Shown piece by piece: positions 1 through 64,000 of a DNA stretch of 64,000 bases. Position 1 is the stretch's first letter, and every line of letters begins with the position of its first letter. Origin of the DNA: Hyunsoonleella pacifica (lineage in GTDB: Bacteria > Bacteroidota > Bacteroidia > Flavobacteriales > Flavobacteriaceae); assembly GCF_004310335.1 (NCBI RefSeq), contig NZ_SIRS01000004.1, forward strand, positions 1 through 64,000, in the 5' to 3' direction. The translations under genes and the position numbers were made by a program. The notes beneath the pieces were generated by a model. The model worked only from the letters and a program-made list of their open reading frames with translations. It searched no databases and had not been told where the DNA came from.

Positions 1-344
1 AATACGTTTGAAGTTACTGATGCAGCAGGTAATACGGCTACTTGTAGCTTTGATGTAACGGTAACTGATAATGAAGACCCAACCATTAACTGTCCTGCGC
101 CTATTAACGTAAATGTTGATGCAAATGAGTGTGGAACCATTGTAACATATACTACTCCAGTAGGAATTGATAACACTACAAGTGCTGTTACTACCCAAAT
201 TGCTGGATTACCTTCTGGTTCTTTATTCCCAATTGGTACTACAACTAATACGTTTGAAGTTACTGATGCTTCTGGTAATACTACTACTTGTAGCTTTGAT
301 GTAACGGTAACTGATAATGAAGACCCAACCATTACATGTCCTGC
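1..344 (+). repeat. Near-identical DNA repeats inside the HYR gene, 246-bp period
   Basis: Bases 1-98 and 247-344 are almost identical; the differences cluster at about positions 24-40 of the unit. The period of 246 bp equals 82 codons, one HYR module. A shorter remnant (GAAGACCCAACCATTACATG) recurs near 585. The identity extends through synonymous positions, so recent duplication or gene conversion is likely. Confidence 0.8.
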
Positions 345-2388
345 TAATGTAACAGCTAATACTTCTGATGATACAACTGGTAACTGTACCACTACTGTTT
401 CACTAGGTACACCTACTACTGCAGATAATTGTTCTGTAGCTTCTGTTGTCGCTCAAGTAAATGGTGCAGATATCGACCCTGCCTCTTTTGAATTTCCGTT
501 AGGAGATACATCTGTTACTTGGATTGTGACTGATGATAGTGGTAATACTGCTAATTGTACACAAACCGTTACCGTTATTGATGACGAAGACCCAACCATT
601 ACATGTCCAGAAGACATTACTGTTAATGCAGATCCTGGTTTATGTTCTGCTTCAAACGTAGACTTAGGAACTCCCCTAACTGATGATAATTGTGGTGTAG
701 CAACTGTATTGAATAATACTCTAGAACCATTTGCTTTAGGTCAAACGACAGTAATATGGACTGTTACAGATGATTCAGGAAACACAGCTACTTGTGAGCA
801 AATTGTTACTGTTGTAGATGGAGAATTACCTGAGATAATTTGTCCTCCTGCAATTACTATAAATGTTGACCCTGGGACTTGTGAAGCCACAAATGTAGAC
901 TTAGGTAATATGGATGTGCAAGACTGTACTGATGTTATCATTACCAATAATGCTCCTTCTACCTTCCCATTAGGAAACACCATTGTAACATGGACGGTTA
1001 CAGATTTAGCAGGAAATTCAGATACATGCGAGCAAACTGTAACTGTTGAGGACAATGTTCCACCAACTTTTGTAGAAGCGCTTCCAACAAATATAACTGT
1101 AGAGTGTGATAATGTACCAACTGAAGAAACACTAACGGCTACTGACAATTGTAGTGATGCTATTGTTACTTTTGATGAAGTTAGAATAGATGGTTCTTGC
1201 ACTTCTAATTATATATTAGAACGTACATGGACTGCTACTGACGAAGCAGGTTTAACGACTGTACATACGCAAACCATTACGGTTGAAGATACTACACCTC
1301 CTTCTTTTGTTGACAGATTACCAGAAGATATTACAGTGGAGTGTGATGCCATTCCTGCAGCAGAAGATATTTCTGCTACAGACAACTGTAGCTCAGCAAC
1401 CGTTACAACAGATGACGTAATTATTGAAGGGTCATGTGTTGGAACATATACAATTGAACGAATATATACCGCGACAGATGAATGTAGTCTATCCGTTTCT
1501 TATACTCAAACCATAAATGTAGAAGATACAACAGCACCTGCTCCAGTAACAACTATTGAAGAAAATATAACTGTAAGTTGTACAGATATCCCTGAAGTTC
1601 CAGAAATTCAATTTGAAGATAATTGTTCCACAGATATTGTAGAAGTGTTTAATGAAGTAAATGGATTTGATGATACAGTATTTGAAGACTATCAAATAGT
1701 AAGAACTTGGACAGTTAAAGATGCTTGTAATAATGAAGCAACATATACACAAACATTAAATGTATTATTAGATGAAATTATTACAGAAATTAATGGTCCT
1801 GATAGATGTTTCGACGATGGTACTGTTGACTTAAATGAGTTCTTAACTTCCGAAAACAAAGAAGGCACATGGGAATTGGTTGAAGGTAACACGCAAGCAG
1901 AGTTAAATGGCAATATATTTGATCCAACAACTCTAGAACCATCCTTAGACTTTTTACCTAATAATGGAGATGCCATTACCTACGTCTTCAGATATACAGG
2001 ATTAGATGCTGGCTGCATCAATATCACAGAAGTAACCATGGCAATAAATCCTGATTGTGTAGTACTACCATGTGGAGATACAGATGTTGTAATTTCCAAA
2101 GCACTTACACCTAATGGAGATGGTTTTAACGATAGTTTTGATATTATGGGAATTGAACTATGTGGATTTACCGCTAATGTTAAAATATTCAACCGTTGGG
2201 GAGCACTAATTTATGAATCTAGTAATTACACCTTGGGAGAAGCTCAAGGTTCATGGCAAGGAAGTGCTCATAAATCTTCTGTAGGATCTGCAGGTAAAGT
2301 ACCTAACGGAACATACTATTACATTATTAACTTAGAAAATAGTGGATTACCACCTTACACTGGCCCTATCTACATCGGAACCAAATAA
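1..2388 (+). CDS. HYR-repeat surface protein with T9SS type B sorting domain (5' end outside window)
   Basis: The frame is open from base 1, so the start lies upstream; 795 codons are visible. The protein is a chain of Ig-like HYR modules of about 80 residues, each with motifs such as DPTITCP and TVTVxD and paired cysteines. The last 90 or so residues form a CHU_C/gliding-motility-type C-terminal domain (SKALTPNGDGFNDSF, VKIFNRWG, NGTYYYIINLE), which is the type B signal for export by the type IX secretion system. Such proteins are large cell-surface adhesins. A PorP/SprF gene follows 10 bases later, which is typical because type B cargo often needs a dedicated SprF-like partner. The adhesin role is inferred; the family and sorting signal are clear. 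Confidence 0.93.
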   Translation, partial: NTFEVTDAAGNTATCSFDVTVTDNEDPTINCPAPINVNVDANECGTIVTYTTPVGIDNTTSAVTTQIAGLPSGSLFPIGTTTNTFEVTDASGNTTTCSFDVTVTDNEDPTITCPANVTANTSDDTTGNCTTTVSLGTPTTADNCSVASVVAQVNGADIDPASFEFPLGDTSVTWIVTDDSGNTANCTQTVTVIDDEDPTITCPEDITVNADPGLCSASNVDLGTPLTDDNCGVATVLNNTLEPFALGQTTVIWTVTDDSGNTATCEQIVTVVDGELPEIICPPAITINVDPGTCEATNVDLGNMDVQDCTDVIITNNAPSTFPLGNTIVTWTVTDLAGNSDTCEQTVTVEDNVPPTFVEALPTNITVECDNVPTEETLTATDNCSDAIVTFDEVRIDGSCTSNYILERTWTATDEAGLTTVHTQTITVEDTTPPSFVDRLPEDITVECDAIPAAEDISATDNCSSATVTTDDVIIEGSCVGTYTIERIYTATDECSLSVSYTQTINVEDTTAPAPVTTIEENITVSCTDIPEVPEIQFEDNCSTDIVEVFNEVNGFDDTVFEDYQIVRTWTVKDACNNEATYTQTLNVLLDEIITEINGPDRCFDDGTVDLNEFLTSENKEGTWELVEGNTQAELNGNIFDPTTLEPSLDFLPNNGDAITYVFRYTGLDAGCINITEVTMAINPDCVVLPCGDTDVVISKALTPNGDGFNDSFDIMGIELCGFTANVKIFNRWGALIYESSNYTLGEAQGSWQGSAHKSSVGSAGKVPNGTYYYIINLENSGLPPYTGPIYIGTK

Positions 2389-2398
2389 AACGTAACCT

Positions 2399-3319
2399 AT
2401 GAAACCTATTAAACATTACATAATTGCTTTTGCGTTATTTAGTTGTACTGTTGGAGTTGCGCAGCAATTGCCTCAATTTACACAGTACATGTATAACACA
2501 ATTTCTATAAACCCAGCTTATGCTGGTAGTAGAGAAGCTTTAAGCATTGTTGGATTACACAGAAGTCAATGGGTTGGTTTTGATGGTGGCCCTATTACGC
2601 AAACTCTTTCTATACATTCCCCTTTAAGAAACGATAGAATAGGTGTAGGATTATCTTTTATAGAAGATGACTTAGGTCCAGAAAACTTCACATATTTATA
2701 TGGAGATTTTTCATATACACTTCCTGTAGGCACAACTGGTAAATTAGCTTTTGGAATTAAAGGCGGATTTACTAGTTACAGTTTAGATCCCGACTTTAGA
2801 AATTCACAAAGTTTTGATCCTTCCATTAGAGGTGTTCAAGACAGATGGACACCAAACATAGGTTTAGGTTTATTTTACCATACCAATAGATTCTACATTG
2901 GTGCTTCTGCTCCCAGAGTTTTGAATACTGATAGAAATACTGACGAAGGTTTTGAGGCTCTTGAAAGATTGAGTTATTATGCTATTGCTGGTGTCGTTCT
3001 TGACCTTAGCGAATCTATTAAATTTAAGCCTTCTACATTATTGAAAGCAACAAATGGTGCACCTTTATCATTTGATTTCACAGCTAACTTTTTATTCAAT
3101 GAGAAGTTTTGGTTGGGTGCGTCATATAGACTTAATCAAGACACAGGAGCTTTTGGCGGTTTTGCAGATATTCAAGTATCAAGACAATTACGTGTAGGGT
3201 ACTCTTATGAAAAACCTATTTCTGAAATTAGAAACTACACTAGCGGTACTCACGAAGTATTGTTGATATACGAATTTAAATTCTTAAGTTCTAAACTAAA
3301 ATCTCCTAGATATTTCTAA
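2399..3319 (+). CDS. PorP/SprF family type IX secretion system membrane protein
   Basis: This 306-residue protein has a signal peptide (about residues 1-21, ending VAQQ) and the family signature QLPQFTQYMYNTISINPAYAG directly after it. A repetitive beta-strand region typical of an outer-membrane barrel follows and ends in KSPRYF. PorP/SprF proteins work with the T9SS; in Flavobacterium johnsoniae SprF is needed to deliver the type B adhesin SprB. The gene sits between a type B cargo gene and two PorE-like genes, with gaps of 10 and 18 bases, so the set is probably one operon serving that cargo. Pairing with this particular cargo is inferred from position. Confidence 0.93.
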   Translation: MKPIKHYIIAFALFSCTVGVAQQLPQFTQYMYNTISINPAYAGSREALSIVGLHRSQWVGFDGGPITQTLSIHSPLRNDRIGVGLSFIEDDLGPENFTYLYGDFSYTLPVGTTGKLAFGIKGGFTSYSLDPDFRNSQSFDPSIRGVQDRWTPNIGLGLFYHTNRFYIGASAPRVLNTDRNTDEGFEALERLSYYAIAGVVLDLSESIKFKPSTLLKATNGAPLSFDFTANFLFNEKFWLGASYRLNQDTGAFGGFADIQVSRQLRVGYSYEKPISEIRNYTSGTHEVLLIYEFKFLSSKLKSPRYF

Positions 3320-3337
3320 AAACGGCAAGTATTCATT

Positions 3338-5260
3338 ATGAAATTAAAAACTTACATATTAGTTTCTATAGCTTTATTAATGGTATCCGTAGCGTTTGCT
3401 CAACCAGGTAAACAGAAAAGAGCTGATACTCTATTTAATAAATTTTCTTTTGTTAAGGCTGCCGAAGTTTATAAAGATCTTATAAAAAACAACTATAATA
3501 AAGATTATGCAACAAGGCAACTTGCTGATTGTTATGCGTATTTAAGAAATCCATCTGCTGCAGCGAGATATTATAAACGTGTTGTAGAACAAGATAATGT
3601 ACCCATTGAGTATTATTATAGCTATGCTCAGGCATTAAGAGGTATAAAAAAATATGAGGAATCAAGAGAATGGATGCAGCGTTTTAAAGATTCTGGTGGT
3701 GTTACAAATACTAATAGTTTTGAAAAAGACCAGATATTTATGGCACATGTATTTAGCTCAAAGAAACAGTACTTTTTAAAACGAACAAGAATTAATTCAA
3801 AATTCAGCGATTTTGGCGCTATAGAGCATGATGGAAAAGTTTATTTTGCTTCTTCAAGAGATGAAGGCGTCTCTGTAAAACGTCTTTATGGCTGGAATGA
3901 ACAACCTTTTCTTGATGTTTATGTCACAGAAAAAGGAGGTAAACGCAGTGTAAACCATACTCACAAACTTAAAGGAGATGTTAATTCTATTTATCATGAT
4001 GGTCCTGTAGTTATTACCAAAGATGGAAAGACAATGTATTTCTCTAGAAATGCTGCCAACAAATATGGTAAAGAAAATGATAAAAAGGGAGTTAGTACTA
4101 TAAATATTTACAAAGCTACTCTTAAAGATAGCCTTTGGACTGATGTTGAAAAACTATCTATAAATAGTAATGAATATTCAACTCAACACCCTGCTTTAAA
4201 TAAAGATAATACTCGCCTCTATTTTTCATCCGATATGCCAGGTGGTTATGGTGGTTCTGATATTTACTATGTAGATATTAACACAGACGACACCTTTGGA
4301 ACTCCAATAAATGTTGGAGAAGTAGTAAATACAAAAGATGCTGAAGGAACGCCATTTATTAATAATGAAGGGATATTGTTCTTTTCATCTGATGGACATT
4401 TGGGCTTAGGCCTATTAGATGTTTTCGGCACTGTTACTGATGAAAATGATACGATTACTGATGTAGTGAATCTAGGAGTTCCTGTAAATTCTGAAAAGGA
4501 TGATTTTGCCTTCACTATGAATCAAGACGGTTTAACAGGCTACTTTTCCTCTAACAGAAGAGGGGGGCGAGGAGATGATGATATTTATGAATATTACCGT
4601 AAACCTTTATTAAACGTTCAAGGTCAAGTAGTTGATGCTATTAATAGTAAACCTATTCCTAATTCGGAAATAAACTTATTTGATGCCGACGGCAATAAAA
4701 TTGCATACATGGTTACAGATAAAGATGGCTACTATAATATCAATATAGATAGAAATAAAGACTATAAAATAGTAGCAAGTTTGGATAAATATATTGATGA
4801 TTATAGAGAATTTACATCAAAAAATATATCTAGTATCGAATCTGTAATCGTAGCAAACTTAATTTTGAATCCTGTTCAAAATGTTGAAGTATTGGCAGAC
4901 TTATCTTTAAATACAATTTACTTTGATTTTGATAAGCATAATATTCGTGAAGATGCTAAGAAAGAACTGGATAAAATAGTTAATTTAATGAACAACGATT
5001 ATCCAGAAATGATTATCAGAATTGAATCACATACCGATTCCAGAGGTTCATTAACCTATAATGATAGGTTATCTATAGATCGGGCAAATGCAACCTACGA
5101 CTATTTAATTTCAAATGGTATAGATCCAAATCGTATTACAGAACATAAAGGTTATGGAGAGAGACGACTTACTAATGGTTGTGAGGATGGTGCAAAGTGT
5201 GAAGATAAACAACATCAACTTAACCGTAGGACACAATTTATAGTTGTTCAGATGGAATAG
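3338..5260 (+). CDS. PorE-like OmpA family lipid-independent envelope protein (TPR, beta-propeller, CRD, OmpA)
   Basis: This is a 640-residue protein with a signal peptide (residues 1-21, ending AFAQ). TPR-like helices follow (about 25-130), then WD40/PD40-type propeller repeats (about 150-420, with motifs such as LYFSSDMPGGYGGSDIYYVD), a carboxypeptidase-regulatory-like domain (about 430-520) and a C-terminal OmpA peptidoglycan-binding domain (about 525-640; SHTDSRGSLTYNDRLSIDRA contains the conserved Asp and Arg). This domain order matches PorE of Porphyromonas gingivalis, a periplasmic T9SS component that anchors to peptidoglycan. It probably links the neighbouring PorP/SprF protein to the cell wall. 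The next gene is a tandem paralogue. Confidence 0.9.
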   Translation: MKLKTYILVSIALLMVSVAFAQPGKQKRADTLFNKFSFVKAAEVYKDLIKNNYNKDYATRQLADCYAYLRNPSAAARYYKRVVEQDNVPIEYYYSYAQALRGIKKYEESREWMQRFKDSGGVTNTNSFEKDQIFMAHVFSSKKQYFLKRTRINSKFSDFGAIEHDGKVYFASSRDEGVSVKRLYGWNEQPFLDVYVTEKGGKRSVNHTHKLKGDVNSIYHDGPVVITKDGKTMYFSRNAANKYGKENDKKGVSTINIYKATLKDSLWTDVEKLSINSNEYSTQHPALNKDNTRLYFSSDMPGGYGGSDIYYVDINTDDTFGTPINVGEVVNTKDAEGTPFINNEGILFFSSDGHLGLGLLDVFGTVTDENDTITDVVNLGVPVNSEKDDFAFTMNQDGLTGYFSSNRRGGRGDDDIYEYYRKPLLNVQGQVVDAINSKPIPNSEINLFDADGNKIAYMVTDKDGYYNINIDRNKDYKIVASLDKYIDDYREFTSKNISSIESVIVANLILNPVQNVEVLADLSLNTIYFDFDKHNIREDAKKELDKIVNLMNNDYPEMIIRIESHTDSRGSLTYNDRLSIDRANATYDYLISNGIDPNRITEHKGYGERRLTNGCEDGAKCEDKQHQLNRRTQFIVVQME

Positions 5261-5325
5261 AAATAACAAGCTAATTACTTGTACAATTATTATAAAACTA
5301 TTGTTTTAATAAAAAACAAGACCCC

Positions 5326-7266
5326 ATGAAACCAAAAAGCTACTTATTAATCTTTGCTTCATGCATACTTTCGTTAAGTATTTATGCCCAACAAGGTTTA
5401 CAAAAAAGAGCAGATAGTCTTTTCAATAAATTTGCTTTTGTAGATGCAGCAAACACCTACAAAAAATTAGTAGAAAAGAATTATAATGCTGCCTATGCCA
5501 CTAGACAATTAGGGGATTGTTACGCCTACATGCGTAATCCAGAAAAAGCATCTAAATACTATGAAAAAGCAGTTTCACAAGAAAACGTTCCTATTGAATA
5601 TTATTACAAGTATGCTCAAGCATTAAGAGGTATAAAAGACTATAAAACATCAAGAATTTGGTTGAAAAAATTTGAAGAAGTTGGAGGCGTAATTGATAAA
5701 AATAAAATTACTAAAGACCCCGACTTTATAACCGCAGTATTTAATGCTAAACATCAATATTCTTTAAAAGACACTAACTTTAATTCTGAATTAAGTGATT
5801 TTGGAGCATTTGAAAAGGATGGTCAAGTTTATTTCACATCTTCAGCTGATAAAGGTGTATCTACAAAGCATTTGTATGCTTGGAATGAACAGCCTTTTTT
5901 AGACGTTTACGTTACAGAAAAAGATACTGACACCATTATTCATCATTTATCAAAACTAAAAGGAGATGTAAACTCTGTATATCACGACGGCCCTGTTGTT
6001 ATCACAAAAGATGGGAAAACCATGTATTTTTCCAGAAACAATTTTAACGATAAAAAACTGGGAAAAGACAAGTATGGTATAAGTAACCTTAAAACATATA
6101 AAGCATCACTTGTAGGTGGAGAATGGACTAATATTAAAGAATTACCATTTAATAGTGATGATTATTCCGTTGGTCACCCAAGTCTTAATAATGATGAAAC
6201 TAAATTATACTTTGCTTCAGACATGCCAGGTGGTTTAGGAGGTTCTGATATTTACTATGTAGATATAGAAAAGAATGGTAACTATGGAAAACCTCAAAAT
6301 GCAGGAGATATCATCAATACCAAAAGAAATGAATTATTCCCTTTTATAAACACTGAAAATATTCTCTTCTTTTCATCTGATGGGCATTTCGGATTAGGCC
6401 TACTGGATATATTCGCAACAGTTTACGATGAAAACGGTACGCTTTCTGATGTTGTAAATCTTGGAGTTCCAGTAAATTCAAACAAAGATGATTTTTCATT
6501 TTTTATGAATGATGATGGAATTACTGGATACATTGCTTCAAATAGAGATGGCGGAAAAGGAGATGATGATATTTACGCATATAATCGAATTCCTCGCCTA
6601 AAAATTGAAGGTACAGTTATAGATTCTGTTGGGAACACTCCTGTCCAAAATGCTATTGTAACACTATTAGATAGTGATGGAAACAAAATAGCTTTTGTTG
6701 AAACAGATGAAAATGGAGAATACCAAATAAACATAGATAGAGATACTGATTATGTTGTTACAGCAAATAAACAAGGGTATCCAGAATACACTACTTCTGT
6801 TACAACTAAAGGTTTAGATAATACTATAAAATCTATTACAGTAGATTTCGAGATAAGCCCAATACAGGAAGCTGTTGAAGAAGATATAGAACCCGAGGTA
6901 ATAATAGATGATCTTGGTCCTATATACTTTAATTTTGATAGTGCTAAAATAAGATCTGATGATTCCAACGAGTTAGCCAGAATTGTAGACCTTATGGTAA
7001 ACAAATATCCAGAAATGACTATTAAAATAGAATCCCATACAGATTCTAGAGGTCCAGCTTCATATAATGATATTTTGTCAACTAGGAGAGCAAATGCCAC
7101 GTATAGTTATTTAATATCTAAAGGTGTTGATGCATCAAGAATAATAGAATATAAAGGCTATGGCGAACGAAACCTAACTAATGATTGTGATGGTACTAAA
7201 CATTGTACCGAAGATCAGCACAAGCTTAACAGACGTACTAATTTTATAGTTGTAAAAGTGAAATAA
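5326..7266 (+). CDS. PorE-like OmpA family protein, tandem paralogue
   Basis: This 646-residue protein is collinear with the upstream gene over its whole length: signal peptide ending IYAQQ, TPR region, propeller repeats (about 150-425), a carboxypeptidase-regulatory-like domain and a C-terminal OmpA domain (SHTDSRGPASYNDILSTRRA). The linker before the OmpA domain is acidic (EAVEEDIEPEVIIDD) and longer than in its partner. The copies have diverged at many synonymous and non-synonymous sites, so the duplication is not recent. A 65-base gap separates the two genes and a strong terminator hairpin follows this one, marking the end of the T9SS accessory operon. Confidence 0.9.
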   Translation: MKPKSYLLIFASCILSLSIYAQQGLQKRADSLFNKFAFVDAANTYKKLVEKNYNAAYATRQLGDCYAYMRNPEKASKYYEKAVSQENVPIEYYYKYAQALRGIKDYKTSRIWLKKFEEVGGVIDKNKITKDPDFITAVFNAKHQYSLKDTNFNSELSDFGAFEKDGQVYFTSSADKGVSTKHLYAWNEQPFLDVYVTEKDTDTIIHHLSKLKGDVNSVYHDGPVVITKDGKTMYFSRNNFNDKKLGKDKYGISNLKTYKASLVGGEWTNIKELPFNSDDYSVGHPSLNNDETKLYFASDMPGGLGGSDIYYVDIEKNGNYGKPQNAGDIINTKRNELFPFINTENILFFSSDGHFGLGLLDIFATVYDENGTLSDVVNLGVPVNSNKDDFSFFMNDDGITGYIASNRDGGKGDDDIYAYNRIPRLKIEGTVIDSVGNTPVQNAIVTLLDSDGNKIAFVETDENGEYQINIDRDTDYVVTANKQGYPEYTTSVTTKGLDNTIKSITVDFEISPIQEAVEEDIEPEVIIDDLGPIYFNFDSAKIRSDDSNELARIVDLMVNKYPEMTIKIESHTDSRGPASYNDILSTRRANATYSYLISKGVDASRIIEYKGYGERNLTNDCDGTKHCTEDQHKLNRRTNFIVVKVK

Positions 7267-7293
7267 TTCCAAAGCTTAGTTTAATAATAATTA

Positions 7294-7326
7294 AAAACCA
7301 TCAAGAGTTACTTTTGATGGTTTTTT
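7294..7326 (+). terminator. Intrinsic terminator of the T9SS accessory operon
   Basis: An 11-bp perfect stem (AAAACCATCAA with TTGATGGTTTT) encloses a short loop and runs into a T tract. It lies 27 bases after the stop of the second PorE-like gene. Confidence 0.85.
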
Positions 7327-7355
7327 ATATTTACGCTATCACAACATCTTACAAT

Positions 7356-7814
7356 TTGAAAAATTTAAAAAATAGTATTGACGAGTTAGTTGAGTTTGGA
7401 AGCAAACCAATATTGAATTTTAATGAAAATGAATCTAAAATACTAGTACTATTAACTGAGTTGTATTGTTTATACTTAAAAATGGATTATCAAGAACTTG
7501 ATAGTGAGACTTGTGATAATACTCCTGAGTTTAGATATGAAGATGTTAGAAAATTTGTAGCAATTAATTTCCCAAACTATGGTTGGTATCATTCTTTATC
7601 AAATTCCCATAAATGTAAGGAAGATGAGGAGTTAGCTATTGGAGATAAAATCGATGATTTGACGGATATCGTTAAAGATATGATGGACATAAAATGGGCG
7701 ATGGAAAATGAGAGTTTCCAAAACGGGTTATGGTTATTTAAATTTTTAATGCAATACCATTGCGAACAGCATTTAGTGGATTTTCTAAAATATGCAAAAG
7801 ACCTTAAATCATGA
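7356..7814 (+). CDS. DUF5063-like protein
   Basis: This is a small acidic protein of about 152 residues with no signal peptide or membrane segment. The pattern LYxLYLxM, TPEFRYEDVRKFV, a central acidic stretch, DDLTDIVKDMMDIKWAM, and the ending FKFLMQYHCEQHLVDFLKYA resembles DUF5063, a family of unknown function. The frame is open upstream to a TTG at 7314 and an ATG at 7317, but both lie in the 3' arm of the preceding terminator hairpin. I therefore prefer the TTG at 7356, which gives an N-terminus of (M)KNLKNSIDEL. The family call rests on pattern recall; the function is unknown. Confidence 0.7.
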   Translation: MKNLKNSIDELVEFGSKPILNFNENESKILVLLTELYCLYLKMDYQELDSETCDNTPEFRYEDVRKFVAINFPNYGWYHSLSNSHKCKEDEELAIGDKIDDLTDIVKDMMDIKWAMENESFQNGLWLFKFLMQYHCEQHLVDFLKYAKDLKS

Positions 7815-7843
7815 AATAAACTGCTTAATATAATATAAAGCTT

Positions 7844-7869
7844 AAACCCTTTCATTTCTGAAAGGGTTT
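7844..7869. terminator. Hairpin between converging genes
   Basis: A 10-bp perfect stem, AAACCCTTTC with GAAAGGGTTT, has a 6-base loop. It lies between the DUF5063-like gene and the oppositely oriented CAP lipoprotein gene, so it may terminate either one. There is no long T run. Confidence 0.6.
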
Positions 7870-8007
7870 ATTCCTAAAGCTAAATTTAATAACGACTAAG
7901 TTATCATTAATAACCTTGCTTATGACCAATTCAAATTAAACATCAAATCTAATTTTGCTATTAATCAGTATTTAAACAGGTTATATCTTTATTGTATGCA
8001 AATACAA

Positions 8008-8502
8008 TTATTTTTTTATAAAAATGTTGGTAAAATACCATCTACCATTAATATCTTTCTCTGCTGATACACCAAAATTAGTAAAATCTCCTTCTATATT
8101 TTTTTTATGAGCATCACTTCTCATCCATGCATTTACTACAGACTCTGCTGATGAATATCCATACGCTACATTTTCTGATACATTTTTGGCTCCTGCATTA
8201 CTCTTTAAATAATTACTTCTTGTAAAAAAATTAGCATGAGATACTGTTTGCGTATCCACCATATAATCTGTGTGGGTAAAAGCTGTAGACTTAATAATTT
8301 TCATACTCTGTAAAGGTTTTAGGCCTTCAGATAATCTATGATTATTAATTATTTCTAAAATTTCTATTTCAATAGTCTTATCACTTGGAATAGCTTCGTT
8401 AACGATTAATGCATCTGCTTTATCATCCAAAGATTCAGGAGAGCAGGAAAACAAACTCAAGGCTATAGCTGTCGCTAGGGACAATTTGGTTAGCAACTTC
8501 AT
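8008..8502 (-). CDS. CAP-domain (SCP/PR1-like) lipoprotein
   Basis: This 164-residue protein has a lipoprotein signal peptide (lipobox LFSC at about residues 17-20). The CAP domain fills residues 45-164: HTDYMVDTQTVSHANFF, then NVSENVAYG, then VVNAWMRSDAHKKNI, then a C-terminal strand GVSAEKDINGRWYFTNIF. The histidines and glutamate of the usual CAP cavity (H in SHAN, E in SEN, H in AHKKN) are present. Bacterial CAP proteins are envelope-associated and mostly of unknown activity. It stands alone, transcribed away from pdxH. Confidence 0.88.
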   Translation of the reverse strand: MKLLTKLSLATAIALSLFSCSPESLDDKADALIVNEAIPSDKTIEIEILEIINNHRLSEGLKPLQSMKIIKSTAFTHTDYMVDTQTVSHANFFTRSNYLKSNAGAKNVSENVAYGYSSAESVVNAWMRSDAHKKNIEGDFTNFGVSAEKDINGRWYFTNIFIKK

Positions 8503-8589
8503 GGTTAAGTAAATTTAGATTTGGGATTATAAATCTACTTTCTAAACCATGGGATGAGCGTTAATGAAATGTTAAATTCGATTAAAAAC

Positions 8590-8633
8590 ATGTATTTCAT
8601 CGAATTAAAATGTTTTTAGTCGATGAAATACAT
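8590..8633. terminator. 14-bp inverted repeat downstream of pdxH
   Basis: ATGTATTTCATCGA and its exact inverse TCGATGAAATACAT flank a 16-base loop, between the end of pdxH and the start of the CAP lipoprotein gene. A related motif (TGTATTTCGTAG) follows at about 8650. It could terminate pdxH. The long loop and the third partial copy also allow a protein-binding site. Confidence 0.5.
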
Positions 8634-8668
8634 TTTAAAGTAAGTAAAAGTGTATTTCGTAGTATTTT

Positions 8669-9316
8669 TTAAGGAGATAATCGATTAATTCTCCAAGTAA
8701 AATCGCTTTGAAGACGATATCTTATCCTATCATGAAGTCTATTGGGTCTTCCTTGCCAAAACTCTAGCTCTACAGGTTTTACAATATAACCTCCCCAATG
8801 CGATGGCCTTGCTACTTCCTTTCCTTCGTATTGAGTTTCTATGGCTTTTAGTTGCTTCTCTAAAAATGCTCTATCTGGCACTTCTTTACTTTGATTAGAT
8901 GCTAAAGCACCTAATTGACTTCCTTTGGGTCTGGATTCAAAATAGCCATCGCTCAAATTAGGAGCAATTTTTTCAGTCTTTCCCTTAATAATTACTTGAC
9001 GTTCTGCGCTATGCCAAAAAAAAGACAAGCACACATTTGGATTTTTACTTATAGCCTTTCCTTTTTCACTATTATAATTAGTATAGAATATAAATCCTTC
9101 GTGAGTAAACTTTTTTAGTAGCACTACTCTATTCTTAGGGAACCCATCTAGTCCAATAGTAGAAATAGTCATAGCATTATTCTCTTGTTCAGGGAAATGC
9201 TTATCTACCTCGTAAAACCACTTTTGAAATAACTCTAAAGGATTTTCTGGAACATCAACCAATAAGAGTTCTCCCTTCTCGTAAGATTTTCTATAATTAC
9301 TTAAATCATTTTCCAT
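8669..9316 (-). CDS. pdxH: Pyridoxamine 5'-phosphate oxidase
   Basis: This 215-residue FMN-dependent cytosolic enzyme oxidises pyridoxine or pyridoxamine 5'-phosphate to pyridoxal 5'-phosphate, the last step of vitamin B6 synthesis and salvage. Visible family motifs include DGFPKNRVVLLK and FYTNYNSEKGKAI (FMN binding), LSFFWHSAERQVIIKG, SRPKGSQLGALAS, and the C-terminal substrate-binding WQGRPNRLHDRIRY. Length and motif order match the family. It appears monocistronic. Confidence 0.96.
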   Translation of the reverse strand: MENDLSNYRKSYEKGELLLVDVPENPLELFQKWFYEVDKHFPEQENNAMTISTIGLDGFPKNRVVLLKKFTHEGFIFYTNYNSEKGKAISKNPNVCLSFFWHSAERQVIIKGKTEKIAPNLSDGYFESRPKGSQLGALASNQSKEVPDRAFLEKQLKAIETQYEGKEVARPSHWGGYIVKPVELEFWQGRPNRLHDRIRYRLQSDFTWRINRLSP

Positions 9317-9424
9317 ATTACGAAATTAATGAAAAATTAATCCTTCATATATAAGAAAATTAAGATAAACTTCTTAACTTGGGGTATCTCTCAAAATTTT
9401 TAATTTAAATTCATTATCAACCCA

Positions 9425-9838
9425 ATGGAATTCGAAAAGTCTCCCTATTTTGAGATCTATAAGCCATATAAATTAAAACTCGTCTTTGGCAATTATTATT
9501 TCTGCAAAAATCTAGTTATTGGAGAATTATTTGAAGGAACTCATTTTAACTGGAGTATGGCAAAAATCTTAATATCAGAAATCCATAACCATTATGGCAA
9601 AAAAGCTAAAGTTTGCTATATCGCAAACAGAATAAATGCCTATTCTATTGATCCTCAAAACTGGTTAAGAATTGAAAAAGAATCTGATATTTTGATTGCT
9701 AGTGCTATAGTAGTTTATAATAAAGCATCATATATCAATGCTTCTTTAGAAAAACATTTTACTCAAAAGAGTATTAAACGGTGTCTTTCACTAGACGAAG
9801 CATTAGATTGGGTTACAAACTTGAAAGAGTTTAACTAA
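9425..9838 (+). CDS. Conserved hypothetical protein, STAS-like fold possible
   Basis: This 137-residue soluble protein has no signal peptide or transmembrane segment. An alternating strand/helix pattern (LKLVFGNYYFCKNLVIGELFEG, a helix MAKILISEIHNHYG, strand KVCYIANRINAYSI, strand ILIASAIVVY, C-terminal helix LDEALDWVTNL) suggests a small alpha/beta domain like SpoIIAA/STAS proteins of Bacteroidota. No catalytic motif is visible. Its 3' end overlaps the convergent rnz gene by 8 bases. The fold assignment is tentative. Confidence 0.65.
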   Translation: MEFEKSPYFEIYKPYKLKLVFGNYYFCKNLVIGELFEGTHFNWSMAKILISEIHNHYGKKAKVCYIANRINAYSIDPQNWLRIEKESDILIASAIVVYNKASYINASLEKHFTQKSIKRCLSLDEALDWVTNLKEFN

Positions 9839-10739
9839 AATGAAAATGCTTCCCATCCTCAGCTAGCTTCACATTTGTAAATACAGTTTTAGCTTCAGTT
9901 TTAAACATTTCTAAATCTGGGTAACGGGACGAATAATGACCTAGAATAAGCGTACCTGCATTTGCCTGTTTTGCTATGCTAGCAGCCTCCTTGGCAGTTG
10001 AGTGTTTAGTTTTAGGAGCAAGGTGTGCATGGGCCTCTAAGAAAGTAGACTCATGGTATAAGACATCAACATTTTTTATAATAGGCACTATAGCCTCCCT
10101 ATAAATAGTATCGCTACAAAAGGCATAGCTTTTTGCTTTTTTAGGTGCAAAAGTTACAGCTTCGTTTTTAATTAAAACACCATCTTCATTAGTAACATCA
10201 AAACCTTGTTTTAGCTTTCGAAAATAAGCCGTATTTATATTTGCTTCTTGTACTGCATCAATGTTTATCCTCCTATCTCCCTTCTTTTCTTTAAACAAGT
10301 AACCGTTTGTATAAATACGGTGTTCAAGAGGAATAGTATAAACTTCTACTTTATCATCTTCAAAAATTAATTGTGACTCTGTAGAAGACAATTCATGAAA
10401 ACACAACTTATAATTCGTCCAAGAGTCTGCTAACTTCATTTGTAATGTAATCACTTCCTTAATGCCTTTTGGCCCATAGATATGTAAATCTGCTTCTCGT
10501 GTTAACAGCCGAAATGTAGATACCAAACCTGCTAAACCATAAAAATGATCTCCATGCAAATGAGAAATAAAAATATGCTTAATGCGATTAAATTTAACCT
10601 TATGCTTACGTAACTGAACCTGTGTACCTTCTCCACAATCAATTAAAAACATATGGTTACATATTTCTAGAATTTGAGCAGTAGTATTTCCTAAAGTTCT
10701 TGGTGTTGCACTGTAGCAGCCTAAAATGGTTAATCTCAT
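9831..10739 (-). CDS. rnz: Ribonuclease Z
   Basis: This 302-residue metallo-beta-lactamase-fold enzyme removes the 3' trailer of tRNA precursors. The zinc-binding motif HLHGDH (about residue 60) follows the glycine-rich N-terminus LGCYSATPRTLGNTTAQ. Further metal ligands are seen in FCSDT, YHEST, HSTAKEAA and LGHYSSRYPD. The length is that of the short RNase Z form. It is the last gene of a minus-strand run pyrR, pyrB, small STAS-like gene, rnz, with gaps of 3 to 7 bases, so they are probably cotranscribed. Confidence 0.95.
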   Translation of the reverse strand: MRLTILGCYSATPRTLGNTTAQILEICNHMFLIDCGEGTQVQLRKHKVKFNRIKHIFISHLHGDHFYGLAGLVSTFRLLTREADLHIYGPKGIKEVITLQMKLADSWTNYKLCFHELSSTESQLIFEDDKVEVYTIPLEHRIYTNGYLFKEKKGDRRINIDAVQEANINTAYFRKLKQGFDVTNEDGVLIKNEAVTFAPKKAKSYAFCSDTIYREAIVPIIKNVDVLYHESTFLEAHAHLAPKTKHSTAKEAASIAKQANAGTLILGHYSSRYPDLEMFKTEAKTVFTNVKLAEDGKHFHFS

Positions 10740-10745
10740 AATTTA

Positions 10746-11078
10746 TTAAAGGCCTAAGTCACGTTCCATTTCTTCCATCTCAATAATATCAAAAGCTTCC
10801 TGTTGTGTTGGTACTACAATAAGTTCCTCTGGAATTTTATCTAAATCAATTTTATCAGAAACGATGACAAATGAATGCTTTTTACCTCTATGGATATTTG
10901 AAATTTGAAGAAACTCTGTAATATCAGCTATATTAATTTTTTCTAAAGAAGTAAGCACAGTAATTATATTACCGTTTTTAAATTTAGGATATAAAGCCTC
11001 GAGCTTTTTAACCAACTCAACAACTGTAACCTTTTCTTGAGTTATAATGGTTATATTACCTCTTTTATCAATAATCAT
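10746..11078 (-). CDS. Small conserved protein between pyrB and rnz, STAS-like
   Basis: A 110-residue soluble protein with pattern GNITIITQEKVTVVELVKKLEALYPKF, then NIITVLTSLEKINIADITEFLQIS, then HSFVIVSDKIDLDKIP, and an acidic tail IIEMEEMERDLGL. The strand/helix order resembles a STAS or ribonuclease-Z-associated small domain, but no active-site motif is visible. It starts 3 bases after pyrB ends and ends 6 bases before rnz starts, so translation within one operon is likely. Function unknown. Confidence 0.75.
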   Translation of the reverse strand: MIIDKRGNITIITQEKVTVVELVKKLEALYPKFKNGNIITVLTSLEKINIADITEFLQISNIHRGKKHSFVIVSDKIDLDKIPEELIVVPTQQEAFDIIEMEEMERDLGL

Positions 11079-11081
11079 GGT

Positions 11082-12011
11082 TTACTGTTTTATTTTTGAA
11101 GCTAATAAATAAATCACAGCCATCCTAACTGCAACTCCATTTTGCACCTGATCTAGTATAATGGCTTGTTTAGAATCTGCCACATCGCTAGTAATTTCTA
11201 CTCCACGATTTATCGGACCTGGATGCATTATAGTAATTTCTTTATTTAAATTATCCAGTAACTCTTTATTAACACCATATTGCTGGGTATATTCTCTAGT
11301 TGATGGAAAATAACTTATATCCATACGCTCGTTTTGTACACGAAGCATATTTGCTACATCACACCAATTAAGCGCTTTTATCAGATTTGTTTCAACTTTT
11401 ACCCCCAATTTATCAATATACTTTGGAATTAAAGTTTTAGGTCCGCAAACCATTACTTCTGCGCCTTGTAGTTGTAATGCAAAAATATTAGAAAGCGCCA
11501 CTCTACTATGCAATATATCTCCAACTATAACCACTTTCTTTCCTTTAACTTTACCTAATTTTTCACGAATAGAATAAGAATCTAATAAAGCTTGTGTCGG
11601 GTGTTCATGCGCGCCATCTCCAGCATTAATAATGCTGGCATTAACATGCTTTGATAAAAATACGCCTGCACCAGGATTAGGGTGTCTCATCACTACCATA
11701 TCAACTTTCATAGATAAGATATTATTCACTGTATCTATTAAAGTTTCTCCTTTTTTTACTGAAGACTGACTTGATGAAAAATTTATCACATCAGCAGATA
11801 ATCGCTTTTCTGCAAGTTCAAAAGAAAGTTTAGTTCTTGTAGAGTTTTCAAAAAATAAATTAGCTATAGTAATATCTCTTAAGGAAGGTACTTTTTTTAT
11901 TGGTCTATTAATAACCTCTTTAAAGTGGTCTGCTGTTTCAAAAATAAGTTGAATATCTTCTTCATTAAGATATTTTATTCCCAGTAAGTGATTTACACTT
12001 AATTCGCTCAT
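11082..12011 (-). CDS. pyrB: Aspartate carbamoyltransferase catalytic subunit
   Basis: This 309-residue enzyme condenses carbamoyl phosphate with aspartate, the committed step of pyrimidine synthesis. Family motifs are intact: FFENSTRTKLSFE (carbamoyl-phosphate loop), SSVKKGETLIDT, MRHPNPG, HEHPTQALLD, and the aspartate-binding HPGPINRGVEI. No regulatory subunit gene (pyrI) is adjacent. pyrR lies 7 bases upstream, so the pair forms a pyrimidine operon. Confidence 0.97.
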   Translation of the reverse strand: MSELSVNHLLGIKYLNEEDIQLIFETADHFKEVINRPIKKVPSLRDITIANLFFENSTRTKLSFELAEKRLSADVINFSSSQSSVKKGETLIDTVNNILSMKVDMVVMRHPNPGAGVFLSKHVNASIINAGDGAHEHPTQALLDSYSIREKLGKVKGKKVVIVGDILHSRVALSNIFALQLQGAEVMVCGPKTLIPKYIDKLGVKVETNLIKALNWCDVANMLRVQNERMDISYFPSTREYTQQYGVNKELLDNLNKEITIMHPGPINRGVEITSDVADSKQAIILDQVQNGVAVRMAVIYLLASKIKQ

Positions 12012-12018
12012 TTAATTT

Positions 12019-12558
12019 TTATTTATCAATTAAGTACACTGAGTCTTCTTTATCATGCTCTTCCCAGTTTACTTTTACTTTTTCACTATTTATAACATCT
12101 ACTTGCCTACCTCGGTAATCAGGTTGAATTGGTAAGTGCCTGCTAAAGCGTCTATCTATCAATGTTAGTAATTCAATTTCATTTGGTCTACCAAAAGATT
12201 GTACTGCAGTTAAAGCTGCCCTAATACTTCTTCCCGTATACAATACATCGTCAATAAAAACGATGTTCTTATCTTCAACCAAAAAATCTATTTTTGTTTT
12301 ATTAGCTTCAAGTGGTTTATCGCTTCTTCTAAAATCATCACGATAAAATGTAATATCTAAGTACCCTAACTTTATGTCCTTTACACTATAATCATCCTTA
12401 AGAATTTTTGCAATTCTATCAGCTAAATATATACCACGAGGCTGCAGTCCTATTAAAACTGTATTAGAGAAATCGTTGTGTTTTTCAATTAGTTGACAAG
12501 CCAATCGATGAAGAATGATGTTTACCTCTTTTGCGTTAAGTAAAACTTTCTGACTCAT
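12019..12558 (-). CDS. pyrR: Bifunctional PyrR: pyr regulator / uracil phosphoribosyltransferase
   Basis: This 179-residue type I phosphoribosyltransferase has a clear PRPP-binding loop (NIVFIDDVLYTGRSIRAAL), the N-terminal LIGLQPRGIYLADRIA segment, and the family ending typical of PyrR. In Gram-positive bacteria PyrR binds pyr mRNA to control attenuation. I see no attenuator in the short leader here, so in this organism it may act mainly as a UPRTase or by another mechanism. It heads the minus-strand run pyrR-pyrB-small gene-rnz. Confidence 0.95.
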   Translation of the reverse strand: MSQKVLLNAKEVNIILHRLACQLIEKHNDFSNTVLIGLQPRGIYLADRIAKILKDDYSVKDIKLGYLDITFYRDDFRRSDKPLEANKTKIDFLVEDKNIVFIDDVLYTGRSIRAALTAVQSFGRPNEIELLTLIDRRFSRHLPIQPDYRGRQVDVINSEKVKVNWEEHDKEDSVYLIDK

Positions 12559-12583
12559 ATACTACCCAAACGTGTTTGGAGTA

Positions 12584-12591
12584 CAAAGGTA
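12584..12591 (-). promoter_or_regulatory. -7 element for pyrR operon
   Basis: On the minus strand the sequence TACCTTTG fits the Bacteroidota -7 consensus TAnnTTTG and lies 25 bases upstream of the pyrR ATG, implying a leader of about 20 bases. No clear -33 TTG is seen at the ideal distance. Confidence 0.6.
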
Positions 12592-12672
12592 ATGCAAAAA
12601 TTTATAATGCCTAGAGTTTAACTTGTTTTATAAAAACCACATTATTGATTTAGTTTTTAAATGGTATTGCAT

Positions 12673-12680
12673 TAATTTTG
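12673..12680 (+). promoter_or_regulatory. -7 element for the Nudix gene
   Basis: TAATTTTG is a perfect TAnnTTTG match. A TTG lies 25 bases further upstream, slightly beyond the usual spacing. The element shows that an in-frame TTG at 12678 is inside the promoter and cannot be the start codon. Confidence 0.6.
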
Positions 12681-12698
12681 TATGGGTGCATAATAATT

Positions 12699-13259
12699 AT
12701 GAATAGTATGGATGAATTTATTGATGTTGTAACTAAAGATGGGAAATTAACTGGAAGGCGTGAATTAAAATCTATTATTCATAAAGAAGGGCTATATCAT
12801 CACACAGCTCATGTTTGGTTATATACTAAAGACAAAAAAATTCTTTTAGCACAGAGATCATCTAAAAAATCCATTTGTCCATTGCTTTGGGATGTTTCAG
12901 TGGCTGGGCATATTGATGCAGGAGAAACAGCGAAACAAGCAGCTATTAGGGAAACGCTAGAAGAAATTGGCTTAAAACTTATAGAAAACGACTTAAATTT
13001 AATTGGCATTTTTAAATGCTTTCAAAACTACGATAACGGCTTAATTGACAATGAGTTTCACAACACTTTTATTGGCGAATTAAAAGTACCTTTACCTGAA
13101 TTAACACCTCAAGAAGACGAAGTTGAAGCACTTAAACTAGTATCATTTAAAGAATTTGAATACTTTTTAGAACATATTGGTAAAGACATGCATTTTGTAG
13201 CAATCAATAAAGCATATTATCAAGAAGTATATCAAAAAATAAGAATGCAAATCGTCTAA
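12699..13259 (+). CDS. Nudix hydrolase (isopentenyl-diphosphate isomerase-like subgroup)
   Basis: This is a protein of about 186 residues. The complete Nudix box (G, five residues, E, seven residues, REtLEEiGL) begins at GHIDAGETAKQAAIRETLEE, about residue 73. The N-terminal part (DEFIDVVTKDGKLTGRRELKSIIHKEGLYHHTAHVWLY) is characteristic of YfcD/IDI-like Nudix proteins, which hydrolyse a nucleoside diphosphate-linked or related pyrophosphate substrate. The true substrate cannot be told from sequence. I use the ATG at 12699 because longer in-frame starts fall in the -7 promoter element; the ATG at 12708 is an alternative. Confidence 0.88.
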   Translation: MNSMDEFIDVVTKDGKLTGRRELKSIIHKEGLYHHTAHVWLYTKDKKILLAQRSSKKSICPLLWDVSVAGHIDAGETAKQAAIRETLEEIGLKLIENDLNLIGIFKCFQNYDNGLIDNEFHNTFIGELKVPLPELTPQEDEVEALKLVSFKEFEYFLEHIGKDMHFVAINKAYYQEVYQKIRMQIV

Positions 13260-13283
13260 TTTTCACTCTAGTTTAAAACATAA

Positions 13284-13312
13284 ATCTTGCTTATATTTAC
13301 AGAAAGCAAGAT
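13284..13312 (+). promoter_or_regulatory. Inverted repeat in the carboxylase operon leader
   Basis: ATCTTGCTT and AAGCAAGAT form a perfect 9-bp inverted repeat with an 11-base centre that contains TATATTTA, one mismatch from the -7 consensus. The right arm ends 4 bases before the ATG at 13317. It is either an operator straddling the promoter or an RNA hairpin at the ribosome-binding region. Confidence 0.45.
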
Positions 13313-13316
13313 ACTT

Positions 13317-13802
13317 ATGAGTGAGAATTTAAAAGCTAAAGTCAATACTGATTTTGAATTTGACATTAATTTAGATGATGTTTCCAACCTAGATATTACT
13401 AAACTTTCTAACTCAAATTATCATCTACTTCACAACAACAAATCATTTCATTGTGATATTGTTGGTTCTGATTTTAGTGAAAAAACATATCAAGTTTCAG
13501 TAAATAATACATTATATAATGTAGAACTTTTTAATGATTTAGATACACTTATAAAGGAGATGGGGTTTTCTATTGAATCTAAAAAAACAATTTCTTCAAT
13601 TACTGCACCAATGCCAGGTTTAATACTTGAAATAAATATTGAAGTTGGACAAGAAATAAAAGAAAACGACACATTACTTATACTTGAAGCTATGAAAATG
13701 GAAAACAGTATTACCTCACCAATTGACGGTATAATAAAAGCTATTCACTCAAAAAAAGGAGATGCTGTAGAAAAAGGTCAACTAATTATAGAATTTGAAT
13801 AA
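13317..13802 (+). CDS. Biotin carboxyl carrier protein of acyl-CoA carboxylase
   Basis: This is a protein of about 161 residues. The C-terminal biotinyl domain (about 86-161) carries the biotin attachment motif EAMKMENS, with the biotinylated lysine at about residue 127, and the swinging-domain hallmark TAPMPGLI. The N-terminal 80 residues are a family-specific linker region. The ATG at 13317 is preferred over a longer in-frame reading that starts inside the upstream inverted repeat. It is the first gene of a carrier, biotin carboxylase, carboxyltransferase operon, with only 2 bases to the next gene. Confidence 0.92.
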   Translation: MSENLKAKVNTDFEFDINLDDVSNLDITKLSNSNYHLLHNNKSFHCDIVGSDFSEKTYQVSVNNTLYNVELFNDLDTLIKEMGFSIESKKTISSITAPMPGLILEINIEVGQEIKENDTLLILEAMKMENSITSPIDGIIKAIHSKKGDAVEKGQLIIEFE

Positions 13803-13804
13803 AT

Positions 13805-15247
13805 ATGAAAAAAATTCTTGTTGCTAACAGAGGAGAAATAGCACTACGTGTGATGAAAACTGCAAAAAAAATGGGTATTAATACTGTTGCAGTGTTTTCA
13901 ACAATAGATAGAAACGCTCCACATGTAAAATTTGCTGATGAAGCTGTTTGTATAGGAGAAGCACCTTCAAATAAATCTTATCTAAGAGGTAGTAAAATTA
14001 TTGAAGTTGCTAAAAGCTTAAATGTTGATGGTATTCATCCTGGTTATGGTTTTTTAAGTGAAAATGCTGATTTTGCTGAATTATGTGAGAAGAATAATAT
14101 CATTTTTATAGGACCTCGTTCTAAAGCCATCAAAATTATGGGGAGTAAGCTTGCCGCTAAGGAAGCTGTTAAGAAATATAGTATCCCAATGGTACCTGGA
14201 ATTGATGAGGCTATTACAGATGTTGCAAAAGCCAAGGAAATTGCCAAACAAATAGGCTTTCCTATTTTGATAAAAGCTTCAGCAGGTGGCGGAGGAAAAG
14301 GGATGCGTATTGTTGAAAAAGAAAAAGATTTAGAATCTCAAATGAATCGTGCCATCAGTGAAGCCATTTCTGCTTTTGGAGATGGCTCAGTATTTATAGA
14401 GAAATATGTTAGTTCTCCTAGGCATATTGAAATTCAAGTGATGGCTGATAGCCATGGCAATATTCTCCATTTTTTTGAAAGAGAATGTAGTATCCAACGA
14501 CGTCATCAAAAAGTAGTTGAGGAAGCACCATCATCTGTATTAACTCCTGATTTGCGTGAAAAAATGGGACAAGCAGCTGTAAGAGTCGCTAAATCTTGTG
14601 ATTATCTTGGTGCAGGTACTGTTGAGTTTTTATTGGATGCAGATCATAATTTCTATTTTCTAGAAATGAATACAAGACTACAAGTTGAGCATCCTGTAAC
14701 TGAAATTATTACAGGAGTAGACTTAGTAGAACTCCAAATTAAAGTCGCTAGAGGAGAAAAGCTTAACCTTAAACAAGAAGATTTAAAAATAGAGGGACAC
14801 GCTCTAGAATTAAGAGTTTACGCCGAAGACCCTTTGAATGATTTTCTTCCAAGCATAGGTCATTTAGAGGTCTACAATCTCCCAGCTGGACAAGGTATTC
14901 GCGTAGATAATGGTTATGAAGCTGGCATGGATATACCAATTTATTATGATCCAATGCTATCCAAACTCATTACATATGGAGCTACTAGAGAAGAAGCCAT
15001 TATGCTTATGGTTGAAGCTATTAATAATTATAAAATTAAAGGAGTAGAAACTACACTATCTTTCGGCAAATATGTTTGCGAACATGACGCTTTTACTTCA
15101 GGAAAGTTTGATACGCACTTTGTAAAAAACTATTATTCTCCTGATGTTTTGAAAACAATAACTGTGACTGAAGCCAAAATTGCTGCCTTTATTGCTGTAA
15201 AACAATATCTAGAAGATAAAAAAGTACTTCGTTTACCTACCAACTAA
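13805..15247 (+). CDS. accC: Biotin carboxylase subunit of acyl-CoA carboxylase
   Basis: This 480-residue ATP-grasp enzyme uses ATP and bicarbonate to carboxylate biotin on the carrier encoded just upstream. The three biotin-carboxylase domains are evident: N-terminal [18 protein letters not shown]-grasp with the glycine-rich loop [45 protein letters not shown] and [14 protein letters not shown], then the C-terminal domain ELRVYAEDP. Catalytic residues around the RLQVEH motif are intact. The partner carboxyltransferase gene suggests propionyl-CoA or a related acyl-CoA as the final acceptor, not acetyl-CoA. Confidence 0.95.
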
Positions 15248-15254
15248 AACTCTT

Positions 15255-16805
15255 ATGGATTCAAAACAAGATAAAATTGATAAACTCAATGAGCGTATTG
15301 CACTCTCAAAACTTGGAGGAGGGCAAAAACGTATTGATAAACAACATACTAACAAAAAGCTTACAGCCAGAGAACGTATTGATTATCTCTTAGATGAAAG
15401 TTCTTTTGAAGAGATTGGAGCATTAGTAACGCACAGATCTACTGATTTTGGGATGGAGGATCAAATAATTTATGGAGATGGTGTAGTTACTGGTTACGGT
15501 ACTATAAATAGCAGACTTGTTTATGTTTATGCTCAAGATTTTACAGTTTTTGGCGGCTCATTATCCGAAACCCATGCTGAAAAGATTTGTAAGGTTATGG
15601 ATATGGCTTTAAAGGTAGGTGCACCCATTATAGGACTGAATGACTCTGGAGGAGCCCGTATTCAAGAAGGTGTACGCTCTTTAGGTGGCTATGCTGATAT
15701 ATTTTACAGAAATGTACAAGCTTCGGGTGTAATTCCTCAAATTTCTGCTGTGATGGGACCTTGTGCAGGTGGAGCAGTATACTCACCCGCTATGACGGAT
15801 TTTATTATTATGGTAGAACAAACAAGTTATATGTTTGTAACTGGACCAAACGTTGTAAAAACTGTTACTAATGAAGAAGTAACAAGTGAAGAGTTAGGTG
15901 GTGCCCAAACACATGCTACTAAATCTGGTGTAGCTCATAAGATATCTTCTAATGATGTGGAATGCTTAGAAGATATAAAAAGTATGCTTAGCTATCTACC
16001 ACAAAACAACACACAAACTACAAAACAGGTTAACTACCCCTTGAAAGATGAGGTTAGAGATGTTTTATCAAACATTGTACCTAATAACCCAAACAAACCT
16101 TATGATATGCATGAGGTTATTACTGGTATTATTGATGAAGATTCTTTTTATGAAATTCATAAAGAATATGCTGAAAGTATTATAGTAGGTTTTGCAAGAT
16201 TAGGAGGTCAAAGTATTGGTATAGTCGCAAACCAACCAATGGCTTTTGCTGGGGTTTTAGATGTTAATAGCTCAAAAAAGGCAGCACGTTTTGTACGTTT
16301 TTGCGACTGTTTTAACATTCCGCTACTTGTACTTGTTGACGTTCCAGGTTTCTTACCGGGAACAGATCAAGAATGGAACGGTATTATTGTGCATGGCGCT
16401 AAATTATTATACGCTTTGAGTGAAGCTACAGTACCAAGAGTTACAGTTATTACAAGAAAAGCCTATGGAGGCGCTTATGATGTAATGAACTCTAAACATA
16501 TAGGTGCAGACTTTAATTTTGCATGGCCAGGAGCAGAAATTGCTGTTATGGGTGCAAAAGGCGCAAGTGAAATTATTTTTAAAAGAGAAATTTCTGCGGC
16601 TGAAAATCCAAAGGAAAAATTAGCTGAAAAAGAGGCAGAATATGCTACTAAATTTGCAAATCCTTATCGTGCTGCAAAACGTGGATTTATTGATGAAGTA
16701 ATTCTTCCTAAGCATACCAGAAGAAAATTATTAAAAGCATTTGCTAGTTTAAAAAATAAACAAATAAATAGTCCCAAACGTAAGCACGGTAATATTCCAC
16801 TTTAA
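15255..16805 (+). CDS. Acyl-CoA carboxylase carboxyltransferase (propionyl-CoA carboxylase beta-type)
   Basis: This 516-residue crotonase-fold carboxyltransferase is of the fused alpha/beta type used by propionyl-/methylmalonyl-CoA carboxylases. Motifs include the N-terminal [19 protein letters not shown], the two oxyanion regions [14 protein letters not shown] and [13 protein letters not shown], and the C-terminal [18 protein letters not shown] and [11 protein letters not shown]. It transfers the carboxyl group from biotin to the acyl-CoA, probably propionyl-CoA from odd-chain fatty acid and branched-chain amino acid breakdown, towards methylmalonyl-CoA. Substrate choice is inferred from family resemblance. 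A terminator follows. Confidence 0.93.
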
Positions 16806-16835
16806 TTAATTATCATCACTAAACCATATAAACAG

Positions 16836-16865
16836 GAAAAGGAGTTTAAAAATAAACCCCTTTTC
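16836..16865 (+). terminator. Terminator of the carboxylase operon
   Basis: A 13-bp stem with a single mismatch (GAAAAGGAGTTTA with TAAACCCCTTTTC) has an AAAA loop and lies 30 bases after the carboxyltransferase stop. Confidence 0.75.
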
Positions 16866-17125
16866 TAGCTGTAATCAATAAACTACTTTTTGAGCAGTTT
16901 AAGTAATTAATTAAACAATCTTACTTTTAATTAAAATGAATTAATAACCAACCCTTGCATATTAATTTCTATTTTAATTCTCCCTAATAGAAACTGTAAG
17001 ATGCCTTTCCCAAATTAATTAACATTGATAATAGCATTTGCACAAATGTCTAAAAAAAGCAGAGGTAATCATTAATTTTTCACTACGCATTTAGTACGCA
17101 AAGTTATTTTTTGTGTGAAAAAAAC
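16866..17125. other. Intergenic region with no recognised gene
   Basis: AT-rich spacer between the carboxylase terminator and the 3' end of the minus-strand TPR/LuxR regulator. A TACGCA direct pair near 17085-17100 is the only small structure seen. No ORF, RNA gene or promoter consensus is evident. Confidence 0.6.
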
Positions 17126-18730
17126 CTAAACACTGTAGTTTCCCGTGTTTGTTTTTTCAGAAAATGTACTACACAAATATTCAATAAGCGTGAATTTTTC
17201 CCTATTAAATCCTATTTTCTTTACAATGCGATAGCGTCTACTTTCAACTGATCGAATTGAACTATTAAGAAACACAGAAATTTCCTTATTAGTGAACCCT
17301 ACATAAACATAATAACAGATAATAATCTCTGTTTTATTTAATTCTGGATGTAGCTTTTTAACTTCACTAAAAAATTTACTATTCAAATCATTTACTAAAT
17401 CAAAATGTCCTTCGCCCTTATCTATAATAGCAGACGAATTAACACGAATATCCGTATAAAGATTTTTTATTCTCGTTTTTTGATCCTCAAGTGAATTTTC
17501 CGTGGCTATATCCTTAATTTCATTTTTTAAATGCTTCAAATATTCTTCAAGTCCGTGCATTTTTAGAGCCAGCTGTTCATTGTTAGACCTTATGAAAGAT
17601 AAATTATCAACTTCGTTTGAAACTTTGTGTAATTTTTTCTTTTGTTTTTTGTAAAACACAAAATATATCAGGCTTGAAAGTATTAAAACCATAAGCAATA
17701 CAAGAACCAAAACCACATTACGTTTTCTTTTTGTACGCTCCGTATTCAACTCATCTTCTGATAATCTCATGGATCGGCTAATATCTGTTGTTGCGATCAA
17801 TTGTGTTTGTAACATTTCGTCTTCATAATTTCTGAGTGAGTCTAAATAGACATCAGCCATATCATAGTCTTTAATAATCCTATGTAAATCGACACAAGTG
17901 TTATAGTATTTAATTACATAACTTTGGTCAAGATGAGCTAATTCTTTTCTAGCCTGTAACAAATAAAATTTACATGAATCCAATTGTTGTTCATCCAAAA
18001 AATAATCTGCCAAACTAGTATTTATGGTAGCTTCAAAGCTTTTGTAATTACTAGTTGGCGCGCTAGGTATTTCTGAAGTAGTTTTAAACTCCTTAAAATA
18101 CTTTCGAGCTTTATCAATACTGTCAACTTCAATATAACCTAAAGACAATTGTGCAGTGGCGTCCATATATATATAAGCATCTTCTTCAAGTACCTGTTTA
18201 TATTTATCTAAATTTGGCAGGATCATATTTGTCGCTTCTACAAATTGGCCATCTAAAAAAGCCATTTGTGCCTTTAGAAGCCCAACCTCGTATAGCCAAA
18301 TAGTATTATCACAAGTCTCAAAACACGTTTTTGCCTTACCCAAATAACTTAAGGCCAAGCTATTATCTACAGAGGGATCATACAATTCTCTAAATAACTG
18401 TATATATGCGTAACCTGCATTAAAATAATCATTATCCTTTTCAGCATAACTTAGCGCTTTATTAAAACTTTGAATAGCCTTAATGCTGTTGTTGTCATAA
18501 CCATGAATAAGCCCCTGAATTATATAATAGTCAGCAATATACCCATCAATATAATCTTCCAAGGGACGTGGTATTGAATCTAGAAAAACTTGAGCATTTT
18601 GCGAAATTTGCAAATTATCACCAGCTTCGAATATGTAATCTACATAGTGTGATCTCTCCTGGGCAATAGAAAGTTGAGAGATAAAAAGAAATAATAGATT
18701 AATTACTATTTTGTTATATACTTTATTCAT
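17126..18730 (-). CDS. Membrane-anchored TPR protein with C-terminal LuxR-type HTH
   Basis: This 534-residue protein has an N-terminal signal peptide (residues 1-23), a long TPR-like helical region (about 40-320), one transmembrane helix (about 336-356, VVLVLVLLMVLILSSLIYFV) and a basic stop-transfer KKQKKK. A coiled coil follows (about 365-420), then a C-terminal helix-turn-helix (LNKTEIIICYYVYVGFTNKEISVFLNSSIRSVESRRYRIVKK). This is the common Bacteroidota architecture in which periplasmic TPRs are joined through the membrane to a LuxR-like DNA-binding domain. It presumably senses an envelope signal and regulates nearby genes; the divergent MFS gene is a candidate target, by position only. 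Confidence 0.85.
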   Translation of the reverse strand: MNKVYNKIVINLLFLFISQLSIAQERSHYVDYIFEAGDNLQISQNAQVFLDSIPRPLEDYIDGYIADYYIIQGLIHGYDNNSIKAIQSFNKALSYAEKDNDYFNAGYAYIQLFRELYDPSVDNSLALSYLGKAKTCFETCDNTIWLYEVGLLKAQMAFLDGQFVEATNMILPNLDKYKQVLEEDAYIYMDATAQLSLGYIEVDSIDKARKYFKEFKTTSEIPSAPTSNYKSFEATINTSLADYFLDEQQLDSCKFYLLQARKELAHLDQSYVIKYYNTCVDLHRIIKDYDMADVYLDSLRNYEDEMLQTQLIATTDISRSMRLSEDELNTERTKRKRNVVLVLVLLMVLILSSLIYFVFYKKQKKKLHKVSNEVDNLSFIRSNNEQLALKMHGLEEYLKHLKNEIKDIATENSLEDQKTRIKNLYTDIRVNSSAIIDKGEGHFDLVNDLNSKFFSEVKKLHPELNKTEIIICYYVYVGFTNKEISVFLNSSIRSVESRRYRIVKKIGFNREKFTLIEYLCSTFSEKTNTGNYSV

Positions 18731-18950
18731 AGATATATATTCATAAAACTATTAATTTATAATTTCACTACAAATTAATATAACTCAATCCTTATCTTTT
18801 TTTACTAAAAAATACTTAAATTATTTATACTTTATTTGAAAAATGACAAAATACCTACACATTACCCATTTAATTATGATACAAATTATATTAAAAACTT
18901 AGTTACAATCCATTTTATTATAAAATCATTAATAAAGGGGTTAAATATTA

Positions 18951-18958
18951 TACTTTTG
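18951..18958 (+). promoter_or_regulatory. -7 element abutting the MFS start codon
   Basis: TACTTTTG is a perfect TAnnTTTG match and ends only 4 bases before the ATG at 18963. TTA sits 19 bases upstream in place of the -33 TTG. Transcription from here would give a leaderless or near-leaderless mRNA. Confidence 0.6.
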
Positions 18959-18962
18959 CAGG

Positions 18963-20159
18963 ATGCAAAAAGAAAAAGAATTTAAGTTTGAATTTATAGC
19001 TCTAATGGCATCTCTAATGTCTATTGTAGCTTTATCAATAGATGCTTTGTTGCCAGCACTTCCTGAGATAGGCAATCATTTGGGTGTGATTGACTCCAAT
19101 AATAACCAACTTCTCATCACAATGATTTTTTTAGGCATTGGTTTTGGGCAGCTCGTATTTGGTCCTTTATCTGATAGTTTTGGAAGAAAACCTGTTGTTT
19201 ACACTGGTTTTACTTTATTTATTATTGCTAGTATCATTTGTGTTACTACAAAAAGCTTTGAAGTCATGGTAATTGGACGTGTACTACAAGGTATTGGTTT
19301 ATCATCTCCAAGAAGTATTGCTTTATCTATGATTAGGGATTTATTTGATGGCGATTATATGGCTAAAGTTATGTCTATCATAGTTATGTTTTTTATTCTT
19401 GTACCAGTTGTAGCACCAACCTTAGGACAATGGTTAATCACAATTTTCAACTGGCAATCTGTGTTTTATTTCAATCTTATTTTTGGAATAGCTGTTATGT
19501 TTTGGTTTTGGCTACGCCAACCAGAAACTCTTCCCAAGGAAAAACGTATAAAATTTAGTCCGCTTCTTTTTATAAATGGTACGAAAGAATTTTTTAGATA
19601 TAAGGATGCGGTAGCCTATACTTTTGTTTCTGGATTCATTACAGGATCCTTTTTGGTTTACCTTAGCACTTCGCAACAAATTTTCCAAGAACAATACGAT
19701 TTAGCAGATCTTTTTCCTTATATTTTTGCAAGTTTAGCGATATCTGTAGGGCTAGCAACCTACCTAAACAGTAGATTAGTTGAAAAGTTTGGAATGTGGC
19801 GCATGGCTTATACTGCTGCAATTTCATATTCTATTATTTCCATTATATATGTAATACTCTTTAATTCGGGAAATAATCCAAGTATATTCGTAGTAATAAG
19901 CTTTTTTGCTTTACAGTTTTTTGCTGTAGGATTTCTTTTTGGAAATTTACGTGCTTTAGCAATGCAACCCTTAGGGCATATTGCTGGGATTGGAGCAGCA
20001 ATTAATGGATTTTTAAGCACAGTTTTAGCAGTGCCAATTGCTAATTATATAGGTGGTTTTGTTTCTACTTCAGTATTACCCTTATTTATAGGTTTCTCAA
20101 TATTTGGCCTTCTATCGGTAGGTGTTTTTATATTGATGAGAAAAAACAACTACTCTTAA
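18963..20159 (+). CDS. MFS multidrug efflux transporter, Bcr/CflA family
   Basis: This 398-residue inner-membrane protein has about 12 predicted transmembrane helices. The family-typical start is MSIVALSIDALLPALPEIG, followed by GFGQLVFGPLSDSFGRKPV (MFS motif A) and GRVLQGIGLSSPRSIALSMIRD (motif C-like). Drug:proton antiporters of this family export small toxic compounds. The next in-frame Met lies within helix 1, so the ATG at 18963 is the start. The gene is divergent from the TPR/LuxR regulator, 232 bases away. Confidence 0.92.
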   Translation: MQKEKEFKFEFIALMASLMSIVALSIDALLPALPEIGNHLGVIDSNNNQLLITMIFLGIGFGQLVFGPLSDSFGRKPVVYTGFTLFIIASIICVTTKSFEVMVIGRVLQGIGLSSPRSIALSMIRDLFDGDYMAKVMSIIVMFFILVPVVAPTLGQWLITIFNWQSVFYFNLIFGIAVMFWFWLRQPETLPKEKRIKFSPLLFINGTKEFFRYKDAVAYTFVSGFITGSFLVYLSTSQQIFQEQYDLADLFPYIFASLAISVGLATYLNSRLVEKFGMWRMAYTAAISYSIISIIYVILFNSGNNPSIFVVISFFALQFFAVGFLFGNLRALAMQPLGHIAGIGAAINGFLSTVLAVPIANYIGGFVSTSVLPLFIGFSIFGLLSVGVFILMRKNNYS

Positions 20160-20168
20160 TTAGTAGTT
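20148..20168 (-). terminator. Hairpin between converging MFS and DinB-like genes
   Basis: AACTACT and AGTAGTT form a 7-bp stem with a 7-base loop overlapping the MFS stop codon. Read on the minus strand it is followed by a run of T, so it best serves the DinB-like gene. Confidence 0.5.
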
Positions 20169-20172
20169 TAGT

Positions 20173-20691
20173 TTATAAATAATGCTCTTTTATCACATCT
20201 ATATGCCATAAGCAATGCCCTAGGTTAATAAAAGCAATAGCCCTAGCAGAGGCAGGAAAACCACTCGCTTCTCCAATAAATTTTAAATCGGATTCCTTTA
20301 AAGTTTTTAATAAAACAATAAAACTATCTCTTACAGAGATAAATTCTTCGAGTAATAAGGTTATAGATTTAGAATTAGAATTACAAGTTTTAATAAAATC
20401 ATCTTGATCAAACCCTGCTAATGGGCTTGCATCTCTCCTTGCAATACGAAAACAACGATATATAAATACACGCTCAGTATCAATTAAGTGTTGCAATACT
20501 TCTTTAACTGTCCATTTACTTTCCGCATAAGCATAATTATGCTTTTCTTCAGGTATTGAAGTAAAAAAATTAACTACAGCTTTCTTTCCATCTAAAAACC
20601 CCTCAGATAACATTATATTATCTGACACCATATTTAAATACACTTCATAATACGAATTGTATTCTTCGGATGTGACGTCTCTTTTAATCAT
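20173..20691 (-). CDS. DinB family (DinB_2) protein
   Basis: This 172-residue four-helix-bundle protein has the DinB-type pattern KWTVKEVLQHLIDTERVFIYRCFRIAR, then LAGFDQDDF, then FINLGHCLWHIDVIKEHYL. The three histidines expected to bind a metal (in LQHLIDTE and at GHCLWHID) are visible. The family includes metal-dependent thiol S-transferases and DNA-damage-associated proteins of unknown activity. The real substrate here is unknown. It faces the MFS gene and stands alone. Confidence 0.85.
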   Translation of the reverse strand: MIKRDVTSEEYNSYYEVYLNMVSDNIMLSEGFLDGKKAVVNFFTSIPEEKHNYAYAESKWTVKEVLQHLIDTERVFIYRCFRIARRDASPLAGFDQDDFIKTCNSNSKSITLLLEEFISVRDSFIVLLKTLKESDLKFIGEASGFPASARAIAFINLGHCLWHIDVIKEHYL

Positions 20692-20812
20692 TTACTATTA
20701 CTTTAATGCTAAAGTAATATAAATTTTTGCTAGCTTTAAAATTGCTCATTTTTAGTTTTAATCTTCCTTGATATTTTTATAATTTCACAGCAACTTTATA
20801 AAACAAATTAAA

Positions 20813-21427
20813 ATGAAAGTCTTAGGTATTGGAAAGAATTATGTAAATGATGTAGCCGAAATAGCAGCATTAAAAAACGGGCAGCAACTTATTTTCCTCA
20901 AAGCTGACAGCACTATAGTTACAGGTAGTAGTGATGTATCATACCCAGATATTACCAATGAACTTGTTTATGAAGTTGAACTTGTTGCTAAGATAGGAAC
21001 TACAGGTAAAAATATTGCTGAAGCAGATGTCGCCTACCATATTAGTGGAATAGCAGTTGGAATAGATTATACCGCAACCGATATTCTCAAAGCCAACCGC
21101 GAATTAAAATGGCCTTGGGCTTTAGCAAAAGGGTTTGATGGTGCCTCACCTATTTCAAAATTTAAATCGATTTCTGATTTTCCTGATCTTAACAACATCA
21201 ATTTCGACCTTAAAATTAATGGCGAACAAAAGCAATCAGGCAACACATCTAAGATGATTTATAATTTTGCAGAAATCATTTCTTATGTCTCAAAATTTAT
21301 GACCTTAAATCCTGGAGATTTATTTTTCACAGGAACACCAGCATCTGGTACAGGACTCATTTACAAAGGCGACCACCTCCAAGCGTCTATTGAGGGCGAA
21401 TTACTTTTAGATTTTAAGATGATATAA
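20813..21427 (+). CDS. Fumarylacetoacetate hydrolase family protein
   Basis: This 204-residue FAH-fold enzyme resembles FAHD1-type acylpyruvase/oxaloacetate decarboxylase proteins. The divalent-metal ligands are visible in VYEVELVAKIG (two Glu) and in AVGIDYTATD, followed by AKGFDGASPI, and the C-terminal LNPGDLFFTGTPAGxG-like motif reads LNPGDLFFTGTPASGTG. It probably cleaves or decarboxylates a 2-keto acid; the substrate cannot be set from sequence. It is monocistronic and converges on acs with 3 bases between stops. Confidence 0.9.
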   Translation: MKVLGIGKNYVNDVAEIAALKNGQQLIFLKADSTIVTGSSDVSYPDITNELVYEVELVAKIGTTGKNIAEADVAYHISGIAVGIDYTATDILKANRELKWPWALAKGFDGASPISKFKSISDFPDLNNINFDLKINGEQKQSGNTSKMIYNFAEIISYVSKFMTLNPGDLFFTGTPASGTGLIYKGDHLQASIEGELLLDFKMI

Positions 21428-21430
21428 AAT

Positions 21431-23338
21431 TTACAACACATTATCCATAATATCCTGAACCACTTCAGGATTTAGTAGTGTGCTGGTATCTCCTAAATTA
21501 CTAGTATCATTACTAGCAATCTTACGCAAAATACGTCTCATAATTTTTCCAGAGCGCGTTTTGGGCAGACCTTTGGTAAACTGAATTTTATCCAACTTTG
21601 CAATTGGCCCTATATGTTCTGTGATAATTTGATTTATTTCCTTGCGTAAGTTATTTTGATCTCTTGTCTCTCCAACATCTTTTAAAATAACATAACCATA
21701 AAGTGCATTCCCTTTAATATCATGCGGAAAACCAACAATAGCACTTTCAGCCACAGCAGGATGTTCGTTTATAGCATCCTCAATAGGTGCAGTACCTAGG
21801 TTATGACCAGAAACTATAATAACATCATCAACACGACCAGTGATTCTGTAATACCCTACCTCATCACGTAACGCACCATCTCCTGTAAAATATTTGTTTT
21901 CAAAAGCAGAAAAATACGTGTCTTTGTAACGCTGATGATTTCCCCAAATGGTTCTTGCCATGCTAGGCCATGGAAATTTTATACACAGTCGCCCATCAAC
22001 CTGATTTTCTTTTAACTCATTTCCATGCTCATCCATCAACGCAGGCTGTATCCCAGGAAATGGCAACGTAGCATAGGTTGGCTTTGTTGGTGTAGCAAAA
22101 GGTATAGGGGTTATCATAATACCTCCTGTTTCTGTCTGCCACCATGTATCTACAATAGGACTTCTATTCTTACCAATATTATCGTTGTACCAATGCCAAG
22201 CCTCTTCATTTATAGGTTCTCCAACCGAGCCTAAAACCTTCAAAGAGGATAAACTATACTTTTCTACCAACCCTAAACCTTCCTTGGCCAAAGCACGAAT
22301 AGCAGTAGGTGCAGTATAGAATTGATTTACTTTATGCTTATCTACAATATCCCAAAAACGTCCATAGTCTGGGTAACTAGGTACACCCTCAAACATCACG
22401 GTAGTAGCACCATTTGCTAGAGGCCCGTAAACAATATAACTATGTCCTGTAATCCAACCAATATCTGCTGTACACCAATATACATCACCTTCTTTATATT
22501 GAAACACATTTTTAAACGTATACGCCGTATAGACCATATAACCTGCAGTAGTATGCACCATCCCCTTTGGCATTCCAGTAGAACCAGAAGTATATAAAAT
22601 AAATAGCGGATCCTCTGCATCCATAATTTCAGCTTCACATTCTTTACTAGCATTTTCCAGTAAAGGTTGCACCCACACATCACGTCCCTCAACCATATCT
22701 ATATCAGAATCTATTCGCTTTGCTACCAAAACAGTATCCACACAAAGACACTCTTTTAGTGCTTCATCAACGATTCCTTTTAAATCAATCGTTTTTGCGC
22801 CACGATAAGACCCATCACTAGTAATTACCATTTTGCAATCACTATCATTAATTCTCGTAGCTAAAGCCGTGGCAGAAAAGCCAGCAAAAACTACAGAATG
22901 TACCGCACCAATACGTGCACAAGCTAAAGTAGCAATAGCTAATTCTGGTATCATCGGTAAGTAAATACAAACCCTATCCCCTTTTTCAACACCTTTATCC
23001 TTTAGCACATTCGCAAACTGGCACACACGCTCATGCAACTGCTTGTAAGTAATATGTTCCGCAGACTCGTCAGGGCTATTTGGTTCAAACAAAATAGCCG
23101 TTTTATTGGCATTCGTCGTTAAATGGCGGTCAATACAATTTACCGTAATATTTAGCTTCGCACCTTCAAACCACTTTACCTCTGGCTTAGAAAAATCCCA
23201 AGACAACACTTTATCCCACTTCTTATACCACAAAAAATGTTCTTCAGCCACTTCCTCCCAAAATTGTTCAGGTTCGCGTATCGATTTTCGATAAACTTGA
23301 TAGTATTCTTCTAGATGCTTTATATGGTAATTACTCAT
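21431..23338 (-). CDS. acs: Acetate-CoA ligase (acetyl-CoA synthetase)
   Basis: This 635-residue AMP-forming enzyme activates acetate to acetyl-CoA through acetyl-adenylate. Motifs include the P-loop-like YTSGSTGMPKGMVHT, WWQTETGG, the hinge region YYRITGRVDDVIIVSGHNLG and the C-terminal catalytic lysine in PKTRSGKIMRR, a site that is reversibly acetylated in homologues. It lies downstream of a sodium:solute symporter pair on the same strand, so the cluster takes up and activates acetate or another short-chain acid. A dispersed repeat element separates it from the symporter. Confidence 0.97.
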   Translation of the reverse strand: MSNYHIKHLEEYYQVYRKSIREPEQFWEEVAEEHFLWYKKWDKVLSWDFSKPEVKWFEGAKLNITVNCIDRHLTTNANKTAILFEPNSPDESAEHITYKQLHERVCQFANVLKDKGVEKGDRVCIYLPMIPELAIATLACARIGAVHSVVFAGFSATALATRINDSDCKMVITSDGSYRGAKTIDLKGIVDEALKECLCVDTVLVAKRIDSDIDMVEGRDVWVQPLLENASKECEAEIMDAEDPLFILYTSGSTGMPKGMVHTTAGYMVYTAYTFKNVFQYKEGDVYWCTADIGWITGHSYIVYGPLANGATTVMFEGVPSYPDYGRFWDIVDKHKVNQFYTAPTAIRALAKEGLGLVEKYSLSSLKVLGSVGEPINEEAWHWYNDNIGKNRSPIVDTWWQTETGGIMITPIPFATPTKPTYATLPFPGIQPALMDEHGNELKENQVDGRLCIKFPWPSMARTIWGNHQRYKDTYFSAFENKYFTGDGALRDEVGYYRITGRVDDVIIVSGHNLGTAPIEDAINEHPAVAESAIVGFPHDIKGNALYGYVILKDVGETRDQNNLRKEINQIITEHIGPIAKLDKIQFTKGLPKTRSGKIMRRILRKIASNDTSNLGDTSTLLNPEVVQDIMDNVL

Positions 23339-23416
23339 GTAATCTGCTGATTTATTTTGATTGCCTAAATTAATAAATTAAAGCACGTTTTATTATTTTT
23401 TTTTGATTTTCAATTT

Positions 23417-23512
23417 GGGCGTTACCCTCCTATCGTCAGGTCGGGCTTTCACTACTCAATCCCTCCTTCGTCGGGGATTTCAAACATGCCGTTCTATCCC
23501 TAACGCGGGGCG
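23417..23512 (-). repeat. Dispersed intergenic element, type A copy 1
   Basis: A GC-richer segment between the symporter gene and acs. Read on the minus strand it begins GCGTTAGGGATAGAACGGCAT and ends AGTGAAAGCCCGACC followed by GGTAACGCCC. It aligns over almost its full length with 55830-55910, and its core motifs also occur at 27571 and 35026. The ends (GCGTTA and TAACGC) are inverted repeats of each other. Confidence 0.8.
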
Positions 23513-23538
23513 AACCCAAAAAGCAATTTTATAATACA

Positions 23539-25320
23539 CTAATGTGTGGCCTCCCCAGCACCACTTGGTATGCGAATATGCTCAACAATTTCCTGTACAT
23601 CCTCAGGTGGTGAGGGCGTAAACTTCATAATCACTACAGAAACCACAAAATTTAATATCATAGCCACTGTACCAAAACCTTCAGGTGAAATACCAAACCA
23701 CCATTCACTTTTATCAGGTAATGTTTCATCAAACCACCCCAATTTATATTTTATCATGTAAAGTAACATAGCGGTAATACCTACAACCATACCTGCAATT
23801 GCACCTTCTTTATTCATACGTTTATAGAATATACCCAAAATAATGGCAGGAAAAAACGAAGCTGCTGCTAAACCAAAAGCCAATGCCACAACAGCAGCCA
23901 CAAACCCTGGAGGATTAATACCAAAATAACCTGCAATACAAACGGCACCTACTGCCGATAAACGCGCCGCAATCAACTCACCTTTTTCAGAGATTGATGG
24001 CTTTATAATTTTCTTAATCAAATCATGAGATACAGATGAAGAAATTACTAACAGCAATCCCGCAGCAGTAGATAATGCCGCGGCCAAACCACCAGCAGCA
24101 ACCAGCGCAATTACCCAGTCTGGTAATCTCGCAATTTCTGGATTTGCCAAAACCATAATATCTCTGTCCACATAAAGCTCATTCTTACTATCTGGGTTTG
24201 GTTTGGTAAAATCTACTTTGCCATCTTCATCCTTTAAATAAGCAGCTCCCTTTATATATTTAATTCTTCCATCACTATCTTTATCTGTAAAACTTATTAA
24301 TTTGGTTTCTTCCCATTTACTAAACCATTCTGGCACTTCGTTATAGGGTTTATTGGAAACAGTTTCAATTAAATTTGTTCTTGCAAAAGCTGCTACTGCA
24401 GGTGCGGTGGTATATAAAATTACAATAAGTAATAATGCAATACCAGCCGATTTTCTAGCATCTTTTACCCGTTTTACAGTAAAAAACCTCACAATTACAT
24501 GTGGTAAACCTGCTGTACCTACCATAAGTGCAAGGGTAATGGCAAATACATCAATCATTGACTTTGAACCTTCGGTGTATTGAGCAAAACCCAATTCAGT
24601 ACTTAATCCATCCAATTTATCTAGCAAATATGTTCCTGAACCATCAGACAGGGTATCTCCAAAGCCCAATTGCGGAATAGGATTTCCCGTCATCTGAATC
24701 GAAATAAAAATAGCAGGTACCATAAATGCAAAAATGAGCACGCAATACTGTGCTACTTGTGTATAAGTTATACCCTTCATACCTCCTAAAACAGCATAAA
24801 ATAAAACAATAAGCATCCCAATAATTACACCTGTATTAATATCCACTTCTAGAAATCGAGAAAATACAATACCCACGCCACGCATCTGTCCCGCCACATA
24901 AGTAAACGACACTAAAAGCGCACACAAAACAGCAACGAAACGTGCTGTTTTAGAATAGTAACGGTCTCCAATAAAATCTGGTACAGTAAACTTTCCAAAT
25001 TTCCGTAAATAAGGTGCTAGTAATAACGCTAACAATACATATCCGCCAGTCCATCCCATCAAATACACTGCGCCATCATAACCTGCAAACGAAATAATCC
25101 CCGCCATAGAAATAAAAGACGCTGCACTCATCCAATCGGCAGCAGTGGCCATGCCATTAGCCAAAGGAGAAACTCCTCCGCCTGCTACGTAAAATTCTTT
25201 GGTGGAACTTGCTCTGGACCATATAGCGATACCTATATAAATAGCAAACGTAATACCAACTAAAATATAAGTCCAATTCTGTACGCCTATACCGGCTTCA
25301 ATTAATAAACTATACATCAT
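23539..25320 (-). CDS. Sodium:solute symporter family protein (acetate permease-like large subunit)
   Basis: About 593 residues with roughly 13 transmembrane helices of the SSS/LeuT-like fold. Typical motifs are STKEFYVAGGGVSPLANGMATAADWMSAASF, then RFFTVKRVKDAR, and LSTAAGLLLVISSSVSHDL. It matches the subfamily that works with a DUF4212 small subunit (VC_2705-like). It probably imports acetate or a similar carboxylate with sodium, because acs follows on the same strand. I use the ATG at 25320, which overlaps the small-subunit gene by 11 bases; an ATG at 25338 would extend the overlap to 29 bases. Confidence 0.93.
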   Translation of the reverse strand: MMYSLLIEAGIGVQNWTYILVGITFAIYIGIAIWSRASSTKEFYVAGGGVSPLANGMATAADWMSAASFISMAGIISFAGYDGAVYLMGWTGGYVLLALLLAPYLRKFGKFTVPDFIGDRYYSKTARFVAVLCALLVSFTYVAGQMRGVGIVFSRFLEVDINTGVIIGMLIVLFYAVLGGMKGITYTQVAQYCVLIFAFMVPAIFISIQMTGNPIPQLGFGDTLSDGSGTYLLDKLDGLSTELGFAQYTEGSKSMIDVFAITLALMVGTAGLPHVIVRFFTVKRVKDARKSAGIALLLIVILYTTAPAVAAFARTNLIETVSNKPYNEVPEWFSKWEETKLISFTDKDSDGRIKYIKGAAYLKDEDGKVDFTKPNPDSKNELYVDRDIMVLANPEIARLPDWVIALVAAGGLAAALSTAAGLLLVISSSVSHDLIKKIIKPSISEKGELIAARLSAVGAVCIAGYFGINPPGFVAAVVALAFGLAAASFFPAIILGIFYKRMNKEGAIAGMVVGITAMLLYMIKYKLGWFDETLPDKSEWWFGISPEGFGTVAMILNFVVSVVIMKFTPSPPEDVQEIVEHIRIPSGAGEATH

Positions 25321-25567
25321 AACCGTACTTTTTATCAAGTTTATTCATAATGCGTACATATACAAAAATCAAAATCACAAATACGTACATAGATCCTTGT
25401 TGCGCAAACCAAAATCCCAATTTAAAGCCTCCAATACTTATGGCATTTAATGTGTCTTTGAGTAATATTCCTGCTCCAAAGGAAACCAGAAACCATATTG
25501 TTAAAAGCAAAAACAAATACTTTATATTCTCCTTCCAATAAGCAATGGCGTTTTTATGACTTTTCAT
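25310..25567 (-). CDS. DUF4212 small subunit of sodium:solute symporter
   Basis: This 85-residue membrane protein has two transmembrane helices (about 16-39 and 54-74) and the family motifs AYWKENIKYLF, SFGAGILL, FWFAQQGSMYVFVILIFVY and an ending LDKKYGYDV. DUF4212 proteins are encoded immediately before SSS-family transporters and are thought to be their small subunits. The gene overlap with the large subunit implies translational coupling. Confidence 0.92.
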   Translation of the reverse strand: MKSHKNAIAYWKENIKYLFLLLTIWFLVSFGAGILLKDTLNAISIGGFKLGFWFAQQGSMYVFVILIFVYVRIMNKLDKKYGYDV

Positions 25568-25889
25568 AAATTTTAGTTGAGTTGGTTAAAAAATTAAAAT
25601 TAGAGCTATTTGGTATAGTATCCATGTGTTAAATTATTTAAAATATGGATGATAGTTAAACATCTATATTCTTTAAATAATGAAATAACAGCTTCATAAA
25701 CGCATGTAAGATATCATTTTTAATAATTTATGTAATGTTTATATACAGAAAAACAAATACACCTTTAAGTAATAATTCTTCAATAATGGAATACATTGTG
25801 TTAAGCATCTAACATTGAGATTACTTTAGAGAAACACCTCCTGTACATTATAGTATAATTGAAACAGTAGACTTATTCAATATTATTAC
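25568..25889. other. Intergenic divergent control region, no gene seen
   Basis: About 320 AT-rich bases separate the minus-strand symporter operon from the plus-strand HAD gene. No ORF or hairpin stands out. Promoters for the symporter operon must lie here, but I find no perfect TAnnTTTG on the minus strand. Confidence 0.6.
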
Positions 25890-25897
25890 TAGATTTG
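25890..25897 (+). promoter_or_regulatory. -7 element abutting the HAD gene start
   Basis: TAGATTTG fits TAnnTTTG exactly and ends 4 bases before the ATG at 25902, the same geometry as at the MFS gene. It predicts a leaderless transcript. Confidence 0.55.
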
Positions 25898-25901
25898 GCG
25901 C

Positions 25902-26549
25902 ATGAAATATAAGGCTGTAATTTTTGATTTAGATGGAACGCTAGTAAACTCTATATATGATATAGCGGATGCTATGAACGAAGTACTTTTAAAGCGCAAG
26001 TATAAAACATTTGATTACGAAACCTACAAAACATTTGTGGGTCATGGTGTGAAAAGCTTAATTATAAAAGCCGTTCCTGAAAAAGATACTAATGATGAAT
26101 TGATTGAAGCATGCCTTAACGATATGATGGCTATTTATAGTGAGGTTTGCACCAATAAGACTAAGACTTACGATGGTGTTTTAGAGCTTTTAGAAACATT
26201 ACATTCTAAAAATGTTAAACTGAGTGTACTTTCTAATAAAGAAGATTCTTTAACAAAAAAAGTTGTCACTAGTCTACTTCCTAATTATGTAAATCCAACA
26301 ATAGGCTTAAAAGAAGAGCGCTTAAAAAAACCAAACCCAGAGGTATTACTTAAAATATGTAATACGTTAAAAGTAAAACCTGAAGATAGTATTTATGTTG
26401 GAGACACCAATGTTGATATTAAGGTAGCCAAAAATGCCAATATGTTCGCCGTGGGTGTAAGTTGGGGGTTTCGGGATAAAGATGAACTTATAAAAGCTGG
26501 TGCAGATTATATACTAAATACCCCAGCAGATTTACTCAAAATTTTATAG
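25902..26549 (+). CDS. HAD family hydrolase, phosphoglycolate phosphatase-like
   Basis: This 215-residue haloacid dehalogenase-fold phosphatase has an intact motif I (FDLDGTLVNS), motif II (LSVLSNKED), motif III lysine region (LKKPNPEVLL) and motif IV (YVGDTNVDIKVAKNAN). The cap domain is the helical C1 type seen in Gph and PGMB enzymes. It probably dephosphorylates a small phospho-metabolite such as 2-phosphoglycolate; the substrate is inferred from the subfamily only. It converges on purC. Confidence 0.9.
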   Translation: MKYKAVIFDLDGTLVNSIYDIADAMNEVLLKRKYKTFDYETYKTFVGHGVKSLIIKAVPEKDTNDELIEACLNDMMAIYSEVCTNKTKTYDGVLELLETLHSKNVKLSVLSNKEDSLTKKVVTSLLPNYVNPTIGLKEERLKKPNPEVLLKICNTLKVKPEDSIYVGDTNVDIKVAKNANMFAVGVSWGFRDKDELIKAGADYILNTPADLLKIL

Positions 26550-26554
26550 CATTT

Positions 26555-27502
26555 TTATTTTAGATAGTCCAGAACGTTTGTTTCTATACGTTCTTGAATA
26601 TTACTAACATCAGCTTTTACAAAAGTTTCGCCTGTAATATTTTCATAAAGTTCTATGTAACGCTCTGAGACTGTTTCAATATATTCGTCGCTCATGTAAG
26701 GCACCGTTTGTCCTTCTAACCCTTGAAAGTTATTTGAAATTAACCACTGGCGCACAAACTCTTTTGATAATTGTTTTTGCGGTTCGCCTTTTGTTTGCCT
26801 GTCCTCATATCCTTCAGCATAGAAATATCTTGAAGAATCTGGCGTATGAATCTCATCGATTAGTACTATTTTACCATCTTTTGTTTTACCAAATTCATAT
26901 TTAGTATCTACTAAAATTAAACCTCTTGATGCTGCTATTTCAGAACCTCTTTGGAATAGTTTTTTTGTATAATCTTCTAGAATAATATAATCTTCTTCTG
27001 AAACTATACCTTTTGCTAAGATGTCTTCTCTAGAAATATCTTCGTCGTGATCTCCCATTTCGGCTTTTGTAGCTGGTGTAATAATAGGCTCTGGAAATGC
27101 ATCATTCTCCTTCATACCTTCTGGCATAGACACTCCACACAGCATGCGTTTACCTGCTTTATACTCTCGTGCTGCATGGCCTGACATATAGCCACGAATT
27201 ACCATTTCTACCTTAAAAGGTTCGCATAAATGCCCAACTGCTACATTTGGATCTGGTGTTGCTGTTAACCAATTTGGGACTAAATCTTCTGTAGCCGCCA
27301 TCATTTTTGTAGCTATTTGATTTAATATCTGCCCTTTATATGGTATACCTTTTGGCATTACCACATCAAATGCCGACAACCTATCTGTAGCAATCATTAC
27401 TAATTGCTCATTACTAAGATTATAAACTTCTCTAACTTTTCCTTTGTAAACTGATTCTTGATTTGGAAAATTAAAGTTGGTATCTATTATGGTATTACTC
27501 AT
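26555..27502 (-). CDS. purC: Phosphoribosylaminoimidazole-succinocarboxamide synthase
   Basis: This 315-residue enzyme joins aspartate to CAIR in purine synthesis, using ATP. Motifs include the N-terminal [76 protein letters not shown] and the C-terminal FVRQWL region. The length fits the longer eukaryote-like or Bacteroidota form. It follows phoH on the same strand, with a dispersed repeat in the 150-base gap. Confidence 0.96.
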
Positions 27503-27570
27503 TTTTTAAACCTATTTATGAGTTGATTTGTTATTTTCTTTAAAGTTAAGCACCAAGTTGGCTGATGATT

Positions 27571-27635
27571 TAGCCCCGATTGCAGCGGCATCCTTTTTTG
27601 CTTTTTCTGCAAAAAAGATATAGCGGAAAGCGGGA
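27571..27635 (+). repeat. Dispersed intergenic element, type B copy 1
   Basis: Between phoH and purC, GATTGCAGCGGCATCC is followed by a T-tract hairpin (TTTTTTGC with GCAAAAAA) and then GATATAGCGGAAAGCGGG. The same two ends occur at 35026-35160, with different sequence between them. It shares the GGCAT and GAAAGC cores with the type A elements. Confidence 0.75.
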
Positions 27636-27652
27636 TATAACTCCTAAAAAAA

Positions 27653-28606
27653 TTAGTCTCTATTTTCTATACTCTTGTAAGCTTCTATTACTTTCTTGAC
27701 AAGTTTATGCCTTATAACATCTTTATCATCTAAAAATATGATGCCTACGCCGTCTACATTTTTTAATATTAAAAGCGCTTCTTTTAACCCTGAAATAGTG
27801 CGACGCGGTAAATCTATTTGCCCCGGATCTCCTGTTAATAAAAACTTTGCATTTTTACCCATACGTGTTAAAAACATCTTCATTTGTGCATGGGTTGTAT
27901 TTTGAGCTTCATCTAAAATCACAAACGCATTATCCAGCGTTCTACCACGCATAAATGCCAATGGCGCTATTTGTATGGTGCCTTTTTCTATATAATTTGC
28001 TAGCTTTTCTGGCGCAATCATATCGCGTAGGGCATCATATAACGGTTGCATGTAAGGATCTAGTTTTTCCTGTAAATCTCCAGGTAAAAAACCAAGATTC
28101 TCTCCCGCTTCTACAGCTGGTCGTGTTAAAATAATACGCTTAACTTCTTTATTTTTAAGCGCTTGTACTGCTAAAGCTACACCTGTATATGTTTTTCCTG
28201 TTCCTGCTGGCCCTATGGCAAAAACCATATCATTTTTATGCATGCTTTCTACCAACTTACGTTGATTTGCTGTTTGGGCTTTTATTAATTTGCCTCCAAC
28301 ACCATGTACTATGGTTTCTCCACTTGCTTTTGAGGTGGTATAATCATCACTGCTCTGACTCGTAAGCACGCGTTCTATTACATTTTCGTCTAGTTTATTA
28401 TACTTTCCAAAGTGTTTTAAAAGCATGGTAATGCGTCTATCAAATTCTTCTAGTAATTCTTCATCACCAAAAGCTTTAATTTTATTACCGCGTGCTACAA
28501 TTTTTAATTTTGGAAAGTACTTTTTAAGAAGTTCTATGTTAGCGTTTTGTGCTCCAAAAAACTCCTTTGGAGATATTTCTTCGAGTTCTAAAATAATTTC
28601 GTTCAA
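27653..28606 (-). CDS. PhoH family ATPase
   Basis: This 317-residue protein has a Walker A motif (FAIGPAGTGKTYTG), Walker B region (NAFVILDEAQNTT) and the downstream TGDPGQIDLPR motif of the PhoH/superfamily 1-like ATPases. The N-terminal 110 residues resemble the KH-like domain of bacterial PhoH (YbeZ-type) proteins. These are linked to RNA metabolism and ribosome maturation, often with YbeY, though the precise activity is not settled. No ybeY is adjacent. Confidence 0.93.
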   Translation of the reverse strand: MNEIILELEEISPKEFFGAQNANIELLKKYFPKLKIVARGNKIKAFGDEELLEEFDRRITMLLKHFGKYNKLDENVIERVLTSQSSDDYTTSKASGETIVHGVGGKLIKAQTANQRKLVESMHKNDMVFAIGPAGTGKTYTGVALAVQALKNKEVKRIILTRPAVEAGENLGFLPGDLQEKLDPYMQPLYDALRDMIAPEKLANYIEKGTIQIAPLAFMRGRTLDNAFVILDEAQNTTHAQMKMFLTRMGKNAKFLLTGDPGQIDLPRRTISGLKEALLILKNVDGVGIIFLDDKDVIRHKLVKKVIEAYKSIENRD

Positions 28607-28678
28607 AAGCGTTTATTTAATATAGTTTGGGTTTAAAACATTAATTAAAATAATGTATCGTGAGATAAAATGATTTAT

Positions 28679-28686
28679 TAGTTTTG
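28679..28686 (+). promoter_or_regulatory. -7 element upstream of SAM adenosyltransferase gene
   Basis: TAGTTTTG fits TAnnTTTG exactly, 76 bases upstream of the ATG at 28763. A second, one-mismatch match (CAAATTTG, 28752-28759) lies directly before that ATG. Confidence 0.45.
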
Positions 28687-28762
28687 TACATCATCCTCTC
28701 TGAATCCAAAAATACATAATTTTAGAGGAGTTAACCTTAAAAACATATCAACAAATTTGCCC

Positions 28763-29629
28763 ATGGCAATTATAACACTAACAACCGATTTTGGTGAGAA
28801 AGATCACTTTACTGGCGCAACAAAAGGCGCCATTTACAGTGAACTTCCTAATGTAAATATTGTTGATATCTCGCATAGTGTTTCTCCTTTTAATATTCCT
28901 GAAGCTGCTTACATCATCCAAAACGCATACAATAGTTTTCCTGCTGGCACTATTCATATTATTGGTATAGACGCTGAATTAAATGAAGAGAACAAACATA
29001 TTGCCATGAAATTGGACGATCATTATTTTATTTGTGCTAATAATGGTATTATGAGTATGATTTGTTCTGAAATTGCTCCAGAGAAAATTGTTGAAATAAA
29101 TATTCATGATAAAATTCAAACCAGTTTTCCTGTATTAGATGTTTTTGTTAAGGTGGCTTGCCATATTGCACGTGGCGGCACTTTAGAAGTTATTGGAAAA
29201 CCTATAAATAACATTAAACCTATAAACAATTTAAAACCTTATGTAAATGAGGAAAAAACCAAAATTATTGGTAGTGTTATTTATATTGACAACTATGGAA
29301 ATGTAGTAACCAACGTTAGAAAGCAATTTTTTGAAACCATACAAAAAGGACGCAAGTTTGAAATTACTGCACGCCAATATAAATTTAAAACTATTTACAA
29401 AAAGTACAGTGATGTTGTAAACTTTAATACTCCAAAAGAAAAACGACAAGATGAAGGGAAAGGTTTAGTAGTTTTTAATTCTGGTGGTTTTTTAGAAATT
29501 GCAATGTATAAAAGCGACTCAAAAAAACATGGAAGCGCTGCCACTCTAATGGGATTAGAAGTGAGAGATACTATTGGTATTGATTTTACCACAGTTTCTG
29601 TAATACCACAAAACCAAGATATTTTTTAA
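28763..29629 (+). CDS. SAM hydroxide adenosyltransferase (DUF62 family)
   Basis: This is a protein of about 288 residues. Its N-terminus MAIITLTTDFGEKDHFTGATKGAI and the segments VDISHSVSPFNIPEAAYII, GTIHIIGIDAE and ICANNGIMSM are typical of the SAM hydrolase/halogenase family that splits S-adenosylmethionine to adenosine and methionine. The second beta domain contains VIYIDNYGNVVTNV. An in-frame TTG at 28757 would add two residues; the ATG at 28763 fits the family start better. It lies 6 bases from the next gene. Confidence 0.9.
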   Translation: MAIITLTTDFGEKDHFTGATKGAIYSELPNVNIVDISHSVSPFNIPEAAYIIQNAYNSFPAGTIHIIGIDAELNEENKHIAMKLDDHYFICANNGIMSMICSEIAPEKIVEINIHDKIQTSFPVLDVFVKVACHIARGGTLEVIGKPINNIKPINNLKPYVNEEKTKIIGSVIYIDNYGNVVTNVRKQFFETIQKGRKFEITARQYKFKTIYKKYSDVVNFNTPKEKRQDEGKGLVVFNSGGFLEIAMYKSDSKKHGSAATLMGLEVRDTIGIDFTTVSVIPQNQDIF

Positions 29630-29635
29630 AACATT

Positions 29636-29932
29636 ATGCTGGTAAGAATTGTAAAAATGAGTTTTAAACCTGAGTTTGTTGGTAATTTCCTTGATATTTT
29701 TGAAGAGAACAAAACGTTAATTAGAGGGTTTAAAGGTTGTGCCTTTTTAGAATTATACAGAGATAAACTGCATACTAATATATTTTTCACTTATAGTTAT
29801 TGGAATTCTGAAACTGATTTAGAGCTTTACAGAAACTCTGATATATTTAAAAGCGTTTGGAGTAAAACCAAAATTTTGTTTAATGCTAAACCTGAAGCTT
29901 GGAGTGTTGATAAATTGGAAAGTTTAGAATAG
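29636..29932 (+). CDS. Antibiotic biosynthesis monooxygenase-fold (ABM) protein
   Basis: This 98-residue dimeric ferredoxin-like protein has the ABM pattern MLVRIVKMSFKPEFVGNFLDIFEENKTLIRGFKGC, then LELYRDKLHTNIFFTYSYWNSETDLELYRNSDIFKSVWS. The family includes quinol monooxygenases and heme-degrading proteins, but many members have unknown substrates. It appears cotranscribed with the upstream SAM adenosyltransferase gene. Confidence 0.85.
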   Translation: MLVRIVKMSFKPEFVGNFLDIFEENKTLIRGFKGCAFLELYRDKLHTNIFFTYSYWNSETDLELYRNSDIFKSVWSKTKILFNAKPEAWSVDKLESLE

Positions 29933-29964
29933 ACAATAATTTAACTATAAAAACTCTACAACAT

Positions 29965-30060
29965 AACAACTAACAACTAACAACTAACAACTAACAACTA
30001 ACAACTAACAACTAACAACTAACAACTAACAACTAACAACTAACAACTAACAACTAACAA
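29965..30060 (+). repeat. Heptanucleotide tandem repeat (AACAACT, 13 full copies)
   Basis: Thirteen perfect, uninterrupted copies of AACAACT plus a 5-base partial copy end 5 bases before the ATG of the gldF-gldG fusion gene. The array fills the leader region immediately upstream of the start codon. Such short tandem repeats gain and lose units by slippage. Confidence 0.97.
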
Positions 30061-30065
30061 AATTA

Positions 30066-32450
30066 ATGCTAGCTATCCTTAAAAAAGAAATAAACACATT
30101 TTTTGCTTCTCCAATTGGTTACATGGTTATTGCTATATTTTTAATATTAAATGGTTTATTGCTTTGGGTATTTAAAAGCGAATTTAATATCCTAGATTAT
30201 GGATTCGCAGATTTATCAGCATTCTTTTTACTAGCTCCTTGGATTTTATTGTTTTTAATTCCCGCTGTTACCATGCGTAGTTTTTCTGATGAAAAAAAAC
30301 AAGGCACTCTAGAATTACTACTTACCAAACCCATCTCACATCTCAATATTGTTTTAGGCAAGTTTTTTGGAGCTTTTATTTTGATTTTAATGGCCTTATT
30401 GCCAACATTATTATATGTATATTCAGTATATCAATTAGGTAGTACTGCTGGTAATTTGGATTTAGGCAGTACATTTGGATCTTACATTGGTCTTCTTTTT
30501 TTAGCTGCTGCTTATACTGCAATTGGTATGTTTTGTTCAACTTTATCAAATAATCAAATTGTGGCATTTATTGCGTCGATTTGTATTTGTCTATTCTTTT
30601 TCTTGGGTTTTGAAGGCATTACAGCATTAACTTCCAGTAGCTTTATAGAGCAATTGGGAATGAATTACCACTACAAAAACATGAGTCGCGGTGTACTTGA
30701 TTCCAGAGATGTTATTTATTTTTTAAGTGTGGTGCTCTTTTTTATTTTATTAACACGCTTGGGGATTAAAACTGACACATTTAATAACAAAGATTACACC
30801 AAGGTTACCATACTATTAGCTGGTTTATTAGTTATAAATATTGCTTCTAGTTACGTATATCAACGTTTAGATGTAACTAAAGATAAGCGCTACACTTTAA
30901 GTGATTCGGCCAAGACTATTGTAGGTAAAGCAAATTCGCCAATAATTGTAGATGTTTTTTTAAAAGGCGAAGGTTTCCCTTCAGAATTTAGACGATTACA
31001 ACGTGAAACACGACTGTTACTCGAAGAATTTTCTAATGAAAATAACAATATAAACTTTGCTTTTATTAACCCTTTAGAAAACGAAGCATCTCGCGAACAA
31101 ACAATACAAATAATGACGCAGCGTGGTTTAACTCCCATGCAACTGGAAGTAAAAGAAAACGGAAAATCTACTCAAGAAGTTATTTTTCCATGGGCTTTGG
31201 CAAGTTATAACGAGCAAACCGTAATTATCCCTTTAGTAAAAACAAAAATTGGAGCCTCTCAACAAGAATTAGTAACCAATTCTGTACAACACCTAGAGTA
31301 TGCATTTGCTAACGGTTTTAAAAAACTTGTAACGCCTAAACATCAAAAAATAGCTGTTTTAAAAGGCAATTCGCAATTGGAAGATAAATACATTGCAGAT
31401 TTCGCTAAAACCTTAGGCGAATACTATTTTATTGCGCCATTTACATTGGATAGTGTTTCTAGTAACCCTCAAAAAACATTACAAGATTTAAACAATTACG
31501 ATTTAGTTATTTCTGCAAAACCTACTGAGACTTTCACTGAGGAAGAAAAGTATGTTTTAGACCAATACAACATGAAAGGTGGTAAAAGCTTGTGGTTAAT
31601 TGATGCTGTAGCTATAGAAAAGGATAGCTTGTATAACGACGCTGGTAAAAATTATGCCATAAGTAGAGATTTAAACCTGACGGATTTCTTTTTTAACTAT
31701 GGTGTTCGCATCAATCCCGTAATGGTGGCAACACCATACTCTGCTCCTATTACTCTAGCCATAGGAGATGGAAGCAACTCCCAATTTCAACATTTAAATT
31801 GGCCTTACTCGCCTCTATCAAATTCTGATAGCAACCACCCAATTACTAATAATTTAAACCTAGTACGTTTTGATTTTGCAAACCCTATTGATACACTTAA
31901 AAACAATACAAAAAAGACTATTCTTTTAGAAACTGCTCCAATCTCAAGGTTAGAAGGTACACCACGAGAAATAAGTTTGGATTTAGTAACTAAACCTATA
32001 GATCCCAAAACTTTTAAAAATGAAAAGCAAACACTTGCTGTGTTGCTGGAAGGTAAATTTAAATCGGCTTTTGCAAATCGTATTAAACCATTTAAAATCA
32101 CTAACAAAAAAGAAAGTAGTACAAACACAAAAATGATTGTAATTGCTGATGGCGATCTGATTAAAAATGATGTAGTACGTAACAGACCTCAAGAACTAGG
32201 GTTTGATAGATGGACTGGAAAATTATATGGTAACAAGGAATTTTTACTCAATTCGGTAAATTATCTACTTGACGATAATGGACTTATAAACATTCGAAGT
32301 AAAGAAATTAAAGTTGCCTTTTTAAATCAAGAAAAAATAGCCAAAGAAAAAACGCGTTGGCAACTGCTAAACATTGGATTACCAATAGCTTTACTTACAC
32401 TATTTGGTTTTAGCTTTAACTACTTTAGAAAGAGAAAATACGCTAGTTAA
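30066..32450 (+). CDS. gldFG: Fused GldF-GldG gliding-motility ABC transporter protein
   Basis: This single 794-residue reading frame contains both components that are normally separate. Residues 1-240 match GldF, an ABC-2 type permease with about six helices (IGYMVIAIFLILNGLLLWVFKSEFNILD; VTMRSFSDEKKQGTLELLLTKP). Residues about 248-794 match GldG (VINIASSYVYQRLDVTKDKRYTLSDSAK onward, LLEEFSNENNNINFAFINPLEN) and end in a C-terminal membrane helix. The junction runs through a membrane segment near residue 250, without a stop or frameshift. GldA, GldF and GldG form the ABC transporter needed for flavobacterial gliding; gldA is not in this window. Confidence 0.93.
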   Translation: MLAILKKEINTFFASPIGYMVIAIFLILNGLLLWVFKSEFNILDYGFADLSAFFLLAPWILLFLIPAVTMRSFSDEKKQGTLELLLTKPISHLNIVLGKFFGAFILILMALLPTLLYVYSVYQLGSTAGNLDLGSTFGSYIGLLFLAAAYTAIGMFCSTLSNNQIVAFIASICICLFFFLGFEGITALTSSSFIEQLGMNYHYKNMSRGVLDSRDVIYFLSVVLFFILLTRLGIKTDTFNNKDYTKVTILLAGLLVINIASSYVYQRLDVTKDKRYTLSDSAKTIVGKANSPIIVDVFLKGEGFPSEFRRLQRETRLLLEEFSNENNNINFAFINPLENEASREQTIQIMTQRGLTPMQLEVKENGKSTQEVIFPWALASYNEQTVIIPLVKTKIGASQQELVTNSVQHLEYAFANGFKKLVTPKHQKIAVLKGNSQLEDKYIADFAKTLGEYYFIAPFTLDSVSSNPQKTLQDLNNYDLVISAKPTETFTEEEKYVLDQYNMKGGKSLWLIDAVAIEKDSLYNDAGKNYAISRDLNLTDFFFNYGVRINPVMVATPYSAPITLAIGDGSNSQFQHLNWPYSPLSNSDSNHPITNNLNLVRFDFANPIDTLKNNTKKTILLETAPISRLEGTPREISLDLVTKPIDPKTFKNEKQTLAVLLEGKFKSAFANRIKPFKITNKKESSTNTKMIVIADGDLIKNDVVRNRPQELGFDRWTGKLYGNKEFLLNSVNYLLDDNGLINIRSKEIKVAFLNQEKIAKEKTRWQLLNIGLPIALLTLFGFSFNYFRKRKYAS

Positions 32451-32489
32451 CTGTTAATAAGTTTGTTTCGATAAAACGTTGCTTTAAGA

Positions 32490-32497
32490 TATATTTG
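32490..32497 (+). promoter_or_regulatory. -7 element for dnaN
   Basis: TATATTTG is a perfect TAnnTTTG match; a TTTG lies 24 bases upstream. It predicts a leader of roughly 110 bases before the dnaN ATG. The leader contains a TTACGAT/ATCGTAA inverted repeat (32542-32583). Confidence 0.55.
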
Positions 32498-32615
32498 TAG
32501 GTAACGATTTTCTAAATTATAAGACATTAAACATGGTTTTTTTACGATGGGTTAGAATAAACCAACTAACACGCTAATCGTAAACAACTCCAGACTTTTA
32601 AAACATAAAAAACGA

Positions 32616-33734
32616 ATGAAATTTATTGTATCAAGTACTTACCTTTTAAAACAATTACAGGTATTGGGTGGTGTTATCAATAGTTCTAACACTTTGCCTA
32701 TTTTAGATAATTTTTTATTTGAGTTAGATCATACTAAGCTTACGGTTTCAGCTAGTGATTTAGAAACCACTATGTCTTCTACACTAGATGTGGAAAGTGA
32801 TAGCGAAGGTAGCGTTGCTATTCCTGCACGTTTATTATTAGATACTTTAAAAACATTCCCAGAGCAACCATTAACTTTTGTTGTTGAAGATAACAATACA
32901 GTTGAAATTAGCTCTAACCATGGTAAATACGCCTTGGCCTATGCCAGTGGAGAAGAGTTCCCTAAAGCTGTTGCTTTGGAAAATCCAAGTAAAACAGTAA
33001 TTTTAGGAGATATTTTAGCTACTGCTATCAGCAAAACCATATTTGCTGCTGGAAATGACGATTTACGCCCAGTAATGAGTGGTGTGTTTTTTCAATTTTC
33101 TACAGAAGGCTTAACTTTTGTAGCTACTGACGCGCATAAGTTAGTAAAATACACAAGAGAAGATGTTAATGCTAGCCAAGTAGCAGAATTTATTATGCCT
33201 AAAAAGCCTTTAAATTTATTAAAAGGTATTCTAGCTGCTAGCGAGGATGAGGTTACTATTGAGTACAACGATTCTAACGCTAAGTTTACTTTTGAAAATT
33301 CTGAATTAATTTGCCGCTTAATAGATGGGAAATATCCAAATTATGAGGCTGTAATACCAAAAGAAAACCCTAACAAACTATCGATTGATAGAACTCAGTT
33401 TTTAAACTCTGTACGTCGTGTTAGTATTTTCTCTAACAAAACCACGCACCAAATACGTTTAAAAATTGCTGGTGCTGAGTTAAATATTTCAGCGGAAGAT
33501 GTGGATTACAGCAACAAAGCCGAAGAGCGTTTAACTTGTGACTATCAAGGAGATGATATGCAAATAGGCTTTAATTCTCGTTTCTTAACTGAGATGTTAA
33601 ATAATCTAGGGTCTACAGATGTACAATTAGAAATGAGCATGCCTAATCGTGCAGGTATTTTAACACCTGTGGATGGTTTAGATGAAGGGGAGCAAATTAC
33701 AATGCTGGTAATGCCAGTAATGTTGAATAGCTAG
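32616..33734 (+). CDS. dnaN: DNA polymerase III subunit beta (sliding clamp)
   Basis: This 372-residue protein has the three clamp repeats in order, starting MKFIVSSTYLLKQLQVLGGVINSSNTLPILDNFLF. Typical motifs include FVATDAHKLV, CRLIDGKYPNYEAVIP and the C-terminal LVMPVMLNS, which corresponds to the MPMRL-type end of the family. It encircles DNA and tethers the replicative polymerase. Here it follows gldFG and is not next to dnaA. Confidence 0.97.
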   Translation: MKFIVSSTYLLKQLQVLGGVINSSNTLPILDNFLFELDHTKLTVSASDLETTMSSTLDVESDSEGSVAIPARLLLDTLKTFPEQPLTFVVEDNNTVEISSNHGKYALAYASGEEFPKAVALENPSKTVILGDILATAISKTIFAAGNDDLRPVMSGVFFQFSTEGLTFVATDAHKLVKYTREDVNASQVAEFIMPKKPLNLLKGILAASEDEVTIEYNDSNAKFTFENSELICRLIDGKYPNYEAVIPKENPNKLSIDRTQFLNSVRRVSIFSNKTTHQIRLKIAGAELNISAEDVDYSNKAEERLTCDYQGDDMQIGFNSRFLTEMLNNLGSTDVQLEMSMPNRAGILTPVDGLDEGEQITMLVMPVMLNS

Positions 33735-33755
33735 TCATAGACAAAAGGTCTTGTC

Positions 33756-33776
33756 ATGCTGAACTTGTTTCAGCAT
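33756..33776. repeat. Short palindromic intergenic repeat (ATGCTGAA hairpin)
   Basis: ATGCTGAA, CTTGT loop, TTCAGCAT: a perfect 8-bp hairpin just downstream of dnaN. From general knowledge, a very similar GTCATGCTGAACTnGTTTCAGCAT sequence is a common intergenic repeat in Bacteroidota. Confidence 0.65.
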
Positions 33777-33791
33777 CTAGATATATTGAAG

Positions 33792-33828
33792 AAGCAGTAA
33801 TCTATTTTTTTCGGGTTGCTGCTTTTTT
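33792..33828 (+). terminator. Putative dnaN terminator
   Basis: AAGCAGTAA and TTGCTGCTT pair with one mismatch and are followed by a run of six T. Confidence 0.55.
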
Positions 33829-33892
33829 AATTCATTTTGAATTTATATTAAAATCGCTTATTAACATAAATTAGAGACACAATTAAACACCA

Positions 33893-34996
33893 ATGGGAAT
33901 AACTATAAAAATGATGAATACGAACTCACTAATTTATGGAGCATTTATTAATGATGAACAAATCGGTGAAGCAGAAATAATAGGGTTTAATGGACATGGT
34001 CATAATTATCAATTCAAACCTTACAAGAAGCATTTAGAAAAGATTTTGAATTATACAATCTCGGATTTTCCTGATAGTATTTTCAATATATTATGTTCTT
34101 TTGAATTAGATGAAAAATTAGACTCTTCTTGGATGTTCAAACCTTTATCTGTTAATATAATAGTTAGAAAAGAATATGAAAATGTCAACGGAGTCATCAG
34201 TCAAGTCATTATCCATCCCGATATGGACAATTGGCTCAAAAAGTTTTCATTAAAAAATTTTGCTAGCCATTTAGAAAGTTTTTGTAAGAGCCTAGAAAAT
34301 GTAAATTGCATTAGAAATGATTTTGACTTTATAAGCTCTGGTTTTGGTATTTCAATAACTTTTGAACCTAATGTGAAGATAGATGAGATATATAATGAAA
34401 CTATTGATAAATTCACAGAAATTATTATCAATACCATACAAAATTGTCAAATAGAATTAAGAAAAAATTCGGTTAGAAGCGTTTTTAAATTCCCTGAAGA
34501 AATTAAAGAACCTTGTGAGCAATATTTAGTGTATTTTTCCAAGTTTTTAGCAGACATTGGCATTGAAGCTTTAACTACTATTGAAGAAGAAGCAAAGAGC
34601 GTATTATTTACTGTTACACCAAAAGAGCCTTCTACAGCTTTATCTCAGATTCGTGATGCTCTAGACATATATCTTAAAATACCTACAATAAATAATTTAG
34701 ACAACTATGCAATTGGATTACAAGATTTGGGAGTAAATCAACTGATATCGAATGTTCATTTTTTAAAATCTCAATTATTACTAAGTCAATCTATAATACA
34801 AGCAAAAAATACTACAATTGAGAATCTACAGCTTCTAAATTTTCAACAAAAACTTTTATTATCAGACGCAGAGAACAACCCTTCAAATGAAGAAAAAGTT
34901 CTTAACGAAATAGTAACCATAAAAGAGTTTGATGGTAAAGGTTTTAATATTAATCTACCAAAATTATTTAGGTTGATCAGGCGTAAATTAAGTTAG
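33893..34996 (+). CDS. Hypothetical protein of unknown family
   Basis: This 367-residue soluble protein has no signal peptide or transmembrane helix. I do not recognise the family. Residues about 1-190 look like a mixed alpha/beta domain, 195-270 form a second compact domain (PEEIKEPCEQYLVYFSKFLADIG then SVLFTVTPKEPSTALSQIRDALDIYLKIP), and 275-330 are strongly helical and may be coiled coil (LLSQSIIQAKNTTIENLQLLNF). The C-terminus is basic (LFRLIRRKLS). The gene stands alone between clusters of dispersed repeats, which suggests it is accessory. Confidence 0.7.
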   Translation: MGITIKMMNTNSLIYGAFINDEQIGEAEIIGFNGHGHNYQFKPYKKHLEKILNYTISDFPDSIFNILCSFELDEKLDSSWMFKPLSVNIIVRKEYENVNGVISQVIIHPDMDNWLKKFSLKNFASHLESFCKSLENVNCIRNDFDFISSGFGISITFEPNVKIDEIYNETIDKFTEIIINTIQNCQIELRKNSVRSVFKFPEEIKEPCEQYLVYFSKFLADIGIEALTTIEEEAKSVLFTVTPKEPSTALSQIRDALDIYLKIPTINNLDNYAIGLQDLGVNQLISNVHFLKSQLLLSQSIIQAKNTTIENLQLLNFQQKLLLSDAENNPSNEEKVLNEIVTIKEFDGKGFNINLPKLFRLIRRKLS

Positions 34997-35025
34997 AAGA
35001 TGGGTTTTAATAGTTTACCGCGTTA

Positions 35026-35227
35026 GCGTTAGGGATTGCAGTGGCATCCTTTTTAAAACATTGAAAAGCTTAAGTTTATAATGGGTGTTTAAGATTGCTA
35101 CGTCGTAAACGCCTCGCAATGACCGTAGTTTTTAAAAAGATATAGCGTAAAGCCCGACCCGAGTATGGCTGTGTCCTAAAACATTAAAAAGTTAAATCGA
35201 GGGTAGCCTGCCTGCCGGCATGCAGGC
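35026..35227 (+). repeat. Composite dispersed-repeat island (type B copy 2 with insertion)
   Basis: Left end GCGTTAGGGATTGCAGTGGCAT at 35026-35047 and right end GATATAGCGTAAAGCCCGACCC at 35139-35160 match the ends of the element at 27571. Between them lies GATTGCTACGTCG...CTCGCAATGACCG (35093-35125), itself resembling a widespread Bacteroidota repeat. A GC-rich palindrome, GCCTGCCGGCATGCAGGC (about 35210-35227), follows. Base composition differs sharply from flanking DNA. Confidence 0.75.
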
Positions 35228-35266
35228 GCTCAAAATATTAATGTTCAACAAAGGAAAATATTTAAC

Positions 35267-35674
35267 CTAATCTGCTTTTTTGAACCTGATCCAATGCCTT
35301 ACATTGTTATCCAACGTGTAGGATATCTCAAGAACATTAGAAGTTACATCGTAATTGTAAGCACTGGATTTACCGTTATCGTTCTTAAGTATCATTTCAT
35401 TTTTAGAAGTATTTAAGAAAAACATACCACTAGTGTTAACGGCCTCTTCAACAAGATAATTGAAAGCTATACCTTCTGAATTGTTTAACTTTTTAAACTC
35501 GATAAACTCGCAGCAGTAATTTATGGGAGGTTCTATGTTTCCATATCCTTTTTCCCATAGTTCCCATTTTCCCAACAAAATATCTTTATTGGTTTTGTTT
35601 GGAATTTTTATACTTGAAAAGGCATGAATAATGATAATTGAAAAGAATCCTAGAAGAAGTAAAATATGTTTCAT
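35267..35674 (-). CDS. Small exported protein, lipocalin-like
   Basis: About 135 residues with an N-terminal signal peptide (MKHILLLLGFFSIIIIHAFSS). The mature part starts with LLGKWELWEKGYG and continues as alternating strands (CCEFIEFKKL, GIAFNYLV, GMFFLNTSKNEMILKNDNG, NVLEISYTLDNNVRHWIRFKK), which fits a lipocalin-like beta barrel. Ligand unknown. I use the ATG at 35674; an in-frame ATG at 35689 would add five polar residues before the signal peptide. Confidence 0.7.
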   Translation of the reverse strand: MKHILLLLGFFSIIIIHAFSSIKIPNKTNKDILLGKWELWEKGYGNIEPPINYCCEFIEFKKLNNSEGIAFNYLVEEAVNTSGMFFLNTSKNEMILKNDNGKSSAYNYDVTSNVLEISYTLDNNVRHWIRFKKAD

Positions 35675-35767
35675 GTGTATTGATTTCATTACAACATAAA
35701 AATAGATAGCATACTTATTTTAAAAGTTAGAGTTTTGTTATAAGAATGTTATGATAAGCCATAAAAA

Positions 35768-35791
35768 AACGCCCACTGTAAAGTGAGCGTT
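35768..35791 (-). terminator. Terminator of the DUF4870 gene
   Basis: AACGCCCACT and AGTGAGCGTT form a 10-bp stem with one mismatch. On the minus strand the stem is followed by seven T, so it terminates transcription from the DUF4870 gene. Confidence 0.75.
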
Positions 35792-35830
35792 AATTTTATC
35801 TCATACTTCTAATAAGGTTACCCTTAAAAG

Positions 35831-35873
35831 ATTCCTGTGGAGTTTATCTCGAGCGTAGTCGAGAGACAGGAAT
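35831..35873. repeat. Nested palindromic intergenic repeat
   Basis: Outer arms ATTCCTGT/ACAGGAAT enclose inner arms TCTCGA/TCGAGA around GCGTAG. CTCGAGCGTAGTCGAG-type sequences are, from general knowledge, common dispersed repeats in Bacteroidota. Confidence 0.65.
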
Positions 35874-35876
35874 TCA

Positions 35877-36218
35877 CTAACTAATAAAATTAAGAGATAA
35901 AGGGTATTTTGGAGATTCGCCATTATTAGCCCTAATTGCATTTATAATAGGAAAAAGTATTGATATTATTCCTAAAACTATTAAACCTACAATGCCCAAA
36001 CCAAATAATAAAATTAATGGGATACAGATAAGGCAATACACGATTAAACTTAGCTGAAAGTTTATGATATTTTTGCCATGCTCGTCCATTTGGTGTACTT
36101 TTTCTTTTTGTGTTACCCATAAAATTAATGGTACTATTAAACTACCAAAACCTGTTACCAATGATATTAACTGGCTTAAATGGGTAATAACAATTAATTG
36201 ATTGTCTTGTCGTTTCAT
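35877..36218 (-). CDS. DUF4870 (Tic20-like) membrane protein
   Basis: This 113-residue protein has three to four hydrophobic helices and the family motifs ITHLSQLISLVTGFGSLIVPLILWVTQKEK, followed by DEHGKNIINFQLSLIVY. DUF4870 proteins are small inner-membrane proteins of unknown function. It lies 71 bases downstream of the cyclase gene on the same strand and may be cotranscribed with it. Confidence 0.88.
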   Translation of the reverse strand: MKRQDNQLIVITHLSQLISLVTGFGSLIVPLILWVTQKEKVHQMDEHGKNIINFQLSLIVYCLICIPLILLFGLGIVGLIVLGIISILFPIINAIRANNGESPKYPLSLNFIS

Positions 36219-36289
36219 GATGGTAACTAAATATTTTGATTGATATTTATATGACGCATCTTTTGAAGAATTGTTACAGATAAAAATAT

Positions 36290-38335
36290 TTAATCTGAAA
36301 TACCATGGGCTTCAAGTGTTTTTTTAAAGTCTGGATTATCTTTTAAATAACCAAAAAAATCGTACTGTTCCCTTCTAAAGGTTCGGGTTTGTTTATTTCT
36401 AATAGTATCTAAATGAAATAATACGCTATCTGTTTGTTTTAAGGCTGAAAAAACAACTGCTAATTGATGGCTTTTCTCTCTTGGGTGTGCATTTTTACGA
36501 ATGGAATCTAATATTCTGTATGCTAAAAGCGTATCGCCCACCTTAACATAACTATATCCCAAGAAGCGATTAAACACGTTTTGCTTTTTTACCATTTCTT
36601 TTAAATAAGGTATAGCTTTACTATATTTTTCTTGTGAGATGTACAAATTAAAATAGGATCTATCTATAACAAATTGATTGCTTTTACCATGTTGCTTTTG
36701 GGTTTTATCTAGTATTGCTTTTGCTCTATCGTATTCCTTATTTGCCATTAATGCTCTAACATAACTATTGGCTGTTGGAAAAGACAGTGGGTCTAACCTA
36801 TATGCTATTTCTGCTTGCTCAAGTTGCTTTTCATGTTGACTGGTATACATAAAAAATGTGGAGTATTGATGCCTTGCTGTTAAATCGTTGGGGGAGAGTT
36901 GAATTGCTCTTTGAAATGCTGTTTCGGCTGCTTCATAGTTCCCTTCAATATTATTTATAAGTCCCTTAACTGAGTAAATTCTAGAGATTTTGTCGGTTAT
37001 AGCTTCTGCTTTAGCAAGGTATTCCCTAGCAGATTGTGAAGCTTCATTAGGGTTTCTACGTGAATAATATGTTTCTAGATATATGGAATTTGCAATTTCT
37101 GCATAGGCTTCAGCATAATTTGGATCTAACGTAATGGCTTCCTTGTAAAGTATAATGCTTTTTGCTAAACTTTCTTTATTTCGCTTATCTGCTTCATTTC
37201 TACCCTCTAAAAACAGTTTGTATGCTTCAATGTTTTTAGTTGGTATTTCTGCCAATTCTTGCTGCTCTTCAAAGGATAAATTAATTTGAAGTGCATCTAC
37301 AATTTCCTTAGAAACTTCTGTTTGTAACCCAAATATACTTGTAAGTGTTTTATCATAGTTTTCGGCCCAAAGGTGTTCGTCGTTAGATGCATCAATTAAC
37401 TGTGCAGTTATTCTAATATCGTCTCCATATTTACGAATACTACCCTCTAGAATATAAGATACATCAAGTTCTTTGGCTATTTCCGGAATTGTTTTTTGAG
37501 TATTTTTATACTGCATTACAGAGGTTCTAGAAATAACACGCAGGTTTTTTAATTTAGAGAGTTGCGTGAGTATATCTTCAGTAACCCCATCCCTAAAAAA
37601 TTCTGAATCTTTCTCTGAACTTAAATTATCAAAAGGTAATACAGCAATAGATAGGTCTTTAGGAGTATTATCGTTAACCGTGAATTTTACAGAATCTATA
37701 TTTAGCACAAATGCTAAAAAGACAACAAGTGCTACTATAATAGCAACATTTCGTTTCTTCTTAAAGAATGGTGTTTTAGATTTTTCTTTTTTTAACTTAA
37801 GCTTACCCTTTATCTCTTCTTTTTTAGGCACAACTAACCCATCGTTAGCAATAGCAAAAAGAGGCATAGCGTCATCAACATTTTTAAGCTCATAAGCATC
37901 TAAAAATTTAGTTTTAATATGTTGATGACTCCTTATTTGGTCATGTACCTTATCAGAAATTAAAACACTACCGGAAACTGCACAAGATTCTATCCTAGAA
38001 GTTACATTAACAGCATCTCCAATAATATCATCTTCAGATTGAATGATATCCCCAACATGAATACCTATACGAACGGGAATTTTGGGTTCTTGCAGAAATG
38101 CTTGCTGAAGTTCTATAGCACAGTCTACAGCCTCTACCGTACTTTTAAAAATGCTTAAAGTACCATCTCCAAAATATTGAATAATTTTGCCATTATACGC
38201 CTCAGTAGTAATTTCAAAAGTATTTCTATGTCGTTTTCGTATTGCTACAGCTTCCTTTTCGTTATGTTGCATCAAAGAGGTATAGCCCTCTATATCGGTA
38301 AACATAATTGCTGCGAGTTGCCGGTTGGATGACAT
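36290..38335 (-). CDS. Class III nucleotide cyclase with TolB-like and TPR domains
   Basis: This 681-residue protein has an N-terminal class III cyclase domain (about 5-175). Metal-binding aspartates are in FTDIEGYTSLM and YFGDGTLSIF, and the transition-state Asn/Arg pair is in GDAVNVTSRIE. A transmembrane helix follows (about 194-212), then a TolB/FlgO-like domain (about 228-350; IAVLPFDNLSSEKDSEFFRDG) and TPRs (about 365-640). The position usually held by an adenine-specifying Lys (before the GDG loop) is Gln (KIIQYFGDG), so ATP or GTP preference is unclear. It is divergent, by 85 bases, from a cyclic-nucleotide-binding regulator, a probable functional partner. Confidence 0.9.
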   Translation of the reverse strand: MSSNRQLAAIMFTDIEGYTSLMQHNEKEAVAIRKRHRNTFEITTEAYNGKIIQYFGDGTLSIFKSTVEAVDCAIELQQAFLQEPKIPVRIGIHVGDIIQSEDDIIGDAVNVTSRIESCAVSGSVLISDKVHDQIRSHQHIKTKFLDAYELKNVDDAMPLFAIANDGLVVPKKEEIKGKLKLKKEKSKTPFFKKKRNVAIIVALVVFLAFVLNIDSVKFTVNDNTPKDLSIAVLPFDNLSSEKDSEFFRDGVTEDILTQLSKLKNLRVISRTSVMQYKNTQKTIPEIAKELDVSYILEGSIRKYGDDIRITAQLIDASNDEHLWAENYDKTLTSIFGLQTEVSKEIVDALQINLSFEEQQELAEIPTKNIEAYKLFLEGRNEADKRNKESLAKSIILYKEAITLDPNYAEAYAEIANSIYLETYYSRRNPNEASQSAREYLAKAEAITDKISRIYSVKGLINNIEGNYEAAETAFQRAIQLSPNDLTARHQYSTFFMYTSQHEKQLEQAEIAYRLDPLSFPTANSYVRALMANKEYDRAKAILDKTQKQHGKSNQFVIDRSYFNLYISQEKYSKAIPYLKEMVKKQNVFNRFLGYSYVKVGDTLLAYRILDSIRKNAHPREKSHQLAVVFSALKQTDSVLFHLDTIRNKQTRTFRREQYDFFGYLKDNPDFKKTLEAHGISD

Positions 38336-38396
38336 TTTGATAATAGCGTTAGGTGCACTAAATTAAATAAATATCTCTTAAAATAATTAATATCTT

Positions 38397-38404
38397 TAGC
38401 TTTG
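38397..38404 (+). promoter_or_regulatory. -7 element for the cNMP-binding activator
   Basis: TAGCTTTG fits TAnnTTTG exactly and ends 16 bases before the TTG at 38421, supporting that TTG as the start codon of the downstream gene. Confidence 0.55.
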
Positions 38405-38420
38405 AATAGTAAATCTTATA

Positions 38421-40259
38421 TTGAAAGTGACAGAAAGCCTTATAGAATTCTTATCTGATATTCCATTTTTCTCTGAAGTTTCAAAAGAATCGCTTCAACA
38501 TTTATGTGATAATACTACCGAAGAAATTTTTCTGAAAAGTGAAATTATTTTTGAGAAAAACACCATTGGAAATTCAATGTATGCTGTTTTAGAAGGCAAG
38601 GTAAAAGTGCACTATAAAAATCACATTTACGATACACTATCTAAAGGGGACTGCTTTGGAGAATATGCACTTATTGATAATGACACACGTTCTGCCTCTG
38701 TAACTGCTTTAGAAAAAACCAAAGTTTTAAAAATTGAACGTGATGATTTTTTGGATTTGCTACAACATGACAGCGGTTTTGCTCAAGGTATTTTATCTGT
38801 AATGATAAAGAGACATCGTGAATTAGATACCATACAAGAACGACTCGCTTCCTCTAAAATTGAAATTGAAAATGCCAATAGTAAATTAAGCGGTCTAGTT
38901 AATGGCGCTATGGATGCTATTATTATGTTTAATACTAATTTTAGAATTATACTCACTAACCCTTCAGCAAATAAACTATTAGAAAATGAAGATGTATTAC
39001 AACGTAATGTACTTTTCTTTTTTGATGCTGAAAGTGCTGATATAATTGAAAGGATTGTAAATGCAGAGGACAACAACAATACAGTAAACACGTATTTACC
39101 GAATATCATTAAGGTTATTGGTTCTAATAATACTGAGACTTTAAACGAAGGTACAATTAGTAAATACGGTTTAGATACTAATCCATTTTACACATTAATT
39201 TTAAGAAATATTGAAGAGCGCCTGATTGCGGAGAATAAAATTAGTTTACTTACCAAGCAAACAGAATATCTGGAGAAAGAAATTAATGAGCTTACCAGTA
39301 GTTATGGCATTATAGCTGAAAACAAAAAAATGAAAGCTACTTTAAATCTTATCCATCAAGTAGCTAAAACTGACGCTACTGTTTTAATTCATGGAGAGAC
39401 GGGGACTGGTAAAGAATTAGTTGCTCGAGCTATACATAAGGAAAGTAATAGAAACAACAAGCCATTAATTCGCATTAACTGTGGCGCAATTCCATCTAAT
39501 CTCATTGAAAGTGAATTATTTGGCCACAAAAAAGGAGCTTTCACTGGTGCTAACGTAGACAGAAAAGGACGATTTTTATTAGCTGATAAGGGCACTATAT
39601 TTTTAGATGAAATTGGGGAAATGCCTTTAGAGTTACAGCCTAAATTATTGCGCATTATTCAAGAAGGGGAATTTGATCCTGTTGGAAGTTCGGAAACTAT
39701 TAAAGTTGATGTGAGAATTATTGCTGCTACTCACAGAAATCTTTTTAAATTTTCTAAAGAAGGAAAGTTTAGAGAAGATTTATATTATAGATTAAACGTA
39801 TTTCCGATAGAAGTCCCTGCGCTCAGAGAACGAGGGAGTGATATTTGTTCGATAGCTCAAGAAATGATACAACAGTTTTCTAAAAAACTTAATAAACAAA
39901 TTATTGCTTTAACAGACAATGATAAATCCTTATTAAATAACTACAAATGGCCAGGAAATGTTAGAGAGCTTCAAAATTTAGTGGAACGTGCTGTAATTGT
40001 ATCCAAACATGGAAAAACTAATTGGCAGACTATAATTCCTGATAATTCTGAGACTAACTTTATGCAAAGAGAAGCTCAAAAAGATAGAATATTGACTTCT
40101 AAAGAATTAGCTTCTTTAGAAAAAGAGAATATCTTAAAGGCTCTAAGACAAACCAAATGGAAAATCTCTGGCTCAAATGGAGCTGCTGAATTGTTACAGC
40201 TTCCTCCAACTACATTAGCTTCTAGAATTAAAGCACTAAAAATAGAACGACCAATTTAA
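38421..40259 (+). CDS. Sigma54-dependent activator with cyclic-nucleotide-binding, PAS and Fis-type domains
   Basis: This 612-residue transcription activator has four parts. Residues about 9-125 form a cNMP-binding domain with an intact phosphate-binding cassette (FGEYALIDNDTRSASV). Residues about 150-260 are PAS-like. Residues about 300-530 form an AAA+ domain with Walker A (GETGTGKE, about residue 324), the sigma54-contacting GAFTGA loop (about 372) and Walker B (GTIFLDEIGEM). Residues about 570-610 carry a Fis-type helix-turn-helix. It should open sigma54 promoters in response to a cyclic nucleotide. The start is a TTG just after a promoter element; no ATG exists before the first domain. 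The AraC gene follows 14 bases later. Confidence 0.9.
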   Translation: MKVTESLIEFLSDIPFFSEVSKESLQHLCDNTTEEIFLKSEIIFEKNTIGNSMYAVLEGKVKVHYKNHIYDTLSKGDCFGEYALIDNDTRSASVTALEKTKVLKIERDDFLDLLQHDSGFAQGILSVMIKRHRELDTIQERLASSKIEIENANSKLSGLVNGAMDAIIMFNTNFRIILTNPSANKLLENEDVLQRNVLFFFDAESADIIERIVNAEDNNNTVNTYLPNIIKVIGSNNTETLNEGTISKYGLDTNPFYTLILRNIEERLIAENKISLLTKQTEYLEKEINELTSSYGIIAENKKMKATLNLIHQVAKTDATVLIHGETGTGKELVARAIHKESNRNNKPLIRINCGAIPSNLIESELFGHKKGAFTGANVDRKGRFLLADKGTIFLDEIGEMPLELQPKLLRIIQEGEFDPVGSSETIKVDVRIIAATHRNLFKFSKEGKFREDLYYRLNVFPIEVPALRERGSDICSIAQEMIQQFSKKLNKQIIALTDNDKSLLNNYKWPGNVRELQNLVERAVIVSKHGKTNWQTIIPDNSETNFMQREAQKDRILTSKELASLEKENILKALRQTKWKISGSNGAAELLQLPPTTLASRIKALKIERPI

Positions 40260-40273
40260 AACGAACTCTTAAA

Positions 40274-41143
40274 ATGGCTATTGATGTTTACAATCATTTT
40301 TTAAAACATCCACGTTATAACAAGCTTGTAGGTAATGACTTTTTGTTGGTTGAGTATAAATGCCCATTGGAAGTAGAGAATTTTAAATTATGGACAGATA
40401 CGCCTTTTATTACTTACGTTATTAGTGGACAAAAAGATTGGACAGCACTAGAAGGTACTTATACTATAAAAAAAGGAGAAGCCTTATTTATTAATAAAGG
40501 GGTGTATAATACCAAACAATATTTTGAAGTAGATTATTGCGTTATGCTATTTTTTATTACAGATGATTTTATCAGACGTTTTGTTAAAACCAATAAAGAT
40601 GTTCTAAAAACACCTATTACAAATAATCCTAAGGCGCAAATATTCCCGATACAAGTAGAAGATTCATTAAATTCATTATTCCTTTCTGTTTTTAATTACA
40701 TGAATCAAGGCAATAATATTCCTAAAGACTTAGTAGAAATAAAATTCAGGGAGTTACTATTTAATATTGCCTTAAACCCTAGCAACCAAAATTTAATAAG
40801 CTTTTTTAAATCTCTTACGCATACAGAAAAAACATTATTAAATGATGTTATGATGAAGAATTTTCATTGCGATTTAAAACTTGAAGACTATGCGCGTATC
40901 TACGGAAAAAGCCTATCAACTTTCAAGAGAGATTTCCAAAATTATTATAACGAAACTCCCAGAAAATGGCTAAACACAAAACGTCTAGAATACGCTAAAA
41001 CCCTACTTGAAAATCCAGAACTCAACATTAATGATGTATGCTTTGAAAGTGGATTTAAAAATGTTGCTCATTTTAATCGCAGTTTCAAGGAGAAATACCA
41101 ATATCCTCCAAATCAATATCGTAAACTATTTATAAATAAATAA
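40274..41143 (+). CDS. AraC family transcriptional regulator
   Basis: This 289-residue protein has an N-terminal cupin-like sensing domain (FITYVISGQKDWTALEGTYTIKKGEALFINKGVY) and a C-terminal double helix-turn-helix (about 190-285; LEDYARIYGKSLSTFKRDFQ and INDVCFESGFKNVAHFNRSFKEKY, then PPNQYRK). It begins 14 bases after the sigma54 activator and is probably in the same operon. Direct repeats 21 bp apart lie just downstream, before the next gene, and could be its binding sites. Confidence 0.92.
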   Translation: MAIDVYNHFLKHPRYNKLVGNDFLLVEYKCPLEVENFKLWTDTPFITYVISGQKDWTALEGTYTIKKGEALFINKGVYNTKQYFEVDYCVMLFFITDDFIRRFVKTNKDVLKTPITNNPKAQIFPIQVEDSLNSLFLSVFNYMNQGNNIPKDLVEIKFRELLFNIALNPSNQNLISFFKSLTHTEKTLLNDVMMKNFHCDLKLEDYARIYGKSLSTFKRDFQNYYNETPRKWLNTKRLEYAKTLLENPELNINDVCFESGFKNVAHFNRSFKEKYQYPPNQYRKLFINK

Positions 41144-41172
41144 TTTTCAACTTTTTAGACTTAATACGCCTC

Positions 41173-41202
41173 TTGAACTTTCTAGCAATAAAGTTGAACT
41201 TT
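41173..41202 (+). promoter_or_regulatory. Tandem TTGAACTTT direct repeats, 21-bp spacing
   Basis: TTGAACTTT occurs at 41173-41181 and 41194-41202, exactly 21 bp apart, about two helical turns. A variant, TTCAACTTT, lies at 41146-41154. The second copy ends 29 bases before a -7 element. This layout is typical of AraC-family activator sites. Confidence 0.55.
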
Positions 41203-41231
41203 AGCGGCAATTCATTACTCTAAAAGCATAA

Positions 41232-41239
41232 TACTTTTG
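41232..41239 (+). promoter_or_regulatory. -7 element for the PepSY-like secreted protein gene
   Basis: TACTTTTG, a perfect TAnnTTTG match, lies 28 bases upstream of the ATG at 41268. No -33 TTG stands at the right distance, as expected if an activator substitutes for it. Confidence 0.6.
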
Positions 41240-41267
41240 GCTCATAATAATTAAACATCAAAATATT

Positions 41268-41825
41268 ATGAGAACTTTAATTGTATCAATTGTATCCTTC
41301 TTAATTACCTTTAATTTTTTAAGTGCTCAACAAAGCAAATTAGCACTTTTTGATTTAGAAGCAACTGTATTTAAGAACACTTCATTTAGTGATGATACTC
41401 CCAAGTTAATTCCTATTAATTCAGATTACCTAAAAAAATCTTCTTCTAGAGAATTACCCTATATTGTTAAATCATGGAAATCTCGATTAGTTAACTATAA
41501 TTTAAAAACCAGTGTCGTATTTGATGATTCTGAGAAATCTACTTATCAAATTACTTATAAAAACAAACAGGTAAATATTTTAGCTATTTACAACAATAAT
41601 GGTAAGCTGCTATCTACTAAGGAAACCTATAAAAACATCAAACTACCTCTAGCACTTAGAATTCGCATATCAAAAATGTATCCAAATTACGCATTTGTAA
41701 AAAACACTTATCATACTAAATACAACTATAAGACTGGTGTTTCGAAAGACTATTACATTGTACAAATCGACAACGGCAAGTATAGAAAGTCTATAAAATA
41801 TAACGGAAACCTCATATCCCATTAA
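41268..41825 (+). CDS. Secreted PepSY-like protein of unknown function
   Basis: This 185-residue protein has a signal peptide (residues 1-21, ending LSAQQ). The C-terminal half (about 75-185) shows the pattern YQITYKNKQVNILAIYNNNGKLLSTKETYKNIKLPLALRIRISKMYPNYAF..YYIVQIDNGKYRKSIKYNGNL, which resembles the small PepSY-like beta-lactamase-inhibitor-type fold found in periplasmic proteins of Bacteroidota. No catalytic residue is evident. It sits directly after the AraC regulator gene with probable regulator sites between, so it is a likely AraC target. Confidence 0.72.
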   Translation: MRTLIVSIVSFLITFNFLSAQQSKLALFDLEATVFKNTSFSDDTPKLIPINSDYLKKSSSRELPYIVKSWKSRLVNYNLKTSVVFDDSEKSTYQITYKNKQVNILAIYNNNGKLLSTKETYKNIKLPLALRIRISKMYPNYAFVKNTYHTKYNYKTGVSKDYYIVQIDNGKYRKSIKYNGNLISH

Positions 41826-41860
41826 GAATTACAGATAGAACATATACCTCGTATAAACAT

Positions 41861-41899
41861 TTACGAGATCTCATTAAAAAACTAACGACATCTCGTTAA
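41861..41899 (+). promoter_or_regulatory. Tandem operator-like sites upstream of the sigma54 promoter
   Basis: TTACGAGATCTCATTAA (41861-41877) and TAACGACATCTCGTTAA (41883-41899) agree at 14 of 17 positions and are 22 bp apart. The second contains the perfect inverted repeat TAACGA/TCGTTA. They lie 75-110 bp upstream of the -24/-12 element, the usual place for sigma54-activator binding sites. A further CTCGTA/TACGAG inverted repeat overlaps at 41848-41867. Confidence 0.6.
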
Positions 41900-41972
41900 T
41901 ACACGAATAATAGTTACTTAAAAACATCATAAATGAAAAATTAAACACATGAAATTCAGTAACTTATAGTTT

Positions 41973-41989
41973 TTGGCACGCCAATAGCA
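41973..41989 (+). promoter_or_regulatory. Sigma54 (-24/-12) promoter of the OsmC gene
   Basis: TTGGCACGCCAATAGCA matches the sigma54 consensus TTGGCACGnnnnTTGCA with one mismatch in the -12 box and keeps the essential GG-N10-GC spacing. It would give a leader of about 47 bases before the ATG at 42048. Confidence 0.7.
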
Positions 41990-42047
41990 TTATACAAGTC
42001 AAACATTTAAAAAAATCAAATATTAATCAATTTAAAAATTAGAAAAC

Positions 42048-42602
42048 ATGATTACAACAGCAAATGTAAAAAACGGAGTAAACGTAGATCAATTAGTTGA
42101 AACTATCAACCACATTCAAGAGCAACCAGAATTAGCAAAATTTGAATTTAGAGCTAAAAATAACTGGATTGATGGAGGGCATTGTGTATCTAGTATTAAA
42201 AGTTTTTATGGTGCAGGACAAGAAGACACCACTAGAGAAGAGACCTTTACTATGGAATGCAGCCACCCACAAGTATTACTAGGAGCTGACGAAGCTGCAA
42301 CTCCACCAGAAGTTTTATTACACGCATTAAGCTCTTGTTTAACTGGGGCAATGGTATATCATGCCGCTGCAAACGGTGTTGATATTGAGGGAGCAGAATC
42401 TAGCATTCAAGGTAACGCGGATTTACATGGCTTCTTAGGACTTGATCCTGAAGTACGTATGGGGTTTGATGGCATCAAATTCAAATTACGTGTAAAATCT
42501 GATGCTACAGCAGAGCAATTAGAAAACTTTGCTAAGTTCTCTCCTGTATTTGATATGATTAGCAACCCTACTCCTATTTCAATTGAAATAGTAAAACAGT
42601 AG
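42048..42602 (+). CDS. OsmC family protein
   Basis: This 184-residue protein of the OsmC/Ohr superfamily, whose members are thiol-dependent peroxidases or stress proteins, has GGHCVSSIKSFYGAGQED, then EVLLHALSSCLTGAMVYHAAANGV with one reactive-type cysteine in the helix, and a C-terminal SPVFDMISNPTPISIEIV. The second classic Ohr cysteine position is not clear, so it fits the broader OsmC group more than Ohr. Upstream are a sigma54 promoter and paired activator-like sites. A strong terminator separates it from nifJ. Confidence 0.9.
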   Translation: MITTANVKNGVNVDQLVETINHIQEQPELAKFEFRAKNNWIDGGHCVSSIKSFYGAGQEDTTREETFTMECSHPQVLLGADEAATPPEVLLHALSSCLTGAMVYHAAANGVDIEGAESSIQGNADLHGFLGLDPEVRMGFDGIKFKLRVKSDATAEQLENFAKFSPVFDMISNPTPISIEIVKQ

Positions 42603-42614
42603 AGTCTCATTTAG

Positions 42615-42651
42615 AAAAGGCTACTCCAAAGTTATGGAAGTAGCCTTTTTT
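42615..42651 (+). terminator. Terminator of the OsmC gene
   Basis: AAAAGGCTACT pairs with AGTAGCCTTTT, extended by CC/GG around a one-base bulge, and runs into six T. Confidence 0.85.
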
Positions 42652-42687
42652 CATTTCAAATATTTCATTAACAACACCACCTAAATA

Positions 42688-45600
42688 ATGAAAGCTTTCA
42701 TGAAAAGTACCCTAAACGCAAACCAGGCTGTAGCTCAAATTGCATACAAAACAAATGAGGTTTTTCCTATTTACCCAATCACACCTACTTCAGAAATGAG
42801 TGAGTTGGTAGAACAATGGAGTGCTGAAAACAAGAAGAATATCTTTGGCAGTAACACTTCTGTATTTCAAATGCAAAGCGAAGCTGGTGTTGCTGGCGCA
42901 ATGCATGGCGCATTACAAACAGGAAGTTTATCATCAACTTTTACTGCATCCCAAGGCTTACTATTAATGCTCCCAAACATGTATAAAATTGCAGGAGAAC
43001 TCACGCCAAACGTTATTCATGTAACTACAAGAAGTATTGCAACACATGCGCTATCTGTCTTTGGTGACCATAGTGATATCATGGCAGTAAGACAATCAGG
43101 TTACGCGATGTTAGGTAGCGCATCAGTTCAAGAAGCTCATGATTTTGCTTTAATCTCACAAGCAACTTCTTTAGAATCTTCAATTCCTTTTATTCATTTT
43201 TTTGATGGTTTTAGAACTTCTCATGAAATCAACAATATTGAAATTATCAATGACGACCTGATTCAATCTATAATAAGTCAAAATAAAATTAAACAGCATA
43301 GAGATAGGGCTTTAAATCCAAATACTCCTGTTTTAAGAGGAACTTCCCAAGGACCAGACGTGTTCTTTCAAAGTAGAGAAGCTATCAATCCTTTTTATGA
43401 CGTATGCGCTGATACTGTTGAAAATATTATGAATCAGTTCGCCACATTAACAGGAAGGCATTATAGGCTATTTGACTATGTTGGTCATTTAAAAGCTGAA
43501 CAGATAATCATCTCAATAGCATCCTCAACTGAAACAATTGAAACCACCATAAATCAACTCAATACACAAGGAGAAAGACTAGGGCTTATAAAAGTTAGAC
43601 TATTTAGGCCTTTTAGCACAAAACACCTTCTTGCTGCTTTACCAAAATCAGTAAAATCCATAGCCGTTTTAGACAGAACAAAAGAACCAGGTTCTGCAGG
43701 AGAGCCTTTATATTTAGATGTACTTAAATCTATTTCAGAGGCATTTCAAAATAACCAACTAGCCATTTTTCCTAAAGTTATTGGTGGTAGATATGGCTTA
43801 TCTTCAAAAGAATTCACGCCTGCAATGGTTAATGCCATATTCAATAATCTAAAACTAGACCATCCTAAAAACAACTTCACTATCGGTATTAACGATGATG
43901 TAAACCATTTAAGCTTAGAGTACACTGAAAACCTCAACTTAAAAAACAATATGTATCAAGCTATTTTTTATCAGGAAAAAGAAGTTAATGATAGCTTTTC
44001 TAATACCCTAGAACATATTGGCAGCAAAGAAAACACTTATATTCAAGGATATACCGAATGCAATTATAAAAAATCAAATTCATATCATATTGTTCATTTA
44101 AGAATAGATAATCAGCCTATTAAAGCACCATATCTTATAACCCAAGCTGATTTTATAGGTTTTCAAAACGCATACTCTACTTTAAACGACGATATATTAA
44201 ATAAACTGAGTGTTAAGGGAAAATTATTAATTAATTCTTCACAAACACCTAAAGCTTTTTGGAAGTCTTTATCAGCTGAACACCAAAAACTTATAATTAA
44301 CAAACATATTGATGTATTTATAGTAAATATAAACGAACTCAAGGCAAATCGAGTTATAACAAATCATTCTATATCTGAATTTCATGCTTGCTTTTTAGCC
44401 TTAACAAAAGATATCCATACAGACAATGATTTCACACATTTAAATGAATTCATTCATAAAGTAAACACTACTACATCCAAAGCGGTACATAAAAAAATAC
44501 CATTTGAGAATACTTTAAATAATGGTCTACTAGGAAAATTACTATCAAATAAAAGCAATGATATTCCTGTAAGTCTACTTCCTGTAGATGGTACTTTTCC
44601 AACGGACACATCACAATATAACCCAATTCAAAGTAATACATACGTACCAAATTGGAATACAGATTTATGCTCACAATGCGGTGCATGTAGCATGGCTTGT
44701 CCTCAAGCGGCATTACGAATTAAAGTTTACGACAGCACATATAAGAATGATGCTCCAAAAACTTTAAAATCCATAATTTCTAAAGATTTCAATTTAATGA
44801 ATTACACTATTCAAATACATCCAGAACAATGTAATGGGTGCAATAACTGTGTAGATGCATGTTCTGTAAAAGCATTGAAACTTATCAAAAGAGAAAATAC
44901 TCAAGACGAAAAAAATAACTGGAATTACTTTGCAACCATACCTGAATTTAACCGAGTAAAAATCGATGTTTCAAAAGTTAGTCAACAACAATTACAAGAA
45001 CCTCTATTTAAATATTCAAGTGGTGTTGAAGGTTGTGGAGAGGCGCCTTATCTTAAATTGATGTCTCAACTATTTGGAGACAGACTATTAATAGCTAATG
45101 CAACTGGAGCCAGCTCAATTTTTGGAGGCGCTTTACCCACAACACCTTGGGCAAAAAATAAAAATGGACAAGGTCCTGCTTGGTCAAACTCACTATTTGA
45201 AGATAATGCTGAGTTTGGTTTAGGTTTTAGAATGTCTTTAAATCAAAAGGAAAAATATGCTAAACATCTCCTAAAAACTTTAAACCCTAAACTAAGCCCT
45301 GATTTAGTTAATTCAATTTTAAATGCAAAACAATGTAACGAAACTGAAATAGACGAACAACGGAAAAATATTGAACTGCTAAATGATAAATTATCTAAAA
45401 TCAATTCCAAAGAAGCCAAACAGCTTTTAAATTTATCAGAGTATCTTATTAAAAAAAGTGTATGGATTGTTGGTGGTGACGGTTGGGCTTATGATATTGG
45501 ATTTGGAGGCTTAGATCACGTCATAGCTTTAGGAGTAAACGTAAACATTTTAGTTTTAGATAATGAGGTTTATGACAATACAGGTGCGCAAGCATCGAAA

Positions 45601-46113
45601 TCTACGCCGTTTGGAGCGGAAGCAAAATTTGCTTTCAATGGTAAACATAAACAAAAAAAAGATTTGGGCGCTTTAGCAATGACCTATAATAATGTTTATG
45701 TGGCATCGGTTGCTATTGGAGCAAATCAAGAACAAACATTGCAAGTATTTAATGAAGCTGAAAGTTTTAATGGACCTTCAATAATTATAGCATATTGCCA
45801 CAGTGACTCTCATGGTATTGATATGAAACATCCAAGCAAGTATCATAAAGCGGCAGTAAACTCTGGACAATGGTTGTTATATAGAAACGATCCTAGACGC
45901 TTAAAGAAAAATTTACCTCCTTTACAGTTAGATTCAAATACACCTTCAATTAAAATTAAGGATTATATGAAATTAGAACAACGATTTGTAAAACATATAA
46001 ATTCTAATGAGGTAAATACTAACATAGATGATATTCAAAAACAAATTAATATTAGATTAAAAAAGTATAAGACACTTTCAAATAATATACCTCATAAAAC
46101 CTATTCAGGGTAA
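42688..46113 (+). CDS. nifJ: NifJ-type pyruvate:ferredoxin (flavodoxin) oxidoreductase, atypical: proximal cluster ligands lost
   Basis: This 1141-residue single-chain 2-oxoacid oxidoreductase has all domains in order. The pyruvate-binding residues Thr32 (PITPTS), Glu65 (QSEAG) and Arg115 (VTTRS) are kept. The ferredoxin-like domain has two complete 4Fe-4S motifs (Cys661/664/667/671 and 715/718/721/725), and the C-terminal thiamine-diphosphate domain has GGDGWAYDIG. The four cysteines that bind the proximal cluster in Desulfovibrio africanus PFOR (812, 815, 840, 1071) align, with identical spacing, to Val780, Cys783, Ala808 and Ser1039. Three of the four ligands are therefore absent, and electron flow from thiamine to the other clusters should be impaired or rerouted. 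Family assignment is firm; activity is uncertain. Confidence 0.93.
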   Translation: MKAFMKSTLNANQAVAQIAYKTNEVFPIYPITPTSEMSELVEQWSAENKKNIFGSNTSVFQMQSEAGVAGAMHGALQTGSLSSTFTASQGLLLMLPNMYKIAGELTPNVIHVTTRSIATHALSVFGDHSDIMAVRQSGYAMLGSASVQEAHDFALISQATSLESSIPFIHFFDGFRTSHEINNIEIINDDLIQSIISQNKIKQHRDRALNPNTPVLRGTSQGPDVFFQSREAINPFYDVCADTVENIMNQFATLTGRHYRLFDYVGHLKAEQIIISIASSTETIETTINQLNTQGERLGLIKVRLFRPFSTKHLLAALPKSVKSIAVLDRTKEPGSAGEPLYLDVLKSISEAFQNNQLAIFPKVIGGRYGLSSKEFTPAMVNAIFNNLKLDHPKNNFTIGINDDVNHLSLEYTENLNLKNNMYQAIFYQEKEVNDSFSNTLEHIGSKENTYIQGYTECNYKKSNSYHIVHLRIDNQPIKAPYLITQADFIGFQNAYSTLNDDILNKLSVKGKLLINSSQTPKAFWKSLSAEHQKLIINKHIDVFIVNINELKANRVITNHSISEFHACFLALTKDIHTDNDFTHLNEFIHKVNTTTSKAVHKKIPFENTLNNGLLGKLLSNKSNDIPVSLLPVDGTFPTDTSQYNPIQSNTYVPNWNTDLCSQCGACSMACPQAALRIKVYDSTYKNDAPKTLKSIISKDFNLMNYTIQIHPEQCNGCNNCVDACSVKALKLIKRENTQDEKNNWNYFATIPEFNRVKIDVSKVSQQQLQEPLFKYSSGVEGCGEAPYLKLMSQLFGDRLLIANATGASSIFGGALPTTPWAKNKNGQGPAWSNSLFEDNAEFGLGFRMSLNQKEKYAKHLLKTLNPKLSPDLVNSILNAKQCNETEIDEQRKNIELLNDKLSKINSKEAKQLLNLSEYLIKKSVWIVGGDGWAYDIGFGGLDHVIALGVNVNILVLDNEVYDNTGAQASKSTPFGAEAKFAFNGKHKQKKDLGALAMTYNNVYVASVAIGANQEQTLQVFNEAESFNGPSIIIAYCHSDSHGIDMKHPSKYHKAAVNSGQWLLYRNDPRRLKKNLPPLQLDSNTPSIKIKDYMKLEQRFVKHINSNEVNTNIDDIQKQINIRLKKYKTLSNNIPHKTYSG

Positions 46114-46265
46114 AACACTAAAAGCATATCGCAGTTTAGACAAAACGATTAAAAAAGCTTTATAAAGGAACCGGAATTTACCTTATCATTTTACAGAAAA
46201 GAACTAATTGTTAATCTCAAATTAGCATAATAATTTTTGGCATTGTATTTTCGGCACAATAAATG

Positions 46266-46281
46266 ATAACGTTTTCGTTAT
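46266..46281 (+). promoter_or_regulatory. Operator-like palindrome upstream of DUF3108 gene
   Basis: ATAACG and CGTTAT form a perfect inverted repeat around TTTT, 19 bases before the ATG at 46301. The half-sites resemble TAACGA/TCGTTA at 41883, but the centre is shorter by two bases. Confidence 0.4.
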
Positions 46282-46300
46282 AAATACTAAAATCAAGTAA

Positions 46301-47068
46301 ATGAAACAACTCCTTATTCTTCTACTATGTTTAGGGACTTTTATATCCTCTGCACAAAATACAGCAATTGCTGCTGGCGAAAAACTGGTATACACGGCAT
46401 CCTATAACATGTCTGGTGTACTTAATAATATTGCCCAAGTAACATTAGAAACTAGTAATGTAAAGACGTCAAAAGCCACACTTCTACATTTAAAATGCAA
46501 AGCAGTAACTTATAAAAAATGGGATAATTTCTTTAAAATAAGAGACTTATACGAAAGTTATGTTAATCCAAAAACATTAACCCCGTACTTGTATAAACGT
46601 GACATAAATGAAGGCGGCTATTTTAAAAATATGAAATACACCTTTAGTCATAAAACTAACACTGTAAAATCTGTACAGACAAAAAAGAATGATTGGGTTG
46701 AGAAGAAAAGTATAAAAATTAATTCTGGAACTAAGGATATTGTTTCTACATTATATAAAATTAGACTTTTTGATTATGAGTCTATGAATGAGGGAACAAA
46801 AAAATCATTTACGGTTATTTTTGACAGAAAGGAAATAAATGCTCAAATTACTTACTTAGGAAAAGAAACTATAAACACCGCTATTGGCAATAAAACTTGT
46901 TATAAAATTGCTATAGGTAGTAATGAGTCTAATGTGATAAAAAACAATAGAGATAATCTAGTATGGCTCACAGCTGATACCAATAAAATAATGGTTTACG
47001 GCAAATTTAAAATCCCAGTAGGTAGTGGAGAACTAAAAATACAGTCTGCAACCGGGTTAAAAAATTAA
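46301..47068 (+). CDS. DUF3108 domain-containing periplasmic protein
   Basis: This 255-residue protein has a signal peptide (1-18, ending SSAQN). The mature region follows the DUF3108 pattern: AAGEKLVYTASYNMSGVLNNIAQVTLE, KWDNFFKIRDLYESYVNPKTLTPYLYKRDINEGGYF, DIVSTLYKIRLFDY, NTAIGNKTCYKIAIG and VWLTADTNKIMVYGKFKIPVGSGELKI. DUF3108 proteins are predicted envelope beta-barrel-like proteins of unknown role. The next gene begins 11 bases downstream. Confidence 0.88.
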   Translation: MKQLLILLLCLGTFISSAQNTAIAAGEKLVYTASYNMSGVLNNIAQVTLETSNVKTSKATLLHLKCKAVTYKKWDNFFKIRDLYESYVNPKTLTPYLYKRDINEGGYFKNMKYTFSHKTNTVKSVQTKKNDWVEKKSIKINSGTKDIVSTLYKIRLFDYESMNEGTKKSFTVIFDRKEINAQITYLGKETINTAIGNKTCYKIAIGSNESNVIKNNRDNLVWLTADTNKIMVYGKFKIPVGSGELKIQSATGLKN

Positions 47069-47079
47069 ATAAAATCATC

Positions 47080-47415
47080 ATGAAACGCTTATTTACTATC
47101 CTAGCAGTTATCGCTTCTTTTATTGCTATTATTCTATCTGTTTTACCTGCCTCAAATTTATCCATTTTCCCAAGTGTATCAGCATTAATTTTTGGACTTA
47201 TAGCTTTTTATTTATCAAAAAAAGCTGGACAGGTTAAAAAAATTATTCAATTTTCATTTTTACTCACAGTCATGGCTCTAGGCATTACTACTTACAAAGC
47301 TATCTTTAGTACTACCGAAGTAGGGAATACTGAAGCTCTAGTTGAAAAAGAAGCAGAATCTAAAGAAGAAGCTATTGGAGAACTAGAAGAATTAGATATA
47401 GAAGATATCGAATAA
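47080..47415 (+). CDS. Small membrane protein with acidic tail
   Basis: This 111-residue protein has three hydrophobic helices (about 5-25, 29-46 and 56-78) and a strongly acidic C-terminal tail (EALVEKEAESKEEAIGELEE). I do not recognise a family. The 11-base gap suggests cotranscription with the DUF3108 gene. A 32-bp palindrome lies 30 bases downstream. Confidence 0.7.
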   Translation: MKRLFTILAVIASFIAIILSVLPASNLSIFPSVSALIFGLIAFYLSKKAGQVKKIIQFSFLLTVMALGITTYKAIFSTTEVGNTEALVEKEAESKEEAIGELEELDIEDIE

Positions 47416-47444
47416 GAATGGTAGTTAAATTTTTACAATTTAGT

Positions 47445-47476
47445 ATATTTGCATTGTTTTAAAACAATGCAAATAT
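47445..47476. repeat. Perfect 32-bp palindrome
   Basis: ATATTTGCATTGTTTT is followed directly by its exact reverse complement with no spacer. Its left end forms TATATTTG (47444-47451), a perfect -7 match for the M28 peptidase gene downstream. It can act as a terminator hairpin for the upstream gene, an operator, or both. Confidence 0.85.
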
Positions 47477-47532
47477 GTAGTTTTTCTCTCATAGAGTTTT
47501 ATAGAGGCATTCGTTTTTGGTAAAGAAAAAGC

Positions 47533-48585
47533 ATGAAATTTATTATTACCCTCTCTCTATTAACACTTGTTGGTACTTGTGCCACTCCAAAATATACAGC
47601 TAGGATTGAAAATTTAAAGTCTAGTATCAAAATTATAGACAGTAGTTTGGTCACGAAATATTCAAAGACTATTACTTCTGAAGAACTTAAAGAACACCTA
47701 TACAAATTTGCTTCAAAAGAATTTGAAGGTAGAATGACAGGGGAACCTGGCCATAAGTTAGCTGCTGAGTTTGTAAAATCTTACTACATTAACTTAGGTA
47801 TTCCCTCCCCTTTTGTAAGCGACAATTATTATCAAGGAATTCCAGAATCTTATTTTCCTAAAGACATAAAAGCATCTGAAAATGTTTTGGCTTATATAGA
47901 GGGATCTGAAAAACCAGAAGAAATCTTAGTTTTATCAGCTCATTTAGATCATGAAGGAATTCAAAAAGGCAAAATATATTATGGAGCAGATGATAACGGT
48001 TCTGGAACTGTAGCTCTACTTGAAATAGCTGAAGCTTTTAAAATGGCCGCCAAAAATGGCTACCGACCAAAGCGAAGTATCCTATTTGCCCATTTTACTG
48101 CTGAAGAAATTGGTAAATACGGTTCAGAATTTTATACTGAAAACCCTGTTTTTCCTTTAGAAAATACCATTACCAATTTAAATATTGATATGATTGGTAG
48201 AGTTGATGACAGACACTCTGAAGAAGATGATAACTACATCTATTTAATAGGCTCTGACCGACTGAGTAAAGAATTACATTATACCTCTGAAGCTGTTCAA
48301 AAAGCCTATGTAGACATTAACTTAGATTATAAGTTTAATGCAATAAACGACCACAATAATTATTACACCAGATCAGATCAATACAACTTTGCTAAAAAAG
48401 GTATTCCTGTAATTTTCTATTTTAGTGGTGTACATGAAGATTATTCTGAGCCTACAGATACTCCAGATAAAATAAATTATGAGTTATTAGCAAAACGAAC
48501 TAAACTAATTTTTGCAACAACATGGCAATTGGTAAATCAAGATAAACGTGTTGCAATTGATGAAAATAGTATATTTTTAAATTAA
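47533..48585 (+). CDS. M28 family metallopeptidase, lipoprotein (copy 1)
   Basis: This 350-residue zinc aminopeptidase-like protein has a probable lipoprotein signal (cysteine at about residue 16, LVGTC). Metal ligands and catalytic residues are visible: SAHLDHEG (His, Asp), GADDNGSGT, FTAEEIGKYGS (Glu-Glu), NLNIDMIGRVDD (Asp) and the C-terminal His in SGVHEDYSEPTDTPDK. It probably removes N-terminal residues from peptides outside the inner membrane. A closely similar gene follows 26 bases later. Confidence 0.9.
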   Translation: MKFIITLSLLTLVGTCATPKYTARIENLKSSIKIIDSSLVTKYSKTITSEELKEHLYKFASKEFEGRMTGEPGHKLAAEFVKSYYINLGIPSPFVSDNYYQGIPESYFPKDIKASENVLAYIEGSEKPEEILVLSAHLDHEGIQKGKIYYGADDNGSGTVALLEIAEAFKMAAKNGYRPKRSILFAHFTAEEIGKYGSEFYTENPVFPLENTITNLNIDMIGRVDDRHSEEDDNYIYLIGSDRLSKELHYTSEAVQKAYVDINLDYKFNAINDHNNYYTRSDQYNFAKKGIPVIFYFSGVHEDYSEPTDTPDKINYELLAKRTKLIFATTWQLVNQDKRVAIDENSIFLN

Positions 48586-48611
48586 TTTTAGCTGCTCTAA
48601 AATTATAAATC

Positions 48612-49634
48612 ATGAAAAAGATAAATTTCTTCATAATATCAGTGTGTTTAATATTTCTAGTAATTAACTGTAAAAAAGCTAATAAAAGTACCAGTACCAG
48701 AAGAACTGTTAATCCAGAAATTTATGCAAAAACAATAACTGCCAGCGAACTAAAGGAAATGCTTTACACATATGCTTCAGATGAATTTGAAGGCAGAAAA
48801 ACAGGAGAGGTTGGACAAAAAAAAGCAGTTAATTTCATTAAACAACAGTATATTAACAATGGCATCTTATCCCCTATCGCTGAAGGCGACTATTTCCAAG
48901 AAATTCCTATGGAATATTTTAAAAATAGAGCAAATCATGCTTCTGAAAACGTAATAGCATATATTAAGGGTTATGAAAAGCCTGATGAAGTTTTAGTAAT
49001 ATCAGCTCACCTAGATCATATAGGAATTTCAAAAGACGGAGAAATTAATAACGGTGCTGACGATGATGGCTCTGGCACTGTAGGCATTTTAGAAATAGCT
49101 GAAGCTTTTAAAGCTGCTGAAAAAGATGGATTTGCACCAAGACGATCCATTGCATTCCTACATGTTACGGGAGAAGAAATAGGGTTATTTGGATCTAGAT
49201 ATTATGCTGATGAAGATCCTATTTTTCCTTTAAAGAATACTGTTGCTAATTTAAATATTGATATGATTGGCCGTGTGGATGAAAAACATGAAGGTAAGTC
49301 TAATTACTTATATTTAATAGGTTCTGATAGGTTAAGTAAAGAATTACATACTGTTTCGGACTCTATAAATAAAGCCACCTTGAATTTAGAATTTGATTAT
49401 ACATTTAATAGAAAAAATGACCCAAATCGATTTTACTACCGGTCTGATCATTACAATTTTGCTAAGCATAATATTCCTGTTATTTTTTATTTTAACGGAA
49501 CCCATGCTGATTATCATAAACCTAGTGATACTCCAGATAAAATAAACTACGAGTTTTTAGAAGCTAGAACTCAACTAATTTTTTACACAGCCTGGGAATT
49601 AGCAAATCGTAAAGAAAGAATTGAATTAGACTAG
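48612..49634 (+). CDS. M28 family metallopeptidase, lipoprotein (copy 2)
   Basis: This 340-residue paralogue of the preceding gene is collinear from FEGRKTGE to the end. The signal peptide ends in a lipobox (LVINC, cysteine at about residue 20). Zinc-site motifs are intact: SAHLDHIG, GADDDGSGT, VTGEEIGLFGS, NLNIDMIGRVDE and GTHADYHKPSDTPDK. Tandem duplication and 22-26 base gaps indicate one operon with its paralogue and the following hydrolase. Confidence 0.9.
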   Translation: MKKINFFIISVCLIFLVINCKKANKSTSTRRTVNPEIYAKTITASELKEMLYTYASDEFEGRKTGEVGQKKAVNFIKQQYINNGILSPIAEGDYFQEIPMEYFKNRANHASENVIAYIKGYEKPDEVLVISAHLDHIGISKDGEINNGADDDGSGTVGILEIAEAFKAAEKDGFAPRRSIAFLHVTGEEIGLFGSRYYADEDPIFPLKNTVANLNIDMIGRVDEKHEGKSNYLYLIGSDRLSKELHTVSDSINKATLNLEFDYTFNRKNDPNRFYYRSDHYNFAKHNIPVIFYFNGTHADYHKPSDTPDKINYEFLEARTQLIFYTAWELANRKERIELD

Positions 49635-49656
49635 AAGCATTGAATTCCTTATTGGC

Positions 49657-50634
49657 ATGATATATTCTAAAATCTTTTACCTAACGCTTATTCTACTCTC
49701 CACCTTTAGTTGTGTAGAAAAAAATTCTTCTTCCCCAACAACAACTCAAAATACTCCTGCCATCAATACTCCTTCAATTGTTGTATTAGGAACAACTCAA
49801 GATGCTGGAGCTCCTCAAATAGGATGCAACAAAACATGTTGCTCCAATTTATTTAATAACCCTAAGAATAATGTTAAAAATGTAGTATCTCTGGGGTTAT
49901 TGGATACTAAAAACAATAAAACTTATCTTTTCGAAGCCACTCCTGATATTGGAGATCAAACTAGAATATTGGATCAATTAAAAATTGGTAAACACAACAC
50001 TTTGATAGATGGTATTTTTATTACGCATGCACATATTGGACATTATACTGGTTTAATGTTTTTAGGAAAGGAAGCTACAAACACTTACAAAACACCTACT
50101 TATGTGATGCCAAAAATGAAACTATTTTTAGAAGAGAATGGACCCTGGTCTCAATTAGTAGAAAATAAAAATATTACATTACACAACATAAAACATGAAG
50201 AGTCTATAGAATTATCAAGCAGTATAGCAGTAACTCCGTTTTTAGTACCACATAGAGATGAATTTTCAGAAACTGTTGGTTATAAAATAAAAGGCCCTAA
50301 TAGAACAGCTTTATTTATTCCAGATATAGACAAATGGGAAAAATGGAGTAAAGATATCGTAGAAGAAATTAAAAAAGTAGATTATGCTTTTTTAGACGCT
50401 ACATTTTATAGTGGTAAAGAAATAAATAATAGAGATATTTCTGAGATTCCGCACCCTTTTGTAATTGAAAGTCTAAAAAAGTTTGAGAATCTAGACATAC
50501 AAGACAAAAACAGAATTATTTTTATTCATTTTAATCATACAAACCCTCTTCTAAATCCAGAAAGTAAAGAAAGTAATCTTGTTTTAAAAGCAGGGTTTAA
50601 GATTGCTAAACAGCTAGATATATTTGAACTTTAA
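49657..50634 (+). CDS. PqqB-like metallo-beta-lactamase-fold lipoprotein
   Basis: This 325-residue protein has a lipoprotein signal (LSTFSC, about residue 19). The mature part begins GTTQDAGAPQIGCNKTCCSNLF, typical of PqqB-like MBL-fold proteins, followed by THAHIGHYTGL, VPHRDEFSETVGYKI, FIPDIDKWEKW and the ending IFIHFNHTNPLL. The usual HxHxDH motif reads HAHIGH, so the metal-binding Asp is Gly. The PqqB role in cofactor synthesis cannot be assumed, because no other pqq gene is present and the protein is exported. Confidence 0.85.
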   Translation: MIYSKIFYLTLILLSTFSCVEKNSSSPTTTQNTPAINTPSIVVLGTTQDAGAPQIGCNKTCCSNLFNNPKNNVKNVVSLGLLDTKNNKTYLFEATPDIGDQTRILDQLKIGKHNTLIDGIFITHAHIGHYTGLMFLGKEATNTYKTPTYVMPKMKLFLEENGPWSQLVENKNITLHNIKHEESIELSSSIAVTPFLVPHRDEFSETVGYKIKGPNRTALFIPDIDKWEKWSKDIVEEIKKVDYAFLDATFYSGKEINNRDISEIPHPFVIESLKKFENLDIQDKNRIIFIHFNHTNPLLNPESKESNLVLKAGFKIAKQLDIFEL

Positions 50635-50676
50635 GCGATAATAAACAATTCAATAAAAAGTTTATTCCAATAAAAA

Positions 50677-50696
50677 ACCACTCTAAGTAGAGTGGT
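50677..50696. terminator. Bidirectional terminator between PqqB-like gene and rpsT
   Basis: ACCACTCT, loop AAGT, AGAGTGGT: a perfect 8-bp stem. On the minus strand it is followed by six T, so it is the rpsT terminator. Confidence 0.85.
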
Positions 50697-50725
50697 CTTA
50701 ATATTATATAACTATTGTTTTACTA

Positions 50726-50977
50726 CTATAGAGCAGCAATATGTTTTGCTAAACCAGATTTAATGTTAGCTGCTTTGTTAGCATGAATAACATTTTTCTT
50801 AGCTAACTTATCTAACATTGAAACAACTGAAGGAAACATCGCTTCTGCTTCTTTCTTGTCTGTTAACTCACGTAACCTTTTAATTGCACCTCGCGTAGTT
50901 TTGTGTTGATATCTATTCAACACACGCTTAGATTCGTTACTTCTAATTCTTTTTAAAGCTGACTTATGATTTGCCAT
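50726..50977 (-). CDS. rpsT: 30S ribosomal protein S20
   Basis: This 83-residue basic helical protein begins [35 protein letters not shown] and ends [22 protein letters not shown], as in S20. It binds 16S rRNA in the small subunit. It follows tRNA-Glu on the same strand by 21 bases, and both appear to be transcribed from one promoter. Confidence 0.97.
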
Positions 50978-50998
50978 TTATTTTTCTTAATTTAATTG

Positions 50999-51070
50999 TA
51001 GCCCGTAGGGGAATCGAACCCCTCTTACCAGGATGAAAACCTGGCGTCCTAGCCGATAGACGAACGGGCC
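50999..51070 (-). tRNA. tRNA-Glu (anticodon TTC)
   Basis: Read on the minus strand, the 72-base sequence begins GGCCCGTTCGTCTATCGG and folds into a cloverleaf. The acceptor arm is GGCCCGT with ACGGGCT, the anticodon arm CCAGG-TTTTCAT-CCTGG has anticodon TTC, and the T arm is GGGG-TTCGATT-CCCC. The first acceptor pair is G-U. CCA is not encoded. Confidence 0.96.
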
Positions 51071-51120
51071 ATTTGGTTATTTATTATTTAAATGAACCTA
51101 CAACGTTTCCATTGCGGATG

Positions 51121-51150
51121 CAAAAATACAACTATTTTTAAATGTTGCAA
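51121..51150 (-). promoter_or_regulatory. Consensus promoter for tRNA-Glu and rpsT
   Basis: On the minus strand, TTG is followed by exactly 19 bases and then TATTTTTG, matching the full Bacteroidota consensus TTG-N19-TAnnTTTG. It lies about 50 bases upstream of the tRNA. Confidence 0.8.
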
Positions 51151-51183
51151 CAGTAGATGAAACTTTTTTCAAAAAAATTTAAT

Positions 51184-52662
51184 CTAATATGCTTTTGCAA
51201 ATAAAACACGTTTGTTAGATGGTTTTCCTGAATAAACACAAACACCATTCTCTTCCTTACTTTCTAAAGGAATACAACGAATTGTAGCCTTAGTTAACTC
51301 TTTTATTTTATCTTCAGTTTCACTGGTACCATCCCAATGCGCAGAAATAAATCCGCCTTTGGCTTCTAAAACATTTTTGAATTCACCAAACGTGTCAACA
51401 GTTGTAGTATGAGATTCTCTAAATGCTAAAGCCTTATCAAAAAGACTTTTTTGAATGTCTTCTAATAAATCTTCAATAACTACTGAAACTCTATCTAAAA
51501 TTACAGTTTGCTTACTTAAAGTATCTCTTCTAGCAACCTCAACAGTTTCGTTTTCTAAATCTTTTGGTCCTATTGCAATACGCACAGGCACACCTTGCAA
51601 CTCATGTTGTGCAAATTTAGCCCCTGGACGAAGCGTATCTCTTTTATCAAACTTAACTGAGATACCTCTATCTCTTAAATCACTAATAATGTCATCAGCT
51701 ACTTTAGCTATGGCATCAAATTGTTCTTCATTTTTATAAATAGGAACTATAACTACTTGATATGGTGCTAAATTTGGAGGTAATACCAAACCATTATCAT
51801 CACTATGAGTCATTATTAAAGCTCCCATCAAGCGAGTAGAAACCCCCCACGAGGTAGCCCAAACATAATCTTGTTTACCTTCTTTATTAGCATACTTTAC
51901 ATCAAATGCTTTTGCAAAATTCTGTCCTAAAAAATGTGAGGTTCCAGCTTGTAATGCTTTTCCATCTTGCATGAGTGCTTCTATGCAATAGGTGTCTTCA
52001 GCTCCTGCAAATCGCTCACTTTCAGATTTTACACCTTGTACCACAGGAATAGCCATAAAATTCTCTACAAACTTCGCATACACACCGTTCATCAATTTCG
52101 TTTCCTCAATTGCTTCCGCTTTAGTTGCGTGCGCCGTATGCCCTTCTTGCCATAAAAACTCTGCAGTACGTAAAAACAAACGTGTACGCATTTCCCAACG
52201 TACAACATTAGCCCATTGGTTTATCAATAAAGGTAAATCTCTGTAAGATTGAATCCAGTTTCTATATGTATTCCAAATAATAGCTTCACTTGTTGGACGC
52301 ACAACTAACTCTTCCTCTAGTTTTGCTTGTGGGTCTACTCGTAACTTTCCTTCTTTATCAGGATCAGATTGTAACCTGTAATGCGTTACAACAGCACATT
52401 CTTTGGCAAAACCCTCTGCATTTTTCTCTTCAGCTTCAAACAAACTTTTGGGCACAAATAATGGAAAATAGGCATTTTGATGTCCTGTTTCTTTAAACAT
52501 TTTATCTAATTCTGCCTGCATTTTTTCCCAAATAGCATAACCATACGGTTTAATAACCATACAACCTCTTACTGCCGAATTCTCCGCCAAATCTGCCTTG
52601 ACAACCAATTCGTTATACCATTTTGAATAATCTTCTGCCCTACTCGTCAATTTTTTTCCCAT
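51184..52662 (-). CDS. proS: Proline--tRNA ligase (short, archaeal/eukaryote-type)
   Basis: This enzyme of about 492 residues charges tRNA-Pro. It is the short form without an editing insertion. Class II motifs are seen in [73 protein letters not shown] and [18 protein letters not shown], with the anticodon-binding domain (VVIVPIYKN) after it. I use the ATG at 52662 ([16 protein letters not shown]). A longer reading to 52680 would use a non-ATG codon. Confidence 0.96.
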
Positions 52663-52725
52663 ATCGCTTTTTTGGCACAAATATTGTGACTATGTTAAAT
52701 AAAAAAATAGTTGCGCAAAACTAAC

Positions 52726-52733
52726 TATTTTTG
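52726..52733 (+). promoter_or_regulatory. -7 element for the Trp/Gly-rich lipoprotein gene
   Basis: TATTTTTG fits TAnnTTTG exactly, 28 bases before the ATG at 52762. It shows that an in-frame TTG at 52711 lies upstream of transcription start. Confidence 0.55.
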
Positions 52734-52761
52734 TTATGTTCAACAATTAAATTATAGAGAT

Positions 52762-54048
52762 ATGCAAATTAATAATTACTTAAAATCGAAAATGCAATTC
52801 GTTGCAATCCTTGGGTTGTTATTCGGATTAGCATCTTGCGGTTCTTACCAATATGTGGGTGTTGACAATGATGGTATTTATGGTGGAACTAATGATAATA
52901 AGCAGAATCAAGTAAGAGTTGTTGATGCAAGCAAAAATGCAGAAGGTAATGATTACTATGAGAATTACTTTAAAAACAAAGCTCAAGAATACGAAATTGC
53001 TACGGATAATGGTGCAATCTTCACAGATATAGATAGCTATAGCAGTGGTAATGAAAACCTTGCTGTAAATGATACTATTTATAATGATTACCAGGGTTAT
53101 GCTGGATGGGGACAAACTAATGATAACGTTACTATAAACTACATCGACAATGGTTGGAACAACTGGGGTTGGGGGTGGAATGACCCTTGGTTTAATGGTG
53201 GCTTTGGCTGGGGCGGCGGCTTCGGTTGGGGTTGGAATAACTGGGGTTGGAATCGCTGGAACCGTTGGGGCGGTGGCTTCGGATGGGGATGGAACGACCC
53301 ATGGTTTAATGGCGGCTTTGGCTGGGGCGGTGGCTTCGGTTGGGGTTGGAATGCATGGTGCCCTCCAGGGTTTTATGGTAATCGTTTTTATGCTGGAAGC
53401 AGGTTTGGCAACAACTTAGCCTTTAATAACTCAAGAAGAGGCAACATAGTATATGGTAGAAATACAACTGGAAGTAATAATACTTTGAGAAGAAGTAGCA
53501 TTGCTAGCACAAGACGTTCTTCTTCTACTACAGCGAGAACATCGACAGCTAATAGAAGATACAACAGCACGTCTCGTAGAACCAGTATTGCGAGCAATAA
53601 TAATACATCTCGTAGAACCAATGTTACAGGTAACAATAATGCTACATCAAGATATAGTACAGCTAGAAGAAATAGTAGTGCTCGAGTAAACAATGGAACA
53701 TCATCTCAAGTAAGACGTTCTAATGCTCCTAATACTATAAATAGAAATTCAACAGTGAGAAGAAGTAGCTCAAGACAGCCTTCTTATTCTCCTAATAGAT
53801 CATCATCTAACTCTAGAAGTAATAGTAGATACTCTACTCCTATTAGAAGAAACTCATCAGCTACATCGTCAAGAAGTAGCTCTAGCAGAAGCTCTAATTA
53901 TAGTAGAAGTTCTTCAAGTAGTAGAAGTAGCAGTGGCTCATATTCAAGGTCATCTTCATCAAGAAGTTCAGGGTCTTACTCTAGATCATCAGGAGGCTCT
54001 AGAAGTTCTGGAAGTTCACGAGGCTCTTCTGGCGGAAGAAGACGTTAA
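52762..54048 (+). CDS. Low-complexity lipoprotein: Trp/Gly-rich repeats and Ser/Arg-rich tail
   Basis: About 428 residues. It has a lipoprotein signal peptide (MQFVAILGLLFGLASCGS, lipobox LASC) and an acidic/Asn-rich region to about residue 130. A Trp/Gly block follows (about 132-210) built from WNDPWFNGGFGWGGGFGWGW units. The long C-terminal region (about 225-428) is almost entirely Ser, Arg, Thr, Asn and Gly, ending SSGGRRR. The tail is strongly basic and predicted disordered, like an eukaryotic RS domain in composition. I do not recognise a functional family. The start is the ATG at 52762, downstream of the -7 element. Confidence 0.85.
   Translation: MQINNYLKSKMQFVAILGLLFGLASCGSYQYVGVDNDGIYGGTNDNKQNQVRVVDASKNAEGNDYYENYFKNKAQEYEIATDNGAIFTDIDSYSSGNENLAVNDTIYNDYQGYAGWGQTNDNVTINYIDNGWNNWGWGWNDPWFNGGFGWGGGFGWGWNNWGWNRWNRWGGGFGWGWNDPWFNGGFGWGGGFGWGWNAWCPPGFYGNRFYAGSRFGNNLAFNNSRRGNIVYGRNTTGSNNTLRRSSIASTRRSSSTTARTSTANRRYNSTSRRTSIASNNNTSRRTNVTGNNNATSRYSTARRNSSARVNNGTSSQVRRSNAPNTINRNSTVRRSSSRQPSYSPNRSSSNSRSNSRYSTPIRRNSSATSSRSSSSRSSNYSRSSSSSRSSSGSYSRSSSSRSSGSYSRSSGGSRSSGSSRGSSGGRRR
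53170..53352 (+). repeat. Trp/Gly-coding tandem repeat, 114-bp period
   Basis: The segment coding GWGWNDPWFNGGFGWGGGFGWG occurs twice, 114 bp (38 codons) apart, starting near 53170 and 53284. It shows mostly synonymous differences and is G-rich compared with its surroundings. Confidence 0.8.
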
Positions 54049-54090
54049 TACGCTGTAAAAATCAATAGAATTTAATATGATCTAAAGATA

Positions 54091-54137
54091 TGTTTAAAAT
54101 AATCTTATTGCCTATAAAGCAGTGATTATTTTAAACA
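54091..54137 (+). terminator. Terminator after the lipoprotein gene
   Basis: TGTTTAAAATAATC and GATTATTTTAAACA form a perfect 14-bp stem with a 19-base loop. Confidence 0.65.
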
Positions 54138-54146
54138 TACTTAGGT

Positions 54147-54154
54147 TACTTTTG
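54147..54154 (+). promoter_or_regulatory. -7 element for the FadL-type porin gene
   Basis: TACTTTTG, a perfect TAnnTTTG match, lies 27 bases before the ATG at 54182. Confidence 0.55.
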
Positions 54155-54181
54155 CTCAACAAATAACAAAAAATTGAACAT

Positions 54182-55705
54182 ATGAAAAAGCTCCAATTAT
54201 TTTGCATAGCACTTTTATCTATCTCTACTATTTATAGTCAAGATATAAGCGATGCTTTACGTTATTCTCAAGATAATATTCAAGGAACAGCTCGTTTTAG
54301 AGCTTTAAGCGGTGCTTTTGGTGCCTTAGGAGGAGATATGAGTGCAGTAAGCATAAATCCTGCGAGTTCTGCTGTATTTAGTCAAAGTCACGCATCATTT
54401 TCATTAACTAATTCTGAGTTAAATAATAGTACACAGTACTTTAATGGCTCAGGAAACACCAACGATTCTAATTTTGATTTAACGCAAGGTGGTGCTGCTT
54501 TTGTTTTTAAAAGTACAAGTAACTCGCCTTGGAAGAAGTTTACCATTGGTGTAGCTTATGATAGAACAAACAATTTTGACGATAGTTGGTTTGCAGTAGG
54601 AACTAATACCAATAGTAACAACTTTAATAATACTATTGGAAGCTATTTCTTTGATTACGCAAATGGATTACGTTTAGATGAAATCTCAGCATTTCCAAAT
54701 GAATCGCTAGATGATGCTTACATTAATATTGGTAATGATCTTGGCTTTGCGCATCAACAAGGCTTTTTAGGGTTTGAATCTTTTATATTAGATCCAGAAA
54801 ATAATGCCGATAATAATACAAACTACTTACTTAATGTAGCAGAAGGTAATTTTAATCACGACTATACATTTGTATCTACTGGCTATAACGGTAAAATTGG
54901 GGTAAATGTTGCTGCACAATATGGAGACGATTTATATCTAGGAGCAAATTTTAATTCTCATTTTATTGATTATGATCGTTCTACCTTACTATTTGAAGAT
55001 AATAATAATGCGGGGTCCATAATCTCGGATGTAGAGTTTGAAAATAATTTATCTACAAGAGGGTCTGGGTTTTCATTTCAATTGGGTGGAATTTTAAAAT
55101 TAACCAATGAATTTAGAGTAGGGTTTACTTATGACTCACCTGTTTGGTATACTATTGAAGAGGAAACTTCGCAATTTTTAGGTACGGTTGGAAACGATGG
55201 AGAACCATTTAGCGTTACTATTAATCCACAAGTTACCAATATTTTCCCGTCTTACAGATTACAAACACCTGCTAGAATTACTGGTAGTGCTGCTTATATA
55301 TTTGGACAAAAGGGTCTAATAAGTTTTGATTATTCTACTAAAAATTATGGTGCTACTAAGTTTAGACCAGAAAATGATTTTACAGGTTTAAATGCTGACA
55401 TAAGTGACCTATTAACTACTGCCTCTACTTATAGACTTGGTGGTGAGTACAAACATAAACAATTTAGCTTTAGAGGTGGTTACAGATTTGAAGAAAGCCC
55501 TTATGTAGATGGTGTTACTGTTGGAGACTTAACTGGTTTTTCTTTAGGTTTTGGATACAATTTTGGAAACACAAGATTAGACATTACATACGACAAGTGG
55601 GAGCGTACAGACCAAACTCCGCTTTTTAATGTTGGCTTAATTGACGCTGCAACTATTAACAGAGAAAATTCCAACATCACATTAACTTTAGGATTTAATA
55701 TTTAA
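54182..55705 (+). CDS. OMPP1/FadL/TodX family outer-membrane transport protein
   Basis: This 507-residue protein has a signal peptide (1-19, ending IYSQ). The N-terminal pattern DALRYSQDNIQGTARFRALSGAFGALGGDMSAVSINPASSAVF is typical of Bacteroidota OMPP1/FadL homologues, in which the NPAS segment corresponds to the FadL plug. Many amphipathic strands follow, ending with a C-terminal ITLTLGFNI. It probably forms a barrel that takes up hydrophobic compounds such as fatty acids; the ligand is not certain. The terminator hairpin at 55733 closes the unit. Confidence 0.92.
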   Translation: MKKLQLFCIALLSISTIYSQDISDALRYSQDNIQGTARFRALSGAFGALGGDMSAVSINPASSAVFSQSHASFSLTNSELNNSTQYFNGSGNTNDSNFDLTQGGAAFVFKSTSNSPWKKFTIGVAYDRTNNFDDSWFAVGTNTNSNNFNNTIGSYFFDYANGLRLDEISAFPNESLDDAYINIGNDLGFAHQQGFLGFESFILDPENNADNNTNYLLNVAEGNFNHDYTFVSTGYNGKIGVNVAAQYGDDLYLGANFNSHFIDYDRSTLLFEDNNNAGSIISDVEFENNLSTRGSGFSFQLGGILKLTNEFRVGFTYDSPVWYTIEEETSQFLGTVGNDGEPFSVTINPQVTNIFPSYRLQTPARITGSAAYIFGQKGLISFDYSTKNYGATKFRPENDFTGLNADISDLLTTASTYRLGGEYKHKQFSFRGGYRFEESPYVDGVTVGDLTGFSLGFGYNFGNTRLDITYDKWERTDQTPLFNVGLIDAATINRENSNITLTLGFNI

Positions 55706-55732
55706 ATTCTAAATTTTAGATACTATAAATTG

Positions 55733-55765
55733 AAAGCTTGAACTCTTTAAAGTTCAGGCTTTTTT
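55733..55765 (+). terminator. Terminator of the FadL-type gene
   Basis: AAAGCTTGAACT pairs with AGTTCAGGCTTT with one G-T wobble, followed by a T run. Confidence 0.85.
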
Positions 55766-55829
55766 GTAATTGTTTTAAACAAAAAGGGACTTACCATAGT
55801 AGTACAATATAGTATAAACAAACGGAGCT

Positions 55830-55910
55830 GCGTTAAGGATTGAACGGTATGTGGAGCTCCCGACCTAAGGAGGAGCGACTAGTGAAAGCCTGACCCTTAT
55901 GGTAACGCCC
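55830..55910 (+). repeat. Dispersed intergenic element, type A copy 2
   Basis: GCGTTAAGGATTGAACGGTATGT at the left and AGTGAAAGCCTGACCC then GGTAACGCCC at the right align with the inverted copy at 23417-23512. The middle is shorter and diverged. The surrounding 316-base gap (55706-56021) otherwise holds only the FadL terminator and the folE promoter. Confidence 0.8.
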
Positions 55911-55988
55911 AAATTATAAGAGATATATAGATTATTTCTTATCACTTATTATTAACATTGCGTGTATAAGCTAAAATTGAGAAATGCT

Positions 55989-55996
55989 TATCTTTG
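55989..55996 (+). promoter_or_regulatory. -7 element for folE
   Basis: TATCTTTG fits TAnnTTTG exactly, 25 bases before the ATG at 56022. It rules out the longer reading that begins at 55962. Confidence 0.6.
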
Positions 55997-56021
55997 CAAA
56001 TTAAATTTTCAGTTATTTATT

Positions 56022-56696
56022 ATGAAATTTGACAATTTAGAAGAGTTTGATGCTTTAGGAGACGAACACATTGGTACTTCGGAGGATACACCAATGCGTA
56101 GTGATGCCTTTAAGCTTACAAGCGAAGAGAAGATTGACATTATAAAGGACGATGTGCGCCATATTATGGAAACACTTGGTTTAGATTTAACGGACGATAG
56201 CTTAAGCGGTACGCCTAACCGTGTAGCTAAAATGTTTGTTAATGAGATTTTTGGTGGTTTAGACCCTAAGAAAAAACCTAATGCCTCTACTTTTGACAAC
56301 AAATATAAATATGGCGAAATGCTGGTTGAAAAAAATATTACAGTGTATTCAACTTGTGAGCACCACTTATTACCTATTGTTGGTAGAGCACATGTTGCTT
56401 ATATTTCTAACGGTACAGTTGTTGGCTTGTCTAAAATGAATCGTATTGTAGATTATTTTGCTAAACGCCCACAAGTGCAGGAACGTTTAACGATTCAAAT
56501 TGTAAAAGAACTTCAGAGCGTTTTAAATACTAAAGATGTTGCTTGTGTTATTGATGCGAAACACTTATGTGTAAATTCTAGAGGTATACGTGATATTGAA
56601 AGCAGCACGGTAACTTCTGAATTTGGCGGAAAGTTTAAGGATATGGCAACGCGTCGTGAGTTTTTAGACTACATTCAATTAGATACTCAGTTTTAA
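56022..56696 (+). CDS. folE: GTP cyclohydrolase I
   Basis: This 224-residue enzyme converts GTP to dihydroneopterin triphosphate, the first step of folate and pterin synthesis. Zinc-binding and catalytic motifs are intact: VYSTCEHHLLPIVGRAHVAYI, GLSKMNRIVDYFAKRPQVQERLTIQI, and AKHLCVNSRGIRD (third zinc ligand Cys). The start at the ATG 56022 (MKFDNLEEFD) is set by the promoter element just upstream. cysS begins 43 bases downstream. Confidence 0.96.
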   Translation: MKFDNLEEFDALGDEHIGTSEDTPMRSDAFKLTSEEKIDIIKDDVRHIMETLGLDLTDDSLSGTPNRVAKMFVNEIFGGLDPKKKPNASTFDNKYKYGEMLVEKNITVYSTCEHHLLPIVGRAHVAYISNGTVVGLSKMNRIVDYFAKRPQVQERLTIQIVKELQSVLNTKDVACVIDAKHLCVNSRGIRDIESSTVTSEFGGKFKDMATRREFLDYIQLDTQF

Positions 56697-56739
56697 CCAA
56701 TACTAGCTCCAAATAATAACTCATCATTCAACCAAAAAA

Positions 56740-58221
56740 ATGCAGTTATATCTAACAAACCAAATCAAAATATACAATTCTCTTACTGGACAAAAAGAAG
56801 TTTTTAAACCTATAAATGATGGCCACGTTGGCATGTATGTTTGCGGTCCCACAGTTTACAGTAATGTGCATTTGGGGAACGTAAGAACTTTTATGTCTTT
56901 TGACATGGTGTTTCGTTACCTTAAGCATTTAGGCTATAAAGTGCGTTATGTTAGAAACATTACAGATGCTGGTCATCTAGAAAACGATGAAGATGCTGGA
57001 GAGGATAAAGTATCTAAAAAAGCACGTTTAGAGCAAATTGAACCAATGGAAGTTGTACAAAAATATACTGTAGATTTCCATAATGTATTACAAACGTTTA
57101 ATTTTCTCCCTCCAAGTATAGAACCTACAGCTACAGGACATATTATTGAACAAATTGAATTGATAAGTAAAATTATAGATAATGGTTTTGCGTATGAAGT
57201 AAATGGTTCTGTATATTTTGATGTACACAAGTTTAATGAAACCAGTAAATATGGGAAACTTAGCAAAAGAGTTCTTGAAGACTTAATACACAATACTCGC
57301 ACTTTGGATGGACAAAGTGATAAAAAGAATCCTCAAGATTTTGCACTTTGGAAGAAAGCTGAACCGCAACATATTATGCGATGGTCGTCACCCTGGAGTG
57401 ATGGTTTCCCAGGTTGGCATTTAGAGTGTACTGCAATGAGTACTAAATATTTAGGAGACAAGTTTGATATACATGGTGGAGGTATGGATTTAAAGTTTCC
57501 GCACCATGAGTGTGAAATTGCACAAAATGAGGCTGCAAAAGGGTGCTCTCCTGTTAACTATTGGATGCACGCTAATATGTTAGAATTAAATGGTGCAAGA
57601 ATGTCTAAATCTACAGGAAACACCGTTAATCCTAATGAATTGCTTTCAGGAGATAATAAATTCTTTAGTAAAGCTTTTGCACCAGGGGTTATTCGTTTTT
57701 TTAATGCGCAGTCTTCTTACAGAAGTGTCTTAGATTTGACTGATGATGGCTTATTAGCCAGTGAAAAAGGATTTTACAGGTTGATGGAAGGCATTAAGTT
57801 AATGAACGAGATTAAAGCTTTAGGCAATTCAACCATTGATGTTTTAGCATGGAAACAAAAATGTTATGATGCAATGAATGATGATTTTAATTCGCCTATC
57901 CTTATCGCTCATTTATTCGAGGCTATTAAATACATCAATCAAATTAAAGAAGGTAATGCCAGTATTTCTGTAGACGATTTAGAGATTTTAAAAACTACTA
58001 TGAATACTTTTGCTTTTGATGTTTTGGGGCTAGAAAATACCGTAGAAACCAGTTCTGGAAGTGATAAATTAGCTGGTGCTGTTGATGTTTTAATAAAACT
58101 AAGACAAGAAGCTAGAGTTAATAAAGATTTCGCACTTTCTGATAAAATACGGGATGAATTAGCCGAGGTTGGTATTGTTTTGAAAGACGGCAAAGATGGA
58201 ACCTCGTTTTCAGTAAATTAA
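56740..58221 (+). CDS. cysS: Cysteine--tRNA ligase
   Basis: This 493-residue class I enzyme attaches cysteine to tRNA-Cys. It shows the HIGH-type motif ([17 protein letters not shown]), the zinc site (Cys in [15 protein letters not shown], and HHECEIAQ), [15 protein letters not shown], and the KMSKS-type loop ([13 protein letters not shown]). The C-terminal anticodon-binding helical domain is complete. It follows folE in the same direction and may be cotranscribed. Confidence 0.97.
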
Positions 58222-58326
58222 ACCGCGTTACTTTTCGTTTTTGTTATTCTACAATAATAATGTGGCGTGATTACATATTAGCTCTAAAACTAACAAGATT
58301 CTTGACTATAATGGATTAATTGCTTA

Positions 58327-58551
58327 ATGCTAAAAAAAATACTAATAGCACCTTTTCTGTTTTTGATAAAAATATATCAAACTGTGATATCGCCTTTAAC
58401 ACCTGCTACGTGTAGATATCAACCCACTTGTTCTCATTATTCTAAAGAGGCCTTAAAAAAACACGGTATTTTAAAAGGAGGATGGTTGGCTGTAAAACGT
58501 ATTTTTAGTTGTCATCCTTGGGGAGGCAAAGGTTATGATCCTGTTCCTTAA
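58327..58551 (+). CDS. yidD: Membrane protein insertion efficiency factor YidD
   Basis: This 74-residue protein has an N-terminal amphipathic helix ([20 protein letters not shown]) followed by [19 protein letters not shown] and the ending [13 protein letters not shown], the full YidD signature. It assists YidC-dependent membrane insertion. The usual neighbours (rnpA, yidC) are absent. It lies 105 bases after cysS. Confidence 0.95.
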
Positions 58552-58637
58552 AACCGCCTTATAGTTTAACTTCCTAGAACAAGTATTAAAAACAAAGTGC
58601 TTTTACTCCCAAATATTACCTCAAAAAAGCCGCGGAC

Positions 58638-58671
58638 TTGATATAAAAATCGCAATTTATTTTTACATTTG
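58638..58671 (+). promoter_or_regulatory. Promoter of the restriction-modification operon
   Basis: TTG (58638-58640), a 23-base spacer and TACATTTG (58664-58671) fit the Bacteroidota promoter consensus. The -7 element ends 6 bases before the controller ATG at 58678, so the transcript has almost no leader. Confidence 0.65.
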
Positions 58672-58677
58672 ATAAAA

Positions 58678-59010
58678 ATGGGTCAAATGAAAAGTTTCGG
58701 ACATTATATTAAAACAGAACGAGAAAAACGAGAGTGGACTCAAACCGAACTCGGAACTAAAATTGGAATAAACACAAGTGCCATCTGTAGAATTGAAAAT
58801 GGAAGTCAAAAATTCAGTAAATCTAAACTGAAAAAACTTGCCGAACTTTTTCAAACAGACCTTCAAGCTGTAACTGATCTGTTTTTTGCTGATAAATTCG
58901 TTAAAGAAGCCATAAAACATAAATGTTCTGATTCTATTTTTTCGGTTGCAGAGGATACTGCAAACTATTACAAAAATGTTAATGTAGTACAAGGAAAATT
59001 AGAATTATGA
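58678..59010 (+). CDS. XRE-family HTH regulator of the restriction-modification operon
   Basis: This protein of about 110 residues has a Cro/C1-type helix-turn-helix (FGHYIKTEREKREWTQTELGTKIGINTSAICRIENGSQKFSKSKLKKLAELF) and a C-terminal helical extension of some 45 residues. Its last four bases overlap the methyltransferase start (ATGA), so translation is coupled. Its position at the head of the operon suggests a C-protein-like controller that times methyltransferase and nuclease expression. Starts at 58678 or 58687 are both possible. No clear C-box was found. Confidence 0.85.
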   Translation: MGQMKSFGHYIKTEREKREWTQTELGTKIGINTSAICRIENGSQKFSKSKLKKLAELFQTDLQAVTDLFFADKFVKEAIKHKCSDSIFSVAEDTANYYKNVNVVQGKLEL

Positions 59011-60005
59011 GTAAAACTTTAAAGTATATAGACCTCTTTTCTGGTGCTGGAGGATTTTCTCTTGGCTTTGACAACAAAGGGTTTCAAAATGTGTTTTCAG
59101 TAGATATAGAACCCAGTTTTTGTGAAACATATAAACATAATTTCCCTAACCATAATTTAATACAAAAAGATATTTGTGAGGTAACAAATTCTGAACTTAA
59201 ATATTTAAAAGAGTTCGATGATATAGATGTTGTTATTGGCGGTCCGCCATGCCAAGGTTTTAGTATTGCGGGTAATATTGGCAGACAATTTATTAACGAC
59301 CCAAGAAATAGATTATTTAAAGAATTTGTAAGGGTTGTAGAAGTTATCCAGCCTTCTTTTTTTGTAATGGAAAATGTTGCTAGGTTATACAATCATAACA
59401 AAGGCAAAACTAGAGCAGAAATTATTACTGATTTTGAGAATCTTGGTTATAAAGTTGAATGTAAAATTCTTAATTCTGCTGATTATGGCGTGCCTCAAGT
59501 TAGAAAAAGAGCCATATTTATAGGCTCAAAAACCAAGAATACTATCATTTTTCCTGAAAAAGAAATAGATGAATATGTAACTGTAAGAGAAGCACTATCT
59601 TCTTATCCTAAATTAAAATCTGGTCAAGAATCAAAAGTCCCTAACCATGTTGCAATGTCACACTCCGAACAGATGTTACATAAAATGAGTTTTGTTTCTG
59701 ATGGAGGTAATAGAAGTGAAATTCCTATTGCAATTAGACCAAAATCTGGAGACGTTAGAAAATATATCAAATACGCCAGTAATAAACCTTCTGTAACCGT
59801 AACAGGTGATATGAGAAAAATATTTCACTATGAACAAAATAGAGCATTAACAGTACGAGAGTTAGCAAAACTGCAATCTTTCCCAGATAATTTTGTGTTT
59901 AAAGGCACAAAAATTTCACAACAACAACAAGTAGGGAATTCTGTTCCACCAAAAATGGCCGAAGCTATTGCAAGTGTAATTATCAAGATGAGTAAACATG
60001 TTTAA
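59007..60005 (+). CDS. DNA (cytosine-5)-methyltransferase
   Basis: This 332-residue m5C methyltransferase has motif I (IDLFSGAGGFSLGF), motif IV with the catalytic Cys (IGGPPCQGFSIAG), motif VI (FVMENVARLYN), motif VIII (VPQVRKRAIFIGS), and motifs IX-X (LTVRELAKLQSFPDNFVF, QQQVGNSVPPKMAEAIA). The target-recognition region lies between about residues 190 and 270. It should protect host DNA from the operon's nuclease. It overlaps the preceding gene by 4 bases and the next by 8. Confidence 0.95.
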   Translation: MSKTLKYIDLFSGAGGFSLGFDNKGFQNVFSVDIEPSFCETYKHNFPNHNLIQKDICEVTNSELKYLKEFDDIDVVIGGPPCQGFSIAGNIGRQFINDPRNRLFKEFVRVVEVIQPSFFVMENVARLYNHNKGKTRAEIITDFENLGYKVECKILNSADYGVPQVRKRAIFIGSKTKNTIIFPEKEIDEYVTVREALSSYPKLKSGQESKVPNHVAMSHSEQMLHKMSFVSDGGNRSEIPIAIRPKSGDVRKYIKYASNKPSVTVTGDMRKIFHYEQNRALTVRELAKLQSFPDNFVFKGTKISQQQQVGNSVPPKMAEAIASVIIKMSKHV

Positions 60006-61059
60006 ATACCCAAAAGTTAATTATATTGGTAATAAAGAAAAAATTGCTAAGTGGATCTGCGACCAATTCCCAACTGATGCTGAAACACTATTTGATGCGT
60101 TTTCAGGCGGCTGTTCTTTAAGTTATGAAGCAAAATCTAGAGGATTAGAAATTTATACAAATGACATTTTAAAAGTCAATTATCATATTGCAAATGCATT
60201 GATTAAAAACAACACTACTGTACTCGATAAATCTGATATTGAAACAATTTTTAGTGGGGAACCCTATGAAGGTTTTATGTTTCAAAATTACTCAGAAGTC
60301 TACTTTTTCCCTGACGAATGTAAAGCACTTGATTTATATAGACAAAACATTAATCTATTAACGTCAGAAGAAAAGAAGTCATTAGCGTTTGCTCTAATGA
60401 GAAGAGCCATGATCCGCAAAATGCCTTACTCACGATTTACATTAAATTGGGATAAAATAGTGCAACTTAGAGATGAAGAATATAGCTATAAAAAATACAA
60501 GAGAAGAAGAGCATATCACAACCAATCTTTCAAACACCATTTTCTTCAAAATTTAGATGCATATAATCAAGCAGTATTTAGCAATAACAAAAACAACATT
60601 GCTTATAATGATGATATATTTAACCTATTAGAAACAGTAAAGGCTGATATTATTTATTTAGATCCCCCTTACACAGGTACCATGAATAATTACTTTGGTT
60701 TTTACGGTTTAGTAGATAATTTTATAACATCAGAGATAACAGTGCCTTTTAAAAATAACTTTATAAACAAAAATTCTGTAATCGAACTTTTTGACAAACT
60801 ATTTTCTAAACTTAATAACTTTAAATATTGGTATTTAAGCTATAATAATTCTTCTTATCCAAGCAAAGATCAACTAATTAAGTTATTAGAAAAATATTCA
60901 GATAATATTGAGGTAGTGGAACGCAAACATAATTATCAAATAACTGGTAAAGACAAAAAAGAAAAGAACAAAGAATTTTTATTTATAGTGAAAAATAAAA
61001 TGTATGATAATAGTTCAGGTAACAGAGGAAGACAAATTGTTTGCGAAACAACAAATTGA
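59998..61059 (+). CDS. D12-class N6-adenine DNA methyltransferase
   Basis: This 353-residue protein has the Dam/D12-type pattern: N-terminal VNYIGNKEKIAKWICDQFP, the SAM-binding FDAFSGGCSLSYEAKSRG and catalytic motif IV DIIYLDPPYTGTMNNYFGFY. It methylates adenine at N6. With the upstream m5C enzyme it suggests an asymmetric target needing a different modification on each strand, as in the HphI system, from general knowledge. The gene overlaps its upstream neighbour by 8 bases and its downstream neighbour by up to 56. Confidence 0.92.
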   Translation: MFKYPKVNYIGNKEKIAKWICDQFPTDAETLFDAFSGGCSLSYEAKSRGLEIYTNDILKVNYHIANALIKNNTTVLDKSDIETIFSGEPYEGFMFQNYSEVYFFPDECKALDLYRQNINLLTSEEKKSLAFALMRRAMIRKMPYSRFTLNWDKIVQLRDEEYSYKKYKRRRAYHNQSFKHHFLQNLDAYNQAVFSNNKNNIAYNDDIFNLLETVKADIIYLDPPYTGTMNNYFGFYGLVDNFITSEITVPFKNNFINKNSVIELFDKLFSKLNNFKYWYLSYNNSSYPSKDQLIKLLEKYSDNIEVVERKHNYQITGKDKKEKNKEFLFIVKNKMYDNSSGNRGRQIVCETTN

Positions 61060-61498
61060 AGCGTTTAAAAAAATTGAAGCTGGTAGCTGGCGTTATTCCA
61101 ATGTTGAGGCTTGGCGTGGTATAGTTTGCGAAATATTAGCCAGTAAATGGTTAGAAGAAAATTTTACTGTTGAAAAACCTGCAAAAGGACTTGATAATTC
61201 CGGTATTGTTGATGATTGCGACATGGTAATTAACTCTAAAAGAGTTGAAATAAAATCTGCTACAAAAAACTATTTTCGCTATTTGATGCCAAAAATTCAT
61301 GATGTAAGAGATAAGCCAAAAGATATATACATTGGTGTTAAATACAATGAAACTGTTACCCCAAATCAAATACAAATCTTGGGGTATATTAAACGTTCTG
61401 AAATTTTAAATTATCCTGTAAAACAAAATAAAGGCGCACCTTATTATGAAGTGCCTCTGTTTAAATTAAAGTCAATCGATAAAAATACTTTTGACTAA
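61004..61498 (+). CDS. Putative PD-(D/E)xK restriction endonuclease
   Basis: This 164-residue protein of no recognised family has a PD-(D/E)xK-like signature: Glu43 in AWRGIVCEILASKWLEE, Asp73 in DDCDMVINSKRVEIKSAT, and Glu82-x-Lys84. Strands around these residues fit the nuclease core. Its place between two methyltransferases and an HNH gene supports a role as the restriction enzyme or a subunit. The ATG at 61004 overlaps the m6A gene by 56 bases; a TTG at 61037 would shorten the overlap. The stop overlaps the next ATG by one base. Confidence 0.7.
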   Translation: MIIVQVTEEDKLFAKQQIEAFKKIEAGSWRYSNVEAWRGIVCEILASKWLEENFTVEKPAKGLDNSGIVDDCDMVINSKRVEIKSATKNYFRYLMPKIHDVRDKPKDIYIGVKYNETVTPNQIQILGYIKRSEILNYPVKQNKGAPYYEVPLFKLKSIDKNTFD

Positions 61499-62559
61499 TG
61501 AGTGAACAAAATTACGAGGAATATTGGAGCCTAACTAACGCTTTTACAAGCTATAACATTAACGGTAAATTTTTTAAAACATTAAAGATTTGTATTGACT
61601 TTATAGATGAATATGCAGAAGAAGAATACAACGAAATAAAATATGAAAGACTTCAAAACAAGATTAATGAGACATTACCTAAAAATCAAATCTCAATAAG
61701 AAAATCTATTAATCAATTAGTAAAAATGGGGTTTATTCAACCTTATTTAACTTCTTACCACCCTCTAGCTAAAGAATTTTTAGAATCTCGAACTAATAAA
61801 AAAGCTGAAACTTTATTATCAAAAATAGTATACTCAAACTCTAGCTTAAATAGAGCTGTAAATGAAGAATCTAACTTAAGAGAATTAAACTTTTTAATAA
61901 AAAGTTTAATAGAATATGGAAAGTTAAGTAAAGATGAAATCACTGGGTTAATGCTCGTAAATCTTCAAGAATACAATGAAGACTTCATTTCTGAGGAAGA
62001 TTTAAACATACATAAAGAATATGCTATTGCTATTGATTTCTACAAACGAAAATATAATCAAATAAGTCATTTTTGTAATCTTCTGAGTAAACTGGACAAT
62101 CTCACATTTGTAAAAGATGATTTATATTTTACCGAAGATGCTGAGAGAATTTTTGGAGAAGATATAAAAGCAACAACAGCCAAAAAAAGAGACCCGTACT
62201 TACATAGATTATACAAAAACCAATTACAGGCAGAGTGTGAAGAAATTTATGGTAACCCTATATGTGTTTTAGAACACCTTTCTTACCCTGTTTTAATTGC
62301 AAGTCATATAAAACCATTCATAAACTCAGATGAGCATGAAGCTTATGACCCCAACAACGGATTGTTGTTAAGTAGAACCATTGATTCTTTATTTGATTTA
62401 AAGTACATTTCCTTTAATGATGATGGTACAATACTGTTTTCAAATAGAATAGCTCAGGATGTAAAAGAATTTTGGAAAGGATATAAACTTGATACAGCTA
62501 TATTAAATGAGAAAAGAAAAGCTTATTTAGCTTATCATAGAAACTTAATAGTGGATTGA
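61498..62559 (+). CDS. HNH endonuclease of the restriction-modification operon
   Basis: This 353-residue protein has a mostly helical N-terminal region (about 1-230, including a possible winged-helix ISIRKSINQLVKMGFIQPYL) and a C-terminal HNH domain. The HNH part reads NPICVLEHLSYPVLIASHIKPFINSDEHEAYDPNNGLLLSRTIDSLFDLKYISF, with the catalytic His in SHIKP and the Asn in DPNNGLLL. It is the last gene of the operon and overlaps the previous one by a base (TAATG). It is a good candidate for the cleaving subunit, with the PD-(D/E)xK protein as an alternative or partner. Confidence 0.85.
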   Translation: MSEQNYEEYWSLTNAFTSYNINGKFFKTLKICIDFIDEYAEEEYNEIKYERLQNKINETLPKNQISIRKSINQLVKMGFIQPYLTSYHPLAKEFLESRTNKKAETLLSKIVYSNSSLNRAVNEESNLRELNFLIKSLIEYGKLSKDEITGLMLVNLQEYNEDFISEEDLNIHKEYAIAIDFYKRKYNQISHFCNLLSKLDNLTFVKDDLYFTEDAERIFGEDIKATTAKKRDPYLHRLYKNQLQAECEEIYGNPICVLEHLSYPVLIASHIKPFINSDEHEAYDPNNGLLLSRTIDSLFDLKYISFNDDGTILFSNRIAQDVKEFWKGYKLDTAILNEKRKAYLAYHRNLIVD

Positions 62560-62809
62560 CTCTAAAGGTTAAACAACACAGACACCCTGTAAGTTTAAGC
62601 TATTAAAGAACTTGGCTTTATAAAATAGTAACCCTGTAAAAGTACATTTGACTTTGAAAAAACTTTCTACTACCTTCGTTTAAAATCGACTATACGTCAT
62701 TAAAACAATATATATTCCTAGATGGTTCCTAATAAAAAATAACCTGTAAATTATTTTCGCAATAACTATTTTTTAAATAATCAACCTTATAAATTACGAT
62801 TATAACTTT

Positions 62810-63316
62810 ATGAAAATAAATATTAAATGGATTATAAAAATGTCATACTTAGTAATGCTACTAAATCCCATTCTTTATTGCAACGGACAAAATGATAGCA
62901 ACTCTGTTAAGACTGAACATTTTAAAACAAAAAGATTTGATGTTATGATTTTTCCATACAGATATCACGAATTTGGAGGAAAAGCATACACACCCACTAA
63001 AAAAGATATTTTACGTGCTGAGAAACAACTAAATAAACACTTAAAAACACTAAATAAAGCATTAAAAAACCAAGATGGCCCTATAATTATTCATGAGAAT
63101 TTGGATAAATATAAACGTCAATATTTTGGATATATCAATGAGGATGGACACCGAATTTTACATATAAACTCTTTTTGGTACACTTTAGCAAGTAAAGAGG
63201 AAGAGTGGAATCAAGGAAGAAGAATATCGTTTCATGGAGGTTGTCTATATTGGAACATAAAATACAATGTTGACCAAAAAAAATTATTCGATTTAGATAT
63301 TAACAATAAAAGCTAA
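62810..63316 (+). CDS. Exported protein of unknown function
   Basis: This 168-residue protein has an N-terminal signal peptide (about 1-26, MSYLVMLLNPILYCNGQ). The mature part is rich in Lys, Tyr and His (KRFDVMIFPYRYHEFGGKAYTPTKKDILRAEKQLNKHLKTLNK, then YKRQYFGYINEDGHRILHINSFWY and FHGGCLYWNIKYNVDQKKLFDLDIN). I do not recognise a family. It is isolated, 250 bases after the restriction operon, and that gap shows no gene. Confidence 0.7.
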   Translation: MKINIKWIIKMSYLVMLLNPILYCNGQNDSNSVKTEHFKTKRFDVMIFPYRYHEFGGKAYTPTKKDILRAEKQLNKHLKTLNKALKNQDGPIIIHENLDKYKRQYFGYINEDGHRILHINSFWYTLASKEEEWNQGRRISFHGGCLYWNIKYNVDQKKLFDLDINNKS

Positions 63317-63392
63317 TAAATAACTGAGTAGGGTTGAGAATTACTTTTTAAAAAATTCAATTATAAACTTCCCTATCTTAACTTAAAAACGA

Positions 63393-63857
63393 TTACCCCA
63401 ATGGTACTGAAAATGATTGCTTAATAACACCCATAACAAATGTACTATGAGCACTCCCAATGTTTTTAATTGACCCTAAATCATTAAGCACAAAATCTTG
63501 ATAATGTTTCATATCACTCACTAAGACCTTTAATCTAAAATCATAATCTCCAGAAATGTTATAACACTCACACACATACTTTAAAGACATAATCTCCTTC
63601 ACAAACTGAACACCAATTGCCTTTGTATGCTCTTTTAAAGTAATATCACAAAACACAACAAGCCCCTTTCCTACTTTTTCAGCTTCAACCAGTGCCACGT
63701 ACTTTTTTATGATACCTTCTCTTTCCAAACGCCTTACCCTCTCGTAAACGGGTGTTGGGGATAGATGCACTTGCCCTGCCAGTTCTTTTGTTGTCAACTT
63801 TCCGTTTAGTTGAAGTAACCCCAATATCTTCAAATCAATTTCGTCCAAATCAGCCAT
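63393..63857 (-). CDS. Lrp/AsnC family transcriptional regulator
   Basis: This 154-residue protein has an N-terminal winged helix-turn-helix (LDEIDLKILGLLQLNGKLTTKELAGQVHLSPTPVYERVRRLEREGIIKKYVALV) and a C-terminal RAM ligand-binding domain (about 75-150; VCECYNISGDYDFRLKVLVSDMKHYQDFV). Family members sense amino acids and often control a divergent gene. The region beyond 63857 has a plus-strand promoter element leading out of the window, consistent with a divergent target. Confidence 0.94.
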   Translation of the reverse strand: MADLDEIDLKILGLLQLNGKLTTKELAGQVHLSPTPVYERVRRLEREGIIKKYVALVEAEKVGKGLVVFCDITLKEHTKAIGVQFVKEIMSLKYVCECYNISGDYDFRLKVLVSDMKHYQDFVLNDLGSIKNIGSAHSTFVMGVIKQSFSVPLG

Positions 63858-63980
63858 AGATGAATTTTCTTTTAATGTATCAAATCATTACAAATTAAAG
63901 TTATTTTATCTAATAAAACAATATTCAAAGAGTATTCATCTAAAAATATGATTTCAAATAAATATTATAACTACTATATG

Positions 63981-63988
63981 TAGTTTTG
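63981..63988 (+). promoter_or_regulatory. -7 element for a gene beyond the window edge
   Basis: TAGTTTTG fits TAnnTTTG exactly and points out of the window, divergent from the Lrp/AsnC gene. CTAC-TATAT-GTAG overlaps it as a short inverted repeat. Confidence 0.45.
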
Positions 63989-64000
63989 AAAGAAATTTAA

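Follow-up and report, generated by a model that had tools for sequence, protein, structure and literature searches.

A pyruvate:ferredoxin oxidoreductase scaffold lacking proximal-cluster ligands and the CoA loop, encoded behind osmC in Flavobacteriaceae

Introduction

What reaction is left to a pyruvate:ferredoxin oxidoreductase (PFOR) that has parted with most ligands of its proximal iron-sulfur cluster? The question is raised by a nifJ gene of Hyunsoonleella pacifica, located in a 64,000-nucleotide stretch of DNA, the whole of which is here called the window (Table 1). Profile TIGR02176 would name this protein and its relatives pyruvate:ferredoxin oxidoreductase, and their hosts would thereby be credited with an acetyl-CoA-forming and ferredoxin-reducing step that is probably absent from the variant proteins. 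As read from its sequence, the gene product is a PFOR scaffold without three of the proximal-cluster ligands and without the CoA P-loop of domain III. We tentatively favour a CoA-independent thiamine enzyme derived from PFOR and no longer working as one, with a non-oxidative decarboxylase of 2-oxoacids or a carboligase as the likeliest kinds; it would belong to a stress or thiol regulon.

Table 1. Features of the variant nifJ locus, in positions of the window.
Feature	Position	Strand	Basis
Class III nucleotidyl cyclase with TPR repeats	36290..38335	-	Pfam Guanylate_cyc (6e-13), TPR
Activator with cNMP-binding domain, PAS, sigma-54 AAA+ domain and Fis HTH	38421..40259	+	Pfam
Degenerate sigma-54-like -24/-12 site (TGGCACGCCAATAGCA)	41974..41989	+	Relaxed pattern, upstream of osmC
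osmC	42048..42602	+	Pfam OsmC PF02566 (1.8e-11); nearest solved chain 2opl (4.7e-44)
Terminator-like hairpin (T run) in the osmC-nifJ gap	42615..42649	+	Sequence
Variant NifJ	42688..46113	+	Full-length, 1141 aa; ATG at 42688, stop ending 46113

Overall fold and the proximal cluster site

The initial annotation had the coordinates, strand and frame of the gene right. Its product agrees with PFOR/NifJ (EC 1.2.7.1) in overall homology and domain architecture, scoring 1345.5 bits against TIGR02176 (NCBIfam, cut-off 911.35) and sharing 38-40% identity and the same domain order with the Moorella and Desulfovibrio africanus enzymes. Foldseek with an AlphaFold model gives full-length structural matches to 6cip (4.7e-96) and 1b0p (7.2e-90) with TM about 0.8. 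The model (mean pLDDT 71.7, pTM 0.58) supports only the overall fold; being poor at residues 87-126, 805-839 and 962-990, it is silent on the proximal site.

The four cysteines that hold the proximal cluster in domain VI of PFOR are reduced to one, as the initial annotation had claimed. In a phmmer alignment with the D. africanus and Moorella PFORs, Val780, Cys783 and Ala808 fall on the cysteines of the GACxGCGE and NATGCSS motifs, and Ser1039 occupies the fourth ligand column in a MAFFT alignment with other NifJ proteins. Among 127 distinct homologues, the window protein included (one window copy and one 386-residue fragment with unreadable ligands were dropped), 75 carry all four cysteines, 52 carry Cys783 alone and none is intermediate. 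All 52 variants are from Flavobacteriaceae; two of them end before residue 1039. They lie on one side of a branch with 100% support in a FastTree phylogeny of the 127 rows, which is unrooted and includes the ligand columns; the program gave a long-branch warning, and some long branches, L160 and L158 among them, are of uncertain placement. The earlier proposal that a V/C/A/S pattern marks a clade thus stands as to the clade, and the pattern proves broader, V/I/D/E/S-C-A/S-S against CCCC in the canonical proteins. Since the two groups were defined by the ligand pattern itself, the evidence lies in the zero intermediates, the tree and a separate loss of the CoA loop.

Purifying selection on the variant gene is indicated by NG86 estimates of dN/dS, which are 0.09-0.15 in seven within-clade pairs, with dS above 1 in two. 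Sequencing error or a pseudogene is ruled out by these ratios and by losses common to 52 rows.

Could a cluster nevertheless be held in some other way? Cys1037 is found in 40 of the 52 variants as against 1 of the 75 canonical proteins, and is missing in 11 of the 51 readable variants. Ligation through Cys783, Cys1037 and Ser1039 was judged unlikely because Cys1037 varies. An ordinary PFOR with its proximal cluster on substitute ligands is highly improbable: it would fit the invariant Cys783, the placing of Cys1037 two residues from a lost ligand and the TIGR02176 score, but iron cannot be bound by Val780 or Ala808, which are the most frequent residues at their two ligand positions, Cys1037 is not conserved and the CoA loop has gone as well.

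The CoA and thiamine sites

The initial annotation described the loss of the proximal cluster as selective, which is not right since the CoA loop is missing too, along with most EKR motifs. This second loss, overlooked at first, removes the P-loop of domain III from all 52 variants, the window protein among them. The strict form, GLGxDGTVGANK, occurs in 0/52 variants and 66/75 CCCC rows, the relaxed form GxGx[D/Q]G in none and 74, respectively. Likewise DSKK[S/A]G is found in 0/52 against 71/75, and EKR in 2/52 against 68/75. Cluster-ligand loss and P-loop loss therefore go together, every variant row lacking both, and both are well supported by these alignments. With approximate domain borders, conservation within domain III is 0.54 in the variants and 0.71 in the canonical proteins, within the short domain IV 0.58 and 0.66, and domains I, II, V and VI are no less conserved in the variants than in the canonical set. 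In the Moorella enzyme CoA binding is ascribed to the domain III P-loop, according to the available text of PMC8091585; that paper itself cites other work for this role, a point that counts against our main reading.

The pyruvate, thiamine and ferredoxin-type residues are kept, as first reported. The pyruvate and thiamine diphosphate (TPP) residues Thr32, Glu65 and Arg115 are present in 52/52 variants, as in PFOR, and the GDG motif with Asn964 in all 51 that are readable. All eight ferredoxin-domain cysteines, which make up the two 4Fe-4S motifs of domain V, are conserved in 52/52 by alignment column; as paired CxxCxxCxxxC motifs with a linker of 30-60 residues they are recovered in every variant but L160 (51/52), whose linker is shorter. 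The clade amounts to a natural experiment, ligands and CoA loop having gone together while thiamine site and ferredoxin domain were kept, so that the roles of those parts become directly testable.

The OsmC partner and its regulation

Neighbourhood counts refer to 33 distinct loci, L058 and L152 being one locus. The osmC gene stands immediately upstream of nifJ in all 33. Of 397 genomes searched, 39 carry a variant NifJ, and all 39 encode an OsmC with 66% identity or more. In the two nearest genomes OsmC is 98% identical and NifJ 77-78%. The operon protein belongs to the OsmC family by its domain and its catalytic-type Cys97, which with Cys46 and Ser165 is conserved in 35/35 operon-type proteins. 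Six aligned paralogues have Asn or Val in place of Cys46. The C-terminal resolving cysteine of classical Ohr/OsmC proteins is absent; the serine of an SPVF motif, again in 35/35, occupies what we take to be its position.

Ohr proteins, which are related to OsmC, use lipoylated partners. It is conceivable, if improbable, that NifJ passes its acyl group to OsmC, with Cys46 and Cys97 standing in for CoA or a lipoyl domain; hydroxyalkyl-TPP would then reductively acylate their disulfide or sulfenic acid, and 2-oxoacid breakdown would be coupled to peroxide or thiol defence. The strict pairing of the genes, the stronger conservation of OsmC than of NifJ, the presence of Cys46 in the operon-type proteins but not in the six aligned paralogues, and the habits of Ohr would suit such a transfer. 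However, two genomes (G410 and G252) keep the activator and OsmC without a variant NifJ, which means that OsmC also serves independently of NifJ, and the hairpin between the genes suggests unequal amounts of the two proteins. That a stand-alone OsmC with an operon-specific cysteine, under cyclic-nucleotide and sigma-54 control, replaces both CoA and the proximal 4Fe-4S cluster as acyl acceptor seems to us quite improbable; if true, 2-oxoacid breakdown in such an enzyme would directly recharge a peroxide/thiol defence protein.

Upstream of osmC lies an activator gene, divergent from that of the cyclase; its start as given is TTG and the true start may be downstream. The activator family is found near 31/33 distinct variant loci, the exceptions being L054 and L037, of which the latter begins at a contig end. 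A member of either of two cyclase-containing families occurs in the stretch around 32/33, and the cyclase in the window is a possible source of the cyclic nucleotide. RpoN is present. A relaxed sigma-54 pattern, TGGCAY-N7-GC, picked after inspecting the sequence, occurs in 25/33 regions upstream of osmC, where 0.04 of 34 would be expected from mononucleotide shuffling and about 0.5 from the rate in all loci. The TGC form occurs in 13/33 upstream regions and the strict consensus (TTGC) in 0/33. By one rule, a hairpin like that in the window is found in 29/33 osmC-nifJ gaps against 0.1 expected in shuffles. The hairpin suggests that transcription reaches nifJ by read-through and at a lower level. 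The association of OsmC with a cyclic-nucleotide sigma-54 activator suggests a putative stress or thiol regulon, of which no description was found in the accessible portions of the open-licence PMC literature. Nor did these portions yield a NifJ of this kind, in keeping with what the initial annotation had said, and the accessible text of PMC12316311 and PMC6307301 mentions neither an osmC-nifJ operon nor a variant NifJ.

In some genomes a TsdA/SoxA-like cytochrome, a TetH-like protein and a DsrE protein are encoded downstream, either of NifJ or of the activator and OsmC. The TetH likeness is weak (E 2.2e-5, below the cut-off of the model). A TetH-like member occurs in 47/397 genomes, 11/39 variant carriers as against 36/358 others, and in 7 of those 11 carriers its distance from nifJ is no more than about 2.3 kb; the genome of the window has no match. 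A link between the operon and sulfur metabolism is a lead only.

Proposed chemistry

Is the protein still a catalyst? That it is a scaffold of reduced catalytic ability, binding TPP and Fe-S and serving as sensor or structural partner of OsmC, is unlikely. The genomes that have OsmC alone with the activator would agree with it, as would the patchy occurrence of nifJ, present in 4/12 genomes of the window's own genus, and a degraded remnant in G016. Against this, the substrate and TPP positions do not vary, selection is strong, and Thr32, Glu65 and Arg115 would be needless in a non-catalytic scaffold.

The chemistry probably differs from the name, because cluster ligands and CoA loop are lost and an OsmC gene precedes nifJ in every locus examined. 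The altered chemistry proposed at the outset is supported, the variants forming one side of the branch with 100% support. We infer that the variant NifJ would decarboxylate pyruvate or a similar 2-oxoacid on TPP, would not make acyl-CoA, and would release or transfer the active aldehyde without oxidation, the outcome being aldehyde release or carboligation. The gene would be switched on together with osmC by the cyclic-nucleotide-responsive activator, the signal being stress or thiol/sulfur. For the ferredoxin domain we assume a structural part or an electron route apart from this one, since loss of the proximal cluster should leave it at too great a distance from TPP for electrons to pass efficiently. 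A decarboxylase is a functional class, not one of homology, and would require a TPP site but no electron or CoA acceptor; here the TPP site is present, and the CoA loop and three proximal ligands are absent. Cluster-ligand mutants of StOFOR1 lose acetyl-CoA formation and keep non-oxidative decarboxylation, which requires neither cluster nor CoA, as given in the available text of PMC5020499 and, for the mutants, restated in PMC9405506. In favour of this reading, too, the host genome encodes three 2-oxoacid dehydrogenase E2 domains and has no POR_N match besides the variant NifJ. The initial annotation had offered oxygen tolerance, non-oxidative chemistry or another electron route as alternatives; the second is strengthened by these mutants and the P-loop loss, and oxygen tolerance is not shown, as two 4Fe-4S motifs remain.

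Several observations count against the main reading. The eight ferredoxin-domain cysteines are hard to explain without electron flow, and the conserved neighbours that were classified, which are part of the total, include no recognisable gene for an aldehyde dehydrogenase or an alcohol dehydrogenase and no acetolactate gene. Several hyperthermophile POR/PDCs require CoA even for decarboxylation, according to the portion of PMC9405506 available, so P-loop loss need not favour decarboxylation.

The conserved ferredoxin cysteines would suit a CoA-independent oxidative enzyme, in which electrons of the TPP intermediate reach the ferredoxin domain by way of a moving domain, a partner bound to the enzyme or some other cofactor. 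It would yield acetate or an acyl group and low-potential electrons, somewhat like oxalate oxidoreductase, which works without CoA, and the invariant Cys783 with the enriched Cys1037 might act as a redox pair close to where the cluster used to sit. We consider this reading rather unlikely. Oxalate oxidoreductase keeps its proximal cluster (available text of PMC5020499, for both properties), Cys1037 is not constant, the classified neighbours of nifJ include no conserved gene recognisable as one for a flavin or some other carrier, and hopping via the gained Tyr776 would be unlikely at so low a potential.

Comparison with known systems

Comparison with characterized relatives places the variant NifJ closest to the homodimeric NifJ-type PFORs of Moorella (6cin/6ciq) and D. 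africanus (1b0p/7plm) in domain order, TPP and pyruvate residues and ferredoxin domain. It differs from them in the missing three proximal ligands and CoA P-loop, the mostly lost EKR, a diverged domain III and the osmC gene directly upstream. The operon OsmC resembles OsmC/Ohr proteins, with 2opl the nearest solved chain, in family and in its conserved Cys97, and departs from the classical members by the serine at the presumed resolving position and by Cys46. The cluster-ligand mutants of Sulfolobus tokodaii StOFOR1 (Yan et al. 2014, as cited in the available text of PMC5020499 and PMC9405506) offer a laboratory analogue of the missing cluster site, although they are engineered, have two subunits and lack a ferredoxin domain. 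Oxalate oxidoreductase (Moorella 5c4i) is alike as a member of the superfamily that dispenses with CoA, but it retains the proximal cluster and is built from three kinds of subunit.

Ligand residues and distribution of the variant

TIGR02176, the NCBI model for pyruvate:ferredoxin (flavodoxin) oxidoreductase, recognises the product of the window nifJ ORF with 1345.5 bits, and both the sequence and the predicted fold of this protein match the Moorella and Desulfovibrio africanus PFOR across almost the full length. The initial annotation had placed Val780, Cys783, Ala808 and Ser1039 at the four proximal-cluster ligand positions, cysteines in PFOR, and this assignment is correct: phmmer alignments give the first three residues and a MAFFT alignment the fourth. 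No NifJ of this variant kind was found in searches of open-licence PMC papers.

Relatives were taken from the genome sets and from the best 80 loci of at least 583 confirmed relatives on named contigs. From 128 non-redundant rows plus the window, a copy of the window and a 386-residue fragment with unreadable ligands (L163) were left out; the resulting 127 rows comprise 75 canonical enzymes (CCCC) and 52 variants, the window included. The groups were sorted by ligand pattern itself, the lack of intermediates not being built into the sorting, and none of the 127 rows has lost only one or two ligand cysteines. The variant patterns are VCAS (37), DCSS (4), ECAS (3), VCSS (3), ICAS (2) and SCSS (1), with two sequences, ECS- and VCA-, ending before residue 1039. 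In an unrooted FastTree analysis of the 127 rows, ligand columns left in, a single branch with 100% support separates the variants from the canonical rows; a long-branch warning concerned chiefly rows L160 and L158. The suggestion that V/C/A/S might define a clade holds as regards the clade, but the pattern is wider.

Judged by record title or family code, all 52 variants derive from Flavobacteriaceae, with hosts including Algibacter, Flavivirga, Hanstruepera, Seonamhaeicola, Arenibacter, Allomuricauda and Flagellimonas. A phylum sample (395 genomes, E 1e-200) gave four matches: the window, the known variant of genome G187 and, counted in this sample by E-value alone, G159 and one genome of another family (48% identity). 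Since 23 of the 24 genomes listed in this sample belong to the window's own family, it says little on the rest of the phylum.

Among 397 genomes of the family 102 have a NifJ relative. The variant is carried by 39, with ligands read in 38; G181 is counted here on ligands read at a named-contig locus (L061) with a matching end position. The match in G345 is a fragment left outside both types, and identity places the other 62 genomes in the canonical type, only a few of them with ligands read. Both types occur together in G187 (loci L158, L159), G227 (L153, L154) and G250 (L162, L161); the variant frame of G187 stops early (1037 aa). The window's genome has no POR_N match besides the variant, and three 2-oxoacid dehydrogenase E2 domains. 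In G009, of the window's genus and lacking the variant, L043:5378-10321 encodes a 1647-aa POR-type fusion with several ferredoxin domains.

Retained residues and a second loss

Thr32, Glu65 and Arg115 are present in 52/52 variants, as are Cys783 and all eight ferredoxin-domain cysteines; the linker between the two ferredoxin motifs is shorter in L160. The GGDG motif and Asn964 are kept in all 51 readable variants. Position 959 is asparagine in these 51 and threonine in 75/75 canonical rows; in TPP enzymes asparagine is a usual magnesium ligand. Seven pairwise comparisons give dN/dS values of 0.09-0.15; the gene is maintained. Cys1037, two residues from the lost fourth ligand, occurs in 40/52 variants against 1/75 canonical rows and may pair with Cys783.

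Of 366 positions conserved at 95% or more in canonical NifJ, the variants keep 259 at a level of at least 90%; most of those lost map to domain III or to the surroundings of the proximal-cluster ligands. Among canonical rows 66/75 have the loop GLGxDGTVGANK, against no variant (0/52); the relaxed version GxGx[D/Q]G occurs in 74/75 and 0/52, DSKK[S/A]G in 71/75 and 0/52, and EKR in 68/75 and 2/52. A passage in a Thermoanaerobacter PFOR paper (PMC8091585) states that CoA binding in the Moorella enzyme is due to a P-loop made up of domain III residues. With approximate domain borders, mean column conservation (variants/canonical) is lower in the variants for domain III (0.54/0.71) and the short domain IV (0.58/0.66) but not for domains I (0.81/0.77), II (0.77/0.72), V (0.67/0.65) or VI (0.79/0.75). 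This lower conservation, confined to III and IV, indicates that the CoA region is relieved of constraint whilst the other domains are not.

Gene neighbourhood

Features of the window discussed in the text
Feature	Positions	Strand	Remark
Activator gene	38421-40259	+
AraC gene	40274-41143
Relaxed sigma-54-type site	41974-41989		5' of osmC; TGGCAY-N7-GC pattern
osmC	42048-42602	+	directly 5' of nifJ
nifJ	42688-46113	+	1141 aa
Two tandem related ORFs	47533-49634		350 and 340 aa; family F6

Neighbourhoods were counted at 33 distinct loci, drawn from the 34 of the 52 variants that were examined with longer flanks; L058 and L152 are one locus, counted once. An OsmC-family gene lies directly 5' of nifJ on the same strand in 33/33, an activator with cNMP-binding, PAS, sigma-54 AAA+ and Fis domains falls within the examined stretch in 31/33, and 32/33 hold a member of either of two families that include cyclases. 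Around canonical nifJ, at 75 loci averaging 13 kb and in some cases truncated by the end of the contig, no OsmC relative was found at any (E 1e-5), and an activator match (37-47% identity) was found at two. The tandem ORFs recur 3' of nifJ in several variant loci, their family being present in 11.

The relaxed sigma-54-type site precedes osmC in 25/33 variant loci against an expectation of 0.04/34 by mononucleotide shuffling, or about 0.5 by the all-loci rate (0.016 per 306 nt), for a pattern picked after the sequences had been viewed. A further point against the site is that the strict consensus with TTGC occurs in 0/33 and that with TGC in 13/33; RpoN is encoded in the window's genome. Terminator-like hairpins occupy 29/33 osmC-nifJ gaps (0.1 in shuffled sequence), which suggests that nifJ may be produced by read-through at a lower amount than osmC.

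Cys46 of the operon OsmC is invariant in 35/35 operon-type proteins and replaced by Asn or Val in six aligned paralogues; the operon protein has serine at the resolving-cysteine position of classical OsmC members. A paralogous OsmC family (L206, L207, L209, L210) adjoins an AraC regulator related to that of the window (34-36% identity). OsmC at 66% identity or more occurs in 41 of the 397 family genomes, namely all 39 variant carriers, G410 and G252. In the last two (L202, L203) the activator-OsmC pair is followed by a TsdA/SoxA-like cytochrome, a weakly TetH-like protein and a DsrE protein, with no nifJ there, a possible sulfur branch of the regulon. In G016 a degraded variant-like NifJ remnant with in-frame stops (L044, C3:181102-181721) is followed about 1.2 kb later by a TetH-like gene (182957).

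Mechanism and classification

In PFOR the hydroxyethyl-TPP intermediate passes its electrons first to the proximal cluster, and the acyl group goes to CoA. The variant combines an intact TPP site with the loss of both the cluster ligands and the CoA loop. In Sulfolobus OFOR, replacing the cluster cysteines is reported to abolish acetyl-CoA formation and to leave non-oxidative decarboxylation, which requires neither cluster nor CoA (PMC5020499; PMC9405506). The simplest reading of the lost ligands and loop, the intact TPP site and these mutants is that the variant would be a CoA-independent, non-oxidative TPP enzyme. Full retention of the ferredoxin-domain cysteines does not fit this and is the reason for keeping two rivals: an oxidative route without CoA, which we consider unlikely, and acyl transfer to OsmC, which seems less likely still. 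We prefer the non-oxidative reading. Since two defining PFOR features were tested and neither was found in it, the variant should not be classed as a PFOR; it belongs to the OFOR superfamily and is built on a PFOR scaffold.
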